DNA of 64,000 nucleotides, taken from Rhizobium tumorigenes (lineage in GTDB: Bacteria; Pseudomonadota; Alphaproteobacteria; Rhizobiales; Rhizobiaceae). The notes under the pieces are model-generated. The model saw only the letters and a program-made list of their open reading frames with translations. It ran no database searches and was not told where the DNA came from. Within the stretch, counting starts at the first letter, position 1. Each line of letters starts with the position of its first letter. This document shows positions 1 through 64,000 of the stretch, one piece after another. The translations under genes were made by a program, and so were the position numbers. The stretch covers positions 248,001 to 312,000 of the forward strand of contig NZ_CP117258.1 of assembly GCF_003240565.2 (NCBI RefSeq). The letters run 5' to 3'.

Positions 1-256
1 TCGGCTGACGGTTGTACTGGCTGACAGCGGTGCGGAAATCGCGGTAGCCTGCAAATCCGAGCTTCTTGGTAATTTTCACCACCATCGCTTCCGAGACGCC
101 TGCATCGTCCGCAATCTGCTTCAGCGACGTGCTGTCGCCGAAGTCACGGAGGGCGAAGACGGTATCGACGACCTTTGCTTCGAGTGGTGTCAGCAGCGGC
201 ATCATCATTCGGATGCGTGGGCCAACAGCCTTAGTATCGAAGCTTTCGGTATTCAT
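1..256 (-). CDS. RpiR-family transcriptional regulator, N-terminal part (runs off the left edge)
   Basis: About 85 residues are visible. They match the N-terminal helix-turn-helix domain of RpiR/HTH_6 regulators: a TPLEAKVVDTVFAL helix, then SLKQIADDAGVSEAMVVKITKKLGF, which is the recognition helix region. Members usually carry a C-terminal SIS sugar-phosphate-binding domain, which would lie outside the window. The ATG overlaps the stop of the upstream permease gene by 4 bases (ATGA), so the regulator is probably translationally coupled to the sugar importer and is likely its local regulator. Ligand unknown. Confidence 0.85.
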   Translation of the reverse strand, partial: MNTESFDTKAVGPRIRMMMPLLTPLEAKVVDTVFALRDFGDSTSLKQIADDAGVSEAMVVKITKKLGFAGYRDFRTAVSQYNRQP

Positions 257-1233
257 CCTCGTCCCCTTGTGGCGCGATCGATCATCATTGCGACAAGGAT
301 TATAAGGCCAGTGGCGAGCAGTTGATAGAAGGCCTGCACATTCATCAGGGTAAGACCGTTGCGCATCGCGCCGAGGATGATCGCCCCGAGGATCGTTCCG
401 AGCACGCTCCCCTTGCCGCCCATCAGCGAAGCGCCGCCAATGGCAGAGGCCGCAATCGCGTCGAGTTCCCAGAGATTGCCGAGGATCGGTTCCGCAGCGC
501 CGAGGCGGCCGACGAGGATCAGGGCAGCCAGTGCCGCCAGTGCGCCGGAGATGACGTAGGCGGTGATCTTGGTGCGGGCGATGGGGACGCCGGCAACATA
601 GGCTGCTTCCTCATTGCCGCCGACGGCCAGGAGATATTCGCCGATCGGCGTCTTTTTCAACAGGATCCATGCTGCAACTGCCACGACTGCTACGATCCAG
701 ACAGGTGTCGGCAAGCCCAGGAGGTTGCCGTTGAACAGGCTGCGGAAGCCGACAGGAATGCCGAGCACGGGATTGCCGCCCGTGTAGATCAGCGCAATCG
801 CCCTGTAGGTGCTGAGCGTACCGAGCGTCACGATGAACGGCTGCAGCCCGACATAAGCGACAAGCACGCCGTTGATGAAACCGCAGACGGCGCCGATGCC
901 GATGCCGGCAAGGATCGCCAGCGGGATCGGAACGCCCGAAAGCAGCATGGTTGCCGATATCACAGCCGCGATGGCAGCCGTCGGCCCCACCGAAAGATCG
1001 ATGCCGCCGGAGATGATGACCAAAGTCATGCCGAGCGCGAGGCAGGCATTGATGCTGGACTGCTGCAGGATATTGACGAGGTTGCGTTCGGAGATGAAGC
1101 CCGGGACGATCGCTGCAAACACTGCCAGAATGACGAACAGTCCGATCAGGGTGCCGGCGTCACGCAGCGAAAAGGAGAAGCGGCCGAAACCGGAGGAAAG
1201 CTTTGTCGCATCGGCGGGTGACGTATGACTCAT
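253..1233 (-). CDS. Sugar ABC transporter permease (RbsC-like)
   Basis: A 326-residue, very hydrophobic inner-membrane protein with the usual length and layout of the ribose/xylose-type (BPD_transp_2) permeases. The signature GGIDLSVGPTAAIAA lies near residue 55, and a typical EAAYVAGVPIARTKITAYVISG loop, which contacts the ATPase, lies around residues 208-230. It should form the channel for the sugar bound by the product of 2853-3917 and be energised by the product of 1259-2782. Only 25 bases separate it from the ATPase gene, and its stop overlaps the regulator start, so all are one operon read leftwards. The substrate cannot be told from sequence. Confidence 0.92.
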   Translation of the reverse strand: MSHTSPADATKLSSGFGRFSFSLRDAGTLIGLFVILAVFAAIVPGFISERNLVNILQQSSINACLALGMTLVIISGGIDLSVGPTAAIAAVISATMLLSGVPIPLAILAGIGIGAVCGFINGVLVAYVGLQPFIVTLGTLSTYRAIALIYTGGNPVLGIPVGFRSLFNGNLLGLPTPVWIVAVVAVAAWILLKKTPIGEYLLAVGGNEEAAYVAGVPIARTKITAYVISGALAALAALILVGRLGAAEPILGNLWELDAIAASAIGGASLMGGKGSVLGTILGAIILGAMRNGLTLMNVQAFYQLLATGLIILVAMMIDRATRGRG

Positions 1234-1258
1234 GATGAGCTCCTATACTTTTCAGCGC

Positions 1259-2782
1259 TCACGCAGCCGGAGCTGACATGGGAGATTGACTGACGCCGGG
1301 AATGGCATGGGCGACGATGGCGCTTTCGGACAGATCGGCGCGCTCGATCTCGGCGGCAATCCGCCCCTCGCGCATGACTAGCACCCGGTCGGAGAGACGA
1401 ATGACTTCTGGCAGCTCGGACGAGACAACGATGATGGAATGACCGTCGGCGGCCAGGGCCTCGATCAGCTGGTAGATTTCCGACTTCGCTCCGACATCGA
1501 TGCCGCGCGTGGGTTCGTCGAACAACAATATCTGCGATTTGGCCGCCAGCCAGCGCGCAATGATCGCCTTTTGCTGATTGCCGCCGCTGAACAGCCGGAT
1601 CGGTCGGTCCAACTGGAAAGGCCGCAGGTTGACGCGGCGCAACAAGTCGGTCGCCGTCGTCCGAAGCTTGCCGTTGCGGATGATGCCCGCCTTGGAAAAG
1701 CTGCCCAAAGACGCAAGCGCCATGTTGTTGGTCACGGAGCGACCGGGAATGATGCCTTCGCGTTTGCGCTCTTCCGGCACAAGACCGATGCCGGCAGCGA
1801 TAGCGTCGCGCGGGCTGCGCAGAGGCAGCGGCTTTCCGTCGATCTCGACCGAACCAGAGGTGATACGATCGACGCCGGCGAGCAGGCGCAGCAGTTCGGT
1901 GCGTCCGGAGCCGACGAGCCCGGCCACGCCAAGCACTTCGCCCCGGTGCAGGCGAAACGAGGCATCGCCGATCTTCGTCGCCGAAGACAGGTTCTTGGCT
2001 TCGAGCTTCACCGTGGTCGTTGCATGCGACACATGCTTTTCCTGCATCAGCTGACGACCGACCATCATGGTGATGACATCCTGGTGGGATGCGGTGCGGA
2101 TATCGACGCGGCCGACCAGCTTGCCGTCGCGCATGACGCTGGCGCCCTGGCAGATGCGGAAGACCTCGTCCATCTTGTGCGAGACATAGATGATCGAGAC
2201 GCCGGTCGCGGAAAGACTGGCGATGACCTCGGCGAGCTTTTCGAACTCGCTGGGTGTCAGGCTCGAGGTCGGTTCGTCCATCGCGATGATCTTGGCGCGG
2301 TCGAGCAGCGCGCGACCGATCTCGACGATCTGCCGCTGGGCGACCTTCAGCGCGGAAATCGGCGCTGCCGGATCGATAGTCGGGTCGATCATCGCCAGCG
2401 CTTCCGCGGCCCTGCGCTCCTGCTCGTACCGTGCGACGAAAATGCCGCCGGCCTTGGTCAGGGGATGGCCGAGGAACATGTTCTGGGCGACGCTGAGATG
2501 CGGCACCTGCTGCAGTTCCTGGTGGATCATGGCAATGCCGGCCAGGCGGGCGTCGGAAGGGTTGCGGAAGGATACCGCCTCGCCGTCAACGAACACGCTG
2601 CCGCTGGTTGGCCGGAACACGCCGGACAGAATGCGAAGAAGCGTGGATTTTCCGGCGCCGTTTTCCCCGAGAAGCCCGTGGATTTCACCCGGCGGAACAT
2701 CGAAGGATATGTCCGACAGGGCAAGGACGCCGGGGAACGACTTGGATATGGTTTCAAATCTTAGTCTGGGCGTCTGCGTCAT
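1259..2782 (-). CDS. Sugar ABC transporter ATP-binding protein, two nucleotide-binding domains (RbsA/MglA-like)
   Basis: 507 residues from the ATG at 2782. Domain 1 has Walker A GENGAGKST and Walker B IIAMDEPTSSL. Domain 2 has the degenerate P-loop GLVGSGRTE typical of this family's second half, with signature FSGGNQQKAIIARWL and LLFDEPTRGIDVG. It powers uptake through the adjacent permease. I prefer 2782 over an upstream in-frame start at 2818 because an AGAGGTG ribosome-binding site sits just before 2782 and would fall inside the longer version. It follows the binding-protein gene after an intergenic stem-loop. Confidence 0.92.
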   Translation of the reverse strand: MTQTPRLRFETISKSFPGVLALSDISFDVPPGEIHGLLGENGAGKSTLLRILSGVFRPTSGSVFVDGEAVSFRNPSDARLAGIAMIHQELQQVPHLSVAQNMFLGHPLTKAGGIFVARYEQERRAAEALAMIDPTIDPAAPISALKVAQRQIVEIGRALLDRAKIIAMDEPTSSLTPSEFEKLAEVIASLSATGVSIIYVSHKMDEVFRICQGASVMRDGKLVGRVDIRTASHQDVITMMVGRQLMQEKHVSHATTTVKLEAKNLSSATKIGDASFRLHRGEVLGVAGLVGSGRTELLRLLAGVDRITSGSVEIDGKPLPLRSPRDAIAAGIGLVPEERKREGIIPGRSVTNNMALASLGSFSKAGIIRNGKLRTTATDLLRRVNLRPFQLDRPIRLFSGGNQQKAIIARWLAAKSQILLFDEPTRGIDVGAKSEIYQLIEALAADGHSIIVVSSELPEVIRLSDRVLVMREGRIAAEIERADLSESAIVAHAIPGVSQSPMSAPAA

Positions 2783-2806
2783 GTCTCGGCACCTCTTGTA
2801 CTCGGA

Positions 2807-2832
2807 GACGCCGGCCATTGCTGGCCGGCGTC
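2807..2832 (-). promoter_or_regulatory. Perfect intergenic stem-loop after the sugar-binding-protein gene
   Basis: GACGCCGGCCA and its exact reverse complement flank a TTGC loop, giving an 11-bp GC-rich stem 20 bases after the binding-protein stop and before the ATPase ribosome-binding site. There is no T-run, so it is more likely a 3' end stabiliser or partial attenuator that keeps the binding protein in excess over the ATPase and permease. Confidence 0.65.
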
Positions 2833-2852
2833 GGATAACTGGCCGCTGGATG

Positions 2853-3917
2853 TCAGGGAGCCTTGGCAGCGTCTTCCATCAGGACGGCGCGGATGGCGGT
2901 GTCGTCGCCCTGGTAGCGTGCGATGTTGTCCTTGGTGATCAGCGCCTGGGGCGTCGCGACGACGCGGGGAACCTTCTGGCCGGCAACGAGCCGCAGGGCG
3001 GTTTCCAGAGCGACTTCGCCGGTCAGAATTGGGAAGCTGTCGACGGTGCCGGTGAGTTCGCCGGCCTTGATGGACTTGTAGGCGTCCGAGATGCCGTCGG
3101 TACCGAAGACGGCAACCTTGTCCTGGAGGCCAGCAGACTTGACGGCCTCGACGATGCCGAGCGCCATTCCGTCGTTGTTGGCATAGAAGCCGATCAGATC
3201 GGGATGCTGCTGCAGGATATTGGTGGCAGCGTCATAGGACGTCTGGCGATCCCAGTTGCCGGGAACGCTGGCGACGACCTGGAACTTGCCGTTCTGGGTG
3301 ATCGTCGACTTGAAGCCGTCGGTGCGCTGCACGGCAGCGTAGACGCCGGCCTGGCCTTCGACGATGGCGACCTTGCCACCTTGAGGGCGGTTGGCAATGA
3401 ACCACTTGGCGACGCGGGCGCCATTGTCACGCTGGACGTTGCCGACATAGTGTTCCGCCTGCGGAATGACAGCATCGTTGACATTGACGACCGGGATCTT
3501 GGCGGCGTTTGCCTGCTCGATGACCGGCTGCAGGTTGGCGTCGGTCTGCGGCGATACCAGCAGCACGTTGAAGCCCTGCGTGATCATGCCTTCGGCAATT
3601 GTCAGCTGGCCGAGCTGGTCACCTTCGCTCTGGGCTGCCTGGTAGGCGACGGGAACGCCCATCTTTTCGCCGAACTTCTTGTAGCCATCGCCGAGCGAGC
3701 GCCAGTATTCGTTGGTCAGCGTCTTGGATACGGCGCCAGCCTTGGTGCCAGCGGCTGGCTTGGGTAGAGGGCCGAGCTTCGCATCGAGCTGCGACCAGTC
3801 GATGCGGTCCTTCTCGGTGTCCGAATTCAAGGGCGCCAGTTCCTGTGCCATGGCGGCGCTGAACAGCAAGGTTGCCGCCAAACCGCCGGCAAGCGTGGTT
3901 TTCAGAAAAGTCTTCAT
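2853..3917 (-). CDS. Periplasmic sugar-binding protein of ABC transporter (RbsB-like, Peripla_BP_4)
   Basis: 354 residues starting with a clear Sec signal peptide (MKTFLKTTLAGGLAATLLF, cleavage after AMA-Q near residue 24). The body has the pentose/hexose-binding-protein pattern: two Rossmann-like lobes, with ITQGFNVLLVSPQTDANLQP in lobe 1 and GFYANNDGMALGIVEAVKSAG, AVFGTDGISDAYKSIKAGE in lobe 2. It captures the sugar and delivers it to the permease. The start has a GGGAGGAAC ribosome-binding site. First-expressed transporter gene of the operon, followed by a strong hairpin. Substrate unresolved. Confidence 0.92.
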   Translation of the reverse strand: MKTFLKTTLAGGLAATLLFSAAMAQELAPLNSDTEKDRIDWSQLDAKLGPLPKPAAGTKAGAVSKTLTNEYWRSLGDGYKKFGEKMGVPVAYQAAQSEGDQLGQLTIAEGMITQGFNVLLVSPQTDANLQPVIEQANAAKIPVVNVNDAVIPQAEHYVGNVQRDNGARVAKWFIANRPQGGKVAIVEGQAGVYAAVQRTDGFKSTITQNGKFQVVASVPGNWDRQTSYDAATNILQQHPDLIGFYANNDGMALGIVEAVKSAGLQDKVAVFGTDGISDAYKSIKAGELTGTVDSFPILTGEVALETALRLVAGQKVPRVVATPQALITKDNIARYQGDDTAIRAVLMEDAAKAP

Positions 3918-3972
3918 CGGTTCCTCCCGAATATGAAATGGAAACAGCGGCGTCTGCGCTGCGGAGATCGCG

Positions 3973-4962
3973 TTATGCTTCCGCGCCGAACATCAATTCC
4001 TGGATGACGGCTTGAGCGGAAACAGCATCCTGTCGGTCAATCGCGCCGGACAGGCGATTGTCCTGCTCGAGGCGATCCACAACCTTCAGCATCCGCTGCA
4101 CGGTCTGGATATTCACCTCGCATTCGTGAACCGGATCGAGCCCGGTCATGTCTGGGAACGTGTCGAAATAGATGGCGCCGTCGTAGCCGTCCTTGCGTAT
4201 CTGGCGGAGCAGCTCGATGGTCTGCAGCGTATGCACCGCGCCCACCATCAGGCCGTCGTCGCGCTTGGCATAGCCATCGTTGAGGTGCACACCGAGCACG
4301 CGGCTGTAGCGGGCGATCAATGCTGCCGCGAAGGCCGGCTGCTCGTCGGCATAGAGCACATGGGCGAAGTCGAGCGTGACGCCGAGGTTTGGCATGTCGA
4401 CGTCCTTGATCGCCAGCAGCGTCGTCGCGCAATCGGGCATCAGGCTATAGGAACGGGGCTCGTTCGGCTTATACTCGATGCTGATCAGGCAATCCTTGTC
4501 ATGCTCGCAGACTTCACGAATTCCGTCCAATTCGTATTTCCACAGCGTGGCGTAGTCGGCCTGGAATGCATAGTCGAAACCATCCTGGCCAAGCCAGATA
4601 GTCATCAGGTTGCTGCCGGCCTCACGCGTTGCGTCGATGCCTTTTTTGGTCAGTTCGATCGCTTCACGGCGCACCGCAGCGTCAGGATTGGTGAAAGCAC
4701 CGATCTTGAAAGCCGGGTTGGTATAATAGCGCATGGCAAAGCCATTAATGGAAAGGCCGAGATCATTGATCTTTTTCGCCAGCTCGCGGGGATTTTCCGA
4801 AACGTGGTCGGGGTAGTTGAGATCCAGATCCGTCAGGCCCTTCACCTTCGCGGCCCGGGCGACCATCTGCGAAACGGTTGGCTTGCCGGAAAGGTCCGGC
4901 CATTCCGCCTGTGGCCGGGAAGCGAATGAATTGAGGCGGGTGGCGAATTTCAATTGGGTCAC
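3973..4962 (-). CDS. Sugar phosphate isomerase/epimerase-type TIM-barrel protein
   Basis: 329 residues of the xylose-isomerase-like TIM-barrel superfamily (AP_endonuc_2). Likely metal ligands are seen as the Glu in LISIEYKPNEPR, the Asp in LGVTLDFAHV, the His in LGVHLNDGYAKRDDG and the Asp in AIYFDTFPD. The start is a GTG at 4962 with a weak ribosome-binding site. It is the promoter-proximal gene of the RpiR/ABC sugar operon, so it probably converts the imported sugar or its first product. Which sugar (pentose, polyol or rhamnose-like) cannot be decided from sequence alone. Confidence 0.8.
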   Translation of the reverse strand: MTQLKFATRLNSFASRPQAEWPDLSGKPTVSQMVARAAKVKGLTDLDLNYPDHVSENPRELAKKINDLGLSINGFAMRYYTNPAFKIGAFTNPDAAVRREAIELTKKGIDATREAGSNLMTIWLGQDGFDYAFQADYATLWKYELDGIREVCEHDKDCLISIEYKPNEPRSYSLMPDCATTLLAIKDVDMPNLGVTLDFAHVLYADEQPAFAAALIARYSRVLGVHLNDGYAKRDDGLMVGAVHTLQTIELLRQIRKDGYDGAIYFDTFPDMTGLDPVHECEVNIQTVQRMLKVVDRLEQDNRLSGAIDRQDAVSAQAVIQELMFGAEA

Positions 4963-5060
4963 TGGACTACGCTCGCATCGTTATCGACCGCGCTTACTTC
5001 ACATATTTATATTTTTTTGTAAAGTTATGAAATGTTGTGCTGTGCAATAAATCGGTTGCG
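4963..5060 (-). promoter_or_regulatory. AT-rich upstream region of the sugar operon, probable promoter/operator
   Basis: Positions about 4999-5035 form the only strongly AT-rich patch nearby (TATTTATATTTTTTTG on the plus strand), directly upstream of the isomerase gene and in a GC-rich genome. A TTTCAT, 17 bases, TAAATA pairing on the minus strand is a weak promoter candidate. No clean RpiR palindrome could be assigned. Confidence 0.35.
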
Positions 5061-5126
5061 CACCGCCGCGACGCGCATTCTCGAGCTCCGGGAAACAAGC
5101 GTGGCCGGGCTGCTGTGCGTCAATTG

Positions 5127-5159
5127 AAAAAATGCCGGGGACACCTCGTGTCACCCGGC
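5127..5159 (-). terminator. Rho-independent terminator of the 80-residue gene
   Basis: On the minus strand GCCGGGTGACAC, loop GAG, GTGTCCCCGGC forms a strong stem with one bulge. It is followed by A and then six T residues. It sits about 70 bases beyond the stop of the small gene at 5229-5471. Confidence 0.8.
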
Positions 5160-5228
5160 CTCAACCAGTATCGATGCCTTCGTCCGGTCCGGGCAACTTG
5201 GCGAATGCAAGCGCCCCGAACCCAGTCG

Positions 5229-5471
5229 TTAGCCCCTGAACTTACCTTCGTTCATGTCGGCGGGGTCGTAATTCAGGTCCCAGTCTTTCTTCGGCTCGTT
5301 GCCATCGGTTGCCTTGTTGACCGTGGCGTCGTCCGAGCCGGTGTGGACACGCGGCTTGGCACTTGCGACACCGTTGTTGTCGCTTGATTTGACGAGCTTG
5401 CGGTATTGGCCGGCGGCGTCTTTTTCGATATCGGCAGCCTCGGCTTTGCTTGGGTTGTCCGGGTTGGCCAT
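5229..5471 (-). CDS. Small hydrophilic protein, 80 residues, unknown function
   Basis: Highly charged and polar, no membrane segment, rich in Asp, Lys, Asn and Ala (KDWDLNYDPADMNEGKFRG at the C-terminus), looking intrinsically disordered. A near-ideal GGAGG ribosome-binding site precedes the ATG at 5471 and a good terminator follows at 5127-5159, so it is a real single-gene transcript. I recall similar short proteins annotated as hypothetical in rhizobia, but assign no function. A stress or hydration role would be guesswork. Confidence 0.75.
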   Translation of the reverse strand: MANPDNPSKAEAADIEKDAAGQYRKLVKSSDNNGVASAKPRVHTGSDDATVNKATDGNEPKKDWDLNYDPADMNEGKFRG

Positions 5472-5599
5472 CTCTTTCCTCCATCGTGATTTACAGCGAG
5501 ACAGGGCCCCAACCTGTGTTCTGCCCGATGGTTCCCCGGTCTTCCGGGAACAGAAGCCACAGTTCCTGGTTGAGTCGGGACAAGCAGGAGGAGGGCACC

Positions 5600-5836
5600 A
5601 TGAACATTGATAGGGATGGATGGATCAGCAAACGGGCCTACTCCCTCTGGGAGGAGGCCGGCAGACCGCACGGCATGGATCACCACAACTGGTGCAGGGC
5701 TGTTGCGGAATACGAGCTAATGATGAAAACACGGGCGTCAGCCGACGGAGCAGAGATCCTGCAATTTCGCGCGCGGGCCAGGGACGGACATCCTGGAACC
5801 CGGTTCAGACCGCAGCAGAGTGCAACGGGACAATAA
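5600..5836 (+). CDS. DUF2934-family small protein
   Basis: 78 residues from the ATG at 5600, which has an AGGAGGAG ribosome-binding site; an in-frame upstream start at 5450 would bury that site and run over the neighbouring promoter. The N-terminal half carries the family pattern IxKRAYSLWEEAGRPHGMDHHNW followed by AVAEYELM. DUF2934 proteins are short, common in rhizobia and without known function. The C-terminal 30 residues are low-complexity and basic. Divergent from the 80-residue gene, sharing a 128-base spacer. Confidence 0.8.
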   Translation: MNIDRDGWISKRAYSLWEEAGRPHGMDHHNWCRAVAEYELMMKTRASADGAEILQFRARARDGHPGTRFRPQQSATGQ

Positions 5837-5864
5837 AGAAGACACGGGCGGCATTATACGCTTG

Positions 5865-5887
5865 AAGCCCCATTGGTTGGGGGGCTT
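5865..5887 (+). terminator. Possible terminator after the DUF2934 gene
   Basis: AAGCCCC pairs with GGGGCTT around a 9-base loop, shortly after the stop at 5836. Only a weak T-rich tail (ACTTCCC) follows, so efficiency is uncertain. It could also serve the convergent gene at 5901-6146. Confidence 0.45.
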
Positions 5888-5900
5888 ACTTCCCTGAAAA

Positions 5901-6146
5901 TCAGTGCATCATGGAGCTCGGTCGGTCGTCTTCCCGGACCATGTCGGCATAGAGAAGCGTGCGAATACGTTCGAGCGCGCGTACCTTGCTGCGCTCCTTG
6001 TGCAAGACGTCAGCCGTCACATCGCGCCAGCCTGCGCTGTCTCCCTCGGTCAGGACCCGTCCCCCGGCGTCGAGGAATTCGCAAAATTTCGCTGCCGACA
6101 CGATGCGGCCGGACAATTCGGCATAACGGTTTGCACGGCGGCTCAT
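5901..6146 (-). CDS. Small basic protein, 81 residues, unknown function
   Basis: Starts MSRRANRYAELSGRIVSAAK and ends PSSMMH; predicted mostly helical and basic, no membrane segment. I chose the ATG at 6146 because CGAGG lies 6 bases upstream. A GTG at 6191 would have its ribosome-binding site almost touching the start codon. No family recognised. Convergent with the DUF2934 gene and divergent from the acetyltransferase gene at 6307. Confidence 0.55.
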   Translation of the reverse strand: MSRRANRYAELSGRIVSAAKFCEFLDAGGRVLTEGDSAGWRDVTADVLHKERSKVRALERIRTLLYADMVREDDRPSSMMH

Positions 6147-6306
6147 GGAGACCTCGATGCTGTGGAAACGCACTGGCGTCCCTGTGTTCACTTCCTATAA
6201 TGCCACATGGTTTCCATGGGACTTAGCCAAAACTTTGTTCATCATCGATTAAGGTTAATTTTAACGGGCAGCGCATTCTGACCGTACGCGACAAGGAATA
6301 TGACTG

Positions 6307-6915
6307 ATGGAACTGAAGCCGCCGCTGTCGCCTGGCTACTCGACGGTATTGCCTGGCCAGATTGCAAGCGTCGTCACATGTCTGGAGATGCGCCGGCGCC
6401 CGGAACTCAGCGTCCCGGAGCAAGACGGCATGTCATTTCGGCACTGGGAATCGCCGGACCTTGGCGAATATCGCGCACTATACCGAGCGGTCGGCGAAAA
6501 CTGGCTGTGGGTCTCGCGCCTCGAAATGCCGGACGACGAACTCACGGCAATGCTTGCAGATCGTAATGTCGAGACCTATTACCTCGAAGCCGGCTCGGAG
6601 AAAATCGGCTTTCTCGAACTCGACTTTCGCGAATCGGGCCAGTGCGAAATCGTCTATTGCGGGCTTGTGGCCGGCGCTATCGGCCAGGGTGGCGGACGAT
6701 ACCTGATGGCCAATGCGCTTGACGCCGCCTGGTCGAGGGACATCGATCGCCTGTGGCTGCATACCTGCCACTTCGATCATCCATCGGCTTACGCATTTTA
6801 TTGCAGGTCGGGATTTACCCCGTTCCAATTTATGGTCGAGGTGATCGCCGATCCGCGGCTCTCCGGGACGATCCCGAAAACCGCCGCTCCGCATGTGCCG
6901 CTGCTGGAAGCATAA
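6307..6915 (+). CDS. GNAT-family N-acetyltransferase
   Basis: 202 residues. The acetyl-CoA pyrophosphate-binding motif appears as GAIGQGGGRYLMANALDAAW (about residues 123-142), preceded by the beta strand CEIVYCGLV. It is followed by LWLHTCHFDHPSAYAFYCRSGFTPF, the typical late GNAT strand-helix-strand with a Tyr near the acid position. The first 40 residues precede the GNAT core. An AAGGAA ribosome-binding site lies 9 bases upstream. The acceptor substrate is unknown and neighbours give no hint. Confidence 0.8.
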   Translation: MELKPPLSPGYSTVLPGQIASVVTCLEMRRRPELSVPEQDGMSFRHWESPDLGEYRALYRAVGENWLWVSRLEMPDDELTAMLADRNVETYYLEAGSEKIGFLELDFRESGQCEIVYCGLVAGAIGQGGGRYLMANALDAAWSRDIDRLWLHTCHFDHPSAYAFYCRSGFTPFQFMVEVIADPRLSGTIPKTAAPHVPLLEA

Positions 6916-6950
6916 GCGGCCTCGCAATAGCCTCGTGCGGCTTTGCGGCC

Positions 6951-7385
6951 CTAGAAAGCATCCAGTTCCTTGCGACACTCCGCAGCGAACTCTTCGAGGA
7001 CGTTCATATGACCGCTGCGAGCAAGAAGACGGAGCTCTGACAGGCTCCTGTTCGGCGTCATATACTCGCCGACGATGGCGTCCATGACTCGCTCGCCGGC
7101 ATCGGTCACAGCCTTCGACGCCACAAGGTGCATGCGAGCGAGGATGGCGTAGATCATGACGATATCGCCGATATCGTCCTTCTCGTGACTGAGGGCATCG
7201 CCATACAATCTGGCCGCCTCCGACAGGAATCCTTCGAACAGCGCCTCACGGCGGGAGCGATTTGCCTCGCGCCGTTTCTCCTTCACCTGCGATGACAAGG
7301 TGATCCAGGACGTGGTGAATGACGTGACAGCACCCACCAATGCACCTGCCAGGCCGAAAAAAGCCGAAACATAAGCAGCGTCCAC
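6951..7385 (-). CDS. Small membrane-anchored protein, 144 residues, unknown function
   Basis: GTG start with a GGGAG ribosome-binding site. One N-terminal transmembrane segment (residues about 5-30, FFGLAGALVGAVTSFTTSWI), followed by a long charged helical region (VKEKRREANRSRREALFEGF) that looks like a coiled coil facing the cytoplasm. Such N-anchored helical proteins are common in bacteria. No family assignment. It sits 45 bases before the lipoprotein hydrolase gene on the same strand but is read after it. Confidence 0.65.
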   Translation of the reverse strand: MDAAYVSAFFGLAGALVGAVTSFTTSWITLSSQVKEKRREANRSRREALFEGFLSEAARLYGDALSHEKDDIGDIVMIYAILARMHLVASKAVTDAGERVMDAIVGEYMTPNRSLSELRLLARSGHMNVLEEFAAECRKELDAF

Positions 7386-7429
7386 GACAAGCTCCCTGTC
7401 CTTAAACTCGGTGTCTTACCGCACCGCCA

Positions 7430-8551
7430 TCACTTCGGCGTTACGACACTCGATGCGAGCTTGAACGGGCTCGATACTGCAAAGCCTGCCGCGTCGAAGA
7501 CGAATGCACCGACACGCGCAGCCGATGGCTTTCTGTCGAGCATTTCCAGCTGTCTGCCGAACCGGGCAAGCGATGCGAACCTGTCATGTCCCACACCGTC
7601 TGTGGCCTTCAGGGAGCTCAGGTCGACAACCCGGATGTCGTTCTTGACGGCCTCCTGCTGAATGATCGGATCGTTGATATCCAGCCGTCCGATCCGCGGT
7701 CGCTCGGCGCCGAGAAGGCTGGATACCGCAAGGGCGCGGTCGTCCTTCGAAATCAAAAGGGTGAGCGGAGAAGGCAGTTTGCCGATTTCCTTCATCTGCG
7801 ACTTGAAGACGTCGAGGTCGATGTCAGGCGAGGCAAGCACCACCTGCAACTTGGCGATGACGTCCTCGCGATGTTCGAGCTTCAATTGGCGCACAACCTC
7901 CATGACGAGAAAGCCGCCCATGCTGTGGCCGAAAAGAACGATGCGCTTGACTTTTTTTGCCGATGAAAGAGCGGTGACGACAGTTTCGAGATCATGCCGG
8001 GAATAGAGCACTGCGTCCTTGTCAGCCACATATCCGACGACCGATGCCTGCGACGGCCAAGAGAACATGATGGGACTGTCGAGCCCTGAATCGGTAATCA
8101 TTTGCGCTTCCCGATAAAGCGCTTCCTGGAAAGAATTGTTGTAGCCATGAACATAGACTTCGACACTTCCGTCGCTGCCGACGGAGCGAGCCGCAGCGGC
8201 GGTGAAATCGCCCTCGGACAGGTCTTGTCGCTTGGTTACGACGAATTGCTTTTGCGGATCGGGGCGATCCGTGGGGTATTCGATCGCCGAGACCTTATGG
8301 GCTGGGGGCACCGACATCTCATAGCTCTGATAGGCGACGGTCTCGGACCAGTTGACCCCGTAACCCTTGGAAGGCCCGAGAGCGTTGCGGTTTGTGGCAG
8401 TCAACAGAACGATGCGTTTTTGCGGGAGATTGGTCAGCCGTGCTGGGTCGAGAACGGCGGCCGATGGCCGGGATGCACAGCCGGATAGGCCGACCGCCAT
8501 CACGACCGTCAATTGTATCAGATGGCGGTACGATCTGTCTGCAAGCATCAT
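7430..8551 (-). CDS. Alpha/beta hydrolase lipoprotein (DUF900 family)
   Basis: 373 residues. A lipoprotein signal with lipobox LSGC gives Cys near residue 25. The hydrolase core has the oxyanion-side motif EVYVHGYNNSF, the nucleophile elbow GHSMGG (Ser about residue 210), a later Asp in VLASPDIDLDVF and a C-terminal GHDRF carrying the likely catalytic His. This matches DUF900 hydrolases, which resemble lipases/esterases. It is probably anchored to a membrane and faces the periplasm. Substrate unknown. The gene stands between the efflux operon terminator region and the 144-residue membrane protein gene. Confidence 0.85.
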   Translation of the reverse strand: MMLADRSYRHLIQLTVVMAVGLSGCASRPSAAVLDPARLTNLPQKRIVLLTATNRNALGPSKGYGVNWSETVAYQSYEMSVPPAHKVSAIEYPTDRPDPQKQFVVTKRQDLSEGDFTAAAARSVGSDGSVEVYVHGYNNSFQEALYREAQMITDSGLDSPIMFSWPSQASVVGYVADKDAVLYSRHDLETVVTALSSAKKVKRIVLFGHSMGGFLVMEVVRQLKLEHREDVIAKLQVVLASPDIDLDVFKSQMKEIGKLPSPLTLLISKDDRALAVSSLLGAERPRIGRLDINDPIIQQEAVKNDIRVVDLSSLKATDGVGHDRFASLARFGRQLEMLDRKPSAARVGAFVFDAAGFAVSSPFKLASSVVTPK

Positions 8552-8608
8552 GGAGGCACGGCCCTTGTTGGCGCGACACCGCTCTAGACGGCATCATTCG
8601 TGAGATAG

Positions 8609-8638
8609 GCGAGCGCCGACGAAAACACCAGCGCTCGC
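8609..8638 (-). terminator. Stem-loop after the RND pump gene
   Basis: GCGAGCGC and its exact complement GCGCTCGC flank a 14-base loop just beyond the RND stop. There is no T-run on the minus strand, so it may be an mRNA 3' end structure rather than an intrinsic terminator. Confidence 0.45.
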
Positions 8639-8649
8639 AGATACATCGG

Positions 8650-11600
8650 TTACCCGGCGGCCGGCTCGTGCCTGGCAGGGTCCTCTTCTCGACGAATGCG
8701 GAACCAGGCCACATAGAGTGCCGGCAGGAAAAGCAGGGTGAGTACGGTACCCACCACGATGCCGCCCATCATGGCATAAGCCATCGGTCCCCAGAAGATC
8801 TCGCGGGAGATCGGAATGAGCGCCAGGGTGGCCGCCGCCGCCGTCAACATGATCGGCCGCATCCGATGTTCGGTCGCCTCGATGACGGCAAACCACGGAG
8901 GCCGTCCTTCGCTTCTGAGATGTTCGATTTGCACCACCAGGATGACCGAGTTACGGATCAGGATGCCTATCAGCGCCAATATGCCGAGGATCGCCACGAA
9001 GCCCATGGGCGAGTTGCTGATCAGCAGCGCCGATGCCACGCCGATCAATGCGGTCGGAGCGACAGCGAACACCAGGAACAGCCGGCTGAAACTCTGGAGC
9101 TGGAGCATGAGGATAGTAGCCATTGCAAAGATCATGATAGGGCCAACCGCGACGATCGGTCCCTGTGACTTTGCACTGCTCTCGACAGAGCCGCCATCCG
9201 CCACAGTATAGCCAGGAGGGAGCGCCTTGCGGAATTCATCGACCTTGCCTTGAAGTTCCGTGACAATTGTTGCGGGTTGCGTCGGACCGGTTACGGCGGC
9301 CTTGATGGTGACCGTCGGTATACGGTTGCGTCTCCAGATTTCAGGCTGCTCAAGCTCATAGTGGAAGTTGGCAACGGCCGACAGTGGCACGGAGTTGCCG
9401 CTTGTTCCCGGTAACTGGAGATTTTTCAATGCCTCGATCGAGCCTCGATCGGAACCCTGAGCCCTCCCGACCACGTTGATCAGATAGATGTCGTCCCTGA
9501 TCTGCGTTGCCGAGGATCCCTGGACGATACTGTTGAGCACGTTGGCGATGTCGGCAGACGTCACGCCCAATTGGCGGGCCTTGTCTTGCAGCACATCGAC
9601 CTTCACCACCCGCGACGGTTCGTTCCAGTCGTAGGTCATATTGGTAAGAAGGGGATTCTCGCCGACAATGCCTGCCAACTGATGAGAGTAATCCCGCAGT
9701 TTTTGAATGTCCGGACCGCTGATACGATATTGTACAGGCTTGCCGACAGGAGGGCCGATGTCGAGCAGTTTGACGAAGGCATCGGTCCCGGGAAATGTCT
9801 TGTTGAGATAGTCCTGCAGCTTGGACCTCACCTGATCGCGGACGGCGATGCTTTTGGTGACGATGACCATCTGGCCGAAAGATACGTCGGGCGTCTGGAC
9901 GTCGAAAGACAGGATAAATCGCGGTGCGCCTCCGCCGACGTAAGTCGTCCAATGAGCAATATCGCTATTGTTGGAGAGCTCTTCCTTTTCGAATTGCGCC
10001 ATCTGCCTGTTCGTTTCGGCAATCGAGCTGTTGTGCGGCAGGTTCCAGTCAACGACAAGTTCAGGCCGGTCCGAGGACGGAAAGAACTGCTGCTGCACAA
10101 TTCCCATGCCGCCGACGGCAAGCCCGAAAGCCGCAATGGTCACTATGATGGTGATCCAGCGGAAACGCATGCAGAGCCTCAGAGCCCACGAGAACGCGCT
10201 TGCAACGCGCCCTTTCTTCTCATGGTGGGACTTCATCGTCTTGGGGAGGAGCGTTACGCCCAGGAGCGGCGTGAACACCACGGCCACGACCCAGGAGACA
10301 ACCAGCGAAACTGCGATGACGACGAACAGCGTGAATGTGAACTCACCTGCAGCACTGCTGTTCAAGCCGACGGGGATGAAGCCCGAGACAGTCACGAGCG
10401 TCCCGGTGAGCATCGGGAACGCCGTGGAGGTGTAGACATACGTCGCTGCCGTCTTGAGATCGTCACCAACCTCCAGTCTCGCGACCATCATTTCGACCGC
10501 AATCATGGCGTCATCGACCAGCAGCCCGAGCGCGATGATCAGTGCGCCGAGCGATATCCGCTGCAGCGAGATGCCTGAATAGCTCATCACACAAAAAGTG
10601 ATCGCAAGAACCAGAGGTATGGAGATCGCCACGACCAGCCCGGCACGGGCGCCGAGGCTTACGAAGCTGATGACAAGGACAATGGCGATTGCTTCAAACA
10701 GAGCCCGGGTGAAGCCTGACACGGCTTCATCCACGACGGCGGGCTGATCCGAAACGCGCGCGACGTCAACACCGATTGGCAGGTCTGCGATGATGGCTTC
10801 CATCTTCTGATCGAGGCCCTTGCCGAACTCCAGAAGATTGGCGCCGCTGCGCATCCCTATAGAAAGTCCGATAGCTGGCTTGCCATTGTAACGGAACAAC
10901 GAAGTCGGCGGGTCGATGTAACCGCGCCTGATCGTCGCGACGTCCGAAAGCGGGAAGAAGCGGTTGTTGACGCGAAGATTGATCGCTTTGAGGCTTTCCT
11001 CCGACGTGAACTGGCCACCTACGCGCAACGCGATCCGCTCGGGGCCGGCATCGACGAAGCCGGACTGCGTGACCGCATTCTGATTGGAAAGCGTGTCGAT
11101 GATCGACTGGCGATCTATGCCCAAGGCGGCGATCTTGCGGGTCGAAAATTCGAGATAGACGACCTCGTCCTGCGCTCCGTCAATGTTGACTTTCCCGACG
11201 TTCGGGACTGTCAGTATCTTGGAGCGGGCATTCTCCACGAGGTCGCGCAACTGCCGCTGGGTCAAGCCGTCCGCAGTGAACGCGAAGATGTTGCCGTAGA
11301 CGTCGCCGAATGAATCGTTGAAGGTCGGACCTACGACGCCGGACGGAAAGTCACCGCTGATATCAGCGATCAGATTGCGAACCCGTACCCAGGTCGCGGG
11401 CACATCCTTGGCCTTGGTAGTGTCGAGAAGATCGACGAAGACAGTGCTCTGCCCGGCCGTGGTCTCGCTGCGCGTGACGTCGAGCGCCCCCAACTCCTCA
11501 AGTTTCTTCTCAATGCGGTCGGTGACCTGGCGGCTCATTTCGTCGGCCGATGCACCCGGCCATTGGGCCTGGATGATCATCGTCTTGATCGTGAAGTTCG

Positions 11601-11721
11601 GATCTTCCTCGCGGCCAAGGCCGATATAGGAGAAAACCCCGGCGATGCCGAATACGATCATGAAGTACCAGACGAGCGAACGGTGCTCGAGCGCCCAGTC
11701 GGAAAGATTGAATTTTTTCAC
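8650..11721 (-). CDS. RND efflux pump inner-membrane transporter (AcrB/TriC-like, HAE1)
   Basis: 1023 residues, full length for a proton-driven RND pump. It has the N-terminal helix WALEHRSLVWYFMIVFGI, a first large periplasmic loop (about 40-330), a membrane block with LGLLVDDAMIAVEMMVARLE where the Asp pair corresponds to the proton-relay residues of TM4, a second periplasmic loop and a C-terminal membrane block. It exports hydrophobic compounds, taking energy from the proton gradient. Its ATG overlaps the second adaptor gene by 4 bases. With two adaptors before it the arrangement is that of P. aeruginosa TriABC. Confidence 0.93.
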   Translation of the reverse strand: MKKFNLSDWALEHRSLVWYFMIVFGIAGVFSYIGLGREEDPNFTIKTMIIQAQWPGASADEMSRQVTDRIEKKLEELGALDVTRSETTAGQSTVFVDLLDTTKAKDVPATWVRVRNLIADISGDFPSGVVGPTFNDSFGDVYGNIFAFTADGLTQRQLRDLVENARSKILTVPNVGKVNIDGAQDEVVYLEFSTRKIAALGIDRQSIIDTLSNQNAVTQSGFVDAGPERIALRVGGQFTSEESLKAINLRVNNRFFPLSDVATIRRGYIDPPTSLFRYNGKPAIGLSIGMRSGANLLEFGKGLDQKMEAIIADLPIGVDVARVSDQPAVVDEAVSGFTRALFEAIAIVLVISFVSLGARAGLVVAISIPLVLAITFCVMSYSGISLQRISLGALIIALGLLVDDAMIAVEMMVARLEVGDDLKTAATYVYTSTAFPMLTGTLVTVSGFIPVGLNSSAAGEFTFTLFVVIAVSLVVSWVVAVVFTPLLGVTLLPKTMKSHHEKKGRVASAFSWALRLCMRFRWITIIVTIAAFGLAVGGMGIVQQQFFPSSDRPELVVDWNLPHNSSIAETNRQMAQFEKEELSNNSDIAHWTTYVGGGAPRFILSFDVQTPDVSFGQMVIVTKSIAVRDQVRSKLQDYLNKTFPGTDAFVKLLDIGPPVGKPVQYRISGPDIQKLRDYSHQLAGIVGENPLLTNMTYDWNEPSRVVKVDVLQDKARQLGVTSADIANVLNSIVQGSSATQIRDDIYLINVVGRAQGSDRGSIEALKNLQLPGTSGNSVPLSAVANFHYELEQPEIWRRNRIPTVTIKAAVTGPTQPATIVTELQGKVDEFRKALPPGYTVADGGSVESSAKSQGPIVAVGPIMIFAMATILMLQLQSFSRLFLVFAVAPTALIGVASALLISNSPMGFVAILGILALIGILIRNSVILVVQIEHLRSEGRPPWFAVIEATEHRMRPIMLTAAAATLALIPISREIFWGPMAYAMMGGIVVGTVLTLLFLPALYVAWFRIRREEDPARHEPAAG

Positions 11722-12797
11722 GGATTTTCACCTTGATCGACCCGGACAGCCTGGCCGTCGCTCAGTTTACGCACTCCGGCGACGACAACGCGTTCGCCAG
11801 GATTAATGCCTCCCGTGACCTTCACGGAACCGCCGTCCACGACTGGTCCGTCAAGTGTCACCGGATGAAGGGAGACCTTGGCCGCAGCCGTATCGACGAG
11901 CCAGACATTCGGCTTGTCGTCCTTCAGCAGGATGGCAGAGGACGGCAGCACGATGAACGGATTGGAAGGCATGGTCGCCGACGCAGTGATCACCGAGCCG
12001 ATGCGAAATGCCTCGGGCGGGTCGATCAGCGTGATTTTCGTGCGGCTGGTGCGGGTCAGCGATTCTGCCTCCGGGGCGATCTCGCGGATCACCCCTTTGG
12101 CGACCACCGTCGGATCGAGCTGCAGCGCGACATCGAAGGGCGCGCCGACATGCAGCTTGTCGAAGTTCGCCTCCGGAACGTCGATCACCGCATCGCGCTG
12201 GTCGGGACGGGCAATCGTCACCACGCTCGATCCCGCCGATACGACCTGGCCGACTTCGGCCGAGGTTGCGGTGACCACGCCATCGAACTCAGCGAGCAGC
12301 TTTGCGTAGCTAAGCTGCTCCAGCGCCTTGTCTAGGTTGGCCTGCGCCTTGCCGACGTCTGCAATCGCGCTCTTGTGGGCCTGCACCGCCTGCTCGAGCG
12401 AGGCTTCACTTCCCGACTTCGAGGCCGCGAGAGCTCGCTGTCGCTCTTCGCTGGAAGCCGCGTTGACAAGCTCCGCCTGGCTGTTTGCCAGATCGGATTG
12501 CGAGCTTCTGACCGCAAGTTCAAGCGACAACGGATCGATGGCTGCAACGACATCGCCCTTCTTGACGATATCGCCGACACTGACATTGCGTGCGATGACG
12601 CGCCCGAGCACCCGAAACGCCAGCTGCGTCTCGAATCGCGCATCGACCGTTCCTGGCAACGAAAGCGAGGACGCTTCGGATGGCTTGGCAATGATGGAAA
12701 GGACCGGACGGATAGGTTCCTTGTGGGCCTCCTCCTTCTGGCACGAGGTCAGCACGACCAGTCCGAGAACGGGTAGGACGAAATGACGAAAACTCAT
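11718..12797 (-). CDS. RND efflux periplasmic adaptor (membrane fusion protein) no. 2
   Basis: 359 residues. Lipoprotein signal with lipobox LTSC (Cys about residue 19). It shows the MFP order: barrel-sandwich half (VLGRVIARNVSVGDIVKKGDVVA), a helical hairpin (about 90-160, heptad-rich), the second lipoyl half (AEFDGVVTATSAEVGQVV), beta-barrel and membrane-proximal domains. It links the RND pump to an outer-membrane channel. Overlaps both neighbours by 4 bases (ATGA), so the three pump genes are strictly co-translated. Related to but clearly distinct from adaptor no. 1. Confidence 0.92.
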   Translation of the reverse strand: MSFRHFVLPVLGLVVLTSCQKEEAHKEPIRPVLSIIAKPSEASSLSLPGTVDARFETQLAFRVLGRVIARNVSVGDIVKKGDVVAAIDPLSLELAVRSSQSDLANSQAELVNAASSEERQRALAASKSGSEASLEQAVQAHKSAIADVGKAQANLDKALEQLSYAKLLAEFDGVVTATSAEVGQVVSAGSSVVTIARPDQRDAVIDVPEANFDKLHVGAPFDVALQLDPTVVAKGVIREIAPEAESLTRTSRTKITLIDPPEAFRIGSVITASATMPSNPFIVLPSSAILLKDDKPNVWLVDTAAAKVSLHPVTLDGPVVDGGSVKVTGGINPGERVVVAGVRKLSDGQAVRVDQGENP

Positions 12798-13870
12798 TCG
12801 GTGGCTCCCTTTCCGTAGGAAACAGTCTGGCCGGGATGCAGGAACTTGGTGCCATCGGCAACGATGATGTCGCCAGCCGCGACGCCCTTGCTGACGCCAA
12901 ATTTGCCGGTCCCGTAGGTAGAGACGTCGATGGGATGAATGGAAACCTTGGACGATGCCGGATCGACGATCCAGACGGCCGTATGGCCTTCTTTCGAAGC
13001 CATCGCAGACCAGGGAAGTTCGATGGCCTGCTGCGTCTCGGAGCGGAATGTTCCGGCGACGGCAGCCCCAAGAGGCATGCTTGCCGATTGATCGAGACCA
13101 ACCTTGACCTTGATCGTCCCGGTGGTGGTATCGATTGTCGGCGAGATCTCGCGCACCGAAGCTTCCACATGACGGGTCGGATCGGACAACTGGGTGATTG
13201 TCACCTTGTCGACGAGCTTGTTCTGGAGGAACAGGGACTCGTAAACGTTGAAGACCGCATCGCGAGGCCCGTCATGGGCAAGCGTGAAGATTGCCGATGC
13301 TGCCTGCGCGACCTGACCAACTTCGGCGTCCCGAGCAGTGATGACCCCGTCGGCGTCTGCACGCAGTTCCGTATAGGAAAGCGCATCCTGCGATGTCTCG
13401 AGCGAGGCCTGCGCCGATTTCGTCGTCCCCTGAGCCGTCAGCAGCGTCTCTTGCGCCTGGTCCAACGACGCCTTGGTCGTTACCTGCGTCTTGAACAGGT
13501 TCTGCTGTCGCTCGAATGCCAAGCGCGCCTGCGTTTCCGAGGCCTGCGCAGATTCAAGCGTGGCCTTTGCCACGGCCAGATCGGCTTTCTGCTCGGCGGG
13601 ATCAATCCTTGCCAGAACCTGCCCAGCCTTGACGACCGAACCGACGTCGACGAGCCGCTCGATAATCTGTCCGCTCACCCGGAACGAAAGGTCGCTCTGG
13701 ACGCGGGCATCGATCTCGCCGGTAATGGAATTGCTCGCGGCGACTGGCGCGGTTGAAGCGACGACCGTCTCCACCAGCTTCGGCTTGGCCTCGCTGGTCT
13801 GCTGCTTGTCGCAGGAGCACAACACGGCGGCAGCCGAAGCCAGCAGCGCGATGCTAAAAACGCTTTTCAT
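12794..13870 (-). CDS. RND efflux periplasmic adaptor (membrane fusion protein) no. 1
   Basis: 358 residues from the ATG at 13870, which has an AGAGG ribosome-binding site. A longer in-frame reading to 14371 would run over the whole promoter region and into the divergent TetR gene, so it is rejected. Lipoprotein-type signal ends VLCSC. Lipoyl halves are seen as FRVSGQIIERLVDVGSVVKAGQVL and ADGVITARDAEVGQVAQAAS around a coiled-coil hairpin. First gene of the MFP-MFP-RND operon, whose promoter coincides with the palindrome at 13907-13928. Confidence 0.92.
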   Translation of the reverse strand: MKSVFSIALLASAAAVLCSCDKQQTSEAKPKLVETVVASTAPVAASNSITGEIDARVQSDLSFRVSGQIIERLVDVGSVVKAGQVLARIDPAEQKADLAVAKATLESAQASETQARLAFERQQNLFKTQVTTKASLDQAQETLLTAQGTTKSAQASLETSQDALSYTELRADADGVITARDAEVGQVAQAASAIFTLAHDGPRDAVFNVYESLFLQNKLVDKVTITQLSDPTRHVEASVREISPTIDTTTGTIKVKVGLDQSASMPLGAAVAGTFRSETQQAIELPWSAMASKEGHTAVWIVDPASSKVSIHPIDVSTYGTGKFGVSKGVAAGDIIVADGTKFLHPGQTVSYGKGATE

Positions 13871-13898
13871 GAAGTGGCCTCTTGTTATCAGTGTCTGC

Positions 13899-13928
13899 TT
13901 GATATAATTGACTAACCCAACAGTCAAT
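13899..13928. promoter_or_regulatory. TetR-type operator over the efflux/tetR divergent promoter
   Basis: ATTGACT, 8 bases, AGTCAAT is a perfect inverted repeat at 13907-13928. Its right arm, read on the minus strand, is a TTGACT -35 hexamer followed after 17 bases by TATCAA (13904-13899), a good sigma-70 promoter for the pump operon. The left arm is the same TTGACT hexamer facing the tetR gene. A repressor bound here would block the pump promoter and probably its own gene. Confidence 0.8.
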
Positions 13929-13978
13929 GGATTTTTCAGCAAATTTCCACGGATAGTTAAGCAGAAAGAACATATGAA

Positions 13979-14599
13979 ATGGCTAATGAAGTAAAAATAA
14001 CCCGTGCCGAGCAAAAAGCCCGGAGGCCCAAGCAAATTCTCGATGCTGCTTTCGAAGAGTTTGTCGAACGTGGCTATGTTGCCACGCGGGTTGAAGACAT
14101 TGCGGAACGCGTCGGCGTAACGAAGGGGACGATATACGTCTACTTCGAGACCAAGGAGGAGTTGTTCTCCGCCATGATCAACCACATATCCACGCCTTTC
14201 GAAGATATACTGGCAAGCGGCAGGAAGCTTGAGGGAAACTGTGAAAACCGTCTGCGGACGCTGATCGAGACCCTCTACGATGACTTTCTCGGAAACCGGC
14301 GGATGCGGGAACTCCTGCGCTTTGTGATTGCAGAGGGCACGCGCTTTCCCCACGTAATCGACGAGAACCACAGGCTGTTCATCGAACCGCTGATAAGCTT
14401 CGCCCAGTCCATCATCGATGAGGGCCAGCGCAACGGTGAGTTCAAGACCGGACCCGGCTTGACGGCCGAAGTCGTGATGTCTCCCATCATGCTAGCCATG
14501 GTTTTTAGACTTATCTTTAACGATCGACGCGAGTTCGACAGGGACACCTCTATCGCTGCGCATTTCGACATGATTTTCAACGGATTGTTGCCCCGCTAA
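13979..14599 (+). CDS. TetR/AcrR-family transcriptional repressor of the efflux operon
   Basis: 206 residues. The N-terminal HTH is canonical: QILDAAFEEFVERGYVATRVEDIAERVGVTKGTIYVYFETKEELF (about residues 18-62). The C-terminal ligand domain is helical and fits TetR_C-type members. It is divergent from the two-adaptor RND operon and shares a 108-base spacer containing a perfect inverted repeat, the standard layout of a local pump repressor relieved by a pump substrate. The ATG at 13979 follows a weak AGAAAGAA ribosome-binding site. Confidence 0.9.
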   Translation: MANEVKITRAEQKARRPKQILDAAFEEFVERGYVATRVEDIAERVGVTKGTIYVYFETKEELFSAMINHISTPFEDILASGRKLEGNCENRLRTLIETLYDDFLGNRRMRELLRFVIAEGTRFPHVIDENHRLFIEPLISFAQSIIDEGQRNGEFKTGPGLTAEVVMSPIMLAMVFRLIFNDRREFDRDTSIAAHFDMIFNGLLPR

Positions 14600-14644
14600 C
14601 CCGCACGCCAGAGGCACGGGCGAAAAATGGCAACGCGCCCGCCC

Positions 14645-14700
14645 TTGCCGGAACCGGCCAAACTCTATACTCGAGAGTCGAACCGAACGGTTCGGTTCGA
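14645..14700 (+). promoter_or_regulatory. Promoter and 23-bp palindromic operator in front of the NodT-type gene
   Basis: At 14678-14700 the arms TCGAACCGAAC and GTTCGGTTCGA are exact reverse complements around one G. Just upstream lie TTGCCG (14645-14650) and TATACT (14666-14671), a possible promoter although the 15-base spacer is short. The palindrome would then cover the transcription start. Its sequence differs from the operator at 13907-13928. Confidence 0.65.
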
Positions 14701-14720
14701 TCAATTCGTGAGATAGCTTC

Positions 14721-16127
14721 ATGATTTTTGCCCGCGCGGCGTCGCCCGCTCTTCTCCTCCTTCTCGCCGGCTGTGTTAGCGGTCCCGATCACAAGCCGCC
14801 GGTGATGCCCCTGCCGGCTACTTTCTCGGAAGGTAGCAAGAAGGCCAACGAAGACATCGCCGGCCGCCAGTGGTGGACGGCCTATCACGATAAGAAGCTC
14901 GAGAGCCTTGTCGCCGCCGGCCTCGCCCAGAACGTATCGATCCTGTCGTCGATCGAGGCCACGGTCGCCGCCGAAGGCGACGTCACCGTTGCCGGTGCAG
15001 GCGCCCTGCCCAGCCTTTCGGCCGACGGGTCGAACACGACCAGCGGCGAAAAAGGCAAGCTGCGCACAAAACTGGCAACCACCAACTCGACTGCTGGCGA
15101 CCTGACCGCATCCTGGCTGCTTGATCTCTTCGGCCAGTATCGCCGCGCCCGCGAAGGGGCACTCGACTCGCTCGACGCCGCCTATGCCACTGTCGACGTC
15201 ACGCGGCTGACCTATCTCCAGGATCTGGTGACAAGCTATATCAACGCCCGCTATTATCAGGCGCGCATTTCCATCGCTGCCGATAGTCTCGCCTCCCGCC
15301 GCAAGACGCTGGAACTGACGAAATTCCAGATGGTTGCCGGTGCCGCGTCGCGTCTCGACGTGGTGCAGGCCGAAGGCCTCGTCAATTCGACGCTCTCGGA
15401 AGCGCCGGGCCTCGAAATCAGCTACCGGCAGCAGGTCCATCATATCGCGACATTGCTGAACATGCCTCCGGCAACCGTCATTGCCGACATGCGCAGCGGG
15501 GGCAGACAACCGGTCTTCCGCGGCAGTGTCGCCACCGGCGTTCCCGCCGACCTCATCCGCAATCGCCCAGACATCCGCAAGGATGAACGGGACCTCGCAG
15601 CAGCAACCGCCCAGATCGGCGTCGCCGAAGCCAAGCTCTATCCGAGCATTTCGCTCAGCGGCTCGATTTCGCCCTCCTACGTCAAATCAAGCGGCTCGCA
15701 TGGCAGCCTGACCTCATGGTCTTTCGGGCCGACGCTCAATCTTCCGATCCTCGACGGCGGTTCGTTACGCGCCAACGTCAAGATCGCTGAATCCAATGCC
15801 CGGGCCGACTATCTGACATGGAAATCCACGGTGCTGAATGCCGTCGAAGACGTGGAGAATGCGCTTTCGGCTGTCCGCCGCGATGCACAGACAATCTCGG
15901 CCCTGCGTGCCCAGGTCAATTCTTACCAGGAAGCCCTGCAACTCTCGACCGATAGCTACAAGGACGGCGCGTCTTCCCTGTTGAACGTCATCGACGCCCA
16001 GCTTTCGCTTGCGACCGCCCAGGAAAGCCTGGCTGCCGCAATCCAGCAGAGCGCCGCCGACTACGTATCTTTGAACGTGGCGATCGGCTCGGGATATGCG
16101 GGTACCGACAAGGGACCGCGGACATAG
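14721..16127 (+). CDS. Outer-membrane efflux channel lipoprotein (TolC/NodT family)
   Basis: 468 residues with lipobox LAGC (Cys about residue 17), then GPDHKPP typical of NodT-type outer-membrane factors. Two repeats of the OEP fold are visible: long helices in the first half (SLDAAYATVDVTRLTYLQDLV) and again in the second half after DLIRNRPDIRKDERDLAAATAQIGVAEA. SFGPTLNLPILDGG is the conserved second-repeat strand. It forms the outer-membrane exit duct for RND or MFP exporters, most simply the pump at 8650-13870. Own promoter with a palindromic operator. The name refers to the family, not to nodulation. Confidence 0.92.
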   Translation: MIFARAASPALLLLLAGCVSGPDHKPPVMPLPATFSEGSKKANEDIAGRQWWTAYHDKKLESLVAAGLAQNVSILSSIEATVAAEGDVTVAGAGALPSLSADGSNTTSGEKGKLRTKLATTNSTAGDLTASWLLDLFGQYRRAREGALDSLDAAYATVDVTRLTYLQDLVTSYINARYYQARISIAADSLASRRKTLELTKFQMVAGAASRLDVVQAEGLVNSTLSEAPGLEISYRQQVHHIATLLNMPPATVIADMRSGGRQPVFRGSVATGVPADLIRNRPDIRKDERDLAAATAQIGVAEAKLYPSISLSGSISPSYVKSSGSHGSLTSWSFGPTLNLPILDGGSLRANVKIAESNARADYLTWKSTVLNAVEDVENALSAVRRDAQTISALRAQVNSYQEALQLSTDSYKDGASSLLNVIDAQLSLATAQESLAAAIQQSAADYVSLNVAIGSGYAGTDKGPRT

Positions 16128-16153
16128 ACGGGCCGCTTTTGCAGGAGCCAACC

Positions 16154-16624
16154 ATGACCGAACTGGACCAAGGAACCGTGCTTGACGTCGCTATCGGACT
16201 TGACCGGATGACCGCGCTGGTCGCCGGCGTCGTCTGTGATACCATCCCGTCGGCTTTCTCGGACGACAAGTTCACATTTGTCGAACTCAGCGTGCTCCGC
16301 CACCTCGTCATCTCCGGTCCGACGACCTTTGATGCGTTGAAGAGAAAGGCGTCAGTCACGGACGAGTTACTGACGGAAGTCATGTGGTCGCTGTGCGACG
16401 GGGGCAGCATTGCCGATGAGGACGGCCGGCTTTCGCTCACCGAAAAGGGAGCCGACAACCTGCGCCGGCTGCAGGCCTCCACCACGAGCGCCTATGTCGA
16501 TGCCCTCCAGGATGTCCCGCCCGATCTCCTGAGGGGCTTGGCGAAATCGCTGGGAGAAGTGCTGCGGCATGTGCCCGCCCATCCTACGGCAAACGCGTCT
16601 GCCTGCGACCAACCCGGCTGTTAA
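16154..16624 (+). CDS. Small winged-helix (MarR-like) protein, 156 residues
   Basis: ATG at 16154 with a CAGGAG ribosome-binding site; a TTG at 16139 would include that site in the coding region. The middle (about residues 40-105) reads as a winged helix: FVELSVLRHLVISGP, TTFDALKRKASVTDELLTEVMWSL, GGSIADEDGRLSLTEKGADN. The N-terminal helix and C-terminal helix would dimerise as in MarR proteins. DNA target unknown. It starts 26 bases after the NodT-type gene and may be cotranscribed. A damaged partial copy follows immediately. Confidence 0.65.
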   Translation: MTELDQGTVLDVAIGLDRMTALVAGVVCDTIPSAFSDDKFTFVELSVLRHLVISGPTTFDALKRKASVTDELLTEVMWSLCDGGSIADEDGRLSLTEKGADNLRRLQASTTSAYVDALQDVPPDLLRGLAKSLGEVLRHVPAHPTANASACDQPGC

Positions 16625-16644
16625 GACCTGCAAAGGACCAACCG

Positions 16645-17034
16645 ATGGCAACCACCAAGTGCGCACTGCGGCGCAATAACAGGGCAGCGTCGACTACCGG
16701 GAAGCGCGGGTCGGCGCGGATCCTCGTCGGCACCGTGATTGTCGCTGTCGTGGCCGGTGTCTTGCTCCCGGCACCGATCATGCAGGGCGTCCTGAAGAAA
16801 GCTGCGGCATTGACGGATGTTCTTCTGACGAAAGTGATGTGGTCGCTATGGGTCGGCGGAAGCATAGCCTCGGGCGACCACAGTTCTTTCGTCAGTGACA
16901 AAGCTATCGATCAACGCCTGTTTCTGCGGGTTTCCGTCGAAGCGCTCAACGGGCGCAATCGGCCGCTCGCAAGCAGTCCCACACGCATCCAGATTTTGGA
17001 AAGGACGATCATATGGATACCGACAAGGGCGTGA
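16645..17034 (+). pseudogene. ORF with one membrane segment joined to a degraded partial copy of the neighbouring winged-helix gene
   Basis: 129 codons. Residues about 24-45 form one hydrophobic segment (ILVGTVIVAVVAGVLLPAPI). The following stretch, TDVLLTKVMWSLWVGGSIA, matches TDELLTEVMWSLCDGGSIA of the upstream gene at 15 of 21 residues in the aligned block, then similarity fades. The C-terminus (IWIPTRA) overlaps the next gene and its ribosome-binding site. An AAAGGA site precedes the ATG, so it might still be translated. A remnant of a tandem duplication is more likely than a functional regulator, because most of the winged helix is missing. Confidence 0.5.
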
Positions 17035-17219
17035 AGCCCGAAAATAAGAAACGAAGATCGACATGGTTCGTTGCGGGCACTTTGATGGTGGCGTCTGCCG
17101 CCATCGGATGGTGGCTGGCAGAACCGGCGTCGGACGAAAACTCCTCCTCGCAGATCCTCGCCACCGCACCACCCGCCGACACCGCTGCATCAGGCACGCA
17201 GGCCGCGACCAATCCATGA
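17013..17219 (+). CDS. Small single-pass membrane protein, 68 residues, unknown
   Basis: Charged N-terminus (MDTDKGVKPENKKRRS), one transmembrane helix (TWFVAGTLMVASAAIGWWLA), then an Ala/Thr/Ser/Pro-rich tail likely in the periplasm. A GGAAAGGA ribosome-binding site precedes the ATG. No family recognised. It ends 68 bases before the convergent adenylating-enzyme gene. Confidence 0.55.
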   Translation: MDTDKGVKPENKKRRSTWFVAGTLMVASAAIGWWLAEPASDENSSSQILATAPPADTAASGTQAATNP

Positions 17220-17287
17220 ATGTACCACTGGATCGATGCCAAAGGCGCGACCTCGCGAGAGAAGGGCCTTCCTCTCGGCAACCGGCC

Positions 17288-18508
17288 TCAGTCCCGCCAA
17301 TCCGCCGCCTTGCCGAATTCATTGACGGGCAGCGTGGTACCAAACGTCCAGATGCGAGGGCGTTCCACTTCCGAAAGCCGCTGCCTGCACCACGTATCGA
17401 GATCGGATGAAAGTTCCTCCTCGGCGCCGGTTGAAACGGGGACGACGAACGCTTTCAAACGAGCGCCGGCCGGCATCGGCGCAAGGCGCACCGAGGCCGC
17501 TTTGACCTTGGGATGCTGCTCCAGCACGGCGGCAATTCGCTGCGGCCAGACATTTATCCCACCGATCTGAACGCCTCCATCGCGCCTGCTGCCGACGGTA
17601 AACTCCCGGTCGGTTATCATCTCGACGGTATCGGGAACATCATGGACCGCTCCGTCCGGACCGCGCAGCCTCACGCCCGCAGCGACTTCCCCGCGGCCAT
17701 TTTCGAAACTCCAGTGCGGCATCAAGGTGTATCGGTCGGATGGATGCCGGCGCCAACCGATCCCCGCCGTCTCGCTCGATCCGTAGAGTTCGGTCATGCC
17801 GCCAAGCCCGCGATCGATCAAGGACGTCATCAGCGGAGCGGGGCATGGCGCGGTAGACACGACACCTTCGACGTCGACGGCCCAGGTGGAGATCGTGCGA
17901 TTGATCGCCGCCCACCTATCGGGGAAGGAGACGACAAGGTCTCCCGGCAAAAGCCCGTTGTTCAGATATCGTGGCGAGCAGGTCGCGCCGGAAACGACAT
18001 CCACAGCAAGCCGGTCGGCGAGGAAGGCGGTCAGCAGGCAACCGTAGATGTGATGCGGGGGCGCGAGCGCGATGATGCGGCGGCGGGAGGTGAAAAGGTC
18101 GGCGAGAAATCCGGCCTCCCCGATCAGCGCTGCAGCGTCATGGAAACATCTTTTCGATACGCCCGTCGAGCCCGATGTCAGGAATGTCATCTTCGAAACA
18201 CCGCACGCCCAAGCCGCCTCGATGGCATCGAGCCAATCGCCGAAAGTGGCCATTGCGGCCGGATCGGGATCGCTCTCGCTCTCGTATAGGTGAAACATCT
18301 CGTTGATGGCGGCTCCCACCGTCATCATTTCCAGCGAATCCAGTCCGAGGCCCGCCTGGCCATCCCGCCGCAATGACAGTTCGTCGGACCATGACCCGCC
18401 ATCGGACGCTATGACGCTGCCTGCACCGCTCGACCGTTCCCTCGCGTTCTTCAACTCAGCCTCGATCAGGCTTTGCAAAACGCGGGCAGTGGCAGTGCGG
18501 CTGAGCAT
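17288..18508 (-). CDS. pcl: AMP-forming ligase of the PYP-activation type (p-coumarate:CoA ligase-like) with an N-terminal carrier-like segment
   Basis: 406 residues from the ATG at 18508, short for an adenylating enzyme (usually about 500-550). Core motifs are complete: MTFLTSGSTGVSKRCFHD (ATP loop), TELYGSSETAGIGWR, GINVWPQRIAAVLEQHPKVKAASV and the C-terminal LPVNEFGKAADW with its catalytic Lys. Residues about 1-95 include GLDSLEMMTVGAAINEMF, like a carrier-protein DSL helix. A compact ligase of about this size activates 4-coumarate for photoactive yellow protein in Rhodobacter. The gene lies in one operon with a PYP-like gene (5-base gap to the cyclase gene), which supports this role. Substrate is inferred; another aryl acid is possible. 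Confidence 0.75.
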   Translation of the reverse strand: MLSRTATARVLQSLIEAELKNARERSSGAGSVIASDGGSWSDELSLRRDGQAGLGLDSLEMMTVGAAINEMFHLYESESDPDPAAMATFGDWLDAIEAAWACGVSKMTFLTSGSTGVSKRCFHDAAALIGEAGFLADLFTSRRRIIALAPPHHIYGCLLTAFLADRLAVDVVSGATCSPRYLNNGLLPGDLVVSFPDRWAAINRTISTWAVDVEGVVSTAPCPAPLMTSLIDRGLGGMTELYGSSETAGIGWRRHPSDRYTLMPHWSFENGRGEVAAGVRLRGPDGAVHDVPDTVEMITDREFTVGSRRDGGVQIGGINVWPQRIAAVLEQHPKVKAASVRLAPMPAGARLKAFVVPVSTGAEEELSSDLDTWCRQRLSEVERPRIWTFGTTLPVNEFGKAADWRD

Positions 18509-18513
18509 GTGGA

Positions 18514-19824
18514 TCAGGCTACCACGATTTTCACAGGCGCAGATTCGGTCCGGTTGCGACCCCCGCGCTTTGCCCTGTAAAGCGCACCGTCCGCAGCAGC
18601 GAGCAGTGCCGCCGCACTGCCGACAGACAGGGGGCCTGCTGCACAGCCAAAGCTCGCCGTAACCTTGAGCCGCGCTTCTCCGACTTTCACCGGCACAGAG
18701 GAAATCGCGATCCGGACGCGCTCGGCGATCTCGACCGATTTTTCCAGAGACGTGTCGGGCAGGAGTATGGTGAATTCTTCGCCACCGATGCGGGCAAACG
18801 TGTCGCCGGGCCGCATCATTGCCTGGCATGCGTCTGCTACCGAGCGCAGCACGTCATCGCCGACGCTGTGGCCGTAGCTGTCGTTAATCAGCTTGAAGTG
18901 GTCTATGTCGAACATGAGGATGGCGAACGGCCGTCCGGAGCCCCGACTGAGCACATACTCTTTCTCGGCAGCTTCGAAGAAGGCGCCGCGGTTGTAGGCG
19001 CCGGTCAGGTGGTCGGTTCGCAACAGGCGCTTGAGTTCCAGCATATCCGTGTCACGGCGCTCTACCTTGCGCATGATGACGGTGTATCCCTGGATCGAAG
19101 CGTCGCTGTCACCCGTTTTGTCGGCGCATACGGCGATGAGGCTCTGGCACCAGTAGCGCTCGCCATCGCGTCGCAGGCCCCAGCCTTCGTCGATGTGCCA
19201 GCCGTCCCTTCGCGCGTGCTCCAGGCGACGGTCCATGTAGGCTCCCTGCCCGCCGGGCTGCGGCTCGACCAGATCGCCAATCGGCATCCCCTCCAACTCG
19301 AACGCGTCGAAACCGGTCTGCTCCAGAAGGGTGGAATTTACCGCACCGATCACGCCATCCGTACCGAGCGACGCCACGCCGAAATCCTTGACGCCCTCGA
19401 GCAGCGATCCGAACCATGTCTCTGCTTCCCTTAGCCGTCGCTCCTGACGGACCTGAAGCGAAACATCGGTCAGCGTCACGACATAACGCTCGTCCTTCAG
19501 CTTGACGATGGTGCAGTTCAGGATGCGTTGCTCGTCGGGCTTATCGGCAGCTATTGGCCCGGCGTAAATGCGGTGGTTCTCGCAGATCGTTCCGCGCCTG
19601 GCGGTAAAATCCTGGATCAGCGAGCGCAGTTCTGGGGCCGTGTTTTCGAATACCGTCAGCAAGTTTGTCATGATGCCGTCTGTCGCCAGCGGCATGACGA
19701 GCTTCATGGCGAGTGGGTTCATCAGGTTTATCGCGCCGTCGCGGGCCATGTCGACAAGCCCGACGGGACATGCGTAGACGAATTGCAGAAGCTTTTCGTA
19801 CTCGATCTCTTGCGACTGTTCCAT
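18514..19824 (-). CDS. Diguanylate cyclase, PAS-PAS-GGDEF
   Basis: 436 residues, no membrane segment, so cytoplasmic. Two PAS-like sensor regions (about 10-125 and 135-255, the second with FGVASLGTDGVIGAVNSTLLEQTGFDAFELEG) precede a GGDEF domain (about 265-425). The active-site loop is RIGGEEF and the product-inhibition site RPGD sits five residues before it, so it should make cyclic-di-GMP and be feedback-limited. DHLTGAYNRGAFFEAAEKE marks the domain start. The gene is 12 bases after the PYP-like gene and 5 bases before the ligase gene, so the three are one transcript. The PAS domains may receive the light signal from PYP. Confidence 0.9.
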   Translation of the reverse strand: MEQSQEIEYEKLLQFVYACPVGLVDMARDGAINLMNPLAMKLVMPLATDGIMTNLLTVFENTAPELRSLIQDFTARRGTICENHRIYAGPIAADKPDEQRILNCTIVKLKDERYVVTLTDVSLQVRQERRLREAETWFGSLLEGVKDFGVASLGTDGVIGAVNSTLLEQTGFDAFELEGMPIGDLVEPQPGGQGAYMDRRLEHARRDGWHIDEGWGLRRDGERYWCQSLIAVCADKTGDSDASIQGYTVIMRKVERRDTDMLELKRLLRTDHLTGAYNRGAFFEAAEKEYVLSRGSGRPFAILMFDIDHFKLINDSYGHSVGDDVLRSVADACQAMMRPGDTFARIGGEEFTILLPDTSLEKSVEIAERVRIAISSVPVKVGEARLKVTASFGCAAGPLSVGSAAALLAAADGALYRAKRGGRNRTESAPVKIVVA

Positions 19825-19836
19825 GACGGTGCCCGA

Positions 19837-20196
19837 TCAGCGCAGTATAAGAATGTATCTCAGCGCAAAATCCGTCCCTTTCAGCAGGCGAAGCCGAACG
19901 GGGGTCGGACGCATACGCAATGTCAGGACATAAGGAATGACATCGTCGATCTGATCTTCGTCCTCGAAACGCTGCGCGACCAGAAAATTATTCATGCACT
20001 GGGCAATTTCATCGAAATATTCTGAACCCATGACAGTTTCCCGACGAAGTCCGGCAAGAGACGATTCCGTCGCGTTGTAGCGTTCGACGACACCGTCCGC
20101 ATTGAGGCCGACCACCCCGAATGCAAGGCTGTCGAACGTCGTGTCATCCATCTTTTCCAGATCCAGCCCGGAAATACCTTCGAACGAAGTCGTCAC
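19837..20196 (-). CDS. pyp: Photoactive yellow protein (PYP)-like blue-light receptor
   Basis: 119 residues from the GTG at 20196, close to the 125 of Halorhodospira halophila PYP. It aligns without large gaps: LEKMDD and LAFG match LAKMDD and LAFG; RYNATE matches QYNAAE; IAQC matches VAPC; MRPTPVRL matches MTPTKVKV. Thus Tyr40, Glu44, Cys67 and Met95 correspond to PYP Tyr42, Glu46, Cys69 (chromophore thioester) and Met100. Thr50 and Arg52 are replaced by Ala and Leu, and Pro68 by Gln. PYP uses p-coumaroyl bound to the Cys. A TTG start at 20217 is possible, but GGGGA precedes the GTG. Operon with the cyclase and ligase genes. Confidence 0.85.
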   Translation of the reverse strand: MTTSFEGISGLDLEKMDDTTFDSLAFGVVGLNADGVVERYNATESSLAGLRRETVMGSEYFDEIAQCMNNFLVAQRFEDEDQIDDVIPYVLTLRMRPTPVRLRLLKGTDFALRYILILR

Positions 20197-20442
20197 CCTT
20201 GATCCCCACTCTGTCAAATTCGCCCGGCCGAAGCCAGCGCGCTGAGATTAGCAGAACCTCCAAGGTGGTGGAATATGGCAAATTGGCAAGGAGTGAAAAC
20301 ACAAACACTTAGCGACCCTGCCACCTGGCGATCGCGTTCCGCGACGAGCCGGGCACCCTGCAGGCATCGCTCCACAACCATGGCGAAAACACCAGCACGG
20401 CGTCGCGCCATCCATAGGGGCACCGAACTTCCAGGACTTGCC

Positions 20443-22236
20443 CTATGCCGGCTGGCGGGCGTTTCCGGTGGCGGCAGCCAGGCTCTTCTGCTGCGAATCA
20501 TGCCAGCGTTCGAACTCGCGAGGCTTCAACGGCTTTGCAAAGAGATAGCCCTGCGCCTCGTCGCAATGGATGGCGGCAAGAATGTCACGGGCTTCCCTGG
20601 TTTCCACGCCCTCTGCGACGACGCGGTAGCCGAGGTCGTGGCTAAGGGAAATCATCGATCGCACGAGGTTGCGTTCGCGCGTTCCGTCTTCCAGGGTTTT
20701 GATGAAGGACTGGTCGATCTTGACGACGGTTGCCGGCAGCAGCTGGAGATAGGACAAGCTGCTGTAGCCTGTGCCGAAATCATCGATGGAGAGGCGGATG
20801 CCGGCTTCCGCCAGCGAGCGCAGCTTGTCCATAGCCTTCGCGGCGTCCTTCATGATCGAGCTCTCGGTCACCTCCAGCTCCAGCATCTCAACCGGAATTT
20901 CGTGGCGAAGCAGAGCAAGGACGACCTGCTCGGCAAAGTCTTCCTCTTCCAGATTGGCTGCAGAGACGTTGACGGAAAGCGGCATGTTAAGGCCATTGTC
21001 CTTCCATGCCCGTGTCTGGCGAAGAGCGGCATCGAGAACCCAGGCCGTCATCTTCCGCACATGCGGCGAATGCTCGATGATCGCCACAAACTCGCCGGGC
21101 GAGACAGCGCCAAAGTCCGGGTGGCGCCAGCGCAACAGCACTTCGGCTGCCACGCAGCGGCCGCTTGCCAGATCCATGCGTGGCTGAAAGACGACCGATA
21201 ACTGATCGTTAGATTCCAGCGCCAGTCCAAAATCCTCCAGCAGCCTGAAGGCACGCTCGTGCTTGGCATGGCTGGAGGCTGAAAAAAGGCTGACGCGCGT
21301 TTCTGTGCCGCGTGCGTCCTGAGCGGCGCTGTTCAATTCCTGCAGAAGCTCGGCCGGGCTGATTTTCCGGGCGATAAAAGGCGCAACGCCCATCACCGGC
21401 GTCATCATGAACCGCAGGCTCAATCCGGCTTCGATCTGCGTCAGCATCGTGCCGAGCCTGGCCAGATATTTCTGCTTGCGAACACCTTTGGGCGCAACGA
21501 AGGCAAATTGCGTTGACGACACGTGATAGGTGGTTTTTCCGTTGCCGAGCGACGATCGGATAATCCGTCCGGCTTCCCGGATACAGGTGTCGACATGGGC
21601 CGGACCCATCACCCGGGCGAGCGTATCGATTTGGGTGCTATCGGCAAGATCGACGAGAACAGCAAAGCGTTGAAGCCCGCTGGCATCGTCCAGCACGAGG
21701 TCGGAAAGGTCGTCGAAGAATTGCATCCGGTTCGGCAGGCCGCTGATCGGGTCGATCCGGCCGATGGAATGCTGCAGTTCGATTTGCGACATGACCATCG
21801 CGGCAAGGTCCTGCAAGCCCGAAAGCTCTTCCTCCGTTGCGGTGCGTGGCTCCGTTCCGAGCACGCAGAGGGCTCCGAGCCCATGCCCCTCGCGTGTTAT
21901 CAACGGGGCGCCGGCATAGAAGCGGATGCCGCTCCTGCCAAGAACGCTTTCCCGATAGCAGTCGTCCTCTGCCATATCCGGAATGACCAGCAGGTCCCTG
22001 CTTTCTGCCACTTGCGCACACGGCGCGCGTTCCCGGGGAATGGAGTTGTGATCGACACCGATGCGCGACTTGAACCATTGGCGATCCACATCCGTCAGCG
22101 AGACGGCAGCAATCGGAAGGTTGAATATCTGGCTGGCCATTCGCGTGATGCGATCAAAGTTTTCGCTGGCTGGCGTATCGAGAAGCCCGAGATTGTATAG
22201 CGCCTCGAGGCGCTCGTGCTCTGCTGAATTTATCAT
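20443..22236 (-). CDS. Cyclic-di-GMP phosphodiesterase, GAF-(degenerate GGDEF)-EAL
   Basis: 597 residues from the ATG at 22236 (a TTG at 22251 is the alternative). GAF domain about 20-165 (YNLGLLDTPASENFDRITRMAS). A GGDEF-like domain about 165-310 begins DPISGLPNRMQFF, but its active loop reads SSTQF, so it cannot be a cyclase. The EAL domain about 335-590 keeps EVLLRWRHP, NVSAANLEEEDF, ELEVTESS, DDFGTGYSS, KIDQSFIK, AEGVE and QGYLFAKP, all needed for catalysis. It should hydrolyse cyclic-di-GMP. It lies 246 bases upstream of the PYP operon on the same strand and may be its opposing enzyme. Confidence 0.9.
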   Translation of the reverse strand: MINSAEHERLEALYNLGLLDTPASENFDRITRMASQIFNLPIAAVSLTDVDRQWFKSRIGVDHNSIPRERAPCAQVAESRDLLVIPDMAEDDCYRESVLGRSGIRFYAGAPLITREGHGLGALCVLGTEPRTATEEELSGLQDLAAMVMSQIELQHSIGRIDPISGLPNRMQFFDDLSDLVLDDASGLQRFAVLVDLADSTQIDTLARVMGPAHVDTCIREAGRIIRSSLGNGKTTYHVSSTQFAFVAPKGVRKQKYLARLGTMLTQIEAGLSLRFMMTPVMGVAPFIARKISPAELLQELNSAAQDARGTETRVSLFSASSHAKHERAFRLLEDFGLALESNDQLSVVFQPRMDLASGRCVAAEVLLRWRHPDFGAVSPGEFVAIIEHSPHVRKMTAWVLDAALRQTRAWKDNGLNMPLSVNVSAANLEEEDFAEQVVLALLRHEIPVEMLELEVTESSIMKDAAKAMDKLRSLAEAGIRLSIDDFGTGYSSLSYLQLLPATVVKIDQSFIKTLEDGTRERNLVRSMISLSHDLGYRVVAEGVETREARDILAAIHCDEAQGYLFAKPLKPREFERWHDSQQKSLAAATGNARQPA

Positions 22237-22500
22237 ATGAAATCGATTCAAGTTGACGTTCTAATGCGTCTATTCACAAGGTAACACTTGTCAATTATCA
22301 ATTACAGAAGAAAGCATATCTTATTTTAACAATGTGCCAGATAAGACATTCTTTCGGTGCTTCCCGCGCCTTTTATAGTCTGTCGACCCCTGCTCCTAGC
22401 TGTCGGCACCGGAGCCATCTATTGCTTGCTGCTGAGACAGACGCTTTTGCTTTGGCGACAAGGCTGCTAGAGGGGCGCTTTTTGAAGCAAGGAAAACAAT

Positions 22501-22740
22501 ATGAAAATGCTGGTTCGCCTGATCCTCGTGATTGTCATCGCACTGGTCGCGACCGTCGGGTTTCGCTGGTATCGATATGTCACCAACAGCGACAGCCCGT
22601 ATGATGAAGTCGGCATCACCCTCAATTCCTCCATGCCCGGCCCGATCAATGCTTGGGGCTGTGACCGCCTGAAGACGACGTTTGCCAACAACCTCCCCCC
22701 ATACGGCTGCGCTTCTGCAGACGGCAAGAGCTGGAAGTAG
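22501..22740 (+). CDS. Small membrane-anchored protein with two cysteines, 79 residues
   Basis: An N-terminal transmembrane segment or uncleaved signal (MLVRLILVIVIALVATVGF), then an exported 55-residue tail with two Cys (NAWGCDRLK and PPYGCASADG) that could pair in the periplasm. AAGGAAAA precedes the ATG. I recall comparable hypothetical proteins in Rhizobium but no function. It is divergent from the phosphodiesterase gene, separated by 264 bases of moderately AT-rich DNA in which I see no certain promoter. Confidence 0.7.
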   Translation: MKMLVRLILVIVIALVATVGFRWYRYVTNSDSPYDEVGITLNSSMPGPINAWGCDRLKTTFANNLPPYGCASADGKSWK

Positions 22741-22763
22741 GCTCGACTCTTTCGGACAACTTT

Positions 22764-22795
22764 TGCACCGCGGTCACTCTTACAAGCGCGGTGCA
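22764..22795. terminator. Stem-loop after the 79-residue gene
   Basis: TGCACCGCG and its exact complement CGCGGTGCA flank a 14-base loop, 24 bases past the stop. No T-run follows on the plus strand, so it may be a weak terminator or an mRNA end structure. Confidence 0.45.
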
Positions 22796-22912
22796 GCATC
22801 TGCCGGACAGCCACTCCAGGCAGCGCACTTCGGCGGACCCCGGTCGCAAGCATTTCCAGGCAGGGCGCTTCGCCCATAAATTATGCAACTTCATGAATGC
22901 ACAAAAAAGCGC

Positions 22913-22963
22913 TTGACGCTTCGCCGTAACATGGCTTGAATGGAACCAATCAAACATTGGTTC
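22913..22963 (+). promoter_or_regulatory. Promoter and operator of the GntR/peptide-importer locus
   Basis: TTGACG (22913-22918), 17 bases, TTGAAT (22936-22941) forms a good sigma-70 promoter. Directly over the expected start of transcription lies the perfect inverted repeat GAACCAAT, 5 bases, ATTGGTTC (22943-22963). This is a plausible autoregulatory GntR operator. It also argues that translation starts downstream, at the GTG at 22985. Confidence 0.65.
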
Positions 22964-22984
22964 ACCTTGAGCTGGAATGTGGCC

Positions 22985-23710
22985 GTGAGCAACCTACCGG
23001 AAAATTCGACCTATGCTCTGGAAAGGCTGAGAAGCCTGCTGGCCTCGGGCGGGCTCGATGCGGACGGCAAGCTGCCCACCGAGCGCGCTTTGTCGGAACA
23101 GTTCGACGTCAGCCGTCGCGCCCTCCGCCGGGCTCTCGAGGTGCTGGAGGCCGAGGGTCTGATCTGGCGCAAGCAGGGATCGGGCACCTATGCAGGACCG
23201 CGCCCCGATGGCTGGAGCGAACACGTCGGCTCGATCGTCGCCAGCACCGATATCACAGAAATCATGGAAGTCCGTTTGCGGATCGAACCGCAACTCGCAC
23301 AGCTTGCCGCGATCCGCGCCAAGGACATCTCGATCAGCCGCATGTACGAACTGGCGGAGAAGATCTACCGCAGCGACGATGCGGACGGTCGTGAATTGTG
23401 GGACGGCGCTTTGCATAGGCTGATCGCCCAGAGCGCTGGCAACCGGTTCTTCCTGACAATTTTCGATTTCATCAATCACGTTCGCCAGGACGAAGCTTGG
23501 CAAACCATTCGCGAATTGGCCCGCAGCAACAGCCGCACGCGGGAGCGGACCCACGACCAGCATCGGGCCATCATCGACGCGATCGCAGCACGCGACCCGA
23601 TGGGCGCTGCCGAAGCGATGCGACAGCACCTTCTGCTGCTGCAGGAAAGCCTGATCCGCGTTACCTCCTTCGACGCCCAACTGCCGGCACTGCGGCAAGA
23701 GGATGCCTGA
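22985..23710 (+). CDS. GntR-family (FadR subfamily) transcriptional regulator
   Basis: 241 residues from the GTG at 22985. The N-terminal winged helix reads YALERLRSLLASGG, KLPTERALSEQFDVSRRALRRALEVLEAEGLIWRKQGSGTYAG; the helical FCD ligand domain follows (EVRLRIEPQLAQLAAIRA, LHRLIAQSAGNRFF, THDQHRAIIDAIAARD, the last with the usual metal-site His). An ATG at 22940 is rejected because the promoter -10 and a perfect inverted repeat overlap it. It stands at the head of the peptide ABC and gamma-glutamyltransferase genes and probably senses a product of that uptake. Confidence 0.88.
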   Translation: MSNLPENSTYALERLRSLLASGGLDADGKLPTERALSEQFDVSRRALRRALEVLEAEGLIWRKQGSGTYAGPRPDGWSEHVGSIVASTDITEIMEVRLRIEPQLAQLAAIRAKDISISRMYELAEKIYRSDDADGRELWDGALHRLIAQSAGNRFFLTIFDFINHVRQDEAWQTIRELARSNSRTRERTHDQHRAIIDAIAARDPMGAAEAMRQHLLLLQESLIRVTSFDAQLPALRQEDA

Positions 23711-23779
23711 GACAGCATCGAGAACACCACAGATGGATCCGGCCTTGACCGGACCGCGCAATAAACAGGGGAAACAAAA

Positions 23780-25288
23780 ATGAAAATCGCCAGATTTCTA
23801 TCGCTACTCTCCATCGGCACCCTCTGCGCCCTGCCGGCACTCGGTGCCGAGCTTAAAATAGGGCTACAGGACGACGCCGATGTGCTCGACCCCGCCCAGT
23901 CGCGCACTTTCGTCGGCCGCATCGTCTATACGGCCTTGTGCGACAAGCTGGTCGACGTGACGCCGAAGCTCGAGTTCGTTCCGCAGCTGGCGACAGCCTG
24001 GAAGTGGTCGGCGGATGGCAAGGAGCTGACGATGACGCTACGCCAGGGCGTCAAGTTCCACGACGGCACGCCCTTCAACGCCCAGGCTGTCGTCGACGAT
24101 ATCCAGCGCAACAAGACGATGCCGGAATCGCGGCGCAAGAGCGAACTCTCCTCCGTCACCAACATCGAGGCAACCAGCGAATACGAGGTGAAGTTCACGC
24201 TGAAGGCGCCGGATGTGACGCTGCTGGCACAGCTCTCCGACCGCGCCGGCATGATGGTGTCGCCGACAGCCGCCAAGGCCGCCGGTGCAACATTCGGCGA
24301 TCATCCCGTTTGCTCCGGCCCGTTCAAGTTCGTCGAGCGGGTGCAGCAGGACCGGATCGTCCTCGAGAAGTTCCAGGACTACTGGAACAAGGACAATATA
24401 TTCATCGACAAGATCACCTACCTGCCGATCCCCGACACGACGGTCCGGCTCGCCAACCTGCGCTCCGGCGATCTCGACATGATCGAGCGCGTTTCGGCCA
24501 CGGATGTCGCCACTGTCAAGGGCGACCCCAAGCTCGCCTATGCCGATGCCGTCGGCACCGGCTGGCTCGGCATCTACGCAAACATCGGCAACGGTCCTGG
24601 TGCCAAGAACCCGATGGGTGAGGACAAGCGCCTCCGCCAGGCATTCTCTCTTGCCATCGACCGGGAGGCCGCAACCCAGATCGTCTTCGACGGCACGGCG
24701 CTTGCCGGCAATCAGCCGTTTTCGCCCAACAGCCCCTGGTTCGACAAGGATATACCGGTGCCGTCCCGCGATGTCGACAAGGCCAAGGCCTTGATCAAGG
24801 CGGCCGGCTTCGAGCGCGTGCCGGTCGAGATCGCGGTTACCAACGATCCCGTCACCCTGCAGATGATGCAGATCATCCAGTCGATGGTCGCTGAAGCCGG
24901 CTTCGACGTGACGCTGAAGCCTACGGAATTTGCCACCTTGCTGGATGCCCAGACGGCCGGAAACTACCAACTCAGCCGCTCCGACTGGTCGGGACGCGCC
25001 GATCCGGATGGAAACATCCAACAGTTCGTCAGCACCGGCGCCGGGCTGAACGATTCCAAGTACAGCAACCCCGAGGTCGACAAGCTGCTGGTCGAAGCTC
25101 GCCAGTCGCAGGACGTCGGCGTCCGCAAGCAGAAATACAATGCGGCGCTCGCCATCCTCAACGACGACTTGCCGATCATCTATCTCGGCCATTCCGCCTG
25201 GATCTGGGCCTACAACAAGGCCGTCACCGGCTTTGTCCCCTCCCCCGATGGCATGATCCGCATGGTGGGCGTCAAGAAGAGCGGCTAA
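23780..25288 (+). CDS. Peptide/glutathione-type ABC transporter periplasmic binding protein (SBP family 5)
   Basis: 502 residues with a signal peptide (MKIARFLSLLSIGTLCALPA, cleavage after LGA). The body shows family-5 features: LKIGLQDDADVLDPAQSRTFVG, LATAWKWSADGKELTMTLRQGVKFHDGTPF, DKRLRQAFSLAIDRE. It resembles DppA/GsiB proteins. Because gamma-glutamyltransferase and a dual-domain ATPase share the operon, glutathione or other gamma-glutamyl peptides are the likely cargo. Ribosome-binding site AGGGGAAA. Followed by a strong stem-loop before the first permease gene. Confidence 0.92.
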   Translation: MKIARFLSLLSIGTLCALPALGAELKIGLQDDADVLDPAQSRTFVGRIVYTALCDKLVDVTPKLEFVPQLATAWKWSADGKELTMTLRQGVKFHDGTPFNAQAVVDDIQRNKTMPESRRKSELSSVTNIEATSEYEVKFTLKAPDVTLLAQLSDRAGMMVSPTAAKAAGATFGDHPVCSGPFKFVERVQQDRIVLEKFQDYWNKDNIFIDKITYLPIPDTTVRLANLRSGDLDMIERVSATDVATVKGDPKLAYADAVGTGWLGIYANIGNGPGAKNPMGEDKRLRQAFSLAIDREAATQIVFDGTALAGNQPFSPNSPWFDKDIPVPSRDVDKAKALIKAAGFERVPVEIAVTNDPVTLQMMQIIQSMVAEAGFDVTLKPTEFATLLDAQTAGNYQLSRSDWSGRADPDGNIQQFVSTGAGLNDSKYSNPEVDKLLVEARQSQDVGVRKQKYNAALAILNDDLPIIYLGHSAWIWAYNKAVTGFVPSPDGMIRMVGVKKSG

Positions 25289-25297
25289 TCGAGCCAG

Positions 25298-25320
25298 CCG
25301 CGCGGGGAACCCTCGCGCGG
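25298..25320 (+). promoter_or_regulatory. Strong intergenic stem-loop after the peptide-binding-protein gene
   Basis: CCGCGCG pairs with CGCGCGG and an inner GGG with CCC, closing on an AA loop with one unpaired T. It starts 9 bases after the stop, without a T-run. Likely protects the binding-protein mRNA or reduces downstream transcription. Confidence 0.6.
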
Positions 25321-25345
25321 CCGATGCAACAGGTTGGGATCGGCC

Positions 25346-26293
25346 ATGTACACCTACATCGGAAAGAGACTGCTCGTCGCCATACCGACGCTGCTGATCA
25401 TCTCCATCTTCGTCTTTTCGCTGCAGAAGCTTTTGCCCGGCGACCCCGTCCTTGCCATGGCCGGCGAAGAGCGCGACCCGCAGGTGATTGAGTTCCTGCG
25501 TGAAAAATACCGGCTGAACGATCCCGTCGTCTACCAATACGGCTACTGGCTGGGGGCGGTGCTGAAGGGCGACCTCGGCATCTCGCTGCGCACCAACCAG
25601 CCCGTCCTCACCCTGGTCGCCCAGAAACTGCCGGTGACCTTGCAACTAGCCATCATGTCGATGATCTTTGCCGTCGTCATCGGCATTCCGATGGGCATCC
25701 TCGCGGCGGTCAAGCGCAACACGATCATCGACTTTCTCGCCAACATCGTCGCGTTGTGCGGCCTGTCGATCCCGAATTTCTGGCTCGGCATCATGTTGAT
25801 TCTGCTGATTTCGGTAAAGCTCGGCTGGCTGCCGGCCTCCGGCTACCAGCCCTTCTTCGACGACCCGCTGCAATCGATTAAGACGATGCTGATGCCCGCC
25901 TTCGTGCTCGGCAATGCGCTGGCGGCAACGCTGATGCGCCACACGCGCTCCTCGATGCTGAGCGTGCTCAGCGCCGACTACATCCGCACCGCGCGCGCCA
26001 AGGGCCTAAAGGAATCCGCCGTGGTGCTGCAGCACACGTTCCGTAACGCGCTGCTGCCGATCATCACCGTCAGCGCCCTACTGTTCGGCGAACTGCTGGC
26101 GGGCGCGGTGCTGACCGAGCAGATCTTCACCATTCCGGGCTTCGGCAAACTGATCGTCGATGCCGTCTTCAACCGCGACTATGCGGTCGTCCAGGGCGTG
26201 GTGCTCTGCACCGCGGTCGGCTTCATCTTCATGAACCTCGTTGCCGACGTGTTTTCCGTCCTGCTCAATCCGAGACTGAGGGCCGCCCTATGA
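25346..26293 (+). CDS. Peptide ABC transporter permease (DppB/GsiC-like)
   Basis: 315 residues from the ATG at 25346; a TTG twelve bases earlier is less likely. It has the N-terminal helix YTYIGKRLLVAIPTLLIISIF and PGDPVLAMAG, then a BPD_transp_1 domain with six membrane helices and the ATPase-contact loop YIRTARAKGLKESAVVLQHTFRNALLP (about 213-240). It pairs with the second permease to form the channel. Its stop overlaps the next gene by 4 bases. Confidence 0.92.
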   Translation: MYTYIGKRLLVAIPTLLIISIFVFSLQKLLPGDPVLAMAGEERDPQVIEFLREKYRLNDPVVYQYGYWLGAVLKGDLGISLRTNQPVLTLVAQKLPVTLQLAIMSMIFAVVIGIPMGILAAVKRNTIIDFLANIVALCGLSIPNFWLGIMLILLISVKLGWLPASGYQPFFDDPLQSIKTMLMPAFVLGNALAATLMRHTRSSMLSVLSADYIRTARAKGLKESAVVLQHTFRNALLPIITVSALLFGELLAGAVLTEQIFTIPGFGKLIVDAVFNRDYAVVQGVVLCTAVGFIFMNLVADVFSVLLNPRLRAAL

Positions 26294-27174
26294 GTACGAT
26301 AGACCCGGTCGCTTCCCTTCCAGTTTCTGTGGCTAGCCCACGCTCCACCAGCCGCGCATGGCGCAAGCTCAAAGCCAACAAGGGCGCGCTCATTGGGCTT
26401 GTCATCATCCTCTTCTTCGTTGTCCTGGCGATTGCCGCACCCCTCCTGCCCATTCCCGATCCCATCGCCACCAGCTGGTCTTCCATCCGCAAGGCACCGT
26501 CGTCGGCCCATTGGCTGGGCACAGACGACATCGGTCGTGACATCCTTTCGCGCATGATCTGGGGCGCGCGGGCGTCGCTGATGGCCGGCATCTTCTCGGT
26601 GGCCATCGCAGTCGTCATCGGCGTGCCGCTCGGCCTTATCTCCGGCTATTTCGGCGGCTGGATCGACATGATCATCTCGCGTGTGACGGAAGCGTTTCTC
26701 GCCATGCCTTTCCTGATCATGGCCATCGCGCTTGCCGCCTTCCTCGGACCAAGCCTCACCAATGCCATGATCGCCATCGGCCTTTCCGCCATGCCCGTCT
26801 TCATCCGCCTGACGCGCGGCCAGGTGATGGCCGTCAAGACCGAGGAATATGTCGAAGGCGCCCGCTCGATCGGTCTTCGTCACTTCAGCATCATCACCCG
26901 CTACATTCTGCCCAATGTGCTCGCCCCGATCCTTGTGCAGGCAACCCTGACCATTGCGACGGCAATCATTGCCGAGGCGAGCCTCTCATTCCTCGGCCTC
27001 GGCCAGCAGCCGCCGGCACCGAGCTGGGGCTCCATGCTCAACGTCGCCAAGAACTTTCTCGGCCAGGCGCCGTGGATGGCCATGTGGCCTGGAGCGGCGA
27101 TCTTCCTCGTCGTCATCGGTTTCAATCTTCTCGGCGACGGGCTTCGCGATGCCCTCGACCCGCGCGACGCCTGA
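26290..27174 (+). CDS. Peptide ABC transporter permease (DppC/GsiD-like)
   Basis: 294 residues. N-terminal OppC-type region (RAWRKLKANKGALIGLVIILFFVVLA), the conserved HWLGTDDIGRDILSRMIWGARASL and a BPD_transp_1 domain with contact loop EYVEGARSIGLRHFSIITRYILPN. Translationally coupled to the first permease through an ATGA overlap. Second half of the channel for the peptide captured by the product of 23780-25288. Confidence 0.92.
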   Translation: MSTIDPVASLPVSVASPRSTSRAWRKLKANKGALIGLVIILFFVVLAIAAPLLPIPDPIATSWSSIRKAPSSAHWLGTDDIGRDILSRMIWGARASLMAGIFSVAIAVVIGVPLGLISGYFGGWIDMIISRVTEAFLAMPFLIMAIALAAFLGPSLTNAMIAIGLSAMPVFIRLTRGQVMAVKTEEYVEGARSIGLRHFSIITRYILPNVLAPILVQATLTIATAIIAEASLSFLGLGQQPPAPSWGSMLNVAKNFLGQAPWMAMWPGAAIFLVVIGFNLLGDGLRDALDPRDA

Positions 27175-27195
27175 TTACTTTCAAAGGACTTTGCC

Positions 27196-28983
27196 ATGAC
27201 CGCTTTTACCACCCGCCCCGAGATCCTCGGCACCTTCGGTGTTGTCACATCCACCCACTGGATCGCCTCGGCGGTCGGTATGAGCATCCTGGAAAAGGGA
27301 GGCAACGCATTCGACGCGGCTGTTGCCACCGGTTTCGTCCTTCAGATCATAGAACCGCATCTGTGCGGTCCGGGCGGCGATCTGCCGGCCCTGATCTATT
27401 CGAAGAAGAAGGACAAGGTGGAGGTGATCTGCGCTCAGGGTCCCGCACCGGCCGGCGCTACCATCGAGCACTACACGAGTGAAGGCCTGACGCTCATCCC
27501 CGGCGACGGGCTGCTATCGACCGTCATTCCGGGCGCCTTCGACGGCTGGATGCTGATGCTGCGGGACTACGGCACCATGACCGTCCGAGATGTTCTTGAG
27601 CCGGCTATCTATTACGCCGAAAACGGCCATCCCGTTCTTCCCCGGGTTTCGGCAACCATCAAGGGCCTTTCCCAATTCTTCGAAACCGAGTGGCCGACAT
27701 CCCATGCCCATTGGCTTCCCGGCGGTTCTCATCCGGAGCCACATTCGAATTTTCGGCAGCCGGCATTGGCCGAAACATGGCGCCGGGTTATCTCCGAGGC
27801 GGAAAGCAAGCGCGGCCGCGAGGCGCAGGTCGATGCTGCCCGAGACGCATTCTACAAAGGCTTTATTGCCGAGGCGATCGATGGCTACGTGCGCAACAAT
27901 GCGGTGATGGACGCGAGCGGAACAAGGCACAAAGGCGTACTGACCGCCGAAGACATGGCCGGCTGGTCAGCTACTGTCGAAGCGCCGCAAACGTTCGACT
28001 ATCATGGCTGGACGGTGGCAAAGACCGACACCTGGGGTCAGGGACCCGTCTTCCTGCAGGCGCTGTCGCTGTTGAAAGGCTTCGATATCGCCGCGATGGA
28101 CCCGGCGGGCGCCGATTTCGTTCACACCGTCACCGAGTCGATGAAGCTCGCCTTTGCCGACCGCGAGGTCTACTACGGCGATCCCGATTTCTGCGACGTA
28201 CCGCTCGACCACCTCCTGTCGGAAGCCTATGCCGCGGAACGTCGCACGCTGATCACACCCGAAGCCTCGTTCGACCTGCGCCCCGGCAAGCTTGCGGGTT
28301 TTAAGGCCCAGTGGGACGCGACGATGGCCATGCTGGATACGTCGGCTTCCAAGTCGGGCGCCGTCTACGAGCCGACCATGTCGCATCTGACCGAAAAGCG
28401 CGGAGACACCGTGCATATCGACGTGATCGACCGCGAGGGCAACATGGTGTCCGTGACACCCTCGGGCGGCTGGCTGCAATCGTCGCCGACCATTCCGGGC
28501 CTCGGCTTCTGCCTCAATTCCCGGGCCCAGATGTTCTGGCTGAAGCCTGGGCTGCCCTCGTCGCTTGCACCCGGCAAGCGGCCGAGGACCACACTGACGC
28601 CCTCGATCGCCCTCCACGAGGGCCGCCCGGCGCTGTCCTTCGGAACGCCCGGCGGCGACCAGCAGGACCAGTGGCAGCTGGCCTTCTTCCTGCACTACGT
28701 CCACCACAAGATGAACCTGCAGCAGGCGATCGACACGCCGCTGTTCCACACGACGCATTTTCCGAGCTCCTTTTATCCCCGCACCCGCGAGCCAGGCGGC
28801 TTGACGGTGGAGGCGAATTTCGGGTCGAGGGTGCTGGAAGCACTGCGCGCCAAGGGGCACCAGTTGACTGTCGCGGACGAGTGGACCGTTGGCCGGCTGA
28901 CTGCGGCAGGACGTGACGCCGACGGCTTGCTCCGGGCAGCGGCGACACCACGGCTGATGCAAGCCTATGCAGTGGGGCGCTGA
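27196..28983 (+). CDS. ggt: Gamma-glutamyltransferase family protein (Ntn hydrolase)
   Basis: 595 residues, normal for the unprocessed family. The large-subunit start has STHWIASAVGMSILEKGGNAFDAAVA and EPHLCGPGGD. The self-cleavage nucleophile is the Thr in GDTVHIDVIDREGN (about residue 399), aligned with Thr391 of E. coli Ggt, with SVTPSGGW and PGGDQQDQW following in the small subunit. No signal peptide is evident, so it is likely cytoplasmic, unlike E. coli Ggt. It should hydrolyse or transfer the gamma-glutamyl group of imported glutathione-like peptides. Closely related acylases cannot be excluded. Confidence 0.85.
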   Translation: MTAFTTRPEILGTFGVVTSTHWIASAVGMSILEKGGNAFDAAVATGFVLQIIEPHLCGPGGDLPALIYSKKKDKVEVICAQGPAPAGATIEHYTSEGLTLIPGDGLLSTVIPGAFDGWMLMLRDYGTMTVRDVLEPAIYYAENGHPVLPRVSATIKGLSQFFETEWPTSHAHWLPGGSHPEPHSNFRQPALAETWRRVISEAESKRGREAQVDAARDAFYKGFIAEAIDGYVRNNAVMDASGTRHKGVLTAEDMAGWSATVEAPQTFDYHGWTVAKTDTWGQGPVFLQALSLLKGFDIAAMDPAGADFVHTVTESMKLAFADREVYYGDPDFCDVPLDHLLSEAYAAERRTLITPEASFDLRPGKLAGFKAQWDATMAMLDTSASKSGAVYEPTMSHLTEKRGDTVHIDVIDREGNMVSVTPSGGWLQSSPTIPGLGFCLNSRAQMFWLKPGLPSSLAPGKRPRTTLTPSIALHEGRPALSFGTPGGDQQDQWQLAFFLHYVHHKMNLQQAIDTPLFHTTHFPSSFYPRTREPGGLTVEANFGSRVLEALRAKGHQLTVADEWTVGRLTAAGRDADGLLRAAATPRLMQAYAVGR

Positions 28984-28984
28984 T

Positions 28985-29743
28985 ATGACCTGGTCCATCG
29001 TTACCCGCGATCCCGAAACCGGCTACCTCGCCATCGCCGTCGCCACCCGTTTTTTCGCGGTCGGCAGCATCGTGCCTCATATACGCGGCGGTGTCGGCGC
29101 CATCGCGACGCAGGCTTTCTCGAGCCCGCTCTATGGAACGGACGGCCTGGTCATGCTGGCCGAGGGCAAGACACCTCAGCAGACCATTGCCGCACTCACA
29201 AACCGCGACGACGGCCACGAGCAACGCCAATTGCACCTGATCGACGGCAAGGGCCGCAACGCAGCCTTTACCGGGCGGAAATGCATCGATTGGGCCGGCC
29301 ATCTCATCGACGAAAACGTCTCCGTTGCCGGTAACATGCTGTCCGGTCCGGAGGTGATCGCCAAAACGCTCGAGACATTCAATAAGACATCCGGAAAGCC
29401 GCTGGCCGAACGGCTGCTGGAAGCGATGCAGGCAGGCGAAGACGCCGGCGGTGACAAGCGCGGCCGGCAATCTGCCGCGCTGGTGATCTACCGCGACCAG
29501 GATTACGCCTGGCTCAACATCCGCGTCGACGACCACGCCGAACCGCTCGCCGAACTGCGGCGTCTCTATGCCGTGGCCCAGGAGCGCTACCTTCTCGTCG
29601 CCGAAACCACGCCAACCCGGGAAAACCCCAGCGGCATGATCGACCGCAGCGCAATCGACGCGGACATCGCGCGGATGGAAGCCGGGCGGAAAGCAGCCGG
29701 GCTATCGTCGGCCTCCTTTGCCACCTCGCCGAAATCCGTTTGA
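28985..29743 (+). CDS. DUF1028 family protein (Ntn-hydrolase-like)
   Basis: 252 residues from the ATG one base after the transferase stop. Family pattern: TWSIVTRDPETGYLAIAVATRFFAVGSIVPHIRGGVGAIATQAFSSPLYG, later GRKCIDWAGH, VAGNMLSG and GGDKRGRQSAALVI. DUF1028 proteins have an Ntn-hydrolase-like fold but no settled activity. Tight coupling with gamma-glutamyltransferase and a peptide importer suggests a peptide or amide hydrolase acting on the same substrates, for example on the remaining dipeptide. Not proven. Confidence 0.85.
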   Translation: MTWSIVTRDPETGYLAIAVATRFFAVGSIVPHIRGGVGAIATQAFSSPLYGTDGLVMLAEGKTPQQTIAALTNRDDGHEQRQLHLIDGKGRNAAFTGRKCIDWAGHLIDENVSVAGNMLSGPEVIAKTLETFNKTSGKPLAERLLEAMQAGEDAGGDKRGRQSAALVIYRDQDYAWLNIRVDDHAEPLAELRRLYAVAQERYLLVAETTPTRENPSGMIDRSAIDADIARMEAGRKAAGLSSASFATSPKSV

Positions 29744-29778
29744 AACTCGGCCGCCCATAGCAAATATCGAGGTACTCC

Positions 29779-31629
29779 ATGACCGATACAGCCGCTGAGA
29801 AGACCATGACCGGTGCAGCGCCGGTGCTGTCAGCCTCCCATCTGACGACCTCTTTTCGCGTCGATGGCCAGTGGCGTCCGGTCGTTCGTGACATCTCCTT
29901 CGATGTCATGCCTGGTGAAACCGTGGCGATTGTCGGGGAAAGCGGGTCGGGCAAGAGTGTGACCTCGCTGTCTATCATGCGCCTGCTTGCTGCCAACAGC
30001 AGCCGGATCGAGGGCAGCATCCTGCTTGGAGGCCGCGATATCCTTTCGTTGTCGGACAAGGAAATGAGAGGCGTTCGCGGCAAGGACGTCGCGATGATCT
30101 TCCAGGAGCCGATGACGTCGCTCAATCCGATCTTCACCATCGGCCGCCAGATCTCGGAAGCACTCACCTGCCACGGCGACATTTCGAAAGCGGAGGCGAA
30201 GGCAGAGACCATTCGCCTGCTCGAGAAGGTGCGGATTCCTAACGCGGCCTCGCGTTTCAACGAGTATCCGCACCAGTTCTCCGGTGGCATGCGCCAGCGG
30301 GTGATGATTGCCATGGCGCTGGCCTCGAGGCCGAAGCTTTTGATCGCCGACGAGCCCACCACCGCGCTCGACGTGACGATCCAGGGCCAGATCCTCGATC
30401 TCATCAAGATCCTGCAGGAGGAGGAAGGCATGTCCGTCCTCTTCATCACCCACGACATGGGCGTCGTCGCCGAAATTTCCGACCGAACCATCGTCATGTA
30501 TCGCGGCGAAGCGGTCGAGAGCGGCGCGACCGACGATATTTTTCATCGCGGCAAGCATCCCTATACCCGGGCTCTCCTCTCCGCCGTCCCCCGCCTCGGT
30601 TCGATGGCGGACAAGGCGTGGCCGCTGCGCTTCCCCGTCGTCGATGCGGCCACCGGCGTCCTCCAGCAACCGGGCGAGGTGGCGGACACGGTGGACCGCC
30701 GCCAGACGCCGATCCTCGACGTCAAGAACCTCACCACGCGCTTCGATATCCATGGCGGCCTGCTGGGGCGAAAGACCGGCGCCATCCATGCGGTGGAAAA
30801 CGTCTCGTTCGATCTCTTCCAGGGCGAAACGCTGTCGCTTGTCGGCGAAAGCGGTTGTGGCAAGTCGACCACCGGGCGCTCGATCATGCGCCTCATAGAG
30901 CCCGATGGCGGAGAGGTGCATCTCGACGGCTACGACGTGATGAAGCTGGATTCACTGGCCCTTCGCCAGATGCGCCGCAGCATCCAGATGATCTTCCAAG
31001 ACCCGTTCGCCAGCCTCAATCCCCGCCTGACTATCGGCTTTGCCGTCGCCGAGCCCGTGATCGAGCACGGCCTCGGTACCCGCGCCCAGGCGCGCGATAA
31101 GGCCGCCGACCTGCTGGAACGCGTCGGTCTGAAGGCCGACATGATGAGCCGCTACCCGCACGAGTTTTCGGGCGGCCAGCGTCAACGCATCTGCATCGCC
31201 CGTGCCCTGGCGCTCGATCCGAAGGTCATCGTCGCCGACGAGAGCGTCTCGGCGCTCGATGTCTCCATCAAGGCGCAGGTCTGCAATCTGCTGATGGACC
31301 TGCAGCAGAGCCTTCACCTTGCCTTCCTGTTCATCTCCCACGACATGGCGGTTGTCGAGCGCGTCAGTCACCGCGTCGCCGTGATGTATCTGGGTGAGAT
31401 CGTCGAGATCGGACCGCGCGCGGCGGTGTTCGAAAACCCGCAGCATCCCTACACGAAGAAACTCATCGCGGCGGTGCCCGTCCCCGATCCCTCGCGCCGT
31501 GGCATCAAGCGGGATATTTCGACGGATGAGCTCAGAAGCCCGATCCGTGCGGTCGGCTATGAGCCGCCTGTCCGCAACTACCGCGAAGTATCTGCCGGTC
31601 ACCTCGTGCGGCTCGACGAGCCAGCGTGA
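29779..31629 (+). CDS. Peptide ABC transporter ATPase, two fused nucleotide-binding domains (GsiA-like)
   Basis: 616 residues, the size of E. coli GsiA. Domain 1: GESGSGKSVTS, MIFQEPMTSLNPIFTIG, FSGGMRQRVMIAMAL, LLIADEPTTALD. Domain 2: GESGCGKSTTGRS, IQMIFQDPFASLNPRLTIG, FSGGQRQRICIARAL, VIVADESVSALD. Each is followed by an oligopeptide C-terminal segment (GKHPYTRALLSAVPR and NPQHPYTKKLIAAVP). Both sites look catalytic. It ends the operon and meets the convergent aldo/keto reductase gene 45 bases later. Confidence 0.93.
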   Translation: MTDTAAEKTMTGAAPVLSASHLTTSFRVDGQWRPVVRDISFDVMPGETVAIVGESGSGKSVTSLSIMRLLAANSSRIEGSILLGGRDILSLSDKEMRGVRGKDVAMIFQEPMTSLNPIFTIGRQISEALTCHGDISKAEAKAETIRLLEKVRIPNAASRFNEYPHQFSGGMRQRVMIAMALASRPKLLIADEPTTALDVTIQGQILDLIKILQEEEGMSVLFITHDMGVVAEISDRTIVMYRGEAVESGATDDIFHRGKHPYTRALLSAVPRLGSMADKAWPLRFPVVDAATGVLQQPGEVADTVDRRQTPILDVKNLTTRFDIHGGLLGRKTGAIHAVENVSFDLFQGETLSLVGESGCGKSTTGRSIMRLIEPDGGEVHLDGYDVMKLDSLALRQMRRSIQMIFQDPFASLNPRLTIGFAVAEPVIEHGLGTRAQARDKAADLLERVGLKADMMSRYPHEFSGGQRQRICIARALALDPKVIVADESVSALDVSIKAQVCNLLMDLQQSLHLAFLFISHDMAVVERVSHRVAVMYLGEIVEIGPRAAVFENPQHPYTKKLIAAVPVPDPSRRGIKRDISTDELRSPIRAVGYEPPVRNYREVSAGHLVRLDEPA

Positions 31630-31674
31630 CCGGCAGTTTGTGCAGGCCCTATCCGGGGACTGATGTCGTGATCG

Positions 31675-32724
31675 TCATGCGTCCTTCAGATACGGCGCGA
31701 TCAGGCTGAGGTCGGCTTCACTCAGGCGGTCGGTGGCGGTGTTTTTCTGGTGCCAGTAGGGGTATTGCAGCCAGGGCTGGCTGACCTTGTCGAGCCTTGC
31801 CCGCTCCTCGTCCGCAAGCTTGAGTTCGGCAGCAGCAAGATTGTCCCTGAATTGCGCTTCCGTGCGGCCGCCGATGATAACGGAGGTCACGCCCTTGCGG
31901 CCGATCAACCAGGCAAGTGCCACCTGGGCGGCAGACACGCCGCGGCTGTCGCCGATTTCGACCAGCGCGTCGACGATGTTCCAGAGCCGGTCTTCGTCGC
32001 GGATCGGCGGTTCGGTCCAGCCGGCAAACTGGCGCGTACCTTCGGGAGCCGCTTGATTGCGACGATGCTTGCCTGACAGAAGACCGCCGGAAATCGGGCT
32101 CCAGATCAGGATCCCGAGACCCTGGTCGATGCTGATCGGGATGAGCTCGTTCTCGGCATCCCGGCTTTCCAGCGTGTAGTGGATCTGCTGGCTGACGAAG
32201 CGCTGGTAGCGGTCGCGCTCCGCAATGCCCAAGGCCTTCATGATGTGCCAGCCGGAAAAATTGGAGCAGCCGATATAGCGAACCTTGCCATGGCGCACGA
32301 GCGTATCCAGAGCCTCCATGGTTTCCTCGACCGGCGTCGTGCCGTCCCACTCGTGGACCTGGTAGAGGTCGATGACATCGGTCTTCATCCGACGAAGGCT
32401 GGCTTCGCAACCGGCGATCAGGTGCTGGCGGGAGAGGCCGCTGCTGTTCGGGCCGTCGCCCATCGGAAAGCGTACCTTGGTGGCGACCAGCACGTCTTTC
32501 TTTCGCGGTCCACCGATGATCTCGCCGAGGATTTCCTCGCAAACGCCTTGCGAATACGCGTCAGCCGTGTCGATCAGATTGACGCAGATATCGACGAGGC
32601 GCCGTGCCTCGTTGACGCCGAGATCGCCGACGGTCTTCGCCCAGCCGACACCGCCAAAGGTCATCGTGCCCATAGTGATCGTCGAGACTTTCAGGCCCGA
32701 GCGGCCGAGTTGCCGATATTCCAT
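31675..32724 (-). CDS. Aldo/keto reductase
   Basis: 349 residues from the ATG at 32724, which has GGGAGAGAG upstream; an in-frame extension to 32754 has no such site. TIM-barrel AKR with the start MEYRQLGRSGLKVSTITMGTMTFGG, catalytic Asp/Tyr in NLIDTADAYSQGVCEEILG, Lys in VATKVRF and His in DLYQVHEWDG. NADPH-binding segment near the C-terminus (LIGRKGVTSVIIGGRTEAQF). Reduces aldehydes or ketones with NADPH; substrate not predictable. Its neighbours are convergent, so it is a single-gene unit. Confidence 0.9.
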   Translation of the reverse strand: MEYRQLGRSGLKVSTITMGTMTFGGVGWAKTVGDLGVNEARRLVDICVNLIDTADAYSQGVCEEILGEIIGGPRKKDVLVATKVRFPMGDGPNSSGLSRQHLIAGCEASLRRMKTDVIDLYQVHEWDGTTPVEETMEALDTLVRHGKVRYIGCSNFSGWHIMKALGIAERDRYQRFVSQQIHYTLESRDAENELIPISIDQGLGILIWSPISGGLLSGKHRRNQAAPEGTRQFAGWTEPPIRDEDRLWNIVDALVEIGDSRGVSAAQVALAWLIGRKGVTSVIIGGRTEAQFRDNLAAAELKLADEERARLDKVSQPWLQYPYWHQKNTATDRLSEADLSLIAPYLKDA

Positions 32725-33234
32725 TTCTCTCTCCCATTTTCGCGCCGGCGGCAATCGCCGGTAAATTCCGCGCCAACTGAACCAATGACAACGCCGACAG
32801 TTGCATCCCTATCGAATGGCACCTGCGACGGAATCAAGGGAACATGGGCACCTGCTGGCAATGGCGCAAGCATATCCTATCCCCAACTTGCGAGCACCGC
32901 CATCGCTGCCAAAATGAGAGCCGCGATCAAAACTCTGTGATACAGCGCCGGCCCGATCCAGTGCGGCGATGGAGTTCATCGACACCTTGCAAGGAATTAC
33001 TTCGGGCGAGCGTAAGACGTGCCGAAAGTGAACATCGGCAATGCCCGTCGATGCAAAAATACATCAGAAATACAGTAGATAGTCCGGAATGTATCATGTC
33101 GGGAAAAATTTTTAGCGTTAACCATCAATGGCTTACGGTCTCGACAAGCAATGTGCGAAGGTTAATGATTAGAGGCGGCTTCTATTACGTTATCCTCAAC
33201 AAAGCGTTGACAAACTACAGGCACCCCACCACCC
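32725..33234. other. 510-base intergenic region before the exopolysaccharide genes
   Basis: No convincing gene. A 50-codon plus-strand ORF near 32786-32940 lacks a ribosome-binding site. The right part (about 33040-33200) is AT-rich and contains TTAACC (33118 region) and an inverted GGTTAA about 38 bases later, possible regulator contacts for the glycosyltransferase gene. No clear -35/-10 pair was found. Confidence 0.4.
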
Positions 33235-34386
33235 ATGACCTTCGAGATTGTCCAGATCATCCAGGAATTCAACACAGTGGGGGGTGCCGAACGGGTCGCG
33301 TGGGACCTGTCGATCGCCTTTGGCAAACTCGGCCAGTTGAACTCGGTCGTGGCATCGACGACACCGCAATTCCCCCCTGCCAATGTCAAGCTACGGCCGA
33401 TTGTGCCCTGGCTCGCCCGCCTCCCGAAGCGGGGGCTGTTTCGCTATGCCGGGCGCATGGTCGTTGTGCCGATCTTCACGATCGCTGCCAATTTCGCGAA
33501 CCTGCCCAAGAGAGAAAGCGTGCTGATCAGCCATGGCGATACGTTCTACGGCGACATCCTGGTGGTGCACGCGGTGAATGCTGAAAACCTTAAGGAGAAG
33601 CGACGGGCCGGACAATGGAGTTGGCTCCTCAACCCGATCCATGCCTGGGTTGCCGTCCGCGACCGGCTCATGATCGGCGGTCTCCGGTATCGCCGCTACG
33701 TCGCCGTGTCGGGCCGGGTCAAGCACGAGCTGATGGACAACTATAAGGTGCCGTCGGACCTTATCGCCATCATTCCGAACGGGATAGACCTTTCCAAGTT
33801 CACGGCGGAGCCGCAGGGCGGCTGTGGGCTGCGTGCCGAATTCGGAATTCCTGACAAGGCCAGGCTTTTGCTGTTCGTCGGCCACGAATTCAGCCGCAAG
33901 GGCCTTGCCTACGTCATCCAGGCCATGCAGACGCTGAACGATCCGACCCTGTGGCTCCTCGTTGTCGGCTCGGACAATCGCAAACCCTATGTCGCCATGG
34001 CAGGGTCGCTCGCATCCCGTATCGTGTTTGCCGGAGAACGCCGTGATATGGAGCACATCTACCCTGCGGCCGACGCCTTCGTGCTTCCGACGGCATACGA
34101 GACTTTCTCGCTGGTCTGCATGGAAGCAATGGCCTGTGGCGTGCCGGTATTGGCAACCCGTGTCGGCGGTATCGAGGAGTATCTGAAGGACGGCGTCAAC
34201 GGCTACGGCATCGGCCGCGATCGGGACGACATCGCCAGGAAGCTTGCCCTCGTTTTTTCCAGCGAAAGCGGCCTGCAAACACTCAAGGCAGGTGCAATTG
34301 CCACGGCAGACAGCTACAGCTGGAATGAGATCAGCCGGCGATATGTGAGCCTTGCCGAAGACGTGCTCCGGGAGAAATATGCATGA
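33235..34386 (+). CDS. Glycosyltransferase family 4
   Basis: 383 residues, GT-B fold. The N-terminal donor-independent lobe starts VQIIQEFNTVGGAERVAWDLS. The C-terminal lobe has ARLLLFVGHEFSRKGLAYVIQAM, then YPAADAFVLPTAYETFSLVCMEAMACGVPVLATRVGGIEEYL, the E-x7-E nucleotide-sugar motif. It would add one sugar to the exopolysaccharide repeat unit in the cytoplasm. No good ribosome-binding site precedes the ATG. It overlaps the hydrolase gene by 4 bases and faces the main polysaccharide operon. Confidence 0.9.
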   Translation: MTFEIVQIIQEFNTVGGAERVAWDLSIAFGKLGQLNSVVASTTPQFPPANVKLRPIVPWLARLPKRGLFRYAGRMVVVPIFTIAANFANLPKRESVLISHGDTFYGDILVVHAVNAENLKEKRRAGQWSWLLNPIHAWVAVRDRLMIGGLRYRRYVAVSGRVKHELMDNYKVPSDLIAIIPNGIDLSKFTAEPQGGCGLRAEFGIPDKARLLLFVGHEFSRKGLAYVIQAMQTLNDPTLWLLVVGSDNRKPYVAMAGSLASRIVFAGERRDMEHIYPAADAFVLPTAYETFSLVCMEAMACGVPVLATRVGGIEEYLKDGVNGYGIGRDRDDIARKLALVFSSESGLQTLKAGAIATADSYSWNEISRRYVSLAEDVLREKYA

Positions 34387-35711
34387 GCCGATTGCCACGA
34401 GCTTTCCTCTGCTGGGTGGGCTGCGTCAGCCTTGTCCTGGTGTCAGTCGCTGGGCAGGCCTCTGCCGCCGAGGGAACGCTGCGCTGGCGTACGGGAAGCG
34501 GCAACATCGTCACGCATTTGACAGGAGAGCCGACGGCCCCCCTTTACGAGGGCCTGCATGCGATCGGTGCCCGCCTCGGGCGGATGAACTCCTACGGCTG
34601 GCGGGATCTCGAGCGCATTCCCACGCCGCACGACTTCGACGCCGCAATGATGGAAGCCTATCACAAGGGCATCACCCCCGTCATGCTTCTGGAATACGAG
34701 GGCAGCTACCAGTACATCGATCCGCCGCAGCCGGTCGGCGCCTACAGCGACTGGTTCCGTGCCGGCGTCGAGTATGCCCGCCGGTTCCGTCCGAACGGCG
34801 ATTGGGGCCGCGAGAACGGCATCAAGGATTTCGGCGCAACGATCTTTGCCGCCATCAACGAACCCGATGTGCAGAACACCATCCCGAAGCAGGACTATCA
34901 CGACGCGCTCGCAGGACTGGCCGACGGCATTCATTCGATCGACAAGACGCTTAGAGTCGTTCCCGGAGGATTTGCCGCCTGCAATATCGACGGCGACGCC
35001 ACGCTCAGGGGCTACGGTCCGGCCATCGCCGACCTGCTGGAGAACGGCAAGCTGGATGGCCTCGACCTGCACACCTATTACAACGACCGCTGGTATCCCC
35101 TGACGGAAGGCCGTCAATTTTCGGCGCAGACCTGCTTCGACAAGATCAAGTCCAACATGGGCCTGAAGCGCGATATCAATTTCTACGCCACGGAATTCAA
35201 CATCTCCCGCAGCGAAGGCTGGGCGGATGAGAAACTCTCGGCCAAACTCTTCCTGACGGCTTTCTGGGACAATTTCGGCGTTGTCGGCGCCAAGGGGCAG
35301 CCCGTCACCGTCTTCGCATTTCCGTGGAATATCGGCGATACCGCGCGCGTCGATGGGCCGGGCTACGCGATGGCAGCAAGCGAGTCACCCTGGCGTCCGG
35401 AAGAGCGCTCCAAGGTGATGCAGCGTGTCCTCGGCATCGCCGGCGACATGACCATCGTTGCGTCCGATCCCTACCACAGCGGAACGATGCATCTGTCCGG
35501 ACCGAAGTCGGATCTGTTCGTATGGCACAACCTGCGCGGATGGACGGATATCTCAGGTGGTCGCTGGACCATCGACCTGCCACAAGGCGCACGCCGGATC
35601 GAGCTTTGGGGCTGGGACGGGCTGCGGGAAACGCACGAAGTCTCCGGCGATCGCTATGTCTTCGAAGCCCTTCCCGGTGGCGAGACATACATGGCGCTTG
35701 TCACGCGCTGA
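34383..35711 (+). CDS. Secreted glycoside hydrolase, clan GH-A TIM barrel
   Basis: 442 residues with a signal peptide (LCWVGCVSLVLVSVAGQASA, cut before AEG). The barrel has the acid/base Glu in FAAINEPDVQN (about residue 161) and the nucleophile Glu in FYATEFNISRSEGW (about residue 263), the usual clan GH-A pair at strands 4 and 7, resembling GH39/GH5 members. The C-terminal 90 residues form a beta-sandwich-like segment. Translationally coupled to a glycosyltransferase, so it probably trims or releases the polymer made by this cluster in the periplasm or outside. Exact GH family uncertain. Confidence 0.82.
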   Translation: MSRLPRAFLCWVGCVSLVLVSVAGQASAAEGTLRWRTGSGNIVTHLTGEPTAPLYEGLHAIGARLGRMNSYGWRDLERIPTPHDFDAAMMEAYHKGITPVMLLEYEGSYQYIDPPQPVGAYSDWFRAGVEYARRFRPNGDWGRENGIKDFGATIFAAINEPDVQNTIPKQDYHDALAGLADGIHSIDKTLRVVPGGFAACNIDGDATLRGYGPAIADLLENGKLDGLDLHTYYNDRWYPLTEGRQFSAQTCFDKIKSNMGLKRDINFYATEFNISRSEGWADEKLSAKLFLTAFWDNFGVVGAKGQPVTVFAFPWNIGDTARVDGPGYAMAASESPWRPEERSKVMQRVLGIAGDMTIVASDPYHSGTMHLSGPKSDLFVWHNLRGWTDISGGRWTIDLPQGARRIELWGWDGLRETHEVSGDRYVFEALPGGETYMALVTR

Positions 35712-35716
35712 AGGCT

Positions 35717-36862
35717 TCAGGTGTGGGGGCGGGCTGATGCTGCCGCCTTCCAGGCGGAATGGAGCTGGTCGGCGATCGCATCGTAGGTGAACGAGTTACG
35801 GACATTTTCGAGCCCTGCGGCCGCCTTGTCGATCCTGTCCTGCGGGTGTTCGTTGATATGCGTCAGAAGCTCGGCAATCGCACCGGGATCCCGCTCAGGC
35901 ACGATCCATCCGCCTTTGCCGACGACATCCGGAATGGCTCCCGAACGCGCGCCGATCACCGGAACGCCGCAGCTCTGCGCCTCGATGATGACCCTGCCGA
36001 ACTGTTCCTTCACCGCCGGGGTCAGATGCGTCATGAGCACAAGTGCATCCAGCGAACGGATGAATTCGGCAACGCCTTCGGGATTGTCCCATGGGCGGAT
36101 AGTCAGGCGGTCGCTGAGACCGAGCCGCTCTGCCCTGTCGAGCAAATCACCTTCGAAGGGCCCCTCGCCCATCAGTTTCAGCAATACCGGCGCTTTCGTC
36201 AGGGCCATGGCATCGAGAACGTCGTGAATGCCCTTTTCCTCGATCAGGCGACCGACATAGCCAAGCACCAGCGGCGACGGCTCGGGACGTTCGCCGGCCC
36301 TAGGCATCTGCCTGAAGACCTGCTGGTCGACGCCGTAGCCGATCGTGCTTACCGGCCCGCGATAGCCCCTCGCCTGCGCTACCATGGTGGCATCGCTGCT
36401 GCGGGACAGGAGATGGGCGGTGTGGCCAAGCACATCCTTGCGGATCGCCTCGAAGGGCGGCGGCAGCCGCTTGAGGATGTTCTGGTCGACCTCCAGAACC
36501 AGCGCAGCGTCGCCCTTCAGCATGCGGGCCTGTAGCGCGATGAAACTCCAGGGCTCCTCCCAGAGGTGGATGACGTGTGGCTGCGTTTCCCGGATGAGAC
36601 GACCGAGGCCGCGATAGACGTGCAGGTACCAGCTGAACGGCCCCGCATGGGGGAACAGGATCGGCAGGACATGCGTGGTCACGCCGGGGTCGCCCCCGGG
36701 ATCGGCGGTCATGCTGCGGCCGAACTGCTTCCAGCGGCTTGGCACGACCAGATGAACGTCGAGATCGCTTCGACCTTCGAACGGTGCGTAGCGCAGACGG
36801 CCGGCTGCACGCGAGACGCCCGTATGGGCGATGGAGATGACCCTCAGTTTCTCCTCAGACAC
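35717..36862 (-). CDS. Glycosyltransferase family 4 (last gene of the exopolysaccharide operon)
   Basis: 381 residues. GT-B fold; C-terminal lobe LVLGYVGRLIEEKGIHDVLDAMAL, LLKLMGEGPFEGDL and EQFGRVIIEAQSCGVPVIGARSGAIPDVV, the family 4 E-x7-E motif. It overlaps the deacetylase gene by 8 bases, and its stop lies 5 bases from the stop of the convergent glycoside hydrolase gene, leaving no room for a terminator between them. Sugar specificity unknown. Confidence 0.9.
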   Translation of the reverse strand: MSEEKLRVISIAHTGVSRAAGRLRYAPFEGRSDLDVHLVVPSRWKQFGRSMTADPGGDPGVTTHVLPILFPHAGPFSWYLHVYRGLGRLIRETQPHVIHLWEEPWSFIALQARMLKGDAALVLEVDQNILKRLPPPFEAIRKDVLGHTAHLLSRSSDATMVAQARGYRGPVSTIGYGVDQQVFRQMPRAGERPEPSPLVLGYVGRLIEEKGIHDVLDAMALTKAPVLLKLMGEGPFEGDLLDRAERLGLSDRLTIRPWDNPEGVAEFIRSLDALVLMTHLTPAVKEQFGRVIIEAQSCGVPVIGARSGAIPDVVGKGGWIVPERDPGAIAELLTHINEHPQDRIDKAAAGLENVRNSFTYDAIADQLHSAWKAAASARPHT

Positions 36863-37868
36863 GACCGAGCATCCTCGCGGCAGCTGCCGACGCGCCGGCT
36901 ATATGAAGCTCCGGTATCAACAGGTTGCGGTGAGCGCCATTTAGGGTGACGCGCGGATAGGCATATGGAGCGTCGCCGGCCTTGAGCACGCCTTTCGTGG
37001 TCGTCGCGACGCTTTCGTAACCTGACGTGCGGGCAATCTCGAAATCGCGCGGGCCGCAGTCATTCATGCGTCCATAGGGGAAGGCGAAATGGGCAACGGG
37101 AACGCCGAGCTTCTCGCGCAGCCGCGTACGGCTTTCCGCAAGCTCGCGCCGCGCATCCTCTGGCGAAAGTCCGGAAACCCGGGGATGGGACAGGGTGTGC
37201 GAGCCGATTTCCACCAGCGGATCCTTCGCCAGTTCCGACAGCATGTCCCAGGTGATCGCATGCCGCCGATGCACCGCCGCGGCGTCGACATCGTTCTCGC
37301 TGCAGAATCTCTCGTAGCGCGTGTTGGCCTCGCGGCCACTCCAGCTATTCTGCAGGTCCTCGAACACCGAGACTTTGCGCTGTGCCGTATCCGTCGCCAA
37401 GCGGCTGCCGTTTACGGTGATGTAATCCCTCTGCTGGATCGTCTCCTCGAGACCGATCCACCACATCGGGAGGGTCCCGTCCGGAATTCCAGTCGTCACG
37501 AACAGCGTTATCGGCACGCCGTGCCGGCGAAACATCGGGACAACCGTCTCGTAGGTGTCGCGGTAGCAGTCGTCGATGGAGAAATTGACGAAGCTATTGC
37601 GTGTCAGAGGGTCTTTCGCCAGTTTCAAGCCGTCCTCGATCGTCACCACCCTGCGGCGGCTGGCTGCCAGATAGGTCAACAAAGAGTCGAGAAAATCGAG
37701 ATCGAGATAGAAGTTCCGATTTGGCAGCGTTGGCCAAATCGCGGCTGGCGCCCCCCGGTGAAATGTGAAGAAGCAGCCCCGCGCACTGCGCATGGCATCG
37801 GTCCACCGCGCCATGGCTGCGAGCATGGACGAGGAGAACGATGGAGGTGACAAAGGGCTGTCAGGCAT
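36855..37868 (-). CDS. Polysaccharide deacetylase (NodB/CE4 family)
   Basis: 337 residues, no signal peptide. CE4 motifs are NFSIDDCYRD (in place of TFDDG, both Asp kept), EIGSHTLSHPRV (metal-binding His pair), and HFAFPYGRMND. The domain covers about residues 90-300. It probably removes N-acetyl groups from a lipid-linked sugar unit or polymer. The altered first motif (IDDC for FDDG) is tolerated in many family members. Overlaps both neighbours by 8 bases inside the operon. Confidence 0.87.
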   Translation of the reverse strand: MPDSPLSPPSFSSSMLAAMARWTDAMRSARGCFFTFHRGAPAAIWPTLPNRNFYLDLDFLDSLLTYLAASRRRVVTIEDGLKLAKDPLTRNSFVNFSIDDCYRDTYETVVPMFRRHGVPITLFVTTGIPDGTLPMWWIGLEETIQQRDYITVNGSRLATDTAQRKVSVFEDLQNSWSGREANTRYERFCSENDVDAAAVHRRHAITWDMLSELAKDPLVEIGSHTLSHPRVSGLSPEDARRELAESRTRLREKLGVPVAHFAFPYGRMNDCGPRDFEIARTSGYESVATTTKGVLKAGDAPYAYPRVTLNGAHRNLLIPELHIAGASAAAARMLGRV

Positions 37869-39408
37869 CGGGCGGCGTTCCTTTCCTTGACATTATCGAG
37901 CGGTAAAGCTTCCCGAATATTTCCGGGGCGAGCAAAGCGGCAGCGAACACAACCGAGACCAGATAGACCCCGATACCACAGGCAAGACGCGCAAGTCCGC
38001 CGTCAAAAAAGCCGATAATCTCCCTGCCCGCGAACGCCATCAGCGCGACGGGCAAGAGCCCGCGTGCCAGCAGCTTGAACAGCGACATCGGCGTGCCGAG
38101 TGCGATGATGACGGCAGTGCACATGACGAGGCTGCGGACGGTCTCGCCGAGCCCCAGGAAGAAGGTTCCGTAGGTTTGCGTGTGCTGCAGCGTCGCCGAA
38201 GTCGCATTGATACCGATATTGGCAAGGTAGGAGGCGACGAGGATGCCGGCGGCGAGCGTGCTGCGGTTGGCCCGGTTCAACAGCCGCAGCAGGATCCAGC
38301 CGAGTGTCGATGCCCACAGCCCGATGGAAATGCCGCGCAATGCCTCGCTGGTCAATTCGACGCCGAGCGCATTGAAGGCGCCGCGCTGGAAGATCATGCG
38401 GACGATATCGGGCGCAAAGACGAAGATGAAAGCGGAGGCCGGCATCATCACGATGGCGACGAAACGCGTAATTGCCTCTGCCTGCTCCTTCAGCTTGCCG
38501 TCTCCGCCGTGGGAGAGAACCGCGAGCCCTATTGGCTGGCTGACAAGCAGCAGCGCGCTGTCGGTCAGCGTGCGGGCGTAATCCATGGACGCAATCGCGC
38601 CGGTCGTCAGCCTGGAAGCGAGCAGCCGCTCGAGCCAAATGCTCGTCTGTTCGGCGGCTGGCAGCGGCAGGAACGGCACGAGGCGGCTAAGGAAGATGTT
38701 TGTCTCGGTCCGGATGTCTGCGATGCTGAGCTCGCGAAGGGCAAGGTTGCCCTCGCGCCACAAGGCCCAGATCGCCCAGATCGCAAGGCCGTTGAACGAA
38801 AGGGTGAAGGCGATGGCGAGCATCTGGCCCTTGCCGGTGAGGACCAGCATGCAGAGGCCGAGCATGACGCCGATGTTGAGCATGGCGGCGCGCGCATTGG
38901 TCACGCGCGTCTTGCCGAAGGCGATTTCGCCCGCTGCCAGGCAATTGATCGCCACGGAAGCCGGCATCGAGAATGCCATGATCCGCACGAAATAGATCGT
39001 CTCCTGCTGATCTGCAGCCGAAACGCCTGCCATCATCGTATCCACCAGGAAATCGGCGATAACGATGGTGAGCACCATCAGCAATGCACCGATGGCGGAG
39101 AGAGCGACGGTCATCGCTGCGAGGCGGCGGGCGGCCTCGCCATTTCGCCCCGCCTCCTGCATGCGCGGAATGAGGATTGCCGGAACGCTCTCGTTCTGCA
39201 GGAAGGCGAGCGGCAGCAGAATGATCGTCATCGAGCTTCGGAAGCTGTCGGCGAGTGCAGCGACACCGACGACATGCGCCATGAAGACTTCGCGCACGAA
39301 ACCGAGGCTCTTGCTAAACAAGGCACCGCTAGACAGCTTCGCCGCCACCTTCTTGATCGAAGGCTCGGCCGGCGGGGCTGGCTCGTTTTCCTGATTTGTT
39401 TTCGTCAT
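37861..39408 (-). CDS. MurJ/MviN-type flippase for lipid-linked saccharide
   Basis: 515 residues with about 14 hydrophobic helices, the MviN/MATE-like layout. SSGALFSKSLGFVREVFMAHVVG is the typical N-terminus, and FLQNESVPAILIPRMQEAGRNGE follows. Within this operon it most likely flips the undecaprenyl-linked repeat unit across the inner membrane, playing the Wzx role. A general peptidoglycan MurJ would normally not sit here. Coupled by a 4-base overlap to the polymerase/ligase gene. Confidence 0.85.
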   Translation of the reverse strand: MTKTNQENEPAPPAEPSIKKVAAKLSSGALFSKSLGFVREVFMAHVVGVAALADSFRSSMTIILLPLAFLQNESVPAILIPRMQEAGRNGEAARRLAAMTVALSAIGALLMVLTIVIADFLVDTMMAGVSAADQQETIYFVRIMAFSMPASVAINCLAAGEIAFGKTRVTNARAAMLNIGVMLGLCMLVLTGKGQMLAIAFTLSFNGLAIWAIWALWREGNLALRELSIADIRTETNIFLSRLVPFLPLPAAEQTSIWLERLLASRLTTGAIASMDYARTLTDSALLLVSQPIGLAVLSHGGDGKLKEQAEAITRFVAIVMMPASAFIFVFAPDIVRMIFQRGAFNALGVELTSEALRGISIGLWASTLGWILLRLLNRANRSTLAAGILVASYLANIGINATSATLQHTQTYGTFFLGLGETVRSLVMCTAVIIALGTPMSLFKLLARGLLPVALMAFAGREIIGFFDGGLARLACGIGVYLVSVVFAAALLAPEIFGKLYRSIMSRKGTPPDA

Positions 39409-40811
39409 GACGCCTGGCCACCGCGCGTTTCGCCGAGGAGCGGGTCGCGCGGCATCAGGACGACGAAGCTCCAGAACAGGAACCCCGCCTCAGCTGCCGT
39501 GATATTGGCCAAGGGAATCTGCAGCAGGCTGCCCATTGCCATCGCCCCGATCATGACCGCCTGGCGAGAGCGCTGCACCAGCGATCGCACAACGGCATTC
39601 GATATGGCCCAGCCGAAGCTGCAGAGGCAGAGGATACCGACGACGATCCCCATGGTTATCCAACAGGCGATGATCATGCCGTCGATCGGCATCTGGCCGG
39701 CCGAGCCGACATCGGTGACGGTAAAGCCGTTGCCGATCACCGAACTGTCCGGCTGCATCCACAGGGTGTAATATTGCACCAGCCGCTCCTGGAACGAACC
39801 GTCCTGGCTACCTTGGCCGAGTGTTGCCAGACGCTCGCCGATGACGTCCGAAAAGGGCGGGATGGTCACCGCGACGGCGCCGGCGAGCACCAGGAAGATG
39901 GCGATTGCCTGCGCCTTCAGGCGTGTGCTGGTAAATGCCAGGCAGAAGATCAGCGCCAGGATTAGTGACAGCCAAGCGGTGCGGTAGAGCGTCAGCAGCA
40001 AGGCAAGGATCGACGGCGCAGCGACGAACAGCGAAATCCACCCCGTGCGCAGGAAGGCAACAAGCAAGAGGCCCGCTGCCGTAAAACTCGCAAAACTCGC
40101 CGGGCTGTTCATCGTCGAGAAGACCCGGACGCCATAGGGCACGGGATCGCCGATTGAGAGGATGGGCGCAAACTGCATCCAGTACCGGTCCCACGGCTGG
40201 GGATCGACATATTGGAGAATGCCGTAGAGGCCGGTGATCGGCAGGATGACGAAAAAGGCGCGCACGGCGGCATCGAGGATCTCGTCGCGGTCTGCGCGGA
40301 TTGTCAGCACGGCTGCGTAAAGCACCGGTGTCATCCATTTCAGCAGGCCGCTCGCCGCGTCGTTCATCTTGCCCTGCAGGAGGGACAGCACGCCGGCATA
40401 GACGATGCAGCCACAGACAAGGACGAGAGGGCCGAGGCGGCTGTCGAAGCTTTCCTTGCGGTTGACGATATGGCGGAGTTCGACGACAGGCACGAGAAGC
40501 GCCATCAGCGGTCCGATCAGCACCAGGCCAAGCTCGTCGTAGCCGGCGCCGTTGTCGATGACCCGCCTGACGAACGGCGCAAAGGCAAACAGCACGAGGC
40601 TTGCCTGGAAATGCGATGCAATGCCGTTGCGCCAGGAAAGGATTGCCACGCCGATACAACCCGCCACGAACAGCGGCCTTCCAAGCCCGCCGGTAAAATT
40701 GCCGATTACCGCGAATACGCCGATCAGGGCCAGCGCGGTGAGCCAGCCGGGAATTCCGCCCCAGCTTTTCCCATCAAGCCCGCCGGTCACGTCGATCCTT
40801 GTGGCCGTCAT
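39405..40811 (-). CDS. O-antigen ligase / Wzy-like polymerase membrane protein
   Basis: 468 residues, 10-12 hydrophobic helices with a large central hydrophilic loop (about residues 300-370, LATLGQGSQDGSFQERLVQYYTLWMQPDSSVIGNGF), as in Wzy_C/WaaL proteins; the R in QERLVQYY and the G-N-G stretch are typical loop elements. It would polymerise repeat units in the periplasm. Position between flippase and glycosyltransferase genes with ATGA overlaps fits a Wzx/Wzy pathway. Confidence 0.82.
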   Translation of the reverse strand: MTATRIDVTGGLDGKSWGGIPGWLTALALIGVFAVIGNFTGGLGRPLFVAGCIGVAILSWRNGIASHFQASLVLFAFAPFVRRVIDNGAGYDELGLVLIGPLMALLVPVVELRHIVNRKESFDSRLGPLVLVCGCIVYAGVLSLLQGKMNDAASGLLKWMTPVLYAAVLTIRADRDEILDAAVRAFFVILPITGLYGILQYVDPQPWDRYWMQFAPILSIGDPVPYGVRVFSTMNSPASFASFTAAGLLLVAFLRTGWISLFVAAPSILALLLTLYRTAWLSLILALIFCLAFTSTRLKAQAIAIFLVLAGAVAVTIPPFSDVIGERLATLGQGSQDGSFQERLVQYYTLWMQPDSSVIGNGFTVTDVGSAGQMPIDGMIIACWITMGIVVGILCLCSFGWAISNAVVRSLVQRSRQAVMIGAMAMGSLLQIPLANITAAEAGFLFWSFVVLMPRDPLLGETRGGQAS

Positions 40812-41941
40812 GCCGCCGCAACCTTTTCCACGATGCCGGACACGGTCTGCCGCATGGTGACGATGTCGTAGACGGCGTTGACGCGCTGCTTTCCAACTAT
40901 CGCCTTTTCGTGGAAGGGCTCACGGTTTTCAAAGAAGCGCGACAGGGCCTCTGCGAGCGCTCGGGCGTCGCCTGCAGCAACGAGCGTTCCCGCCTTGCCG
41001 CCATCCAGAATTTCAGCGGAGGCGCCAGCGTCGGTGGCAATTACTGGGGTCCCGGCGCGCATTGCCTCGACTAGCGTCAACCCGAATGGTTCGGGATCGA
41101 CCGACGGATGAACGACGATATCCACCGCCTGCATCAGGCTGGCAACATCCGCGCGCTGGCCGAGAAAGTGGACGCGATCCGACAGTCCGGCTCTGCCAAC
41201 CGTATCGATCAAGCGATTGCGGTATTCATCCTCGCCAAACAGCGCACTGCCGACGATAATGCACTGAACACCGGGAAGAGCTTCCAGGGCCTCAAGCACC
41301 ACATGCTGGCCCTTCCAGGGCGCCAGCCGGCTGAAGATGCCGATGAGCGGGCCCTGCGGGAGCCCGAGCGCGGCGCGGTCGAGCGTCGGCGGCTGGTCGA
41401 GCGTGATCCCGTTCGGGACGACGCGCACAGAGCCGGCACGGCCTCCGGCAGCGACGAATGCAGCTGCGGCGGCTTGCGATGGCACGATGACGCAGGCTGC
41501 CCGCATATTCGCCAGCGTGACCTGCATCCGGCGCTGCATTGAACCGAAATGGCGACCGTCCATGATGTCGTGCAGATGCCAGATAAGCGGACGCCGGACC
41601 AGAAACGAGGCGAGAGCAGACAGCAGGAACGCCTTTTGCGAATTGGCGTAAACGACATCGTTTTGGCGAGCGGCAGCGGCAATCGCGCGGACCAGGCTCA
41701 TAAGTCGCGCCACGAGCGGCAAGGCTGCAAACAGAGACTGGTCGCGCTTGATAGTGCCGAGTTTCGCGCCGGAGGCGACCGAGACATCGATGCCTTGCCG
41801 GCGAAGCACGTCTTCGAGCGGCCCACCCTCGAGCAGGAATGCGGAAGCGTCCTTCCAGCCGACAGTCAGGCTGGCGAGCACGTATTCTGCGCCCGACATT
41901 ACCCCTGCCTGGTTCACGAAAAGAACACGCGGTGCGCCCAT
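40808..41941 (-). CDS. Glycosyltransferase family 4
   Basis: 377 residues. N-terminus RVLFVNQAGVMSGAEYVLASL; C-terminal lobe PLIGIFSRLAPWKGQHVVLEALEALP and DIVVHPSVDPEPFGLTLVEAMRAGTPVIATDAGASAEIL with the E-x7-E motif. It adds a sugar to the repeat unit at the cytoplasmic face. Its ATG shares one base with the stop of the chain-length gene (TAATG) and its stop overlaps the polymerase gene by 4 bases, so expression is tightly coupled. Confidence 0.9.
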   Translation of the reverse strand: MGAPRVLFVNQAGVMSGAEYVLASLTVGWKDASAFLLEGGPLEDVLRRQGIDVSVASGAKLGTIKRDQSLFAALPLVARLMSLVRAIAAAARQNDVVYANSQKAFLLSALASFLVRRPLIWHLHDIMDGRHFGSMQRRMQVTLANMRAACVIVPSQAAAAAFVAAGGRAGSVRVVPNGITLDQPPTLDRAALGLPQGPLIGIFSRLAPWKGQHVVLEALEALPGVQCIIVGSALFGEDEYRNRLIDTVGRAGLSDRVHFLGQRADVASLMQAVDIVVHPSVDPEPFGLTLVEAMRAGTPVIATDAGASAEILDGGKAGTLVAAGDARALAEALSRFFENREPFHEKAIVGKQRVNAVYDIVTMRQTVSGIVEKVAAA

Positions 41942-44133
41942 TAGGCGCTCCTTCTCTGCAGCCGGGCTGGAACATCTGCCGAGCGTCGGTCAGGGCCGAT
42001 TGACGGCAAGAGCAGCGCGCCGACGCTGAGAAGACCGAGCTCCGCCAGCACTGCGCTCGCCTCATCCAGCTCCTTGTCGGTCTCGCCACCGCTGTCCGCG
42101 CAGACGACGGCACGGATATGCAACTGGGCCGCTAGCATGGCGAGGACATGATTGGAGCGGGAATCGAACAACGCCGGTCCGCTGAGCAACACAAAGTCGT
42201 ATTGGCCAGCCCAGTCCATCATCGCCGTCAGCGCTTGCCTCTTGGCGGTGGCAAACCGCTCGATATCCTCCAGCCTACCCGGAATGACATCGAGACCGGG
42301 CGTTTGCGTCCGGGAGACGCAGGCGGCAGGTTCGATTTTTCCGGCCAGCACGTCGCCAAGGGTCGGATGATCGGCAGGGAGTTCGAACGCGGCGGCAAAT
42401 TCCAGAGACGATGGCGCGCATTCGATCATGAGGACCCTGAGCCCGCCCTTTACCAGCGCCTGTCCCGCCAGGAGACAGGCAAACGGCGCGTTGCGCGAGC
42501 CATTGCCCAGGGGCAGGAACACCAGCGGCCGTCCGCCTGAGGTTTCCAAGAGGTCGGCCGCCATCTGCCGGACGCTCTGCCGGAACCCGGCGGACAGCAT
42601 GCTCCACCATGCCATGGTCAAAAGCGTCTCGTCGGGCTTTTCTGCCAGCCCTGACGCCGGCAGCGCGGCAATCACCGGCAGCTTCTCTGCGGCAACAACC
42701 GGATTCGGCGCCGCGGCCACGGCAACGGGTTCCGGCACCTGCTCTCTCGGTGTCCTGGCAAACGGGCGAATGCTGTTTCCCCGTGGCCGCAGATCTGCGC
42801 GGAAACGGTCCCAGAACACGCAGCCTGCGCCAGCAAGGAACAACCCAAGGGCCAGCCCCGCCGCCACCATCGGCATCTTCTTAGGGAAATACGGTGTAGT
42901 TGGCATTTCGGCCATGCTGACGAGCCGGGCACCGCCGTTCAGCGACCTTCGCTCCGACTCCAGTTCGCTGGCGCGCTGATAGAGCTGGGTATAAAGCTGG
43001 CGCTTCGCCTCCACATCACGAACCATGCCTTCGATGGAAGCCTCGTGCGACCGTGCATCGGCCGCATTGTCCTTGGCCTTGGCGGTTTGCGCCTTGAGCG
43101 CGGTCACCAGGCTTGAGGTGGTTTCGTAGTCCTTGCGGGCATTGGCCGATATGCGGTCTATCTCGCCGGTAAGCTGCTTCTGCAGCAGCTCCATCGAGGC
43201 TTCGAGCATGCGGCGCTGCGGATGTCGCGGTCCGAGCACCGTGTTGCTTGCGGCCAGCTGGTTGCCGATCGTGGCCATCTGCTGCCTGAGATCGGCGACT
43301 GTGCGGTTTTCCAGCGCCATCGTCGAGGCGTCCTGGCCGTTTCGCGTGTCTTTGATGGCGTCGAGGCGCGCCTGCGCCTGCGCCTTGGCCTGTTCGGCGC
43401 CGGCCAACTGCTGGCTGACGTTGGTCAGGCCTTCGGAGCTGATCGCTGCAGTCGATCCCTGCACCAGGCCGTTCTGCTGCCGGAAGGCCTCGATCTTGGC
43501 AAGACTGTCGCGAATTTCGGTGTCGAGGTTGGCAATCTCCTGCCACAGATATTTTGCGGCAACTTCACGGCTGTTGGACTGGGAGCTGCGCTGGTCGTCG
43601 AGATAGGCCGTGACAAGGGCATTGGCCAGCGTCATCGCGGTGGCCGGAAGTGCAGAATTGTACGAAATGGACAGAACACGGGACCGGCCGACGGCAGCAA
43701 CCGCGTAATGTTGCGCCACAGTATCCGCCAGCAGCTGGGAATCGGCCGGAAGGGTTGCGCAGCGCGCGCCGGCATTTCGGCATTCGGCGATCACCTCATC
43801 ATAGACGCCGGGTTGCGCCAACGCGATCTTCAGCAGCCGCGAGGAGCGCACGATCATGATCTGGCTTTCCAGATCGGCCGGGTCGCCCTGTTTCTGGGCC
43901 CAGACATCCGACGTGCGCGTTGCCGGATCGTCTTCTGCGACGATGACCGAGCCGGTTGCGAGATAGCGCGGCGGAATGACGATGGCCGCGACGACGGATA
44001 GCAGCACGACTGTCGTGAGGATGGCGAGCGCGAGCAGGCGGTGGCGCCATATCGTCGCGACGATACCGCTGCGCTCCACGCTGGCCGGGGCTTCGATCGA
44101 CCGATCCTCCGCCATGTCACGCCTGTCGATCAT
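41941..44133 (-). CDS. Wzz/GumC-type polysaccharide co-polymerase with a degenerate tyrosine-kinase domain
   Basis: 730 residues. Wzz domain with the first membrane helix at about 30-50, a long periplasmic coiled-coil region (about 170-390), then GNVR-type segment and a second helix near 415-435 ([21 protein letters not shown]). The cytoplasmic part (about 490-700) follows the BY-kinase fold but has lost its motifs: FLPLGNGSRNAPFACLLAG replaces the P-loop GxGKS/T, VLMIECAPSS replaces VLLIDAD, and VLLSGPALFDS replaces VLIDTPP. It probably controls chain length without kinase activity. An alternative ATG lies at 44115. Confidence 0.87.
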   Translation of the reverse strand: MIDRRDMAEDRSIEAPASVERSGIVATIWRHRLLALAILTTVVLLSVVAAIVIPPRYLATGSVIVAEDDPATRTSDVWAQKQGDPADLESQIMIVRSSRLLKIALAQPGVYDEVIAECRNAGARCATLPADSQLLADTVAQHYAVAAVGRSRVLSISYNSALPATAMTLANALVTAYLDDQRSSQSNSREVAAKYLWQEIANLDTEIRDSLAKIEAFRQQNGLVQGSTAAISSEGLTNVSQQLAGAEQAKAQAQARLDAIKDTRNGQDASTMALENRTVADLRQQMATIGNQLAASNTVLGPRHPQRRMLEASMELLQKQLTGEIDRISANARKDYETTSSLVTALKAQTAKAKDNAADARSHEASIEGMVRDVEAKRQLYTQLYQRASELESERRSLNGGARLVSMAEMPTTPYFPKKMPMVAAGLALGLFLAGAGCVFWDRFRADLRPRGNSIRPFARTPREQVPEPVAVAAAPNPVVAAEKLPVIAALPASGLAEKPDETLLTMAWWSMLSAGFRQSVRQMAADLLETSGGRPLVFLPLGNGSRNAPFACLLAGQALVKGGLRVLMIECAPSSLEFAAAFELPADHPTLGDVLAGKIEPAACVSRTQTPGLDVIPGRLEDIERFATAKRQALTAMMDWAGQYDFVLLSGPALFDSRSNHVLAMLAAQLHIRAVVCADSGGETDKELDEASAVLAELGLLSVGALLLPSIGPDRRSADVPARLQRRSA

Positions 44134-44137
44134 TGCG

Positions 44138-45292
44138 TCATCCGTCTTCCATCGTAAATCTATCGCGGGGCACGTATCCGACTACAGACGACTTGTACGC
44201 TGAAATGGTTTCGTTAACGTGTGCGCGCAGACCGGAGCGGAATTGCTCGGCGGAAAAACGCGCGGCCTGCGCCTTGCAGTTTTCCGGGGAAAATTCACCC
44301 TCGCGGCCAAGAAACAGGCGGACGCTGGCAGCGATGGCGGATGGCTCGGGCTGATCGAAGAACAAGCCGGTCCGGCCGTCGACGACGGTCTCGCAGGAGC
44401 CGCCACGCCCGAGAGCGATCACCGGCGTTCCCTCCGACTGGGCCTCGACCGAAATGATGCCGAAATCCTCTTCTGCGGCAAAGATGAAGGCGCGCGCAGT
44501 GGCCATCAGGTCACGCAGCGCTGTGTCGCTGACGAAGCCGGCGAAGGTTACATTGGCTCCAGCGATCTTCTGAAGATGCGCCGCCTCCGGGCCGTCGCCG
44601 GCAACGATCAGACGCTGGTCGGGCAGCTCGGCGAAAGCCCGGACAATCGCCTCGATGTTCTTGTAAGGCACCAGTCGGCTGGCAGCGAGAAAGTGATCGC
44701 CCTTTACCGCCTCGTGTTGGCGCGTCGACAGATTGGCCGGAGGATAGAGTACCTTCGCCTCGCGACCGTAGACCTTGCGGATGCGCCGCGCGACGAAGTG
44801 CGAATTTGCCAGCAGCAGATCCGGTCCGCTGGCGGTGCGGGTATCCCAGATGCGCAGCTTGTGCAGGAGCGGCCGCGCCAGAAGCCGCGTCACGGGATTT
44901 CGATTGCGCGCGAGATAGGCATGCTGCAGATCCCAGGCGTAGCGGATCGGCGAATGCACGTAGGAAACATGCAGCTGGTCCGGCCCTGCCAGCACGCCCT
45001 TGGCGACGGCATAGCTGCTGGAAATGATGAGGTCGTAGGACGACAGATCGAGCTGCTCGATGGCAAGCGGCATCAGCGGCAGGAAGGCCCGGTGCGCCCG
45101 CTGCATGAAGGGCATTTTTTGAAGAAAGCTTGTTCTCGTCTGCTTCAAGCCGATCCGGTCACGGTCTTCCTGCGTCAGGAAGTCGAAGAGGCAAAACACG
45201 TCGGCCTCAGGATAGCAGCGCAGCATCTCCTGCAATACCCGTTCGGCGCCGCCGATCGTGTAAAGCCAATCATGTACAATCGCCACGCGCAT
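44138..45292 (-). CDS. Glycosyltransferase family 4 (WbaZ/mannosyltransferase-like), first gene of the compact operon
   Basis: 384 residues. Starts MRVAIVHDWLYTIGGAERVLQEML and has VSYVHSPIRYAWDLQHAYL, a pattern I associate with WbaZ-like mannosyl- or rhamnosyltransferases. C-terminal lobe FLAASRLVPYKNIEAIVRAFAELP and EEDFGIISVEAQSEGTPVIALGRGG with the E-x7-E motif. AAAGGA precedes the ATG. Only 4 bases separate it from the Wzz gene. A 70-base AT-rich gap to the hydrolase gene upstream may hold the operon promoter. Confidence 0.88.
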   Translation of the reverse strand: MRVAIVHDWLYTIGGAERVLQEMLRCYPEADVFCLFDFLTQEDRDRIGLKQTRTSFLQKMPFMQRAHRAFLPLMPLAIEQLDLSSYDLIISSSYAVAKGVLAGPDQLHVSYVHSPIRYAWDLQHAYLARNRNPVTRLLARPLLHKLRIWDTRTASGPDLLLANSHFVARRIRKVYGREAKVLYPPANLSTRQHEAVKGDHFLAASRLVPYKNIEAIVRAFAELPDQRLIVAGDGPEAAHLQKIAGANVTFAGFVSDTALRDLMATARAFIFAAEEDFGIISVEAQSEGTPVIALGRGGSCETVVDGRTGLFFDQPEPSAIAASVRLFLGREGEFSPENCKAQAARFSAEQFRSGLRAHVNETISAYKSSVVGYVPRDRFTMEDG

Positions 45293-45362
45293 CGGGAAAA
45301 ATCCTTTGATCCACTTTCCTCATACAATCCGACAGCTTAAAAATATGTTAGTCATTACATCC

Positions 45363-47171
45363 CTAGGTTAAACTGCTGTTAGCCATCTCAGCTCCCGGCA
45401 GCACGTAAGCTGCCTTGCCGAGACGCTCAACCGCCTCGACGCATGTCAGCAGTTCCTTGAGGATCTCGTCGCGGGCGTGCCGGGCGGTCATGTTATGCTC
45501 CGCTCCGGCTGCGATACGCACGGTCGCATGGTCATACCCGGAGGCATGGCGCTTGCCGAAATGGCGGGCCAGTTCGTCCAGGCCGCCATCGTTCTCGGCG
45601 TACAGCAAAAACACGGCAACTCCGCGGGCTTGCAGCTGCTGTGCCTGCTGGCGAATGGCGGCTTTCAGTCTCCCGGCACTCGAAAGAGCACCGACGAAAT
45701 GCGGCAGGCGCGTCGAAAGCTGTTTTCTGGCGATGCGCATGCCTTTTGCGCTGACTGCCAGCAGCGACTTGCGACCGGTGAGGACATCCCTTGCGATCTG
45801 CGTCGAGAATGCACGCCGGCGATAGTTTGCGACTGACGACGTCCCGCCGCTCATGATCTGTTCGAACGTCTCGCTTGGCGAAAGTCCGAGCCGTACGGTG
45901 TTGACGGCGACCAGCCCCCGGATGCGCGGATCTGCCACCGCCGTCTGGATCGCCGCGTATCCGCCACTGCATCGGCCGGATACGAGGACGGGACCTAGAC
46001 CGAGCGCCTCGACCGTCGTGACGGCCTCGATGACGTCCCGGGTTTGCCCGTCGACATAGTAGGCGTGGCCATCGATATCTTCAGCGTCACCGATACCGCC
46101 GGTGTCGATCCGGAAACTCGCAACGCCTTGTAGCGCCAGCTTCCGAGCGAACTCGACATGCATGCGCGCCCAGCCGATGTGGTAGTTGTCGCCTGAATTG
46201 ATCAATATGATGGTTGCCCGCGGCGGCGATATATTCGGCAGGCAGAGAATGGCGAACAGCCGTCCGCCGGGCCCGAACAGGATCGGCCTCTCGCTGTAGC
46301 CGTTGCCGCGCAGAGCCTCAGCCAGTTGCTGGTGCCCGGGGACCTGCTGTCTGCCCGGCGGCACCGTCTGCACCAGCCACGCACAGACATTTTCGAAACA
46401 TTCGACCGGAGGGATAGAAGCTTGGTTATAGGCGAGAAATCCCTCAGACCCGGTGTAGGGCGCAGCCGTTACCGTAAATCCGGCAGTTGCAAGCCGCTGC
46501 GGCCAGTCTGCAACTCCAGGAGTGCCCGGTCTCAAGACGGATAGCAGCGGAGTCGGCGAACGCGGGCGGGTGCCCTCATCGAGCCGTAGCGCGGCGATCC
46601 CCTTGGCAAGTGCCAGCGAGATGGAGTGGCCGGCGATCTCAATCATGTCCTTCGAGGGGGCATTGGGCAGGCTTAGGAAGGAGCCGATCAGGCGACCGAG
46701 GATTTCCAGTTCGCGCAGCCCAGTGCGGCCTTCGCTCTGCGGGGCCATCTGGACGATGGCGGCTGCAGAAACGAGATCAGCGCAGTGTGGTGCCAGCAGT
46801 CCCCCCACGCCATGGCCAACGAGGACGATCCTCTCCATCGAATAACGTTCGATCATCAGGTTCGCCGCTGCCTTGACGGCGTCCAGCCAGTCGGTCAGCG
46901 AGACGCCGGCTTCCGTATCTCCGATGCTGTCGCCGGCGCCGGGCCAGTCGAAGCGCAGACAACAATAACCGGCTTTCGCCATTCTCTCCGCAAACCCGGC
47001 CCAGCCGCGCCGGATCGTCAGTTCCTCGAACCCCCAGGCTGGCAGCATGACCACGCCTGTGGTGCCACCGCCATCATGGATAAACCCCGCGCATCCCTGG
47101 AATGTGACTGGTATTCCCAACGCGCGTTCCAAGATATTTCCCCATGATGTATTCAACGATCGGCCCACCAT
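45363..47171 (-). CDS. Tandem alpha/beta hydrolase protein with an altered first active site
   Basis: 602 residues made of two alpha/beta hydrolase units. The first (about 15-265) has FDWPGAGDSIGD and the elbow GHGVGG, where the usual Ser of GxSxG is Gly. The second (about 285-580) has INSGDNYHIGWARMHVEFARKLALQG, RIDTGGIGDAEDIDG, the elbow GRCSGGYAAI with Ser, an Asp in LLYAENDGG and His in GAEHNM, a complete triad. I recall hydrolases associated with exosortase/polysaccharide loci, so an acyl-ester role on the polymer or lipid is possible. Located upstream of the polysaccharide operon on the same strand. Confidence 0.78.
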   Translation of the reverse strand: MVGRSLNTSWGNILERALGIPVTFQGCAGFIHDGGGTTGVVMLPAWGFEELTIRRGWAGFAERMAKAGYCCLRFDWPGAGDSIGDTEAGVSLTDWLDAVKAAANLMIERYSMERIVLVGHGVGGLLAPHCADLVSAAAIVQMAPQSEGRTGLRELEILGRLIGSFLSLPNAPSKDMIEIAGHSISLALAKGIAALRLDEGTRPRSPTPLLSVLRPGTPGVADWPQRLATAGFTVTAAPYTGSEGFLAYNQASIPPVECFENVCAWLVQTVPPGRQQVPGHQQLAEALRGNGYSERPILFGPGGRLFAILCLPNISPPRATIILINSGDNYHIGWARMHVEFARKLALQGVASFRIDTGGIGDAEDIDGHAYYVDGQTRDVIEAVTTVEALGLGPVLVSGRCSGGYAAIQTAVADPRIRGLVAVNTVRLGLSPSETFEQIMSGGTSSVANYRRRAFSTQIARDVLTGRKSLLAVSAKGMRIARKQLSTRLPHFVGALSSAGRLKAAIRQQAQQLQARGVAVFLLYAENDGGLDELARHFGKRHASGYDHATVRIAAGAEHNMTARHARDEILKELLTCVEAVERLGKAAYVLPGAEMANSSLT

Positions 47172-47307
47172 GGCAGTCGTTCAAGATCTGCAGGGCGCGC
47201 CAGTGAAAGACATTAGCGTCGAGCAATATAAATATTTCGTATGCAGAGGGGATCTACTTCATACATAGCCGCCCTCGTCGCGTGCGCGCCGATCCGTTGC
47301 TACCTGC

Positions 47308-47329
47308 CTGAAGCTAAACCCTGCTTCAG
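47308..47329 (-). terminator. Stem-loop overlapping the kdpE stop
   Basis: CTGAAGC and GCTTCAG pair around an 8-base loop across the kdpE stop codon. No T-run follows, so it is only a possible end of the kdp transcript. The remaining 140 bases to 47171 are partly AT-rich (near 47225-47265) and may hold the hydrolase promoter. Confidence 0.4.
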
Positions 47330-48018
47330 TCGGGCGCCCGCAGCCGATAGCCGACGCCCGTTTCCGTGGTGATATAGACCGGCTGGTCGGGTGATGCCTC
47401 GATCTTCTGCCTGAGTTGGCGGACGTAGACGCGCAGATACTGCACGTCGGCGGCGGGTCCCCAGACCTGTTTCAGGACGAACTGGTGCGTCAGCACCTTG
47501 CCGGCATGTTGCGCCATGACGCGGAGGATGTCGTACTCCTTTGGCGACAGCTTGACCTCGACACTGTCCACTCGGACGATCCGCTTGACGAGATCGACGG
47601 ATAGTCCTCCGGTCTGGAAAATGGCCTTCTCACCCTGTTGCTGCAGCCGGTGCCTCAAAGCGACGCGTATGCGGGCGGCAAGTTCGTTGACGCCGAAGGG
47701 CTTGGTCACATAGTCGTCGGCGCCGATTTCCAGCGCCTGGACGATGCCGCCCTCGTCCGTCCGGCTGGAGAGAATGACGACAGGGATGATCACTCCCTCG
47801 TCGCGCCATTGCTGCAGCAGTTCGTGACCGGGTTTGTCCGGCAGCCCGAGGTCGAGGATGATGAGGTCAGGTGGCTCGTTCTTGACAAGCCGAGCCGCCG
47901 AGAGAGCATCGGCAGCCTCGATAACATCGTATCCCTGCGCCGTCAGCCCGACGCGCAGGAGCCGACGGATCGGTGGTTCGTCGTCGACGATGAGGATCTT
48001 GATCGCTGCGCCTGTCAT
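47326..48018 (-). CDS. kdpE: KdpE response regulator
   Basis: 230 residues, OmpR/PhoB type. Receiver domain (1-120) with acidic pocket DDEPP, phospho-acceptor Asp in [13 protein letters not shown] and Lys in YVTKPFG. Winged-helix domain (about 130-228) with [31 protein letters not shown] and [14 protein letters not shown]. Activated by KdpD under potassium limitation or osmotic stress, it turns on the kdp pump. The kdpD and kdpE genes overlap by 4 bases. A matching operator is visible at 55731-55747. Confidence 0.95.
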
Positions 48019-50726
48019 CTGAGATCTTCCATTGGGGGAGTGTCGATTGCGCGCGGCAGGCGGATGGTGAAGGCGGCTCCAGCTCGGTCCATGCGGTTTG
48101 CTGCCGTGACGGTGCCACCCATCGCCTCCACGAAGCCGCGGCAGATCGACAATCCGAGGCCTGTCCCGGCGCGCACCTGATCTCCCTTGCGGACGCGGTA
48201 GAACGTATCGAACACGCGTTCGAGGTCATCGCCCGGAATGCCCGGTCCCTCGTCGGCTACCTCGACGAAGACGTTGTAGGGGTTGGCCCAGCTGCGAATA
48301 CTGATGGTCGTCCCCTCCGGCGCATATTTCGCGGCGTTGTCGAGGAGGTTGAAGAACACCTGCTCGAGAAGCACCGGATCGACGCGCACCATTGGCAGGT
48401 CTGCGGCGATCTGCACCTGCGTCTGGTGATGGACGAGAATTTTCGCGCTGCGCCGGAGGGCACTGCCGGCGATATCCTCGATGAAGTACAGCGCACTGTT
48501 CGGCTCCATCGCGCCGGACCCGATGCGTGTCATGTCGAGAAGGTTGGCAATGAAGCGGTTCAGCCGTTCGGATTCGTCGACGATGGTCGACAGCAGGTCG
48601 GCGCGGTCCTCGGCAGTCATCGAATCCAGATAGTCGCGTAACGTCCCGGCAGCACCGAGGATGGCCGCCAGCGGCGTCTTCAGATCATGGGAAATGGAGG
48701 TCAGCAATGCCGACCGCAAACGGTCCGCCTCGACGGCAAGCTTGGCGCGGTCCACGTCGCCGACGAGCTGGATGCGCTCGATGGCGAGTGCGGCCTGATC
48801 CGCCAGCGCGTCCAGCAGGCGCTGCTGCTCCGGCGTTAGCAACGGGCCGTCACGCCGATCGCTGTCGAGGCCGATCACGCCGACGGCCGAGCGGCCGGTG
48901 CGCAACGGCACATAGAGGCGCTTGGCGCCGGGCAGCGTATCGGCGCCGCGACCGGCGGCGTGGTTGTGATCCCAGGCCCAGCGCGCGGCCGCAATGTCGG
49001 CGTCGTCCAGCGTGTCGTCCGGCGGATAGCCCGCCTTGACGGCAATCGTGCCGTCTTCCGGCAACAGCAGCACGACGCGAACCTTGAGCATGGAGGCCAG
49101 CTGGAAGGCCGTTGCCCAGAGCACGTCATCCAGCGTGCCGGTGCCGGCGAGCTTCTTCGAAAAGAGGTAAAGGTCTTCCGTGGTCCTGGCACGATGGCGG
49201 GCGGCAGCGGCTTGCCGTTGCACTGTTGCGGTCAGGTTGCTGGCGATGATCGCCACGCCGAAGAAGAAGAATAGCGCCAGCACGCTTTCGGGATCGCTGA
49301 TCGTGAAGGTGTAGCGCGGCGGCAGGAAAAAGAAGTTGAAGGCCAGCGAACCGAGCACCGACGAATAGAGCGCCGGCCGCAGCCCGTGCATGACAGCAGA
49401 GGTCAGCACCGCCATCAGGAAGACAAGCGCCAGGTTGCGGACATCGAGGAACTGGTCGAGGAGTGCGCCGACCATCAGCGCGATGACGACATAACCGGTG
49501 GCAAGGAGATATGCCTTGAGGTCGAACGTCGGCACTGCGGCGGCGCTCGCGACACCGCGTGCTGCCACCGGCGCATCCTTGTCGTTGCCGGAAATGACAT
49601 GGACGCTGATATCGCCGGCGCGCCGGATCAGCGCGTCCGAGGCCGACCCCATGAAGGAGTCCCGCCAGCGCCGCTTGCGCGGTGCGCTGGTGACGATATG
49701 GGTGACGTTCTGGCTGGCGGCGTGCTGCAGCAGTTCCTCGGCGACGTCCCGCCCCGGAATGGTGATTGCCTCGCCGCCTAGCTGTTCGGCAAGCCTCAGG
49801 GTGGCCGCGATCGTGTCACGCTCCGTCTCCGAGAGATTGATCGAGCGGTTCGTCTCCACATAGACCGCAGACCACCGCGCCCGCAGGCGCGATGCCATCC
49901 GCGCCCCGTAGCGCACCAGCGATGCCGAGCGCGGATCTTCATCGACGGAGACGAGAATACGCTCGCCGGCAGCCCAGGGCCCGGCAATCGCATTGGCCTG
50001 CATATGCGTCAAAAGCTGGTCGTCGACGCGCTGGGCGGTGCGGCGCAGGGCGAGTTCGCGCAGGGCCGTGAGGTTGCCCGGCGTAAAATAGTTCGTCAGC
50101 GCCCGCTCCGCCGTTTTGGCGACATAGACCTTGCCGTCGTGCAGGCGCTTGATGAGATCGTCCGGCGTCAGGTCGATGATCTCGACGTCGTCGGCCATGT
50201 CGATGATCGAGTCCGGGACGGTCTCGCGAACCCGGATGCGGGTGATCTGCGATACGACGTCGTTGAGGCTTTCTACATGTTGGATGTTCAAGGTCGTATA
50301 GACGTTGATCCCGCGGTCGAGCAGCTCCTTGACATCGAGGTAGCGTTTCGGGTGGCGGCTGCCCTCGGCGTTGGTGTGAGCCAGCTCGTCGACCAGCACC
50401 CAGTCCGGTCGCCGGGCGAGGATAGCATCAAGGTCCATCTCCTCGAGCAGCTGGCCCTTGTAGGGCAGCTTGACGCGCGGGACGATCTCGAAGCCGGAAA
50501 GCAGCGCCTGCGTTTCCTTGCGCCCGTGGGTCTCGACGACGCCGATGACGACGTCGAAGCCGTCGGCGATCTTGGCCCGACCGGAGACAAGCATCTCGTA
50601 GGTCTTGCCGACCCCCGGAGCAGCACCCAGAAAAATCTTCAGGCGGCCGCGTGTCTCAGCCCGGGCCTTCTCCAACAGGGCGTCGGGTGAAGGTCTCAGC
50701 AATTGATCGCGGTCGCCTGCAGACAT
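48015..50726 (-). CDS. kdpD: KdpD sensor histidine kinase
   Basis: 903 residues from the ATG at 50726, an ordinary length for KdpD. N-terminal KdpD domain with Walker [14 protein letters not shown] and DELAHTN, a Usp-like domain (about 250-380), four clustered membrane helices (about 400-500), a GAF region (about 520-660), then the kinase core: H-box [15 protein letters not shown]-box [14 protein letters not shown] and GxG boxes [10 protein letters not shown] and [11 protein letters not shown]. Senses K+ and turgor and phosphorylates KdpE. An upstream TTG at 50744 is the alternative start. Confidence 0.95.
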
Positions 50727-50775
50727 GAAGTCATTCTTTCGCAATTGGCCCTAGCCCGGGGCTGGCCAAGGCCTG

Positions 50776-51342
50776 TTAGGTCGCCATGGCGTCAAGTGCC
50801 TGGTTGAGAGCCAGAACGTTGACCGTGGCCTCGCCCAGAATGCCGAGTTCGCGGCCCTGGACGATCGTATCAACCAACGTCTTTACCTTGGCTTCGTCCA
50901 AGTTGCGAGCCTTGGCAATCCGGGGCACCTGAAAGTAGGCAGCCTCCGGCGAAATGGCCGGATCGAGGCCGCTGCCGGAAGCGGTCACGAGATCGGCGGG
51001 CACCTCTGCATTCGGATTGGTAGCCTTGGCGGCGTCATAATCGGCCTTGACACGGTCGATCAATTTTTTCGAGGTCGGGCCGAGGTTGGAGCCACCGGAG
51101 CTTGAAGCATTATAGCCATCACCGGCCGCAGAGGGGCGCCCGTGGAAATAGCGGTCGCTGGCGAAAGCCTGTCCGATCAGGCTGGAGCCGATGACCTTGC
51201 CGTCCTTGACGACAAGACTGCCGGCCGCCTGCGTCGGAAACAGCGCCTTGGCAGCGCCGGTCATTGCGAGCGGATAGACAAGGCCGGTGAGAGCCGTGGT
51301 CACGACGATCATCACGATGGCGGGGCGGAGCTGGTTCAGCAT
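50776..51342 (-). CDS. kdpC: KdpC, potassium-transporting ATPase subunit C
   Basis: 188 residues. One N-terminal membrane helix ([23 protein letters not shown]), then the conserved external domain: [59 protein letters not shown] and QVPRIAKAR. It stabilises the KdpFABC complex and affects ATP affinity of KdpB. Located 55 bases after kdpB and 49 bases before kdpD. Confidence 0.96.
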
Positions 51343-51397
51343 TTATGAGTACTCCCTGGTTGGGGTGAAAGCGAGAATGCGGCGGTGGCGACGCCGG

Positions 51398-53464
<2,067 letters not shown>

Positions 53465-53507
53465 TGAGAGACTCCAGCGAAAGAGGAAGCGTGATCGGAT
53501 GGGCCGG

Positions 53508-53663
53508 TCAGCCGTGAAGGATTTTGAAAGCGGCAAGCACGACCAGCAGGATGGCCATCATCATCAGGATGACGTCCGAGGCGCGGGTCGCTGCCGCCGG
53601 CCCTCGTGCCGGCGAACCGGCGCGAGGGCGTGTACGTTTGCGAAGCATGTGTCGCAGGATCAT
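53508..53663 (-). CDS. Small single-pass membrane protein between kdpA and kdpB, 51 residues
   Basis: ATG at 53663, stop at 53508. Its TGAGG ribosome-binding site overlaps the kdpA stop and lies 9 bases before the ATG. The N-terminal half is strongly basic and Pro/Ala-rich ([19 protein letters not shown]), the C-terminal half is one transmembrane helix ([19 protein letters not shown]) ending HG*. By the positive-inside rule the basic part faces the cytoplasm. It is in the kdp operon but matches none of KdpF, A, B or C. It could be an added small subunit of the pump. Not proven to be translated. Confidence 0.65.
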
Positions 53664-53673
53664 CTGGCGGACC

Positions 53674-55377
53674 TCAGAATGTCTGCCCGGCGATCATCAT
53701 CAGGTGCTCGACCACCGGTCCGAGCGCCAGCGCCGGGAAGAAGGTCAAGCCGCCGACGATGACGATCGTGCCGACGAGCAGGCCGACAAACAGCGGACCA
53801 TCGGTCGGGAACGTCCCGGCGGACGACGGTACCCGCTTCTTGGTGACCAGCGATCCGGCAATGGCCAGAGCCGGGATGATCACCAGGAAACGACCCATCA
53901 GCATCGAGATGCCAAGCGTGATGTTGTACCAGGGCGTATTGCCGGAGAGGCCGCCGAATGCAGAGCCGTTGTTGGCAGCGGTCGAGGTGTATGCATAGAG
54001 GATCTCCGAGAAGCCGTGGGGCCCGGCCGTGCCGATCGAGGCAACGGCGCTCGGAAGCACGGAGGCAATCGCCGTGAAGATCAGCATCGCGGTCGGCAGG
54101 CAGAGAATGGCAAGGATAGCCATCTTCATTTCCTTGGCCTCGATCTTCTTGCCGAGATATTCCGGCGTGCGGCCAACCATCAGGCCGGCAACGAAGATGG
54201 CGATGATCACGAAGAGCACGATGCCGTAGAAGCCTGCGCCGACACCGCCGACGATGACTTCGCCGAGCTGCATGTTGATCAGCGGAATGAGGCCGCCGAG
54301 CGCCGTGAAGCTGCCATGCATGGCGTTGACCGCGCCGCAGGAGGCCGCCGTGGTGATGACGGCGAAGAGCGACGAAAGCACGACGCCGAAGCGGACTTCC
54401 TTGCCCTCCATGTTGCCGCCCTGAAGACCGAAGGCATGCATCAGCGGATTGCCGGCAGCCTCGGCCCAGTAGGTGACACCGACACCGACGACAAACAGGA
54501 TGCCCATCGTTGCAAGGATCGCCCAGCCCTGCCGCTGATTGCCGACCATCCGGCCGAAGACATTGGTCAAGGCAGCACCGATAGCAAAGATCGACACCAT
54601 CTGGATGAGATTGGAAATCGCATCCGGGTTTTCGAAGGGATGGGCGGAGTTGGCATTGAAGAAGCCGCCACCGTTGGTGCCGAGCATCTTGATCGCCAGC
54701 TGCGAGGCCACCGGGCCGACAGCGATCGTCTGCTGTGCGCCTTCAAGCGTCGTTGCCGTGACATAGGCGCCCAGCGTCTGCGGCACGCCGAGATAGACGA
54801 AGACCAGCGTCATGACGATGCAGATCGGCAGCAGGATGTAGAATGTGGCGCGGGTCATATCGACCCAGAAATTGCCGATTGCCTTGCCGGAGGCCCGTGA
54901 AAAGCCCCGGATGAGGCCCATCGCGATGGCCATGCCGGTCGCTGCCGACAGGAAGTTCTGGACTGTGAAGCCCGCCATCTGCGTCAGGTACGACATGATG
55001 CTTTCGCCGCCGTAGTTCTGCCAATTGGTGTTGGTGACAAAGCTCACGGCGGTGTTGAACGACAAATCCGTCGGCACGGCTGCCATGCCGGCGGGGTTGT
55101 AGGGCAGAACAGCCTGCAGGCGCTGCAGTGCATAAAGCACGGCGACGCCCAAGAGGTTGAACATCAGCAAGGAGAACGCGTAGGACGTCCAGTGCTGTTC
55201 TTCGCGCTCGCTGGTGCCTGCAAGGCGGTAAAGTCCGCGCTCGACAGGGCCAAACGCGATCGAGAGGTAAGTGCGCTCGCCCGCAAACACGCGGGTCATG
55301 TAGCCGCCGAGCGGTTTGACGAGCACTATGACGATCCCGCAAAAAAGCAGGATCTGAAGCCATCCGTTGAGGGTCAT
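53674..55377 (-). CDS. kdpA: KdpA, potassium-binding and translocating subunit
   Basis: 567 residues, ten or more membrane helices, normal length. Typical stretches: [27 protein letters not shown] at the start, [22 protein letters not shown] (first selectivity-filter region), [20 protein letters not shown] and [22 protein letters not shown]. It carries K+ through the inner membrane while KdpB supplies energy. Read after kdpF in the same operon. Confidence 0.96.
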
Positions 55378-55410
55378 GGGGTTATCTTTCAGGTCCCGGC
55401 GCCGGGCGGA

Positions 55411-55500
55411 TCAGAAGCGCTCTGGGCGAATGAGGGCGTAGGTGAGATAAACCGTTAGGAAGACGGTCACCGCACCGCTCAAAATGTAGTCGAACAGCAT
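55411..55500 (-). CDS. kdpF: KdpF, small stabilising subunit
   Basis: 29 residues: one membrane helix (LSGAVTVFLTVYLTYALI) with the typical ending RPERF before the stop. Position directly upstream of kdpA and length match KdpF of other bacteria, which stabilises the KdpABC complex. The ATG at 55500 has a GGAACAAC stretch upstream, a weak ribosome-binding site. Confidence 0.88.
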   Translation of the reverse strand: MLFDYILSGAVTVFLTVYLTYALIRPERF

Positions 55501-55515
55501 GGTTGTTGTTCCTTT

Positions 55516-55596
55516 TCAGAGACGGTCGCAGGCTTTGGTGTAGGCAAAACAAAGCCCGAAAAAGATGATGACGATGCCAAGCATGGCGATATCCAT
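55516..55596 (-). CDS. Tiny membrane ORF upstream of kdpF, 26 residues
   Basis: ATG at 55596 (alternative 55605), stop at 55516. The peptide begins MDIAMLGIVIIFFGLCF and ends CDRL, one membrane helix with a short charged tail. AAAGGA lies 10 bases before the ATG. It is the first ORF of the kdp transcript, 15 bases before kdpF. I recall similar short ORFs in front of kdpF in other alphaproteobacteria, which argues for a real product, but no function is known to me. Confidence 0.6.
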   Translation of the reverse strand: MDIAMLGIVIIFFGLCFAYTKACDRL

Positions 55597-55907
55597 TGCG
55601 CGCATGTCCTTTCAGAATGTCGAGAAACAGGGAGCCAAAGGGCTCTTGCCGGCGAGAAAGCACGTGCTTCCCGCAACGATGGTATGCACCCGATCCGCAT
55701 AAACGTTCGAGACGTGATCGCGGCGGCCCATATAAAAAAGCTATAAAGATCTGGAGAGTTTTGCCGCCTGCGGGGCCGGGCAGAAATGTGCCGTAAAAAA
55801 TGCGGCATACGTGCCGTTTCAGCCGCGAGCTGAAGGCGCGACTGCAGCTATATTAATTGGAGACAACCGGCTAAGGCAGCCGGGCCCGTCGGACGGGCGG
55901 GACGGCG
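55597..55907 (-). promoter_or_regulatory. kdp regulatory region with a KdpE-type operator at 55731-55747
   Basis: On the minus strand TTTATA, 5 bases (GCTTT), TTTATA forms two direct repeats one helical turn apart. The E. coli KdpE site has the same TTTATA-N5-TTTACA layout. It lies about 135 bases upstream of the first small ORF, a workable activator position. A TGCATACCAT stretch (55691-55682) is a candidate extended -10. The rest of this 311-base gap holds only the hairpin near 55867. Confidence 0.7.
55867..55883 (-). terminator. Possible terminator after udh
   Basis: On the minus strand CCGGCT, loop GCCTT, AGCCGG is followed by TTGTCT. The stem is short and the T-tract weak. It lies about 25 bases after the udh stop. 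Confidence 0.4.
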
Positions 55908-56705
55908 TCAATCCTCGACGAAGATCGGATCCTGCGTGAACCGCCCGCCCTGGTAGACGGCTATTGGCGATTGGGGATCGGGGCAGGCAACCGTCGCGTC
56001 AACCTCGGCGCGAAAGCGCTCGGCATTGTCCTTCGGATGCCAACCCAGGAAAGACGCGGCGGAATTGTCCCACCAGCGGCTGTCATTGTCCGACACGCCC
56101 CATATGATCGGGCATCCCAGCATCGGCGCGCGGAAGACGCAGCCGATCAGGCTGGCAAAATCGTCGTAGGACATCCAGGTCGACAGCATCCGGTGATTGG
56201 ATGGCTTTTCCATGCAGCTGCCGATCCGCACGATGGCAGTCTCCTGCTGGAACTTGTCGAAATACATGTGCGCCAGCGCCTCGCCGAAACATTTCGACAC
56301 GCCATAGAGCCCGTCGGGGCGCATCGGTGCGGCAGTGTCGAGGTGCTGGTCCTGCCTGTAGAAACCGACGGTGTGGTTCGAGCTCGCAAACAGAATGCGC
56401 GGTTTTCCATTCGCACGGGCCGCCTCGTAGAGATTGTAGAGGCCGAGCAGGTTGGCATTGAGGATCTTGGAAAACTTGTCTTCGACGGATATGCCGCCAA
56501 GATGCAGGATACCATCGCAACCCTCCACGAGCCGATGGACGGCTTCAGCGTCGCCGAGGTCGCAGCTCACCAGTTCCTCGTGCGCTGCAGCCTCACCGAG
56601 GTCGACGATATCGGACAGCCGGATGATATCCGCCATCGACGCCAGACGTTCGCGCATCGCGCGGCCCAAACCGCCTGCAGCGCCGGTCACCAGCAATCTC
56701 TTCAT
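55908..56705 (-). CDS. udh: Uronate dehydrogenase
   Basis: 265 residues, short-chain dehydrogenase/epimerase fold. NAD-binding VTGAAGGLGRAMRERL, GCDGILHLGGISVEDKF, ASSNHTVGF and the catalytic YGVSK (Tyr/Lys about residues 134/138). The pattern over most of the length, including RIGSCMEKPSNHRMLSTWMSYDDF and WWDNSAASFLGW, matches Agrobacterium uronate dehydrogenase as I remember it. It oxidises D-galacturonate and D-glucuronate with NAD+ to the aldarolactones used by Gli, Gci and KdgD. Divergent from the GntR gene and the rest of the pathway. Confidence 0.92.
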   Translation of the reverse strand: MKRLLVTGAAGGLGRAMRERLASMADIIRLSDIVDLGEAAAHEELVSCDLGDAEAVHRLVEGCDGILHLGGISVEDKFSKILNANLLGLYNLYEAARANGKPRILFASSNHTVGFYRQDQHLDTAAPMRPDGLYGVSKCFGEALAHMYFDKFQQETAIVRIGSCMEKPSNHRMLSTWMSYDDFASLIGCVFRAPMLGCPIIWGVSDNDSRWWDNSAASFLGWHPKDNAERFRAEVDATVACPDPQSPIAVYQGGRFTQDPIFVED

Positions 56706-56847
56706 ATCAAACTCCTCCCGATCAATTCGAACTCATCATACATGTTGGCGGATTCACGTCAACGATGCAGCTTCGTCATGGCTTATGCCGCCGATATGAT
56801 ATAGGCATTCAACGATACAAGTCTTGCAGAGCGAAGGAACCGCCGAC

Positions 56848-57585
56848 GTGGCCCTACAGCCTAAGTCACAAACCGAAGCAAAGTCGCAAACCCTGGTGGC
56901 CCGTCTTAGCGACACACTGCGCCGCGCCATTGCCGCCGGTCAGTTTCCCCCCGGCAGCAAACTGCCGAGCGAGGCGCAACTGACCGAAACCCACGGGGTC
57001 AGTCGCACCGTGGTGCGCGAAGCGATAGCCGCTCTCCGTTCCGACCGTCTGGTCGAGGCGCAACAGGGTGCGGGAGTTTTCGTGCTTGAACCGCCCGCCC
57101 AGGTCCAGGCCTTCGGCGGCCTCGATCACGCCCGTGTTTCCTCGGTTATCGAGCTTCTGGAGCTCAGAGCAGCCGTCGAAGTCGAGGCGGCGGGCCTTGC
57201 CGCCCTGCGTCGATCGCCCGCCCAGGAGGAGGCAATCTTCGAGCGGCACCACGCGCTGCGTGACTGTCTCGACGCCGGGGTCCCGACCAGCGAGGCCGAC
57301 TTCGCGCTGCATCTCGCCATCGCCGAGGCGACCAATAACGGCCGGTTTCGCGAATTCCTGTCGATGATCGGACCGCGCATCATTCCGCGCGCTGCTATCC
57401 GTGACGGAGAAAGCGAAGCCGACCAGTCGGCCTATATCCTGCTCATCGACGACGAGCATCAGCAGATCGTCGCCGCCATTTCTGCCGGTGACGAGGAAAC
57501 TGCCCGGGCCGCCATGCGCCGCCATCTCAGGGGTAGCCAGGACCGCTACCGCACACTGTTGCGCGGCCAGCGTAAACCTGTATGA
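56848..57585 (+). CDS. GntR-family (FadR subfamily) regulator of uronate catabolism
   Basis: 245 residues from the GTG at 56848, which has GAAGGA 9 bases upstream; the in-frame TTG at 56824 precedes that site. Winged helix: LVARLSDTLRRAIAAGQFPPGSKLPSEAQLTETHGVSRTVVREAIAALRSDRLVEAQQGAGVFV. FCD domain: ELLELRAAVEVEAAGLAA, DFALHLAIAEATNNGRF and DEHQQIVAAISAGDEE with metal-site His residues. It sits between divergent udh and kdgD, so it probably represses both and responds to a uronate or aldarate. Confidence 0.88.
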   Translation: MALQPKSQTEAKSQTLVARLSDTLRRAIAAGQFPPGSKLPSEAQLTETHGVSRTVVREAIAALRSDRLVEAQQGAGVFVLEPPAQVQAFGGLDHARVSSVIELLELRAAVEVEAAGLAALRRSPAQEEAIFERHHALRDCLDAGVPTSEADFALHLAIAEATNNGRFREFLSMIGPRIIPRAAIRDGESEADQSAYILLIDDEHQQIVAAISAGDEETARAAMRRHLRGSQDRYRTLLRGQRKPV

Positions 57586-57589
57586 TGAG

Positions 57590-57619
57590 TTGTTGACAAC
57601 AAATCCAGTTGCCTATACG
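57590..57619 (+). promoter_or_regulatory. kdgD promoter with a palindromic operator over the -35
   Basis: TTGTTGACAACAA (57590-57602) is a perfect 13-base palindrome that contains a TTGACA -35 hexamer. TATACG (57614-57619) is the likely -10; the spacer is 15 bases from TTGACA or 18 from TTGTTG. The palindrome starts 4 bases after the GntR stop, making it a likely target of that regulator. Confidence 0.6.
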
Positions 57620-57633
57620 ACGAATGCAGCTGA

Positions 57634-58560
<927 letters not shown>

Positions 58561-58564
58561 GCCG

Positions 58565-59701
58565 ATGAAGATCGCCGCCGTCCACACGCACCTGCTCGAA
58601 TACCATCTGCCAGTACCCTTCGAAAGTGCATCGATGCGCTTCGACCGCCGCGCGCATATGCTCGTCGAGATCGTGTGCGACGACGGCACGATCGGCTGGG
58701 GCGAATGCCTCGGCCCGGCGCGACCGAATGCAGCAGTCGTCGCTGCCTATGCGAGCCGGCTGATCGGCGTTGATCCGCTCGAGACCGAAAAGATATGGGC
58801 GGTCCTCTACAACGCGCTGCGCGATCAGGGCCAACGCGGACTTTCCATCACCGCGCTGTCCGGCATCGACATTGCGCTCTGGGACATCAAGGGCAAGCAT
58901 TTCGGCGTGCCGATCTCGACGCTTCTGGGCGGCCGTTTCCGCGAGAGCGTCCGTGCCTATGCCACCGGCAGTTTCAAGCGCGATGGTGTCGACCGGATCG
59001 AGGACAATGCGAACGAGATGGGAACGCATGCCAGGGCAGGGTTCCACGCGGTCAAGATAAAGATCGGGTTCAATGTCGAGGAAGACCTGCGCGTCATCCG
59101 TGCTGTGCGCGAGGCCATCGGGCCAGACACGCGGCTGATGATCGATGCCAACCACGGCTACGACGTCATCGAGGCGGTGTCGCTGGGCAAGCGCGCCGCC
59201 GAATACGGTATCGACTGGTTCGAGGAGCCCGTCGTTCCGGAACAGTTGGGCGCCTATCGCGCGGTGCGCGCAGGCCAGCCGATCCCGGTGGCGGGAGGCG
59301 AGACCTGGCATACGCGCTGGGGCATGCAGGAGCCGATCGAGAGCCGCGCAATCGACATCATCCAGCCGGACCTGTGCGGCGTCGGAGGCTTTACCGAAGC
59401 GCGCCGCATCGCCGACATGGCGGCGCTGCACGGTGTGCGCGTCGTGCCGCATGTCTGGGGTACCGCGGTCCATATCGCCGCAGCGCTGCAGTTCATGGCG
59501 TCGATGATCCCCAACCCGGTCCGGGTCAATCCCATCGAGCCGATCCTCGAATTCGACCGCACCGACAATCCCTTCCGCCAGGCTGTCATCACGAACCCCA
59601 TAGAACACCAGAACGGCGTTGTAGCGATCCCTGATGGTCCGGGGCTCGGCATCGAGATCGACCGGGCGGCGCTCGCCGAGTTCCGCATGGGAGACGACTG
59701 A
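58565..59701 (+). CDS. gci: D-galactarolactone cycloisomerase (enolase superfamily)
   Basis: 378 residues, the same length as Agrobacterium Gci as I remember it, with strong similarity over the whole chain: HLLEYHLPVPFESASMRFDRRAHMLVEI, YNALRDQGQRGLSITALSGIDIALWDIKGK. Catalytic features: KIKIGF (Lys), MIDANHGY and WFEEPVVPEQL (metal Asp and Glu), GGETWH, VPHVWGTAVH (His). It converts galactaro-1,4-lactone to 5-dehydro-4-deoxyglucarate, feeding KdgD. A mandelate-racemase-type aldarate dehydratase is the less likely alternative. Starts 4 bases after kdgD. Confidence 0.9.
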   Translation: MKIAAVHTHLLEYHLPVPFESASMRFDRRAHMLVEIVCDDGTIGWGECLGPARPNAAVVAAYASRLIGVDPLETEKIWAVLYNALRDQGQRGLSITALSGIDIALWDIKGKHFGVPISTLLGGRFRESVRAYATGSFKRDGVDRIEDNANEMGTHARAGFHAVKIKIGFNVEEDLRVIRAVREAIGPDTRLMIDANHGYDVIEAVSLGKRAAEYGIDWFEEPVVPEQLGAYRAVRAGQPIPVAGGETWHTRWGMQEPIESRAIDIIQPDLCGVGGFTEARRIADMAALHGVRVVPHVWGTAVHIAAALQFMASMIPNPVRVNPIEPILEFDRTDNPFRQAVITNPIEHQNGVVAIPDGPGLGIEIDRAALAEFRMGDD

Positions 59702-59702
59702 C

Positions 59703-60584
59703 ATGCTTGTCCGTCCCGTCGCCGGCCTCAGGCCGCGCCTCGCCCTTCCCGTCGGTGCCATCGACAGCCAGACGCATATGTACCTCCCCGGCTTCCCTGC
59801 GCTTCCCGGCGGACCGCCGCTGCCCACCGGCGACCTGCCGACACCATCGCAATATCGTCAGCTTATGTCGTGGCTCGGCATCGAGCGCGTGGTGATCACC
59901 CAGGGCAATTCCCATCAGCGCGACAATGGCAACCTGATTGCTTGCCTGGCCGAAATGGGCGGCAGCGCTCGCGGCGTTGCCGTCATCGATGCGGACTCGA
60001 CGGACGCCGAACTTGACGCTCTCGCTGGGGCCGGCGTCGTCGGTGCCCGGATCATGGATCTTCCCGGCGGCGCGGTCGGACTGGAAGCACTCGAGGACAT
60101 CGACGCGAGGGCAAATTCCCGGGACTGGATGCTGGCGATCCAGTTCGACGGTAGCGACATCCTCACCCATGAACCACGACTCGCAAGGCTGAAATCGCGG
60201 TGGGTTCTCGATCATCACGGCAAGTTTTTTGCGGGTGTTGAGCCTGACGGCCCAGAGGTCGCAGCGCTGAAGCGGCTCATCGATGGCGGCCGGTGCTGGT
60301 TCAAGTTTGCAGGCTGCTATGAATCGTCGAAATCCGGCGGTCCTGACTTTGCCGATATCGCGGCGGTCGCCCGGGCAATCTCAACGCACGCGCCGGAGCG
60401 GATCGTCTGGGGCACCAACTGGCCGCACAACCTGGCGCGCTGCCAGGAGCAATATCCGGACGATGCTGCGCTGGCGGATACCGTGCTCGGATGGCTTGCA
60501 GATGACCATGCCCGAAAGCTGGCATTGGTCGGCAATCCGGAGAAGCTTTATGGATTTCCACCTGCCAAAGGCACGGTGGCTTGA
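59703..60584 (+). CDS. gli: D-galactarolactone isomerase (amidohydrolase superfamily)
   Basis: 293 residues from the ATG one base after the gci stop. Amidohydrolase_2 barrel with AIDSQTHMYLPGFP (where the usual metal HxH is replaced by QTH), ERVVITQGNSHQRDNGN, WVLDHHGKFF, RIVWGTNWPHN and the usual C-terminal NPEKLYGF. I recall the Agrobacterium enzyme next to gci converting galactaro-1,5-lactone to the 1,4-lactone, and the identical gene order supports that. A lactonase of the PMDC family is an alternative. Confidence 0.87.
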   Translation: MLVRPVAGLRPRLALPVGAIDSQTHMYLPGFPALPGGPPLPTGDLPTPSQYRQLMSWLGIERVVITQGNSHQRDNGNLIACLAEMGGSARGVAVIDADSTDAELDALAGAGVVGARIMDLPGGAVGLEALEDIDARANSRDWMLAIQFDGSDILTHEPRLARLKSRWVLDHHGKFFAGVEPDGPEVAALKRLIDGGRCWFKFAGCYESSKSGGPDFADIAAVARAISTHAPERIVWGTNWPHNLARCQEQYPDDAALADTVLGWLADDHARKLALVGNPEKLYGFPPAKGTVA

Positions 60585-60760
60585 GCTTTTGCCGGAACGA
60601 GGAGGTTTCGGCATCGGCGTGGGAGGACAGCGGGGACGTCGAGTAGAGTTTGAACGTCCCGACCCCGTGAACATCGATTTCTACGCCTAACCGGCGCCTC
60701 GCTCTCCGACAGAGCAAAAGCGGACGGCCATTTTGTTTCGTATTGGGAGAGAGAGAAACA

Positions 60761-61735
60761 ATGAACCACAGCAAGATCATCACTGTTGCCTTTGCCGGCC
60801 TGCTGGCACTTGGCACGTTCGCGCCGGCACAGGCGCGCCAGTTCCGCTCGGCCGACGTCCAGGCACCGGACTACCCGACCGTCAAGGCCGTGCAGTTCAT
60901 GAGTGACGCGCTCAGCAAGGCATCGGACGGAAAATACACCATCAAGGTGTTCCCGAACTCGCAGCTCGGCAGCGAGAAGGACACGATCGAGCAGGTCAAG
61001 CTCGGCGCGCTGGACTTCATCCGCGTCAATGCCGGAACGCTGAACACCATTTGCCCGGCGATGATGGTGCCGGTGCTGCCCTTCATGTTCCATGACAAGG
61101 CACAGATGCGCACTGTGCTCGATGGACCGATCGGCGACAAGATCCTCGCCGATTGCGATGCCCACGGACTGGTCGGCCTCGCCTTCTACGATTCCGGCTC
61201 GCGCTCCTTCTACACCACCAAGCCGGTGCGCAAGATGGAAGACCTGAAGGGCATGAAGATCCGCGTCCAGCAATCGGATGTCTGGGTGGCGATGATGAAG
61301 GCGCTCGGCGCCAATGCAACGCCGATGCCGACGGGTGAAGTCTACACCGGCCTGAAGACGGGCCTGATCGACGGTGCCGAAAACAACTGGCCGAGCTACT
61401 ACAACTTCCACCACTATGAGCTGGCAAAGTATTACTCGCTCACCGAACACTCGATGTCCCCGGATGTCCTGCTGATGTCGAAGCGCGTCTATGACAGCTT
61501 CACACCGGCCGAACAGACGCAGGTCCGCCAGCTCGCCAAGCAGTCGGTCACCTATATGCGCCAGCTCTGGGACGCCATGGAAACGACGTCCGAAGAGAAG
61601 GTCAAGGCATCCGGCGTAGAAGTCATCACCATCGACAAGACACCGTTCGAAGCTGCGATGAAGCCGATCTACGATCAGTTCGTCACCGATCCTGCCCTGA
61701 AGGACATGATCATCGCCATCAAAGCGACGAAGTAG
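60761..61735 (+). CDS. TRAP transporter periplasmic binding protein (DctP family), uronate-type
   Basis: 324 residues from the ATG at 60761 (GGGAGAGAGAG upstream; the TTG at 60743 covers that site). Signal peptide IITVAFAGLLALGTFAPAQA. DctP features: FPNSQLGSEKDTIEQVKLGALDF, GLVGLAFYDSGSRSFYTTK, LKGMKIRVQQSDVWVAMMKALGANATPMPTGEVYTGLKTGLIDGAEN, with the conserved Arg for a carboxylate in KIRVQ. In this operon it should bind galacturonate or glucuronate. Followed by a strong hairpin. Confidence 0.92.
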   Translation: MNHSKIITVAFAGLLALGTFAPAQARQFRSADVQAPDYPTVKAVQFMSDALSKASDGKYTIKVFPNSQLGSEKDTIEQVKLGALDFIRVNAGTLNTICPAMMVPVLPFMFHDKAQMRTVLDGPIGDKILADCDAHGLVGLAFYDSGSRSFYTTKPVRKMEDLKGMKIRVQQSDVWVAMMKALGANATPMPTGEVYTGLKTGLIDGAENNWPSYYNFHHYELAKYYSLTEHSMSPDVLLMSKRVYDSFTPAEQTQVRQLAKQSVTYMRQLWDAMETTSEEKVKASGVEVITIDKTPFEAAMKPIYDQFVTDPALKDMIIAIKATK

Positions 61736-61742
61736 CGTCTCT

Positions 61743-61766
61743 GCCGGCGCGTGACAGCGCGCCGGC
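61743..61766 (+). promoter_or_regulatory. Perfect stem-loop between the TRAP binding-protein and permease genes
   Basis: GCCGGCGCG and its exact complement CGCGCCGGC flank the loop TGACAG, 7 bases after the stop. No T-run. Likely raises the level of binding protein relative to the two membrane subunits. Confidence 0.65.
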
Positions 61767-61832
61767 CTGACCACTGCGTGGCGGTGACGCCTATCCATTC
61801 CGCCTGACGATCATCATCCGAGGAGACCGCCC

Positions 61833-62408
61833 ATGGCTGCGCATCCGCATGCACCGCCCATCGACCCCGTGCGTTCCGAGACGATCCGGACGACCGTCAA
61901 TACGACCGGCCCACTTGGCCGCTTCTTCGCCTTTAACGCCTGGCTTTCGCGGATCTGCCTGAAATTCGCGGTGCTCGGTACGTTGCTGATCGTCGCGGCC
62001 GTCCTCTACCAGATCTTCGGTCGCTACGTGCTGAACGACTCGCCGGCCTGGACGGAGATCTTCGCGCTGGTCGTCATTCTCTACGTCACCTGCTTTGCGG
62101 CGGCCGTCGGCGTGCGCGACGGGCGGCATATCGGCATGGATTCGCTGCTCAATCTGGCGCCCGAGCCATTTCGGATGGCTGCAGAGATCATCGTCTATCT
62201 CGGCATGATCGTATTCGGCCTGTCGATGGCCTACAGCGGCGCCGAGCTTGCGGTGGAAATGGCACCTTACATCAATGCCGGCCTGCCGATTTCGCAGGCT
62301 TGGAGCTATGTGCCGCTGGCCGCAGGCGGCCTGCTGATCGCCCTATTCGCCGTCGAACGCATCATCGCCGCCATCCTGAAAATCAAGGTAATCCCCTCAT
62401 GGCATTGA
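61833..62408 (+). CDS. TRAP transporter small permease (DctQ family)
   Basis: 191 residues. After about 30 polar residues come four membrane helices, with LIVAAVLYQIFGRYVLNDSPAWTEIFALVVILYVTCFAAAVGVRDGRHIGMDSLL as the family signature across helices 1-2. It forms the small membrane subunit that partners the large permease. Its last codons overlap the large permease gene by 10 bases. Confidence 0.9.
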   Translation: MAAHPHAPPIDPVRSETIRTTVNTTGPLGRFFAFNAWLSRICLKFAVLGTLLIVAAVLYQIFGRYVLNDSPAWTEIFALVVILYVTCFAAAVGVRDGRHIGMDSLLNLAPEPFRMAAEIIVYLGMIVFGLSMAYSGAELAVEMAPYINAGLPISQAWSYVPLAAGGLLIALFAVERIIAAILKIKVIPSWH

Positions 62409-63679
62409 TCATTCTCTGCGCGACCTTCGTCGTAGGCCTGATACTCGGCATGCCCGTGGTCTTTGCCATCGGCCTCTCCTCAATTGCCACCGTGCTCTAC
62501 GAAGGTCTGCCACTGGCCGTCGTCTTCCAGCGCATGGCGTCGGGCATGGGGACATTCTCCTTCCTGACGATCCCTTTCTTCATCTTTACCGGTGAGTTGA
62601 TGATGTATGGCGGCATTGCCGACCGCATCATCCGCGCCTCGAAGGCGATGGTCGGCCATGTCAGGGGCGGCCTCGGCATGACCAATGTCGTTGCCTGCAC
62701 GATGTTCGGGGGTGTTTCCGGATCGCCGGTCGCCGACGTCTCCGCCATGGGCTCGGCACTCATTCCGCTGATGAAGCGCGAAGGCATCGATGCCGATTAT
62801 GCGGTCAACGTCACCACCTATTCTTCTCTCGTCGGCGCCCTCATGCCGACAAGCCACAACATGATCATCTATTCGCTGGCTGCCGGCGGCCTCGTCTCGA
62901 TGAATTCGCTGATCATGGCCGGCGCTGTTCCCGCCCTGATCCTCACCATCGCCAACCTGATGACTGCCTATTTCGTGGCGCGGTCGCGCGGATATCCCAA
63001 GGGCGCCTTCCCCGGCTGGACCGAAGTCTGGCGAAGCCTTGCGGCAGCCGTGCCCGGCCTCTTCATCATCGTCATCATCGTCGGCGGCATCCTTTCGGGC
63101 GTCTTTACCGCCGCAGAAGCTGGCGCCGTCGCCGTACTCTATGCCCTTTTGTTGACGGTGTTCGTCTATCGCACGTTGTCCTACGAGAGCTTCCTGAAGG
63201 CGGTGGCCAAGGCGACGAAAACCACGGGCGTGGTACTGCTGCTGATCGGCATTTCGACCATGTTCGGCTACCTCATGAGCATCTACGGCGTTGCCGACAT
63301 GGCCGGCGATGCGCTCAGCCACGTCAGCACGCAGCCCTGGGTGATCTTCATCCTCGTTAACATCGCGCTGTTCGTCTTCGGCATCTTTCTCGACATGGCA
63401 GCCCATATCCTCGTGTGCACGCCGATCTTCCTGCCGATCGTCACCCATTACGGCATGGATCCCGTCCAGTTCGGCATCATCGTGCTTTTGAACTCGACCA
63501 TCGGCCTCAACACACCACCGGTTGGCGCGGCATTCTACCTCGGCTGCGCCATCGGCGAAGTGCCGGTCAGCAAGGTGGTAAAGTCGATCTGGCCATTCAT
63601 GCTGGCACTCTGGGTGACGCTGATGATCGTCACGCTGGTGCCGGAAACTTCCATGCTGGTACAGGATCTCTTCCGGTAA
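62399..63679 (+). CDS. TRAP transporter large permease (DctM family)
   Basis: 426 residues from the ATG at 62399, about 12 membrane helices. Family stretches: VFAIGLSSIATVLYEGLP, SFLTIPFFIFTGELMMYGGIADRI, GVSGSPVADVSAMGSALIPLMKREG, FLDMAAHILVCTPIFLPIVTHYGMDPVQFGIIVLLNSTIGLNTPPVGAAFYLGCAIG. It uses the sodium gradient to carry the substrate handed over by the binding protein. Longer in-frame readings inside the DctQ gene are rejected because helix 1 starts at this ATG. Followed by a terminator. Confidence 0.93.
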   Translation: MALIILCATFVVGLILGMPVVFAIGLSSIATVLYEGLPLAVVFQRMASGMGTFSFLTIPFFIFTGELMMYGGIADRIIRASKAMVGHVRGGLGMTNVVACTMFGGVSGSPVADVSAMGSALIPLMKREGIDADYAVNVTTYSSLVGALMPTSHNMIIYSLAAGGLVSMNSLIMAGAVPALILTIANLMTAYFVARSRGYPKGAFPGWTEVWRSLAAAVPGLFIIVIIVGGILSGVFTAAEAGAVAVLYALLLTVFVYRTLSYESFLKAVAKATKTTGVVLLLIGISTMFGYLMSIYGVADMAGDALSHVSTQPWVIFILVNIALFVFGIFLDMAAHILVCTPIFLPIVTHYGMDPVQFGIIVLLNSTIGLNTPPVGAAFYLGCAIGEVPVSKVVKSIWPFMLALWVTLMIVTLVPETSMLVQDLFR

Positions 63680-63697
63680 ACCGGACCCGCCATAACC

Positions 63698-63729
63698 ACA
63701 GGATCCCCGGATCGGGGACCTGTCCTTTT
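63698..63729 (+). terminator. Rho-independent terminator of the uronate/TRAP operon
   Basis: ACAGG(A)TCCCC pairs with GGGGACCTGT around GGATC, with a one-base bulge, and CCTTTTG follows. It lies 18 bases after the large permease stop. Confidence 0.75.
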
Positions 63730-63831
63730 GACCCGGTGAGTGGCGATAAACGGTCGCCACGACAGGCGACTACAGTTGCGACCGGCCGCCCTCATGGCCT
63801 AAAAAAACCCGAGAATTATGCACATTCGCTC

Positions 63832-63860
63832 TTGCAGATTTTTTTCGCAAAGACTAGAAA
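63832..63860 (+). promoter_or_regulatory. Promoter of the tRNA gene
   Basis: TTGCAG (63832-63837), 17 bases, TAGAAA (63855-63860) fits a sigma-70 promoter, about 44 bases before the mature tRNA start. Confidence 0.55.
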
Positions 63861-63903
63861 GCGGCCACCGAACGCAGCCGGAAAATTCCCCGGCGAATGC
63901 GAC

Positions 63904-63979
63904 GGGCGATTAGCTCAGTTGGTAGAGCGCCTCGTTTACACCGAGGATGTCGGCGGTTCGAGTCCGTCATCGCCCACCA
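63904..63979 (+). tRNA. tRNA-Val (anticodon UAC)
   Basis: 76 bases including an encoded CCA. The acceptor arm GGGCGAT pairs fully with ATCGCCC, the D-arm holds TAGCTCAGTTGGTAGAGC, the anticodon stem CCTCG/CGAGG encloses TTTACAC with anticodon TAC, and the T-arm contains GGTTCGAGTCC. All cloverleaf features are normal. Confidence 0.97.
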
Positions 63980-64000
63980 TTATCTGCTTTACTTGCTAAT

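Follow-up and report, generated by a model that had tools for sequence, protein, structure and literature searches.

Organization of the locus

The stretch of DNA analyzed here, referred to as the window, spans 64,000 nt and contains three consecutive genes on the minus strand, in the order pyp, PAS-GGDEF cyclase and ligase, with gaps of 12 bp and 5 bp between them. A gene for a GAF-GGDEF-EAL protein lies upstream of pyp. The features are as follows.

20443..22251, minus strand: GAF-GGDEF-EAL protein, possible c-di-GMP phosphodiesterase, from domain matches
19837..20196, minus strand: pyp, a 119-aa clade C-type photoactive yellow protein (PYP), from profile, PDB search and alignment
20077-20079 (Tyr40), 20065-20067 (Glu44), 19996-19998 (Cys67) and 19912-19914 (Met95), minus strand: pyp active-site codons
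18514..19824, minus strand: diguanylate cyclase (PAS-GGDEF), with intact GGEEF and the RxxD inhibitory-site motif
17288..18508, minus strand: putative chromophore ligase of the PYP-activation type (TIGR02372-like), 406 aa, starting 5 bp after the cyclase stop
18182..18508, minus strand: predicted acyl-carrier-protein-like domain, ligase residues 1-109, from PDB profile match and hhalign
18335..18337, minus strand: codon of ligase Ser58, proposed phosphopantetheine attachment site (GLDSLE), part of the invariant D57-S58
17288..18181, minus strand: adenylate-forming (ANL) core, from Pfam (AMP-binding barely below its cut-off, AMP-binding_C above) and structure comparison

The pyp ORF begins with GTG and encodes 119 aa followed by a stop, and the plus-strand reading of 19837-20196 is interrupted by an internal stop. 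A longer form starting from TTG at 20217 is possible; the R. tumorigenes annotation uses the 119-aa form, with which the window protein is 100% identical over 119 residues. In that annotation the PYP is named a 'PAS domain-containing protein' and the ligase a 'hypothetical protein'. An initial annotation of the window had picked out the pyp ORF itself, but had missed its minus-strand orientation, the operon and the ligase.

The ORF encodes a photoactive yellow protein

The initial annotation had proposed that this ORF is a photoactive yellow protein with an intact chromophore cysteine rather than a plain PAS domain, and had suggested a search with the PYP family model as a check. The window protein matched the PYP model TIGR02373 (E 1.8e-18) far better than the generic PAS model PF00989 (E 1.7e-5), and 33 of the 43 chains listed in a PDB search, all at the top of the list, were PYPs or PYP-derived (best E 1.2e-13). 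The TIGR02373 score of 66.8 bits is below the curated cut-off of 143.05, so the protein does not qualify for this narrow equivalog, which is attributable to the coverage of the model: passages of Xing et al. (2022, PMC9664959) put the share of their BLAST-derived PYP homologs captured by TIGR02373 at 20%. The best PDB alignments start at the L-K-M-D-D helix and run onward, as had been claimed, and the residue correspondence with Halorhodospira PYP was also reproduced, with Tyr40, Glu44, Cys67 and Met95 paired with Tyr42, Glu46, Cys69 and Met100. These four residues are intact in all 81 PYPs compared (the window and 80 genome loci). By its equivalents of Cys69, Tyr42 and Glu46, and by its greater proximity to PYP than to PAS models, the protein belongs to the Cys69-containing PYP family in the sense of Xing et al. 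(2022).

Based on these sequence comparisons, the minus-strand ORF at 19837-20196 is a PYP. On profile scores and residues a plain PAS domain was rejected, and the preference for PYP follows from those scores, from the intact Tyr, Glu, Cys and Met, and from the PYP-activation-like ligase encoded on the same strand 1.3 kb downstream. Chance resemblance is excluded by the E-values together with the recurrence of the same neighbors in further genera as well as Acidobacteriota loci. Several pocket residues differ from those of Halorhodospira PYP (Pro68 to Gln, Phe96 to Leu, Phe62 to Tyr, Val66 to Ile and Ile31 to Val), as does position 70 (Thr to Met), and three residues of Halorhodospira PYP are deleted in the window protein. 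It belongs to the Ala50 class, in which, according to passages of Dohmen et al. (2025, PMC12826048), the most red-shifted examples are found, although with scatter.

Clade assignment and distribution

In Halorhodospira numbering, the window PYP has Gln68, Met70, Leu96, Thr97, Leu98 and Met100. Among 1600 proteins matching it at E<=0.001, residues were counted in 120 listed homologs, or 119 excluding P0002. Met70, Leu96, Thr97 and Met100 were each present in 119 of 119, and Gln68 and Leu98 in 114 of 119 each. As excerpted here, Xing et al. (2022, PMC9664959) define clade C by the loss of Phe92, Phe96 and Trp119 with retention of Met100, report no characterized member, and note that clade C PYPs often adjoin GGDEF genes. 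In the window PYP, Met100 is kept, Phe92, Phe96 and Trp119 are replaced by Ile, Leu and Tyr, and a GGDEF gene is adjacent, so that by its diagnostic residues the protein fits as a new member of this known clade. It differs from the described clade C PYPs in its occurrence in Rhizobium and in forming, with L005 and P0003-P0007, a branch of its own. That group is well supported (100/98) in a PYP tree of 95 rows and 122 columns, in which its point of attachment was not resolved; the tree therefore lends no support to a recent donor of the operon.

The initial annotation had described PYPs as sparse, which agrees with the presence of a PYP in only 1 of 394 sampled genomes of the family, that one being the source genome itself. 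Within Rhizobium, PYP was found in R. tumorigenes, R. rhododendri and Rhizobium sp. L51/94 (chromosome 2), and related loci are mostly in Sphingomonas, Methylobacterium and Burkholderiales. Among named records, those closest to the window come from R. tumorigenes 932 plasmid unnamed1 (97%) and R. rhododendri (about 89-90%). The stretch from the ligase to the EAL gene is kept in these relatives, as judged from its nucleotide identity (97% with R. tumorigenes, 89% with R. rhododendri) and that of the PYP protein (100% and 92%).

The PYP-cyclase pair is conserved

The cyclase matched Pfam GGDEF at E 9.9e-43 and PAS_9 at E 1.2e-5, the latter slightly below its cut-off. Conservation of the neighborhood was counted in the 80 best of 246 related PYP loci, to which one genome can contribute two (e.g., L022 and L065); since 19 of the 80 are shorter than 13 kb, counts of neighbors are lower bounds. 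A cyclase was present in all 80 of these best loci and, by the chosen start codon, began within 150 bp of pyp in 79. Where Xing et al. wrote 'often', the presence of a cyclase beside a clade C-type PYP is thus near-universal in this best-match sample and close to a rule. GG[DE]EF was found in 77 of the 80 cyclases and RxxD in 40. At least 58 of the 80 loci encode a ligase, 56 downstream and 2 upstream of pyp (the ligase of L062 being a fragment), and none was found in the flanks examined of the other 22. An EAL-domain match, varying in position, was present in at least 56.

The operon resembles that of Halorhodospira halophila (PYP, pCL and TAL) in the Cys/Tyr/Glu pocket and in having a ligase of the same family. 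However, similarity between the two PYPs is remote (best PDB E about 1e-13), and in the window a cyclase is located between PYP and ligase and there is no adjacent TAL gene. The PYP of Idiomarina loihiensis shares a link to c-di-GMP and biofilm in the cited portions of two papers (PMC12826048, PMC9664959), and Dohmen et al. (2025, PMC12826048) cite, in the portion consulted, that blue light reduces biofilm in this system. In contrast to the clade C-type window PYP, the Idiomarina protein is assigned to clade A in the corresponding part of Xing et al. (PMC9664959).

The ligase carries a carrier-like N-terminal domain

TIGR02372 was the best-matching family for the ligase (257.3 bits, E 1.8e-76, model positions 3-385 of 386), although this score is below the curated cut-off of 334.7 and the protein thus falls outside the narrow equivalog. 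The A3, A5 and A10 motifs are present, and an AlphaFold model of the whole ligase reached a pLDDT of 90.2 and a pTM of 0.87. A profile comparison indicated that the sequence preceding the ANL core differs from the N-lobe sequence of related ligases. These first 109 residues contain GLGLDSLE, which resembles a phosphopantetheine site.

A profile of 54 such domains (the window and 53 of 63 references) was compared with the PDB. Among the best 60 of 109 rows at E<=10, 59 bore names of acyl carrier proteins or mitochondrial carrier subunits (best E 8.5e-6), the remaining one being a putative uncharacterized protein (2lki); the SDAP1 and NDU names among these rows we take to be mitochondrial complex I carrier subunits. 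In the three carrier alignments inspected, DSL was aligned on DSL. When the same profile was compared by hhalign with 25 carrier sequences, the probability was 94.1% (E 1.2e-7), versus 0.1% for the N-lobe of 27 related ligases, 4.3% for the reversed profile and 0.5% for the PYP profile. Across the 54 domains, whose mean column identity is 32%, no columns other than D57 and S58 are invariant, and in an alignment of 121 rows (the best 120 of 616 ligase matches and the window) the S58 position is Ser in all 119 rows with a residue there. The Asp-Ser-Leu motif with its invariant Ser, and the profile homology set against controls, are both features of acyl carrier domains.

We also surveyed ligase N-termini for DS[LMI], retaining the 166 of 190 with an A3 motif preceded by 70 or more residues; each of these contains DS[LMI]. 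The 24 left out were 15 listed proteins together with L013, L062, L130-L133 and L135-L137. Thirteen of the 15 have DS[LMI] within the first 140 residues, and P0181 and P0202 (341 aa each) do not; L013, L130-L132 and L135-L137 retain the DS motif, L133 is without the Ser and L062 is a fragment. L089, which is outside the 190, is also without the Ser.

Pfam PP-binding aligned to the window domain at the correct place, but with 14.6 bits versus a cut-off of 20.8, and it matched only 5 of the 54 domains at E<=0.1 (best 1.5e-4) and 3 of 72 whole ligases at E<=0.05. In the whole-ligase model, helices span residues 4-26, 58-72 and 89-101, the second starting at Ser58; in carrier proteins, which are four-helix bundles, the second helix begins at the attachment serine. 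VIA-align of this model returned ANL enzymes, some of them entries with carrier partners, with aligned ranges mostly starting from residue 1, and no free-standing carrier protein among 50 rows. Part of the domain must therefore also superpose on N-lobe elements, and for this reason the proposed carrier identity takes its support from the sequence profiles and the invariant site rather than from the fold. The VIA-align result is the main evidence against a carrier, and this modeled comparison neither shows nor excludes a carrier fold. On the sequence evidence, the N-terminal approximately 105 residues of the ligase appear to be acyl-carrier-protein-like.

Carrier domains also occur elsewhere in the source genome, on contig C2 (L118-L120 and L122), in long open frames of 836-2393 aa that are NRPS/PKS-like as judged by frame length and carrier domains alone.

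Comparison with related ligases and breadth of the serine

In 398 genomes of the phylum, the proteins ranking directly behind the PYP-type ligases against the ligase model were L090-L116. These 27 proteins align only from model position 89-102 onward and, unlike the PYP ligase with its carrier-like domain, have an ANL-type N-lobe. A profile of this N-lobe gave adenylating enzymes as the first 15 of 25 PDB rows, followed by weak rows for RNase H chains, NRPS proteins and another ligase, with no row named a carrier protein among the 25. In 22 of the 27 loci, which resemble aryl-polyene-type clusters, a small ORF distinct from the ligase gene encodes an ACP motif. Based on these results, the PYP ligase looks like a related ANL core with a carrier protein replacing the N-lobe sequence.

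Beyond the clade C-type loci, 12 further ligases were compared (L087, L089 and L129-L138). A PYP lies nearby in ten of them, and Asp-Ser is retained in every one of these, including L134-L138, where the neighboring PYP is 61-78% identical to Halorhodospira PYP and the ligase has the same motif as that of the window. The Ser is missing in the other two, L133 (truncated, with degraded motifs) and L089, and no PYP was found near either, in the 10.4 kb that make up the whole contig of L133 or in 20 kb of the 23 kb of L089. This association of the Ser with PYP, in a small sample, fits a working attachment site.

Two further loci were noted in passing. At L142 (G787 C170, 4909-8363), a lyase bearing VYHLATG, which we take to be a TAL/PAL-like motif, lies beside a truncated PYP-type ligase without the serine; no PYP was found on the contig, and this looks like a decayed PYP locus. 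At L143 (G755 C14, 9583-10629), a homolog of the PYP-type ligases lacks the carrier serine, and no PYP was found in 20 kb.

Source of the chromophore

A tyrosine ammonia-lyase (TAL) in the operon or nearby was considered as a source of p-coumarate and rejected: with three lyase queries, no lyase above 60 bits was detected in the flanks of the 80 best PYP loci of 246 (19 of them short). A genome-wide search identified three lyase-family genes (L001-L003), all far below the TAL model cut-offs. L001 is above the hutH cut-off, and for L002 and L003 the highest-scoring models were those of histidine ammonia-lyase, whose cut-offs they did not reach, so a hidden tyrosine-active lyase is conceivable. 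Likewise, the absence of TAL activity does not follow from these scores, because a TAL with a histidine-ammonia-lyase-like motif 1 is described in a passage of the flexirubin paper (PMC3992019). In the relevant passage of Dohmen et al. (PMC12826048), few pyp operons include a TAL and uptake of p-coumarate is considered possible. As no lyase reaches a TAL cut-off, the pigment here may be derived from plant p-coumarate.

By eye, L002 (1405-2895), which is histidine-ammonia-lyase-like, is near genes for an ABC transporter ATPase and an FAD-dependent oxidase-like protein, and L003 (1438-2985), well below the histidine ammonia-lyase cut-offs, is beside an ornithine-cyclodeaminase-like gene.

A proposed pathway from light to c-di-GMP

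Taken together, these three genes very probably constitute a blue-light sensing operon in which the ligase loads PYP and PYP controls the cyclase and thereby c-di-GMP. The ligase would activate p-coumarate, possibly plant-derived, for thioester linkage to PYP Cys67; blue light would isomerize the chromophore and alter the PYP surface, and the altered PYP would control the adjacent diguanylate cyclase, with c-di-GMP influencing surface or biofilm behavior. The sequences establish the family, the intact active site and the operon with its conservation; we infer chromophore binding, the photocycle, contact between PYP and cyclase, the sign of the output and the source of p-coumarate. Points against this operon model are the scores of PYP and ligase below their own model cut-offs, the changes in the pocket, the occurrence of RxxD in only half of the cyclases compared, the 22 loci (of 80, 19 of them short) with no ligase in the flanks examined, and the three lyase-family genes of the genome. 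If the protein were an ordinary PAS domain, or a redox or ligand sensor descended from a PYP but no longer able to bind p-coumarate, this would account for PAS being the sole Pfam match above its cut-off and for the differing pocket residues, and PYPs lacking Cys69 with proposed new functions are mentioned in the part of Xing et al. cited (PMC9664959). Given the conservation of Cys, Tyr and Glu in every PYP compared and a PYP-activation-like ligase in the same operon, we consider such a domain or sensor very improbable.

A narrower question, compatible with the three-gene model, is how the ligase would load PYP. Judging from the ligase sequences, we think it probable that p-coumaroyl-AMP is transferred to phosphopantetheine on ligase Ser58 and from there to PYP Cys67, with no free p-coumaroyl-CoA as the natural donor. 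The match of the domain profile to PDB carriers, the hhalign probability set against controls of 0.1-4.3%, and the invariant D57 and S58 all argue for such a transfer, as do the adenylating-enzyme N-lobes and separate ACP-motif ORFs of the control loci, the tracking of the Ser with a nearby PYP (10 of 10 with, 0 of 2 without), and three PPTase-family matches in the genome. The subthreshold PP-binding matches and the alignment of the whole model from residue 1 to ordinary ANL enzymes speak against it, as does the naming of CoA as the acceptor in print, in the passages cited here (PMC12826048, PMC6273459). It is also possible, if somewhat doubtful, that the carrier-like domain is vestigial or structural and that the protein is a plain p-coumarate:CoA ligase, with PYP loaded from free p-coumaroyl-CoA. 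Such loading matches those published descriptions and the fit of the whole ligase model to CoA ligases, and a CoA thioester could load PYP, since thiophenyl ester and anhydride donors also react with it according to an excerpt of one of these reports (PMC6273459). However, there is no need for a vestigial domain to retain Asp-Ser as the sole two invariant columns in an otherwise divergent sequence. As for the activity itself, a 2014 paper (PMC3992019) writes, in the passage cited, of 'hints' of 4CL from early PYP work, and the corresponding statement of Dohmen et al. (PMC12826048) is that ligase activity was shown.

Extending transfer via Ser58 to other PYPs, we put it at slightly better than even that across PYP systems, the ones with Halorhodospira-like PYPs among them, the 'p-coumarate:CoA ligase' is a carrier-fused adenylating enzyme that hands the chromophore to PYP, with a plant-derived chromophore in the present case. 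If true, a carrier-protein route would install the chromophore of a photoreceptor, PYP accepting it where a biosynthetic enzyme normally stands, and light sensing in this rhizobial clade would be tied to a plant phenolic. PYP is a textbook photoreceptor for which cellular chromophore loading has been described in terms of free CoA, and a carrier-like domain with an invariant serine makes a different, directed loading route testable. We found no mention of a carrier domain in a PYP ligase in the open literature searched, which included two PYP family papers; this is not proof that the feature is novel. For the clade C PYPs, uncharacterized as of 2022, the locus represents a compact light-to-c-di-GMP operon without a recognized chromophore-making gene.

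Surroundings of the operon

The initial annotation had placed pyp in a sugar/EPS region. Genes for sugar ABC transport and exopolysaccharide transport are indeed on the same replicon in R. tumorigenes, but, by the R. tumorigenes annotation, the operon itself is flanked by the EAL protein and, at its other end, by small ORFs and an RND efflux set. The efflux set and a TetR regulator, with gene names per R. tumorigenes, occupy window 8694-16127, of which 8694-14220 matches other Rhizobium plasmids at about 74%. Between the efflux set and the ligase are two small ORFs (16139-16624 and 16645-17034), annotated as hypothetical proteins in R. tumorigenes, for which a profile scan gave only insignificant family matches. 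The same order of PYP, cyclase and ligase is found on the 67-kb plasmid pB of Methylobacterium sp. FF17 (L086), where EAL-type genes are located on both flanks and a chemoreceptor gene lies upstream.
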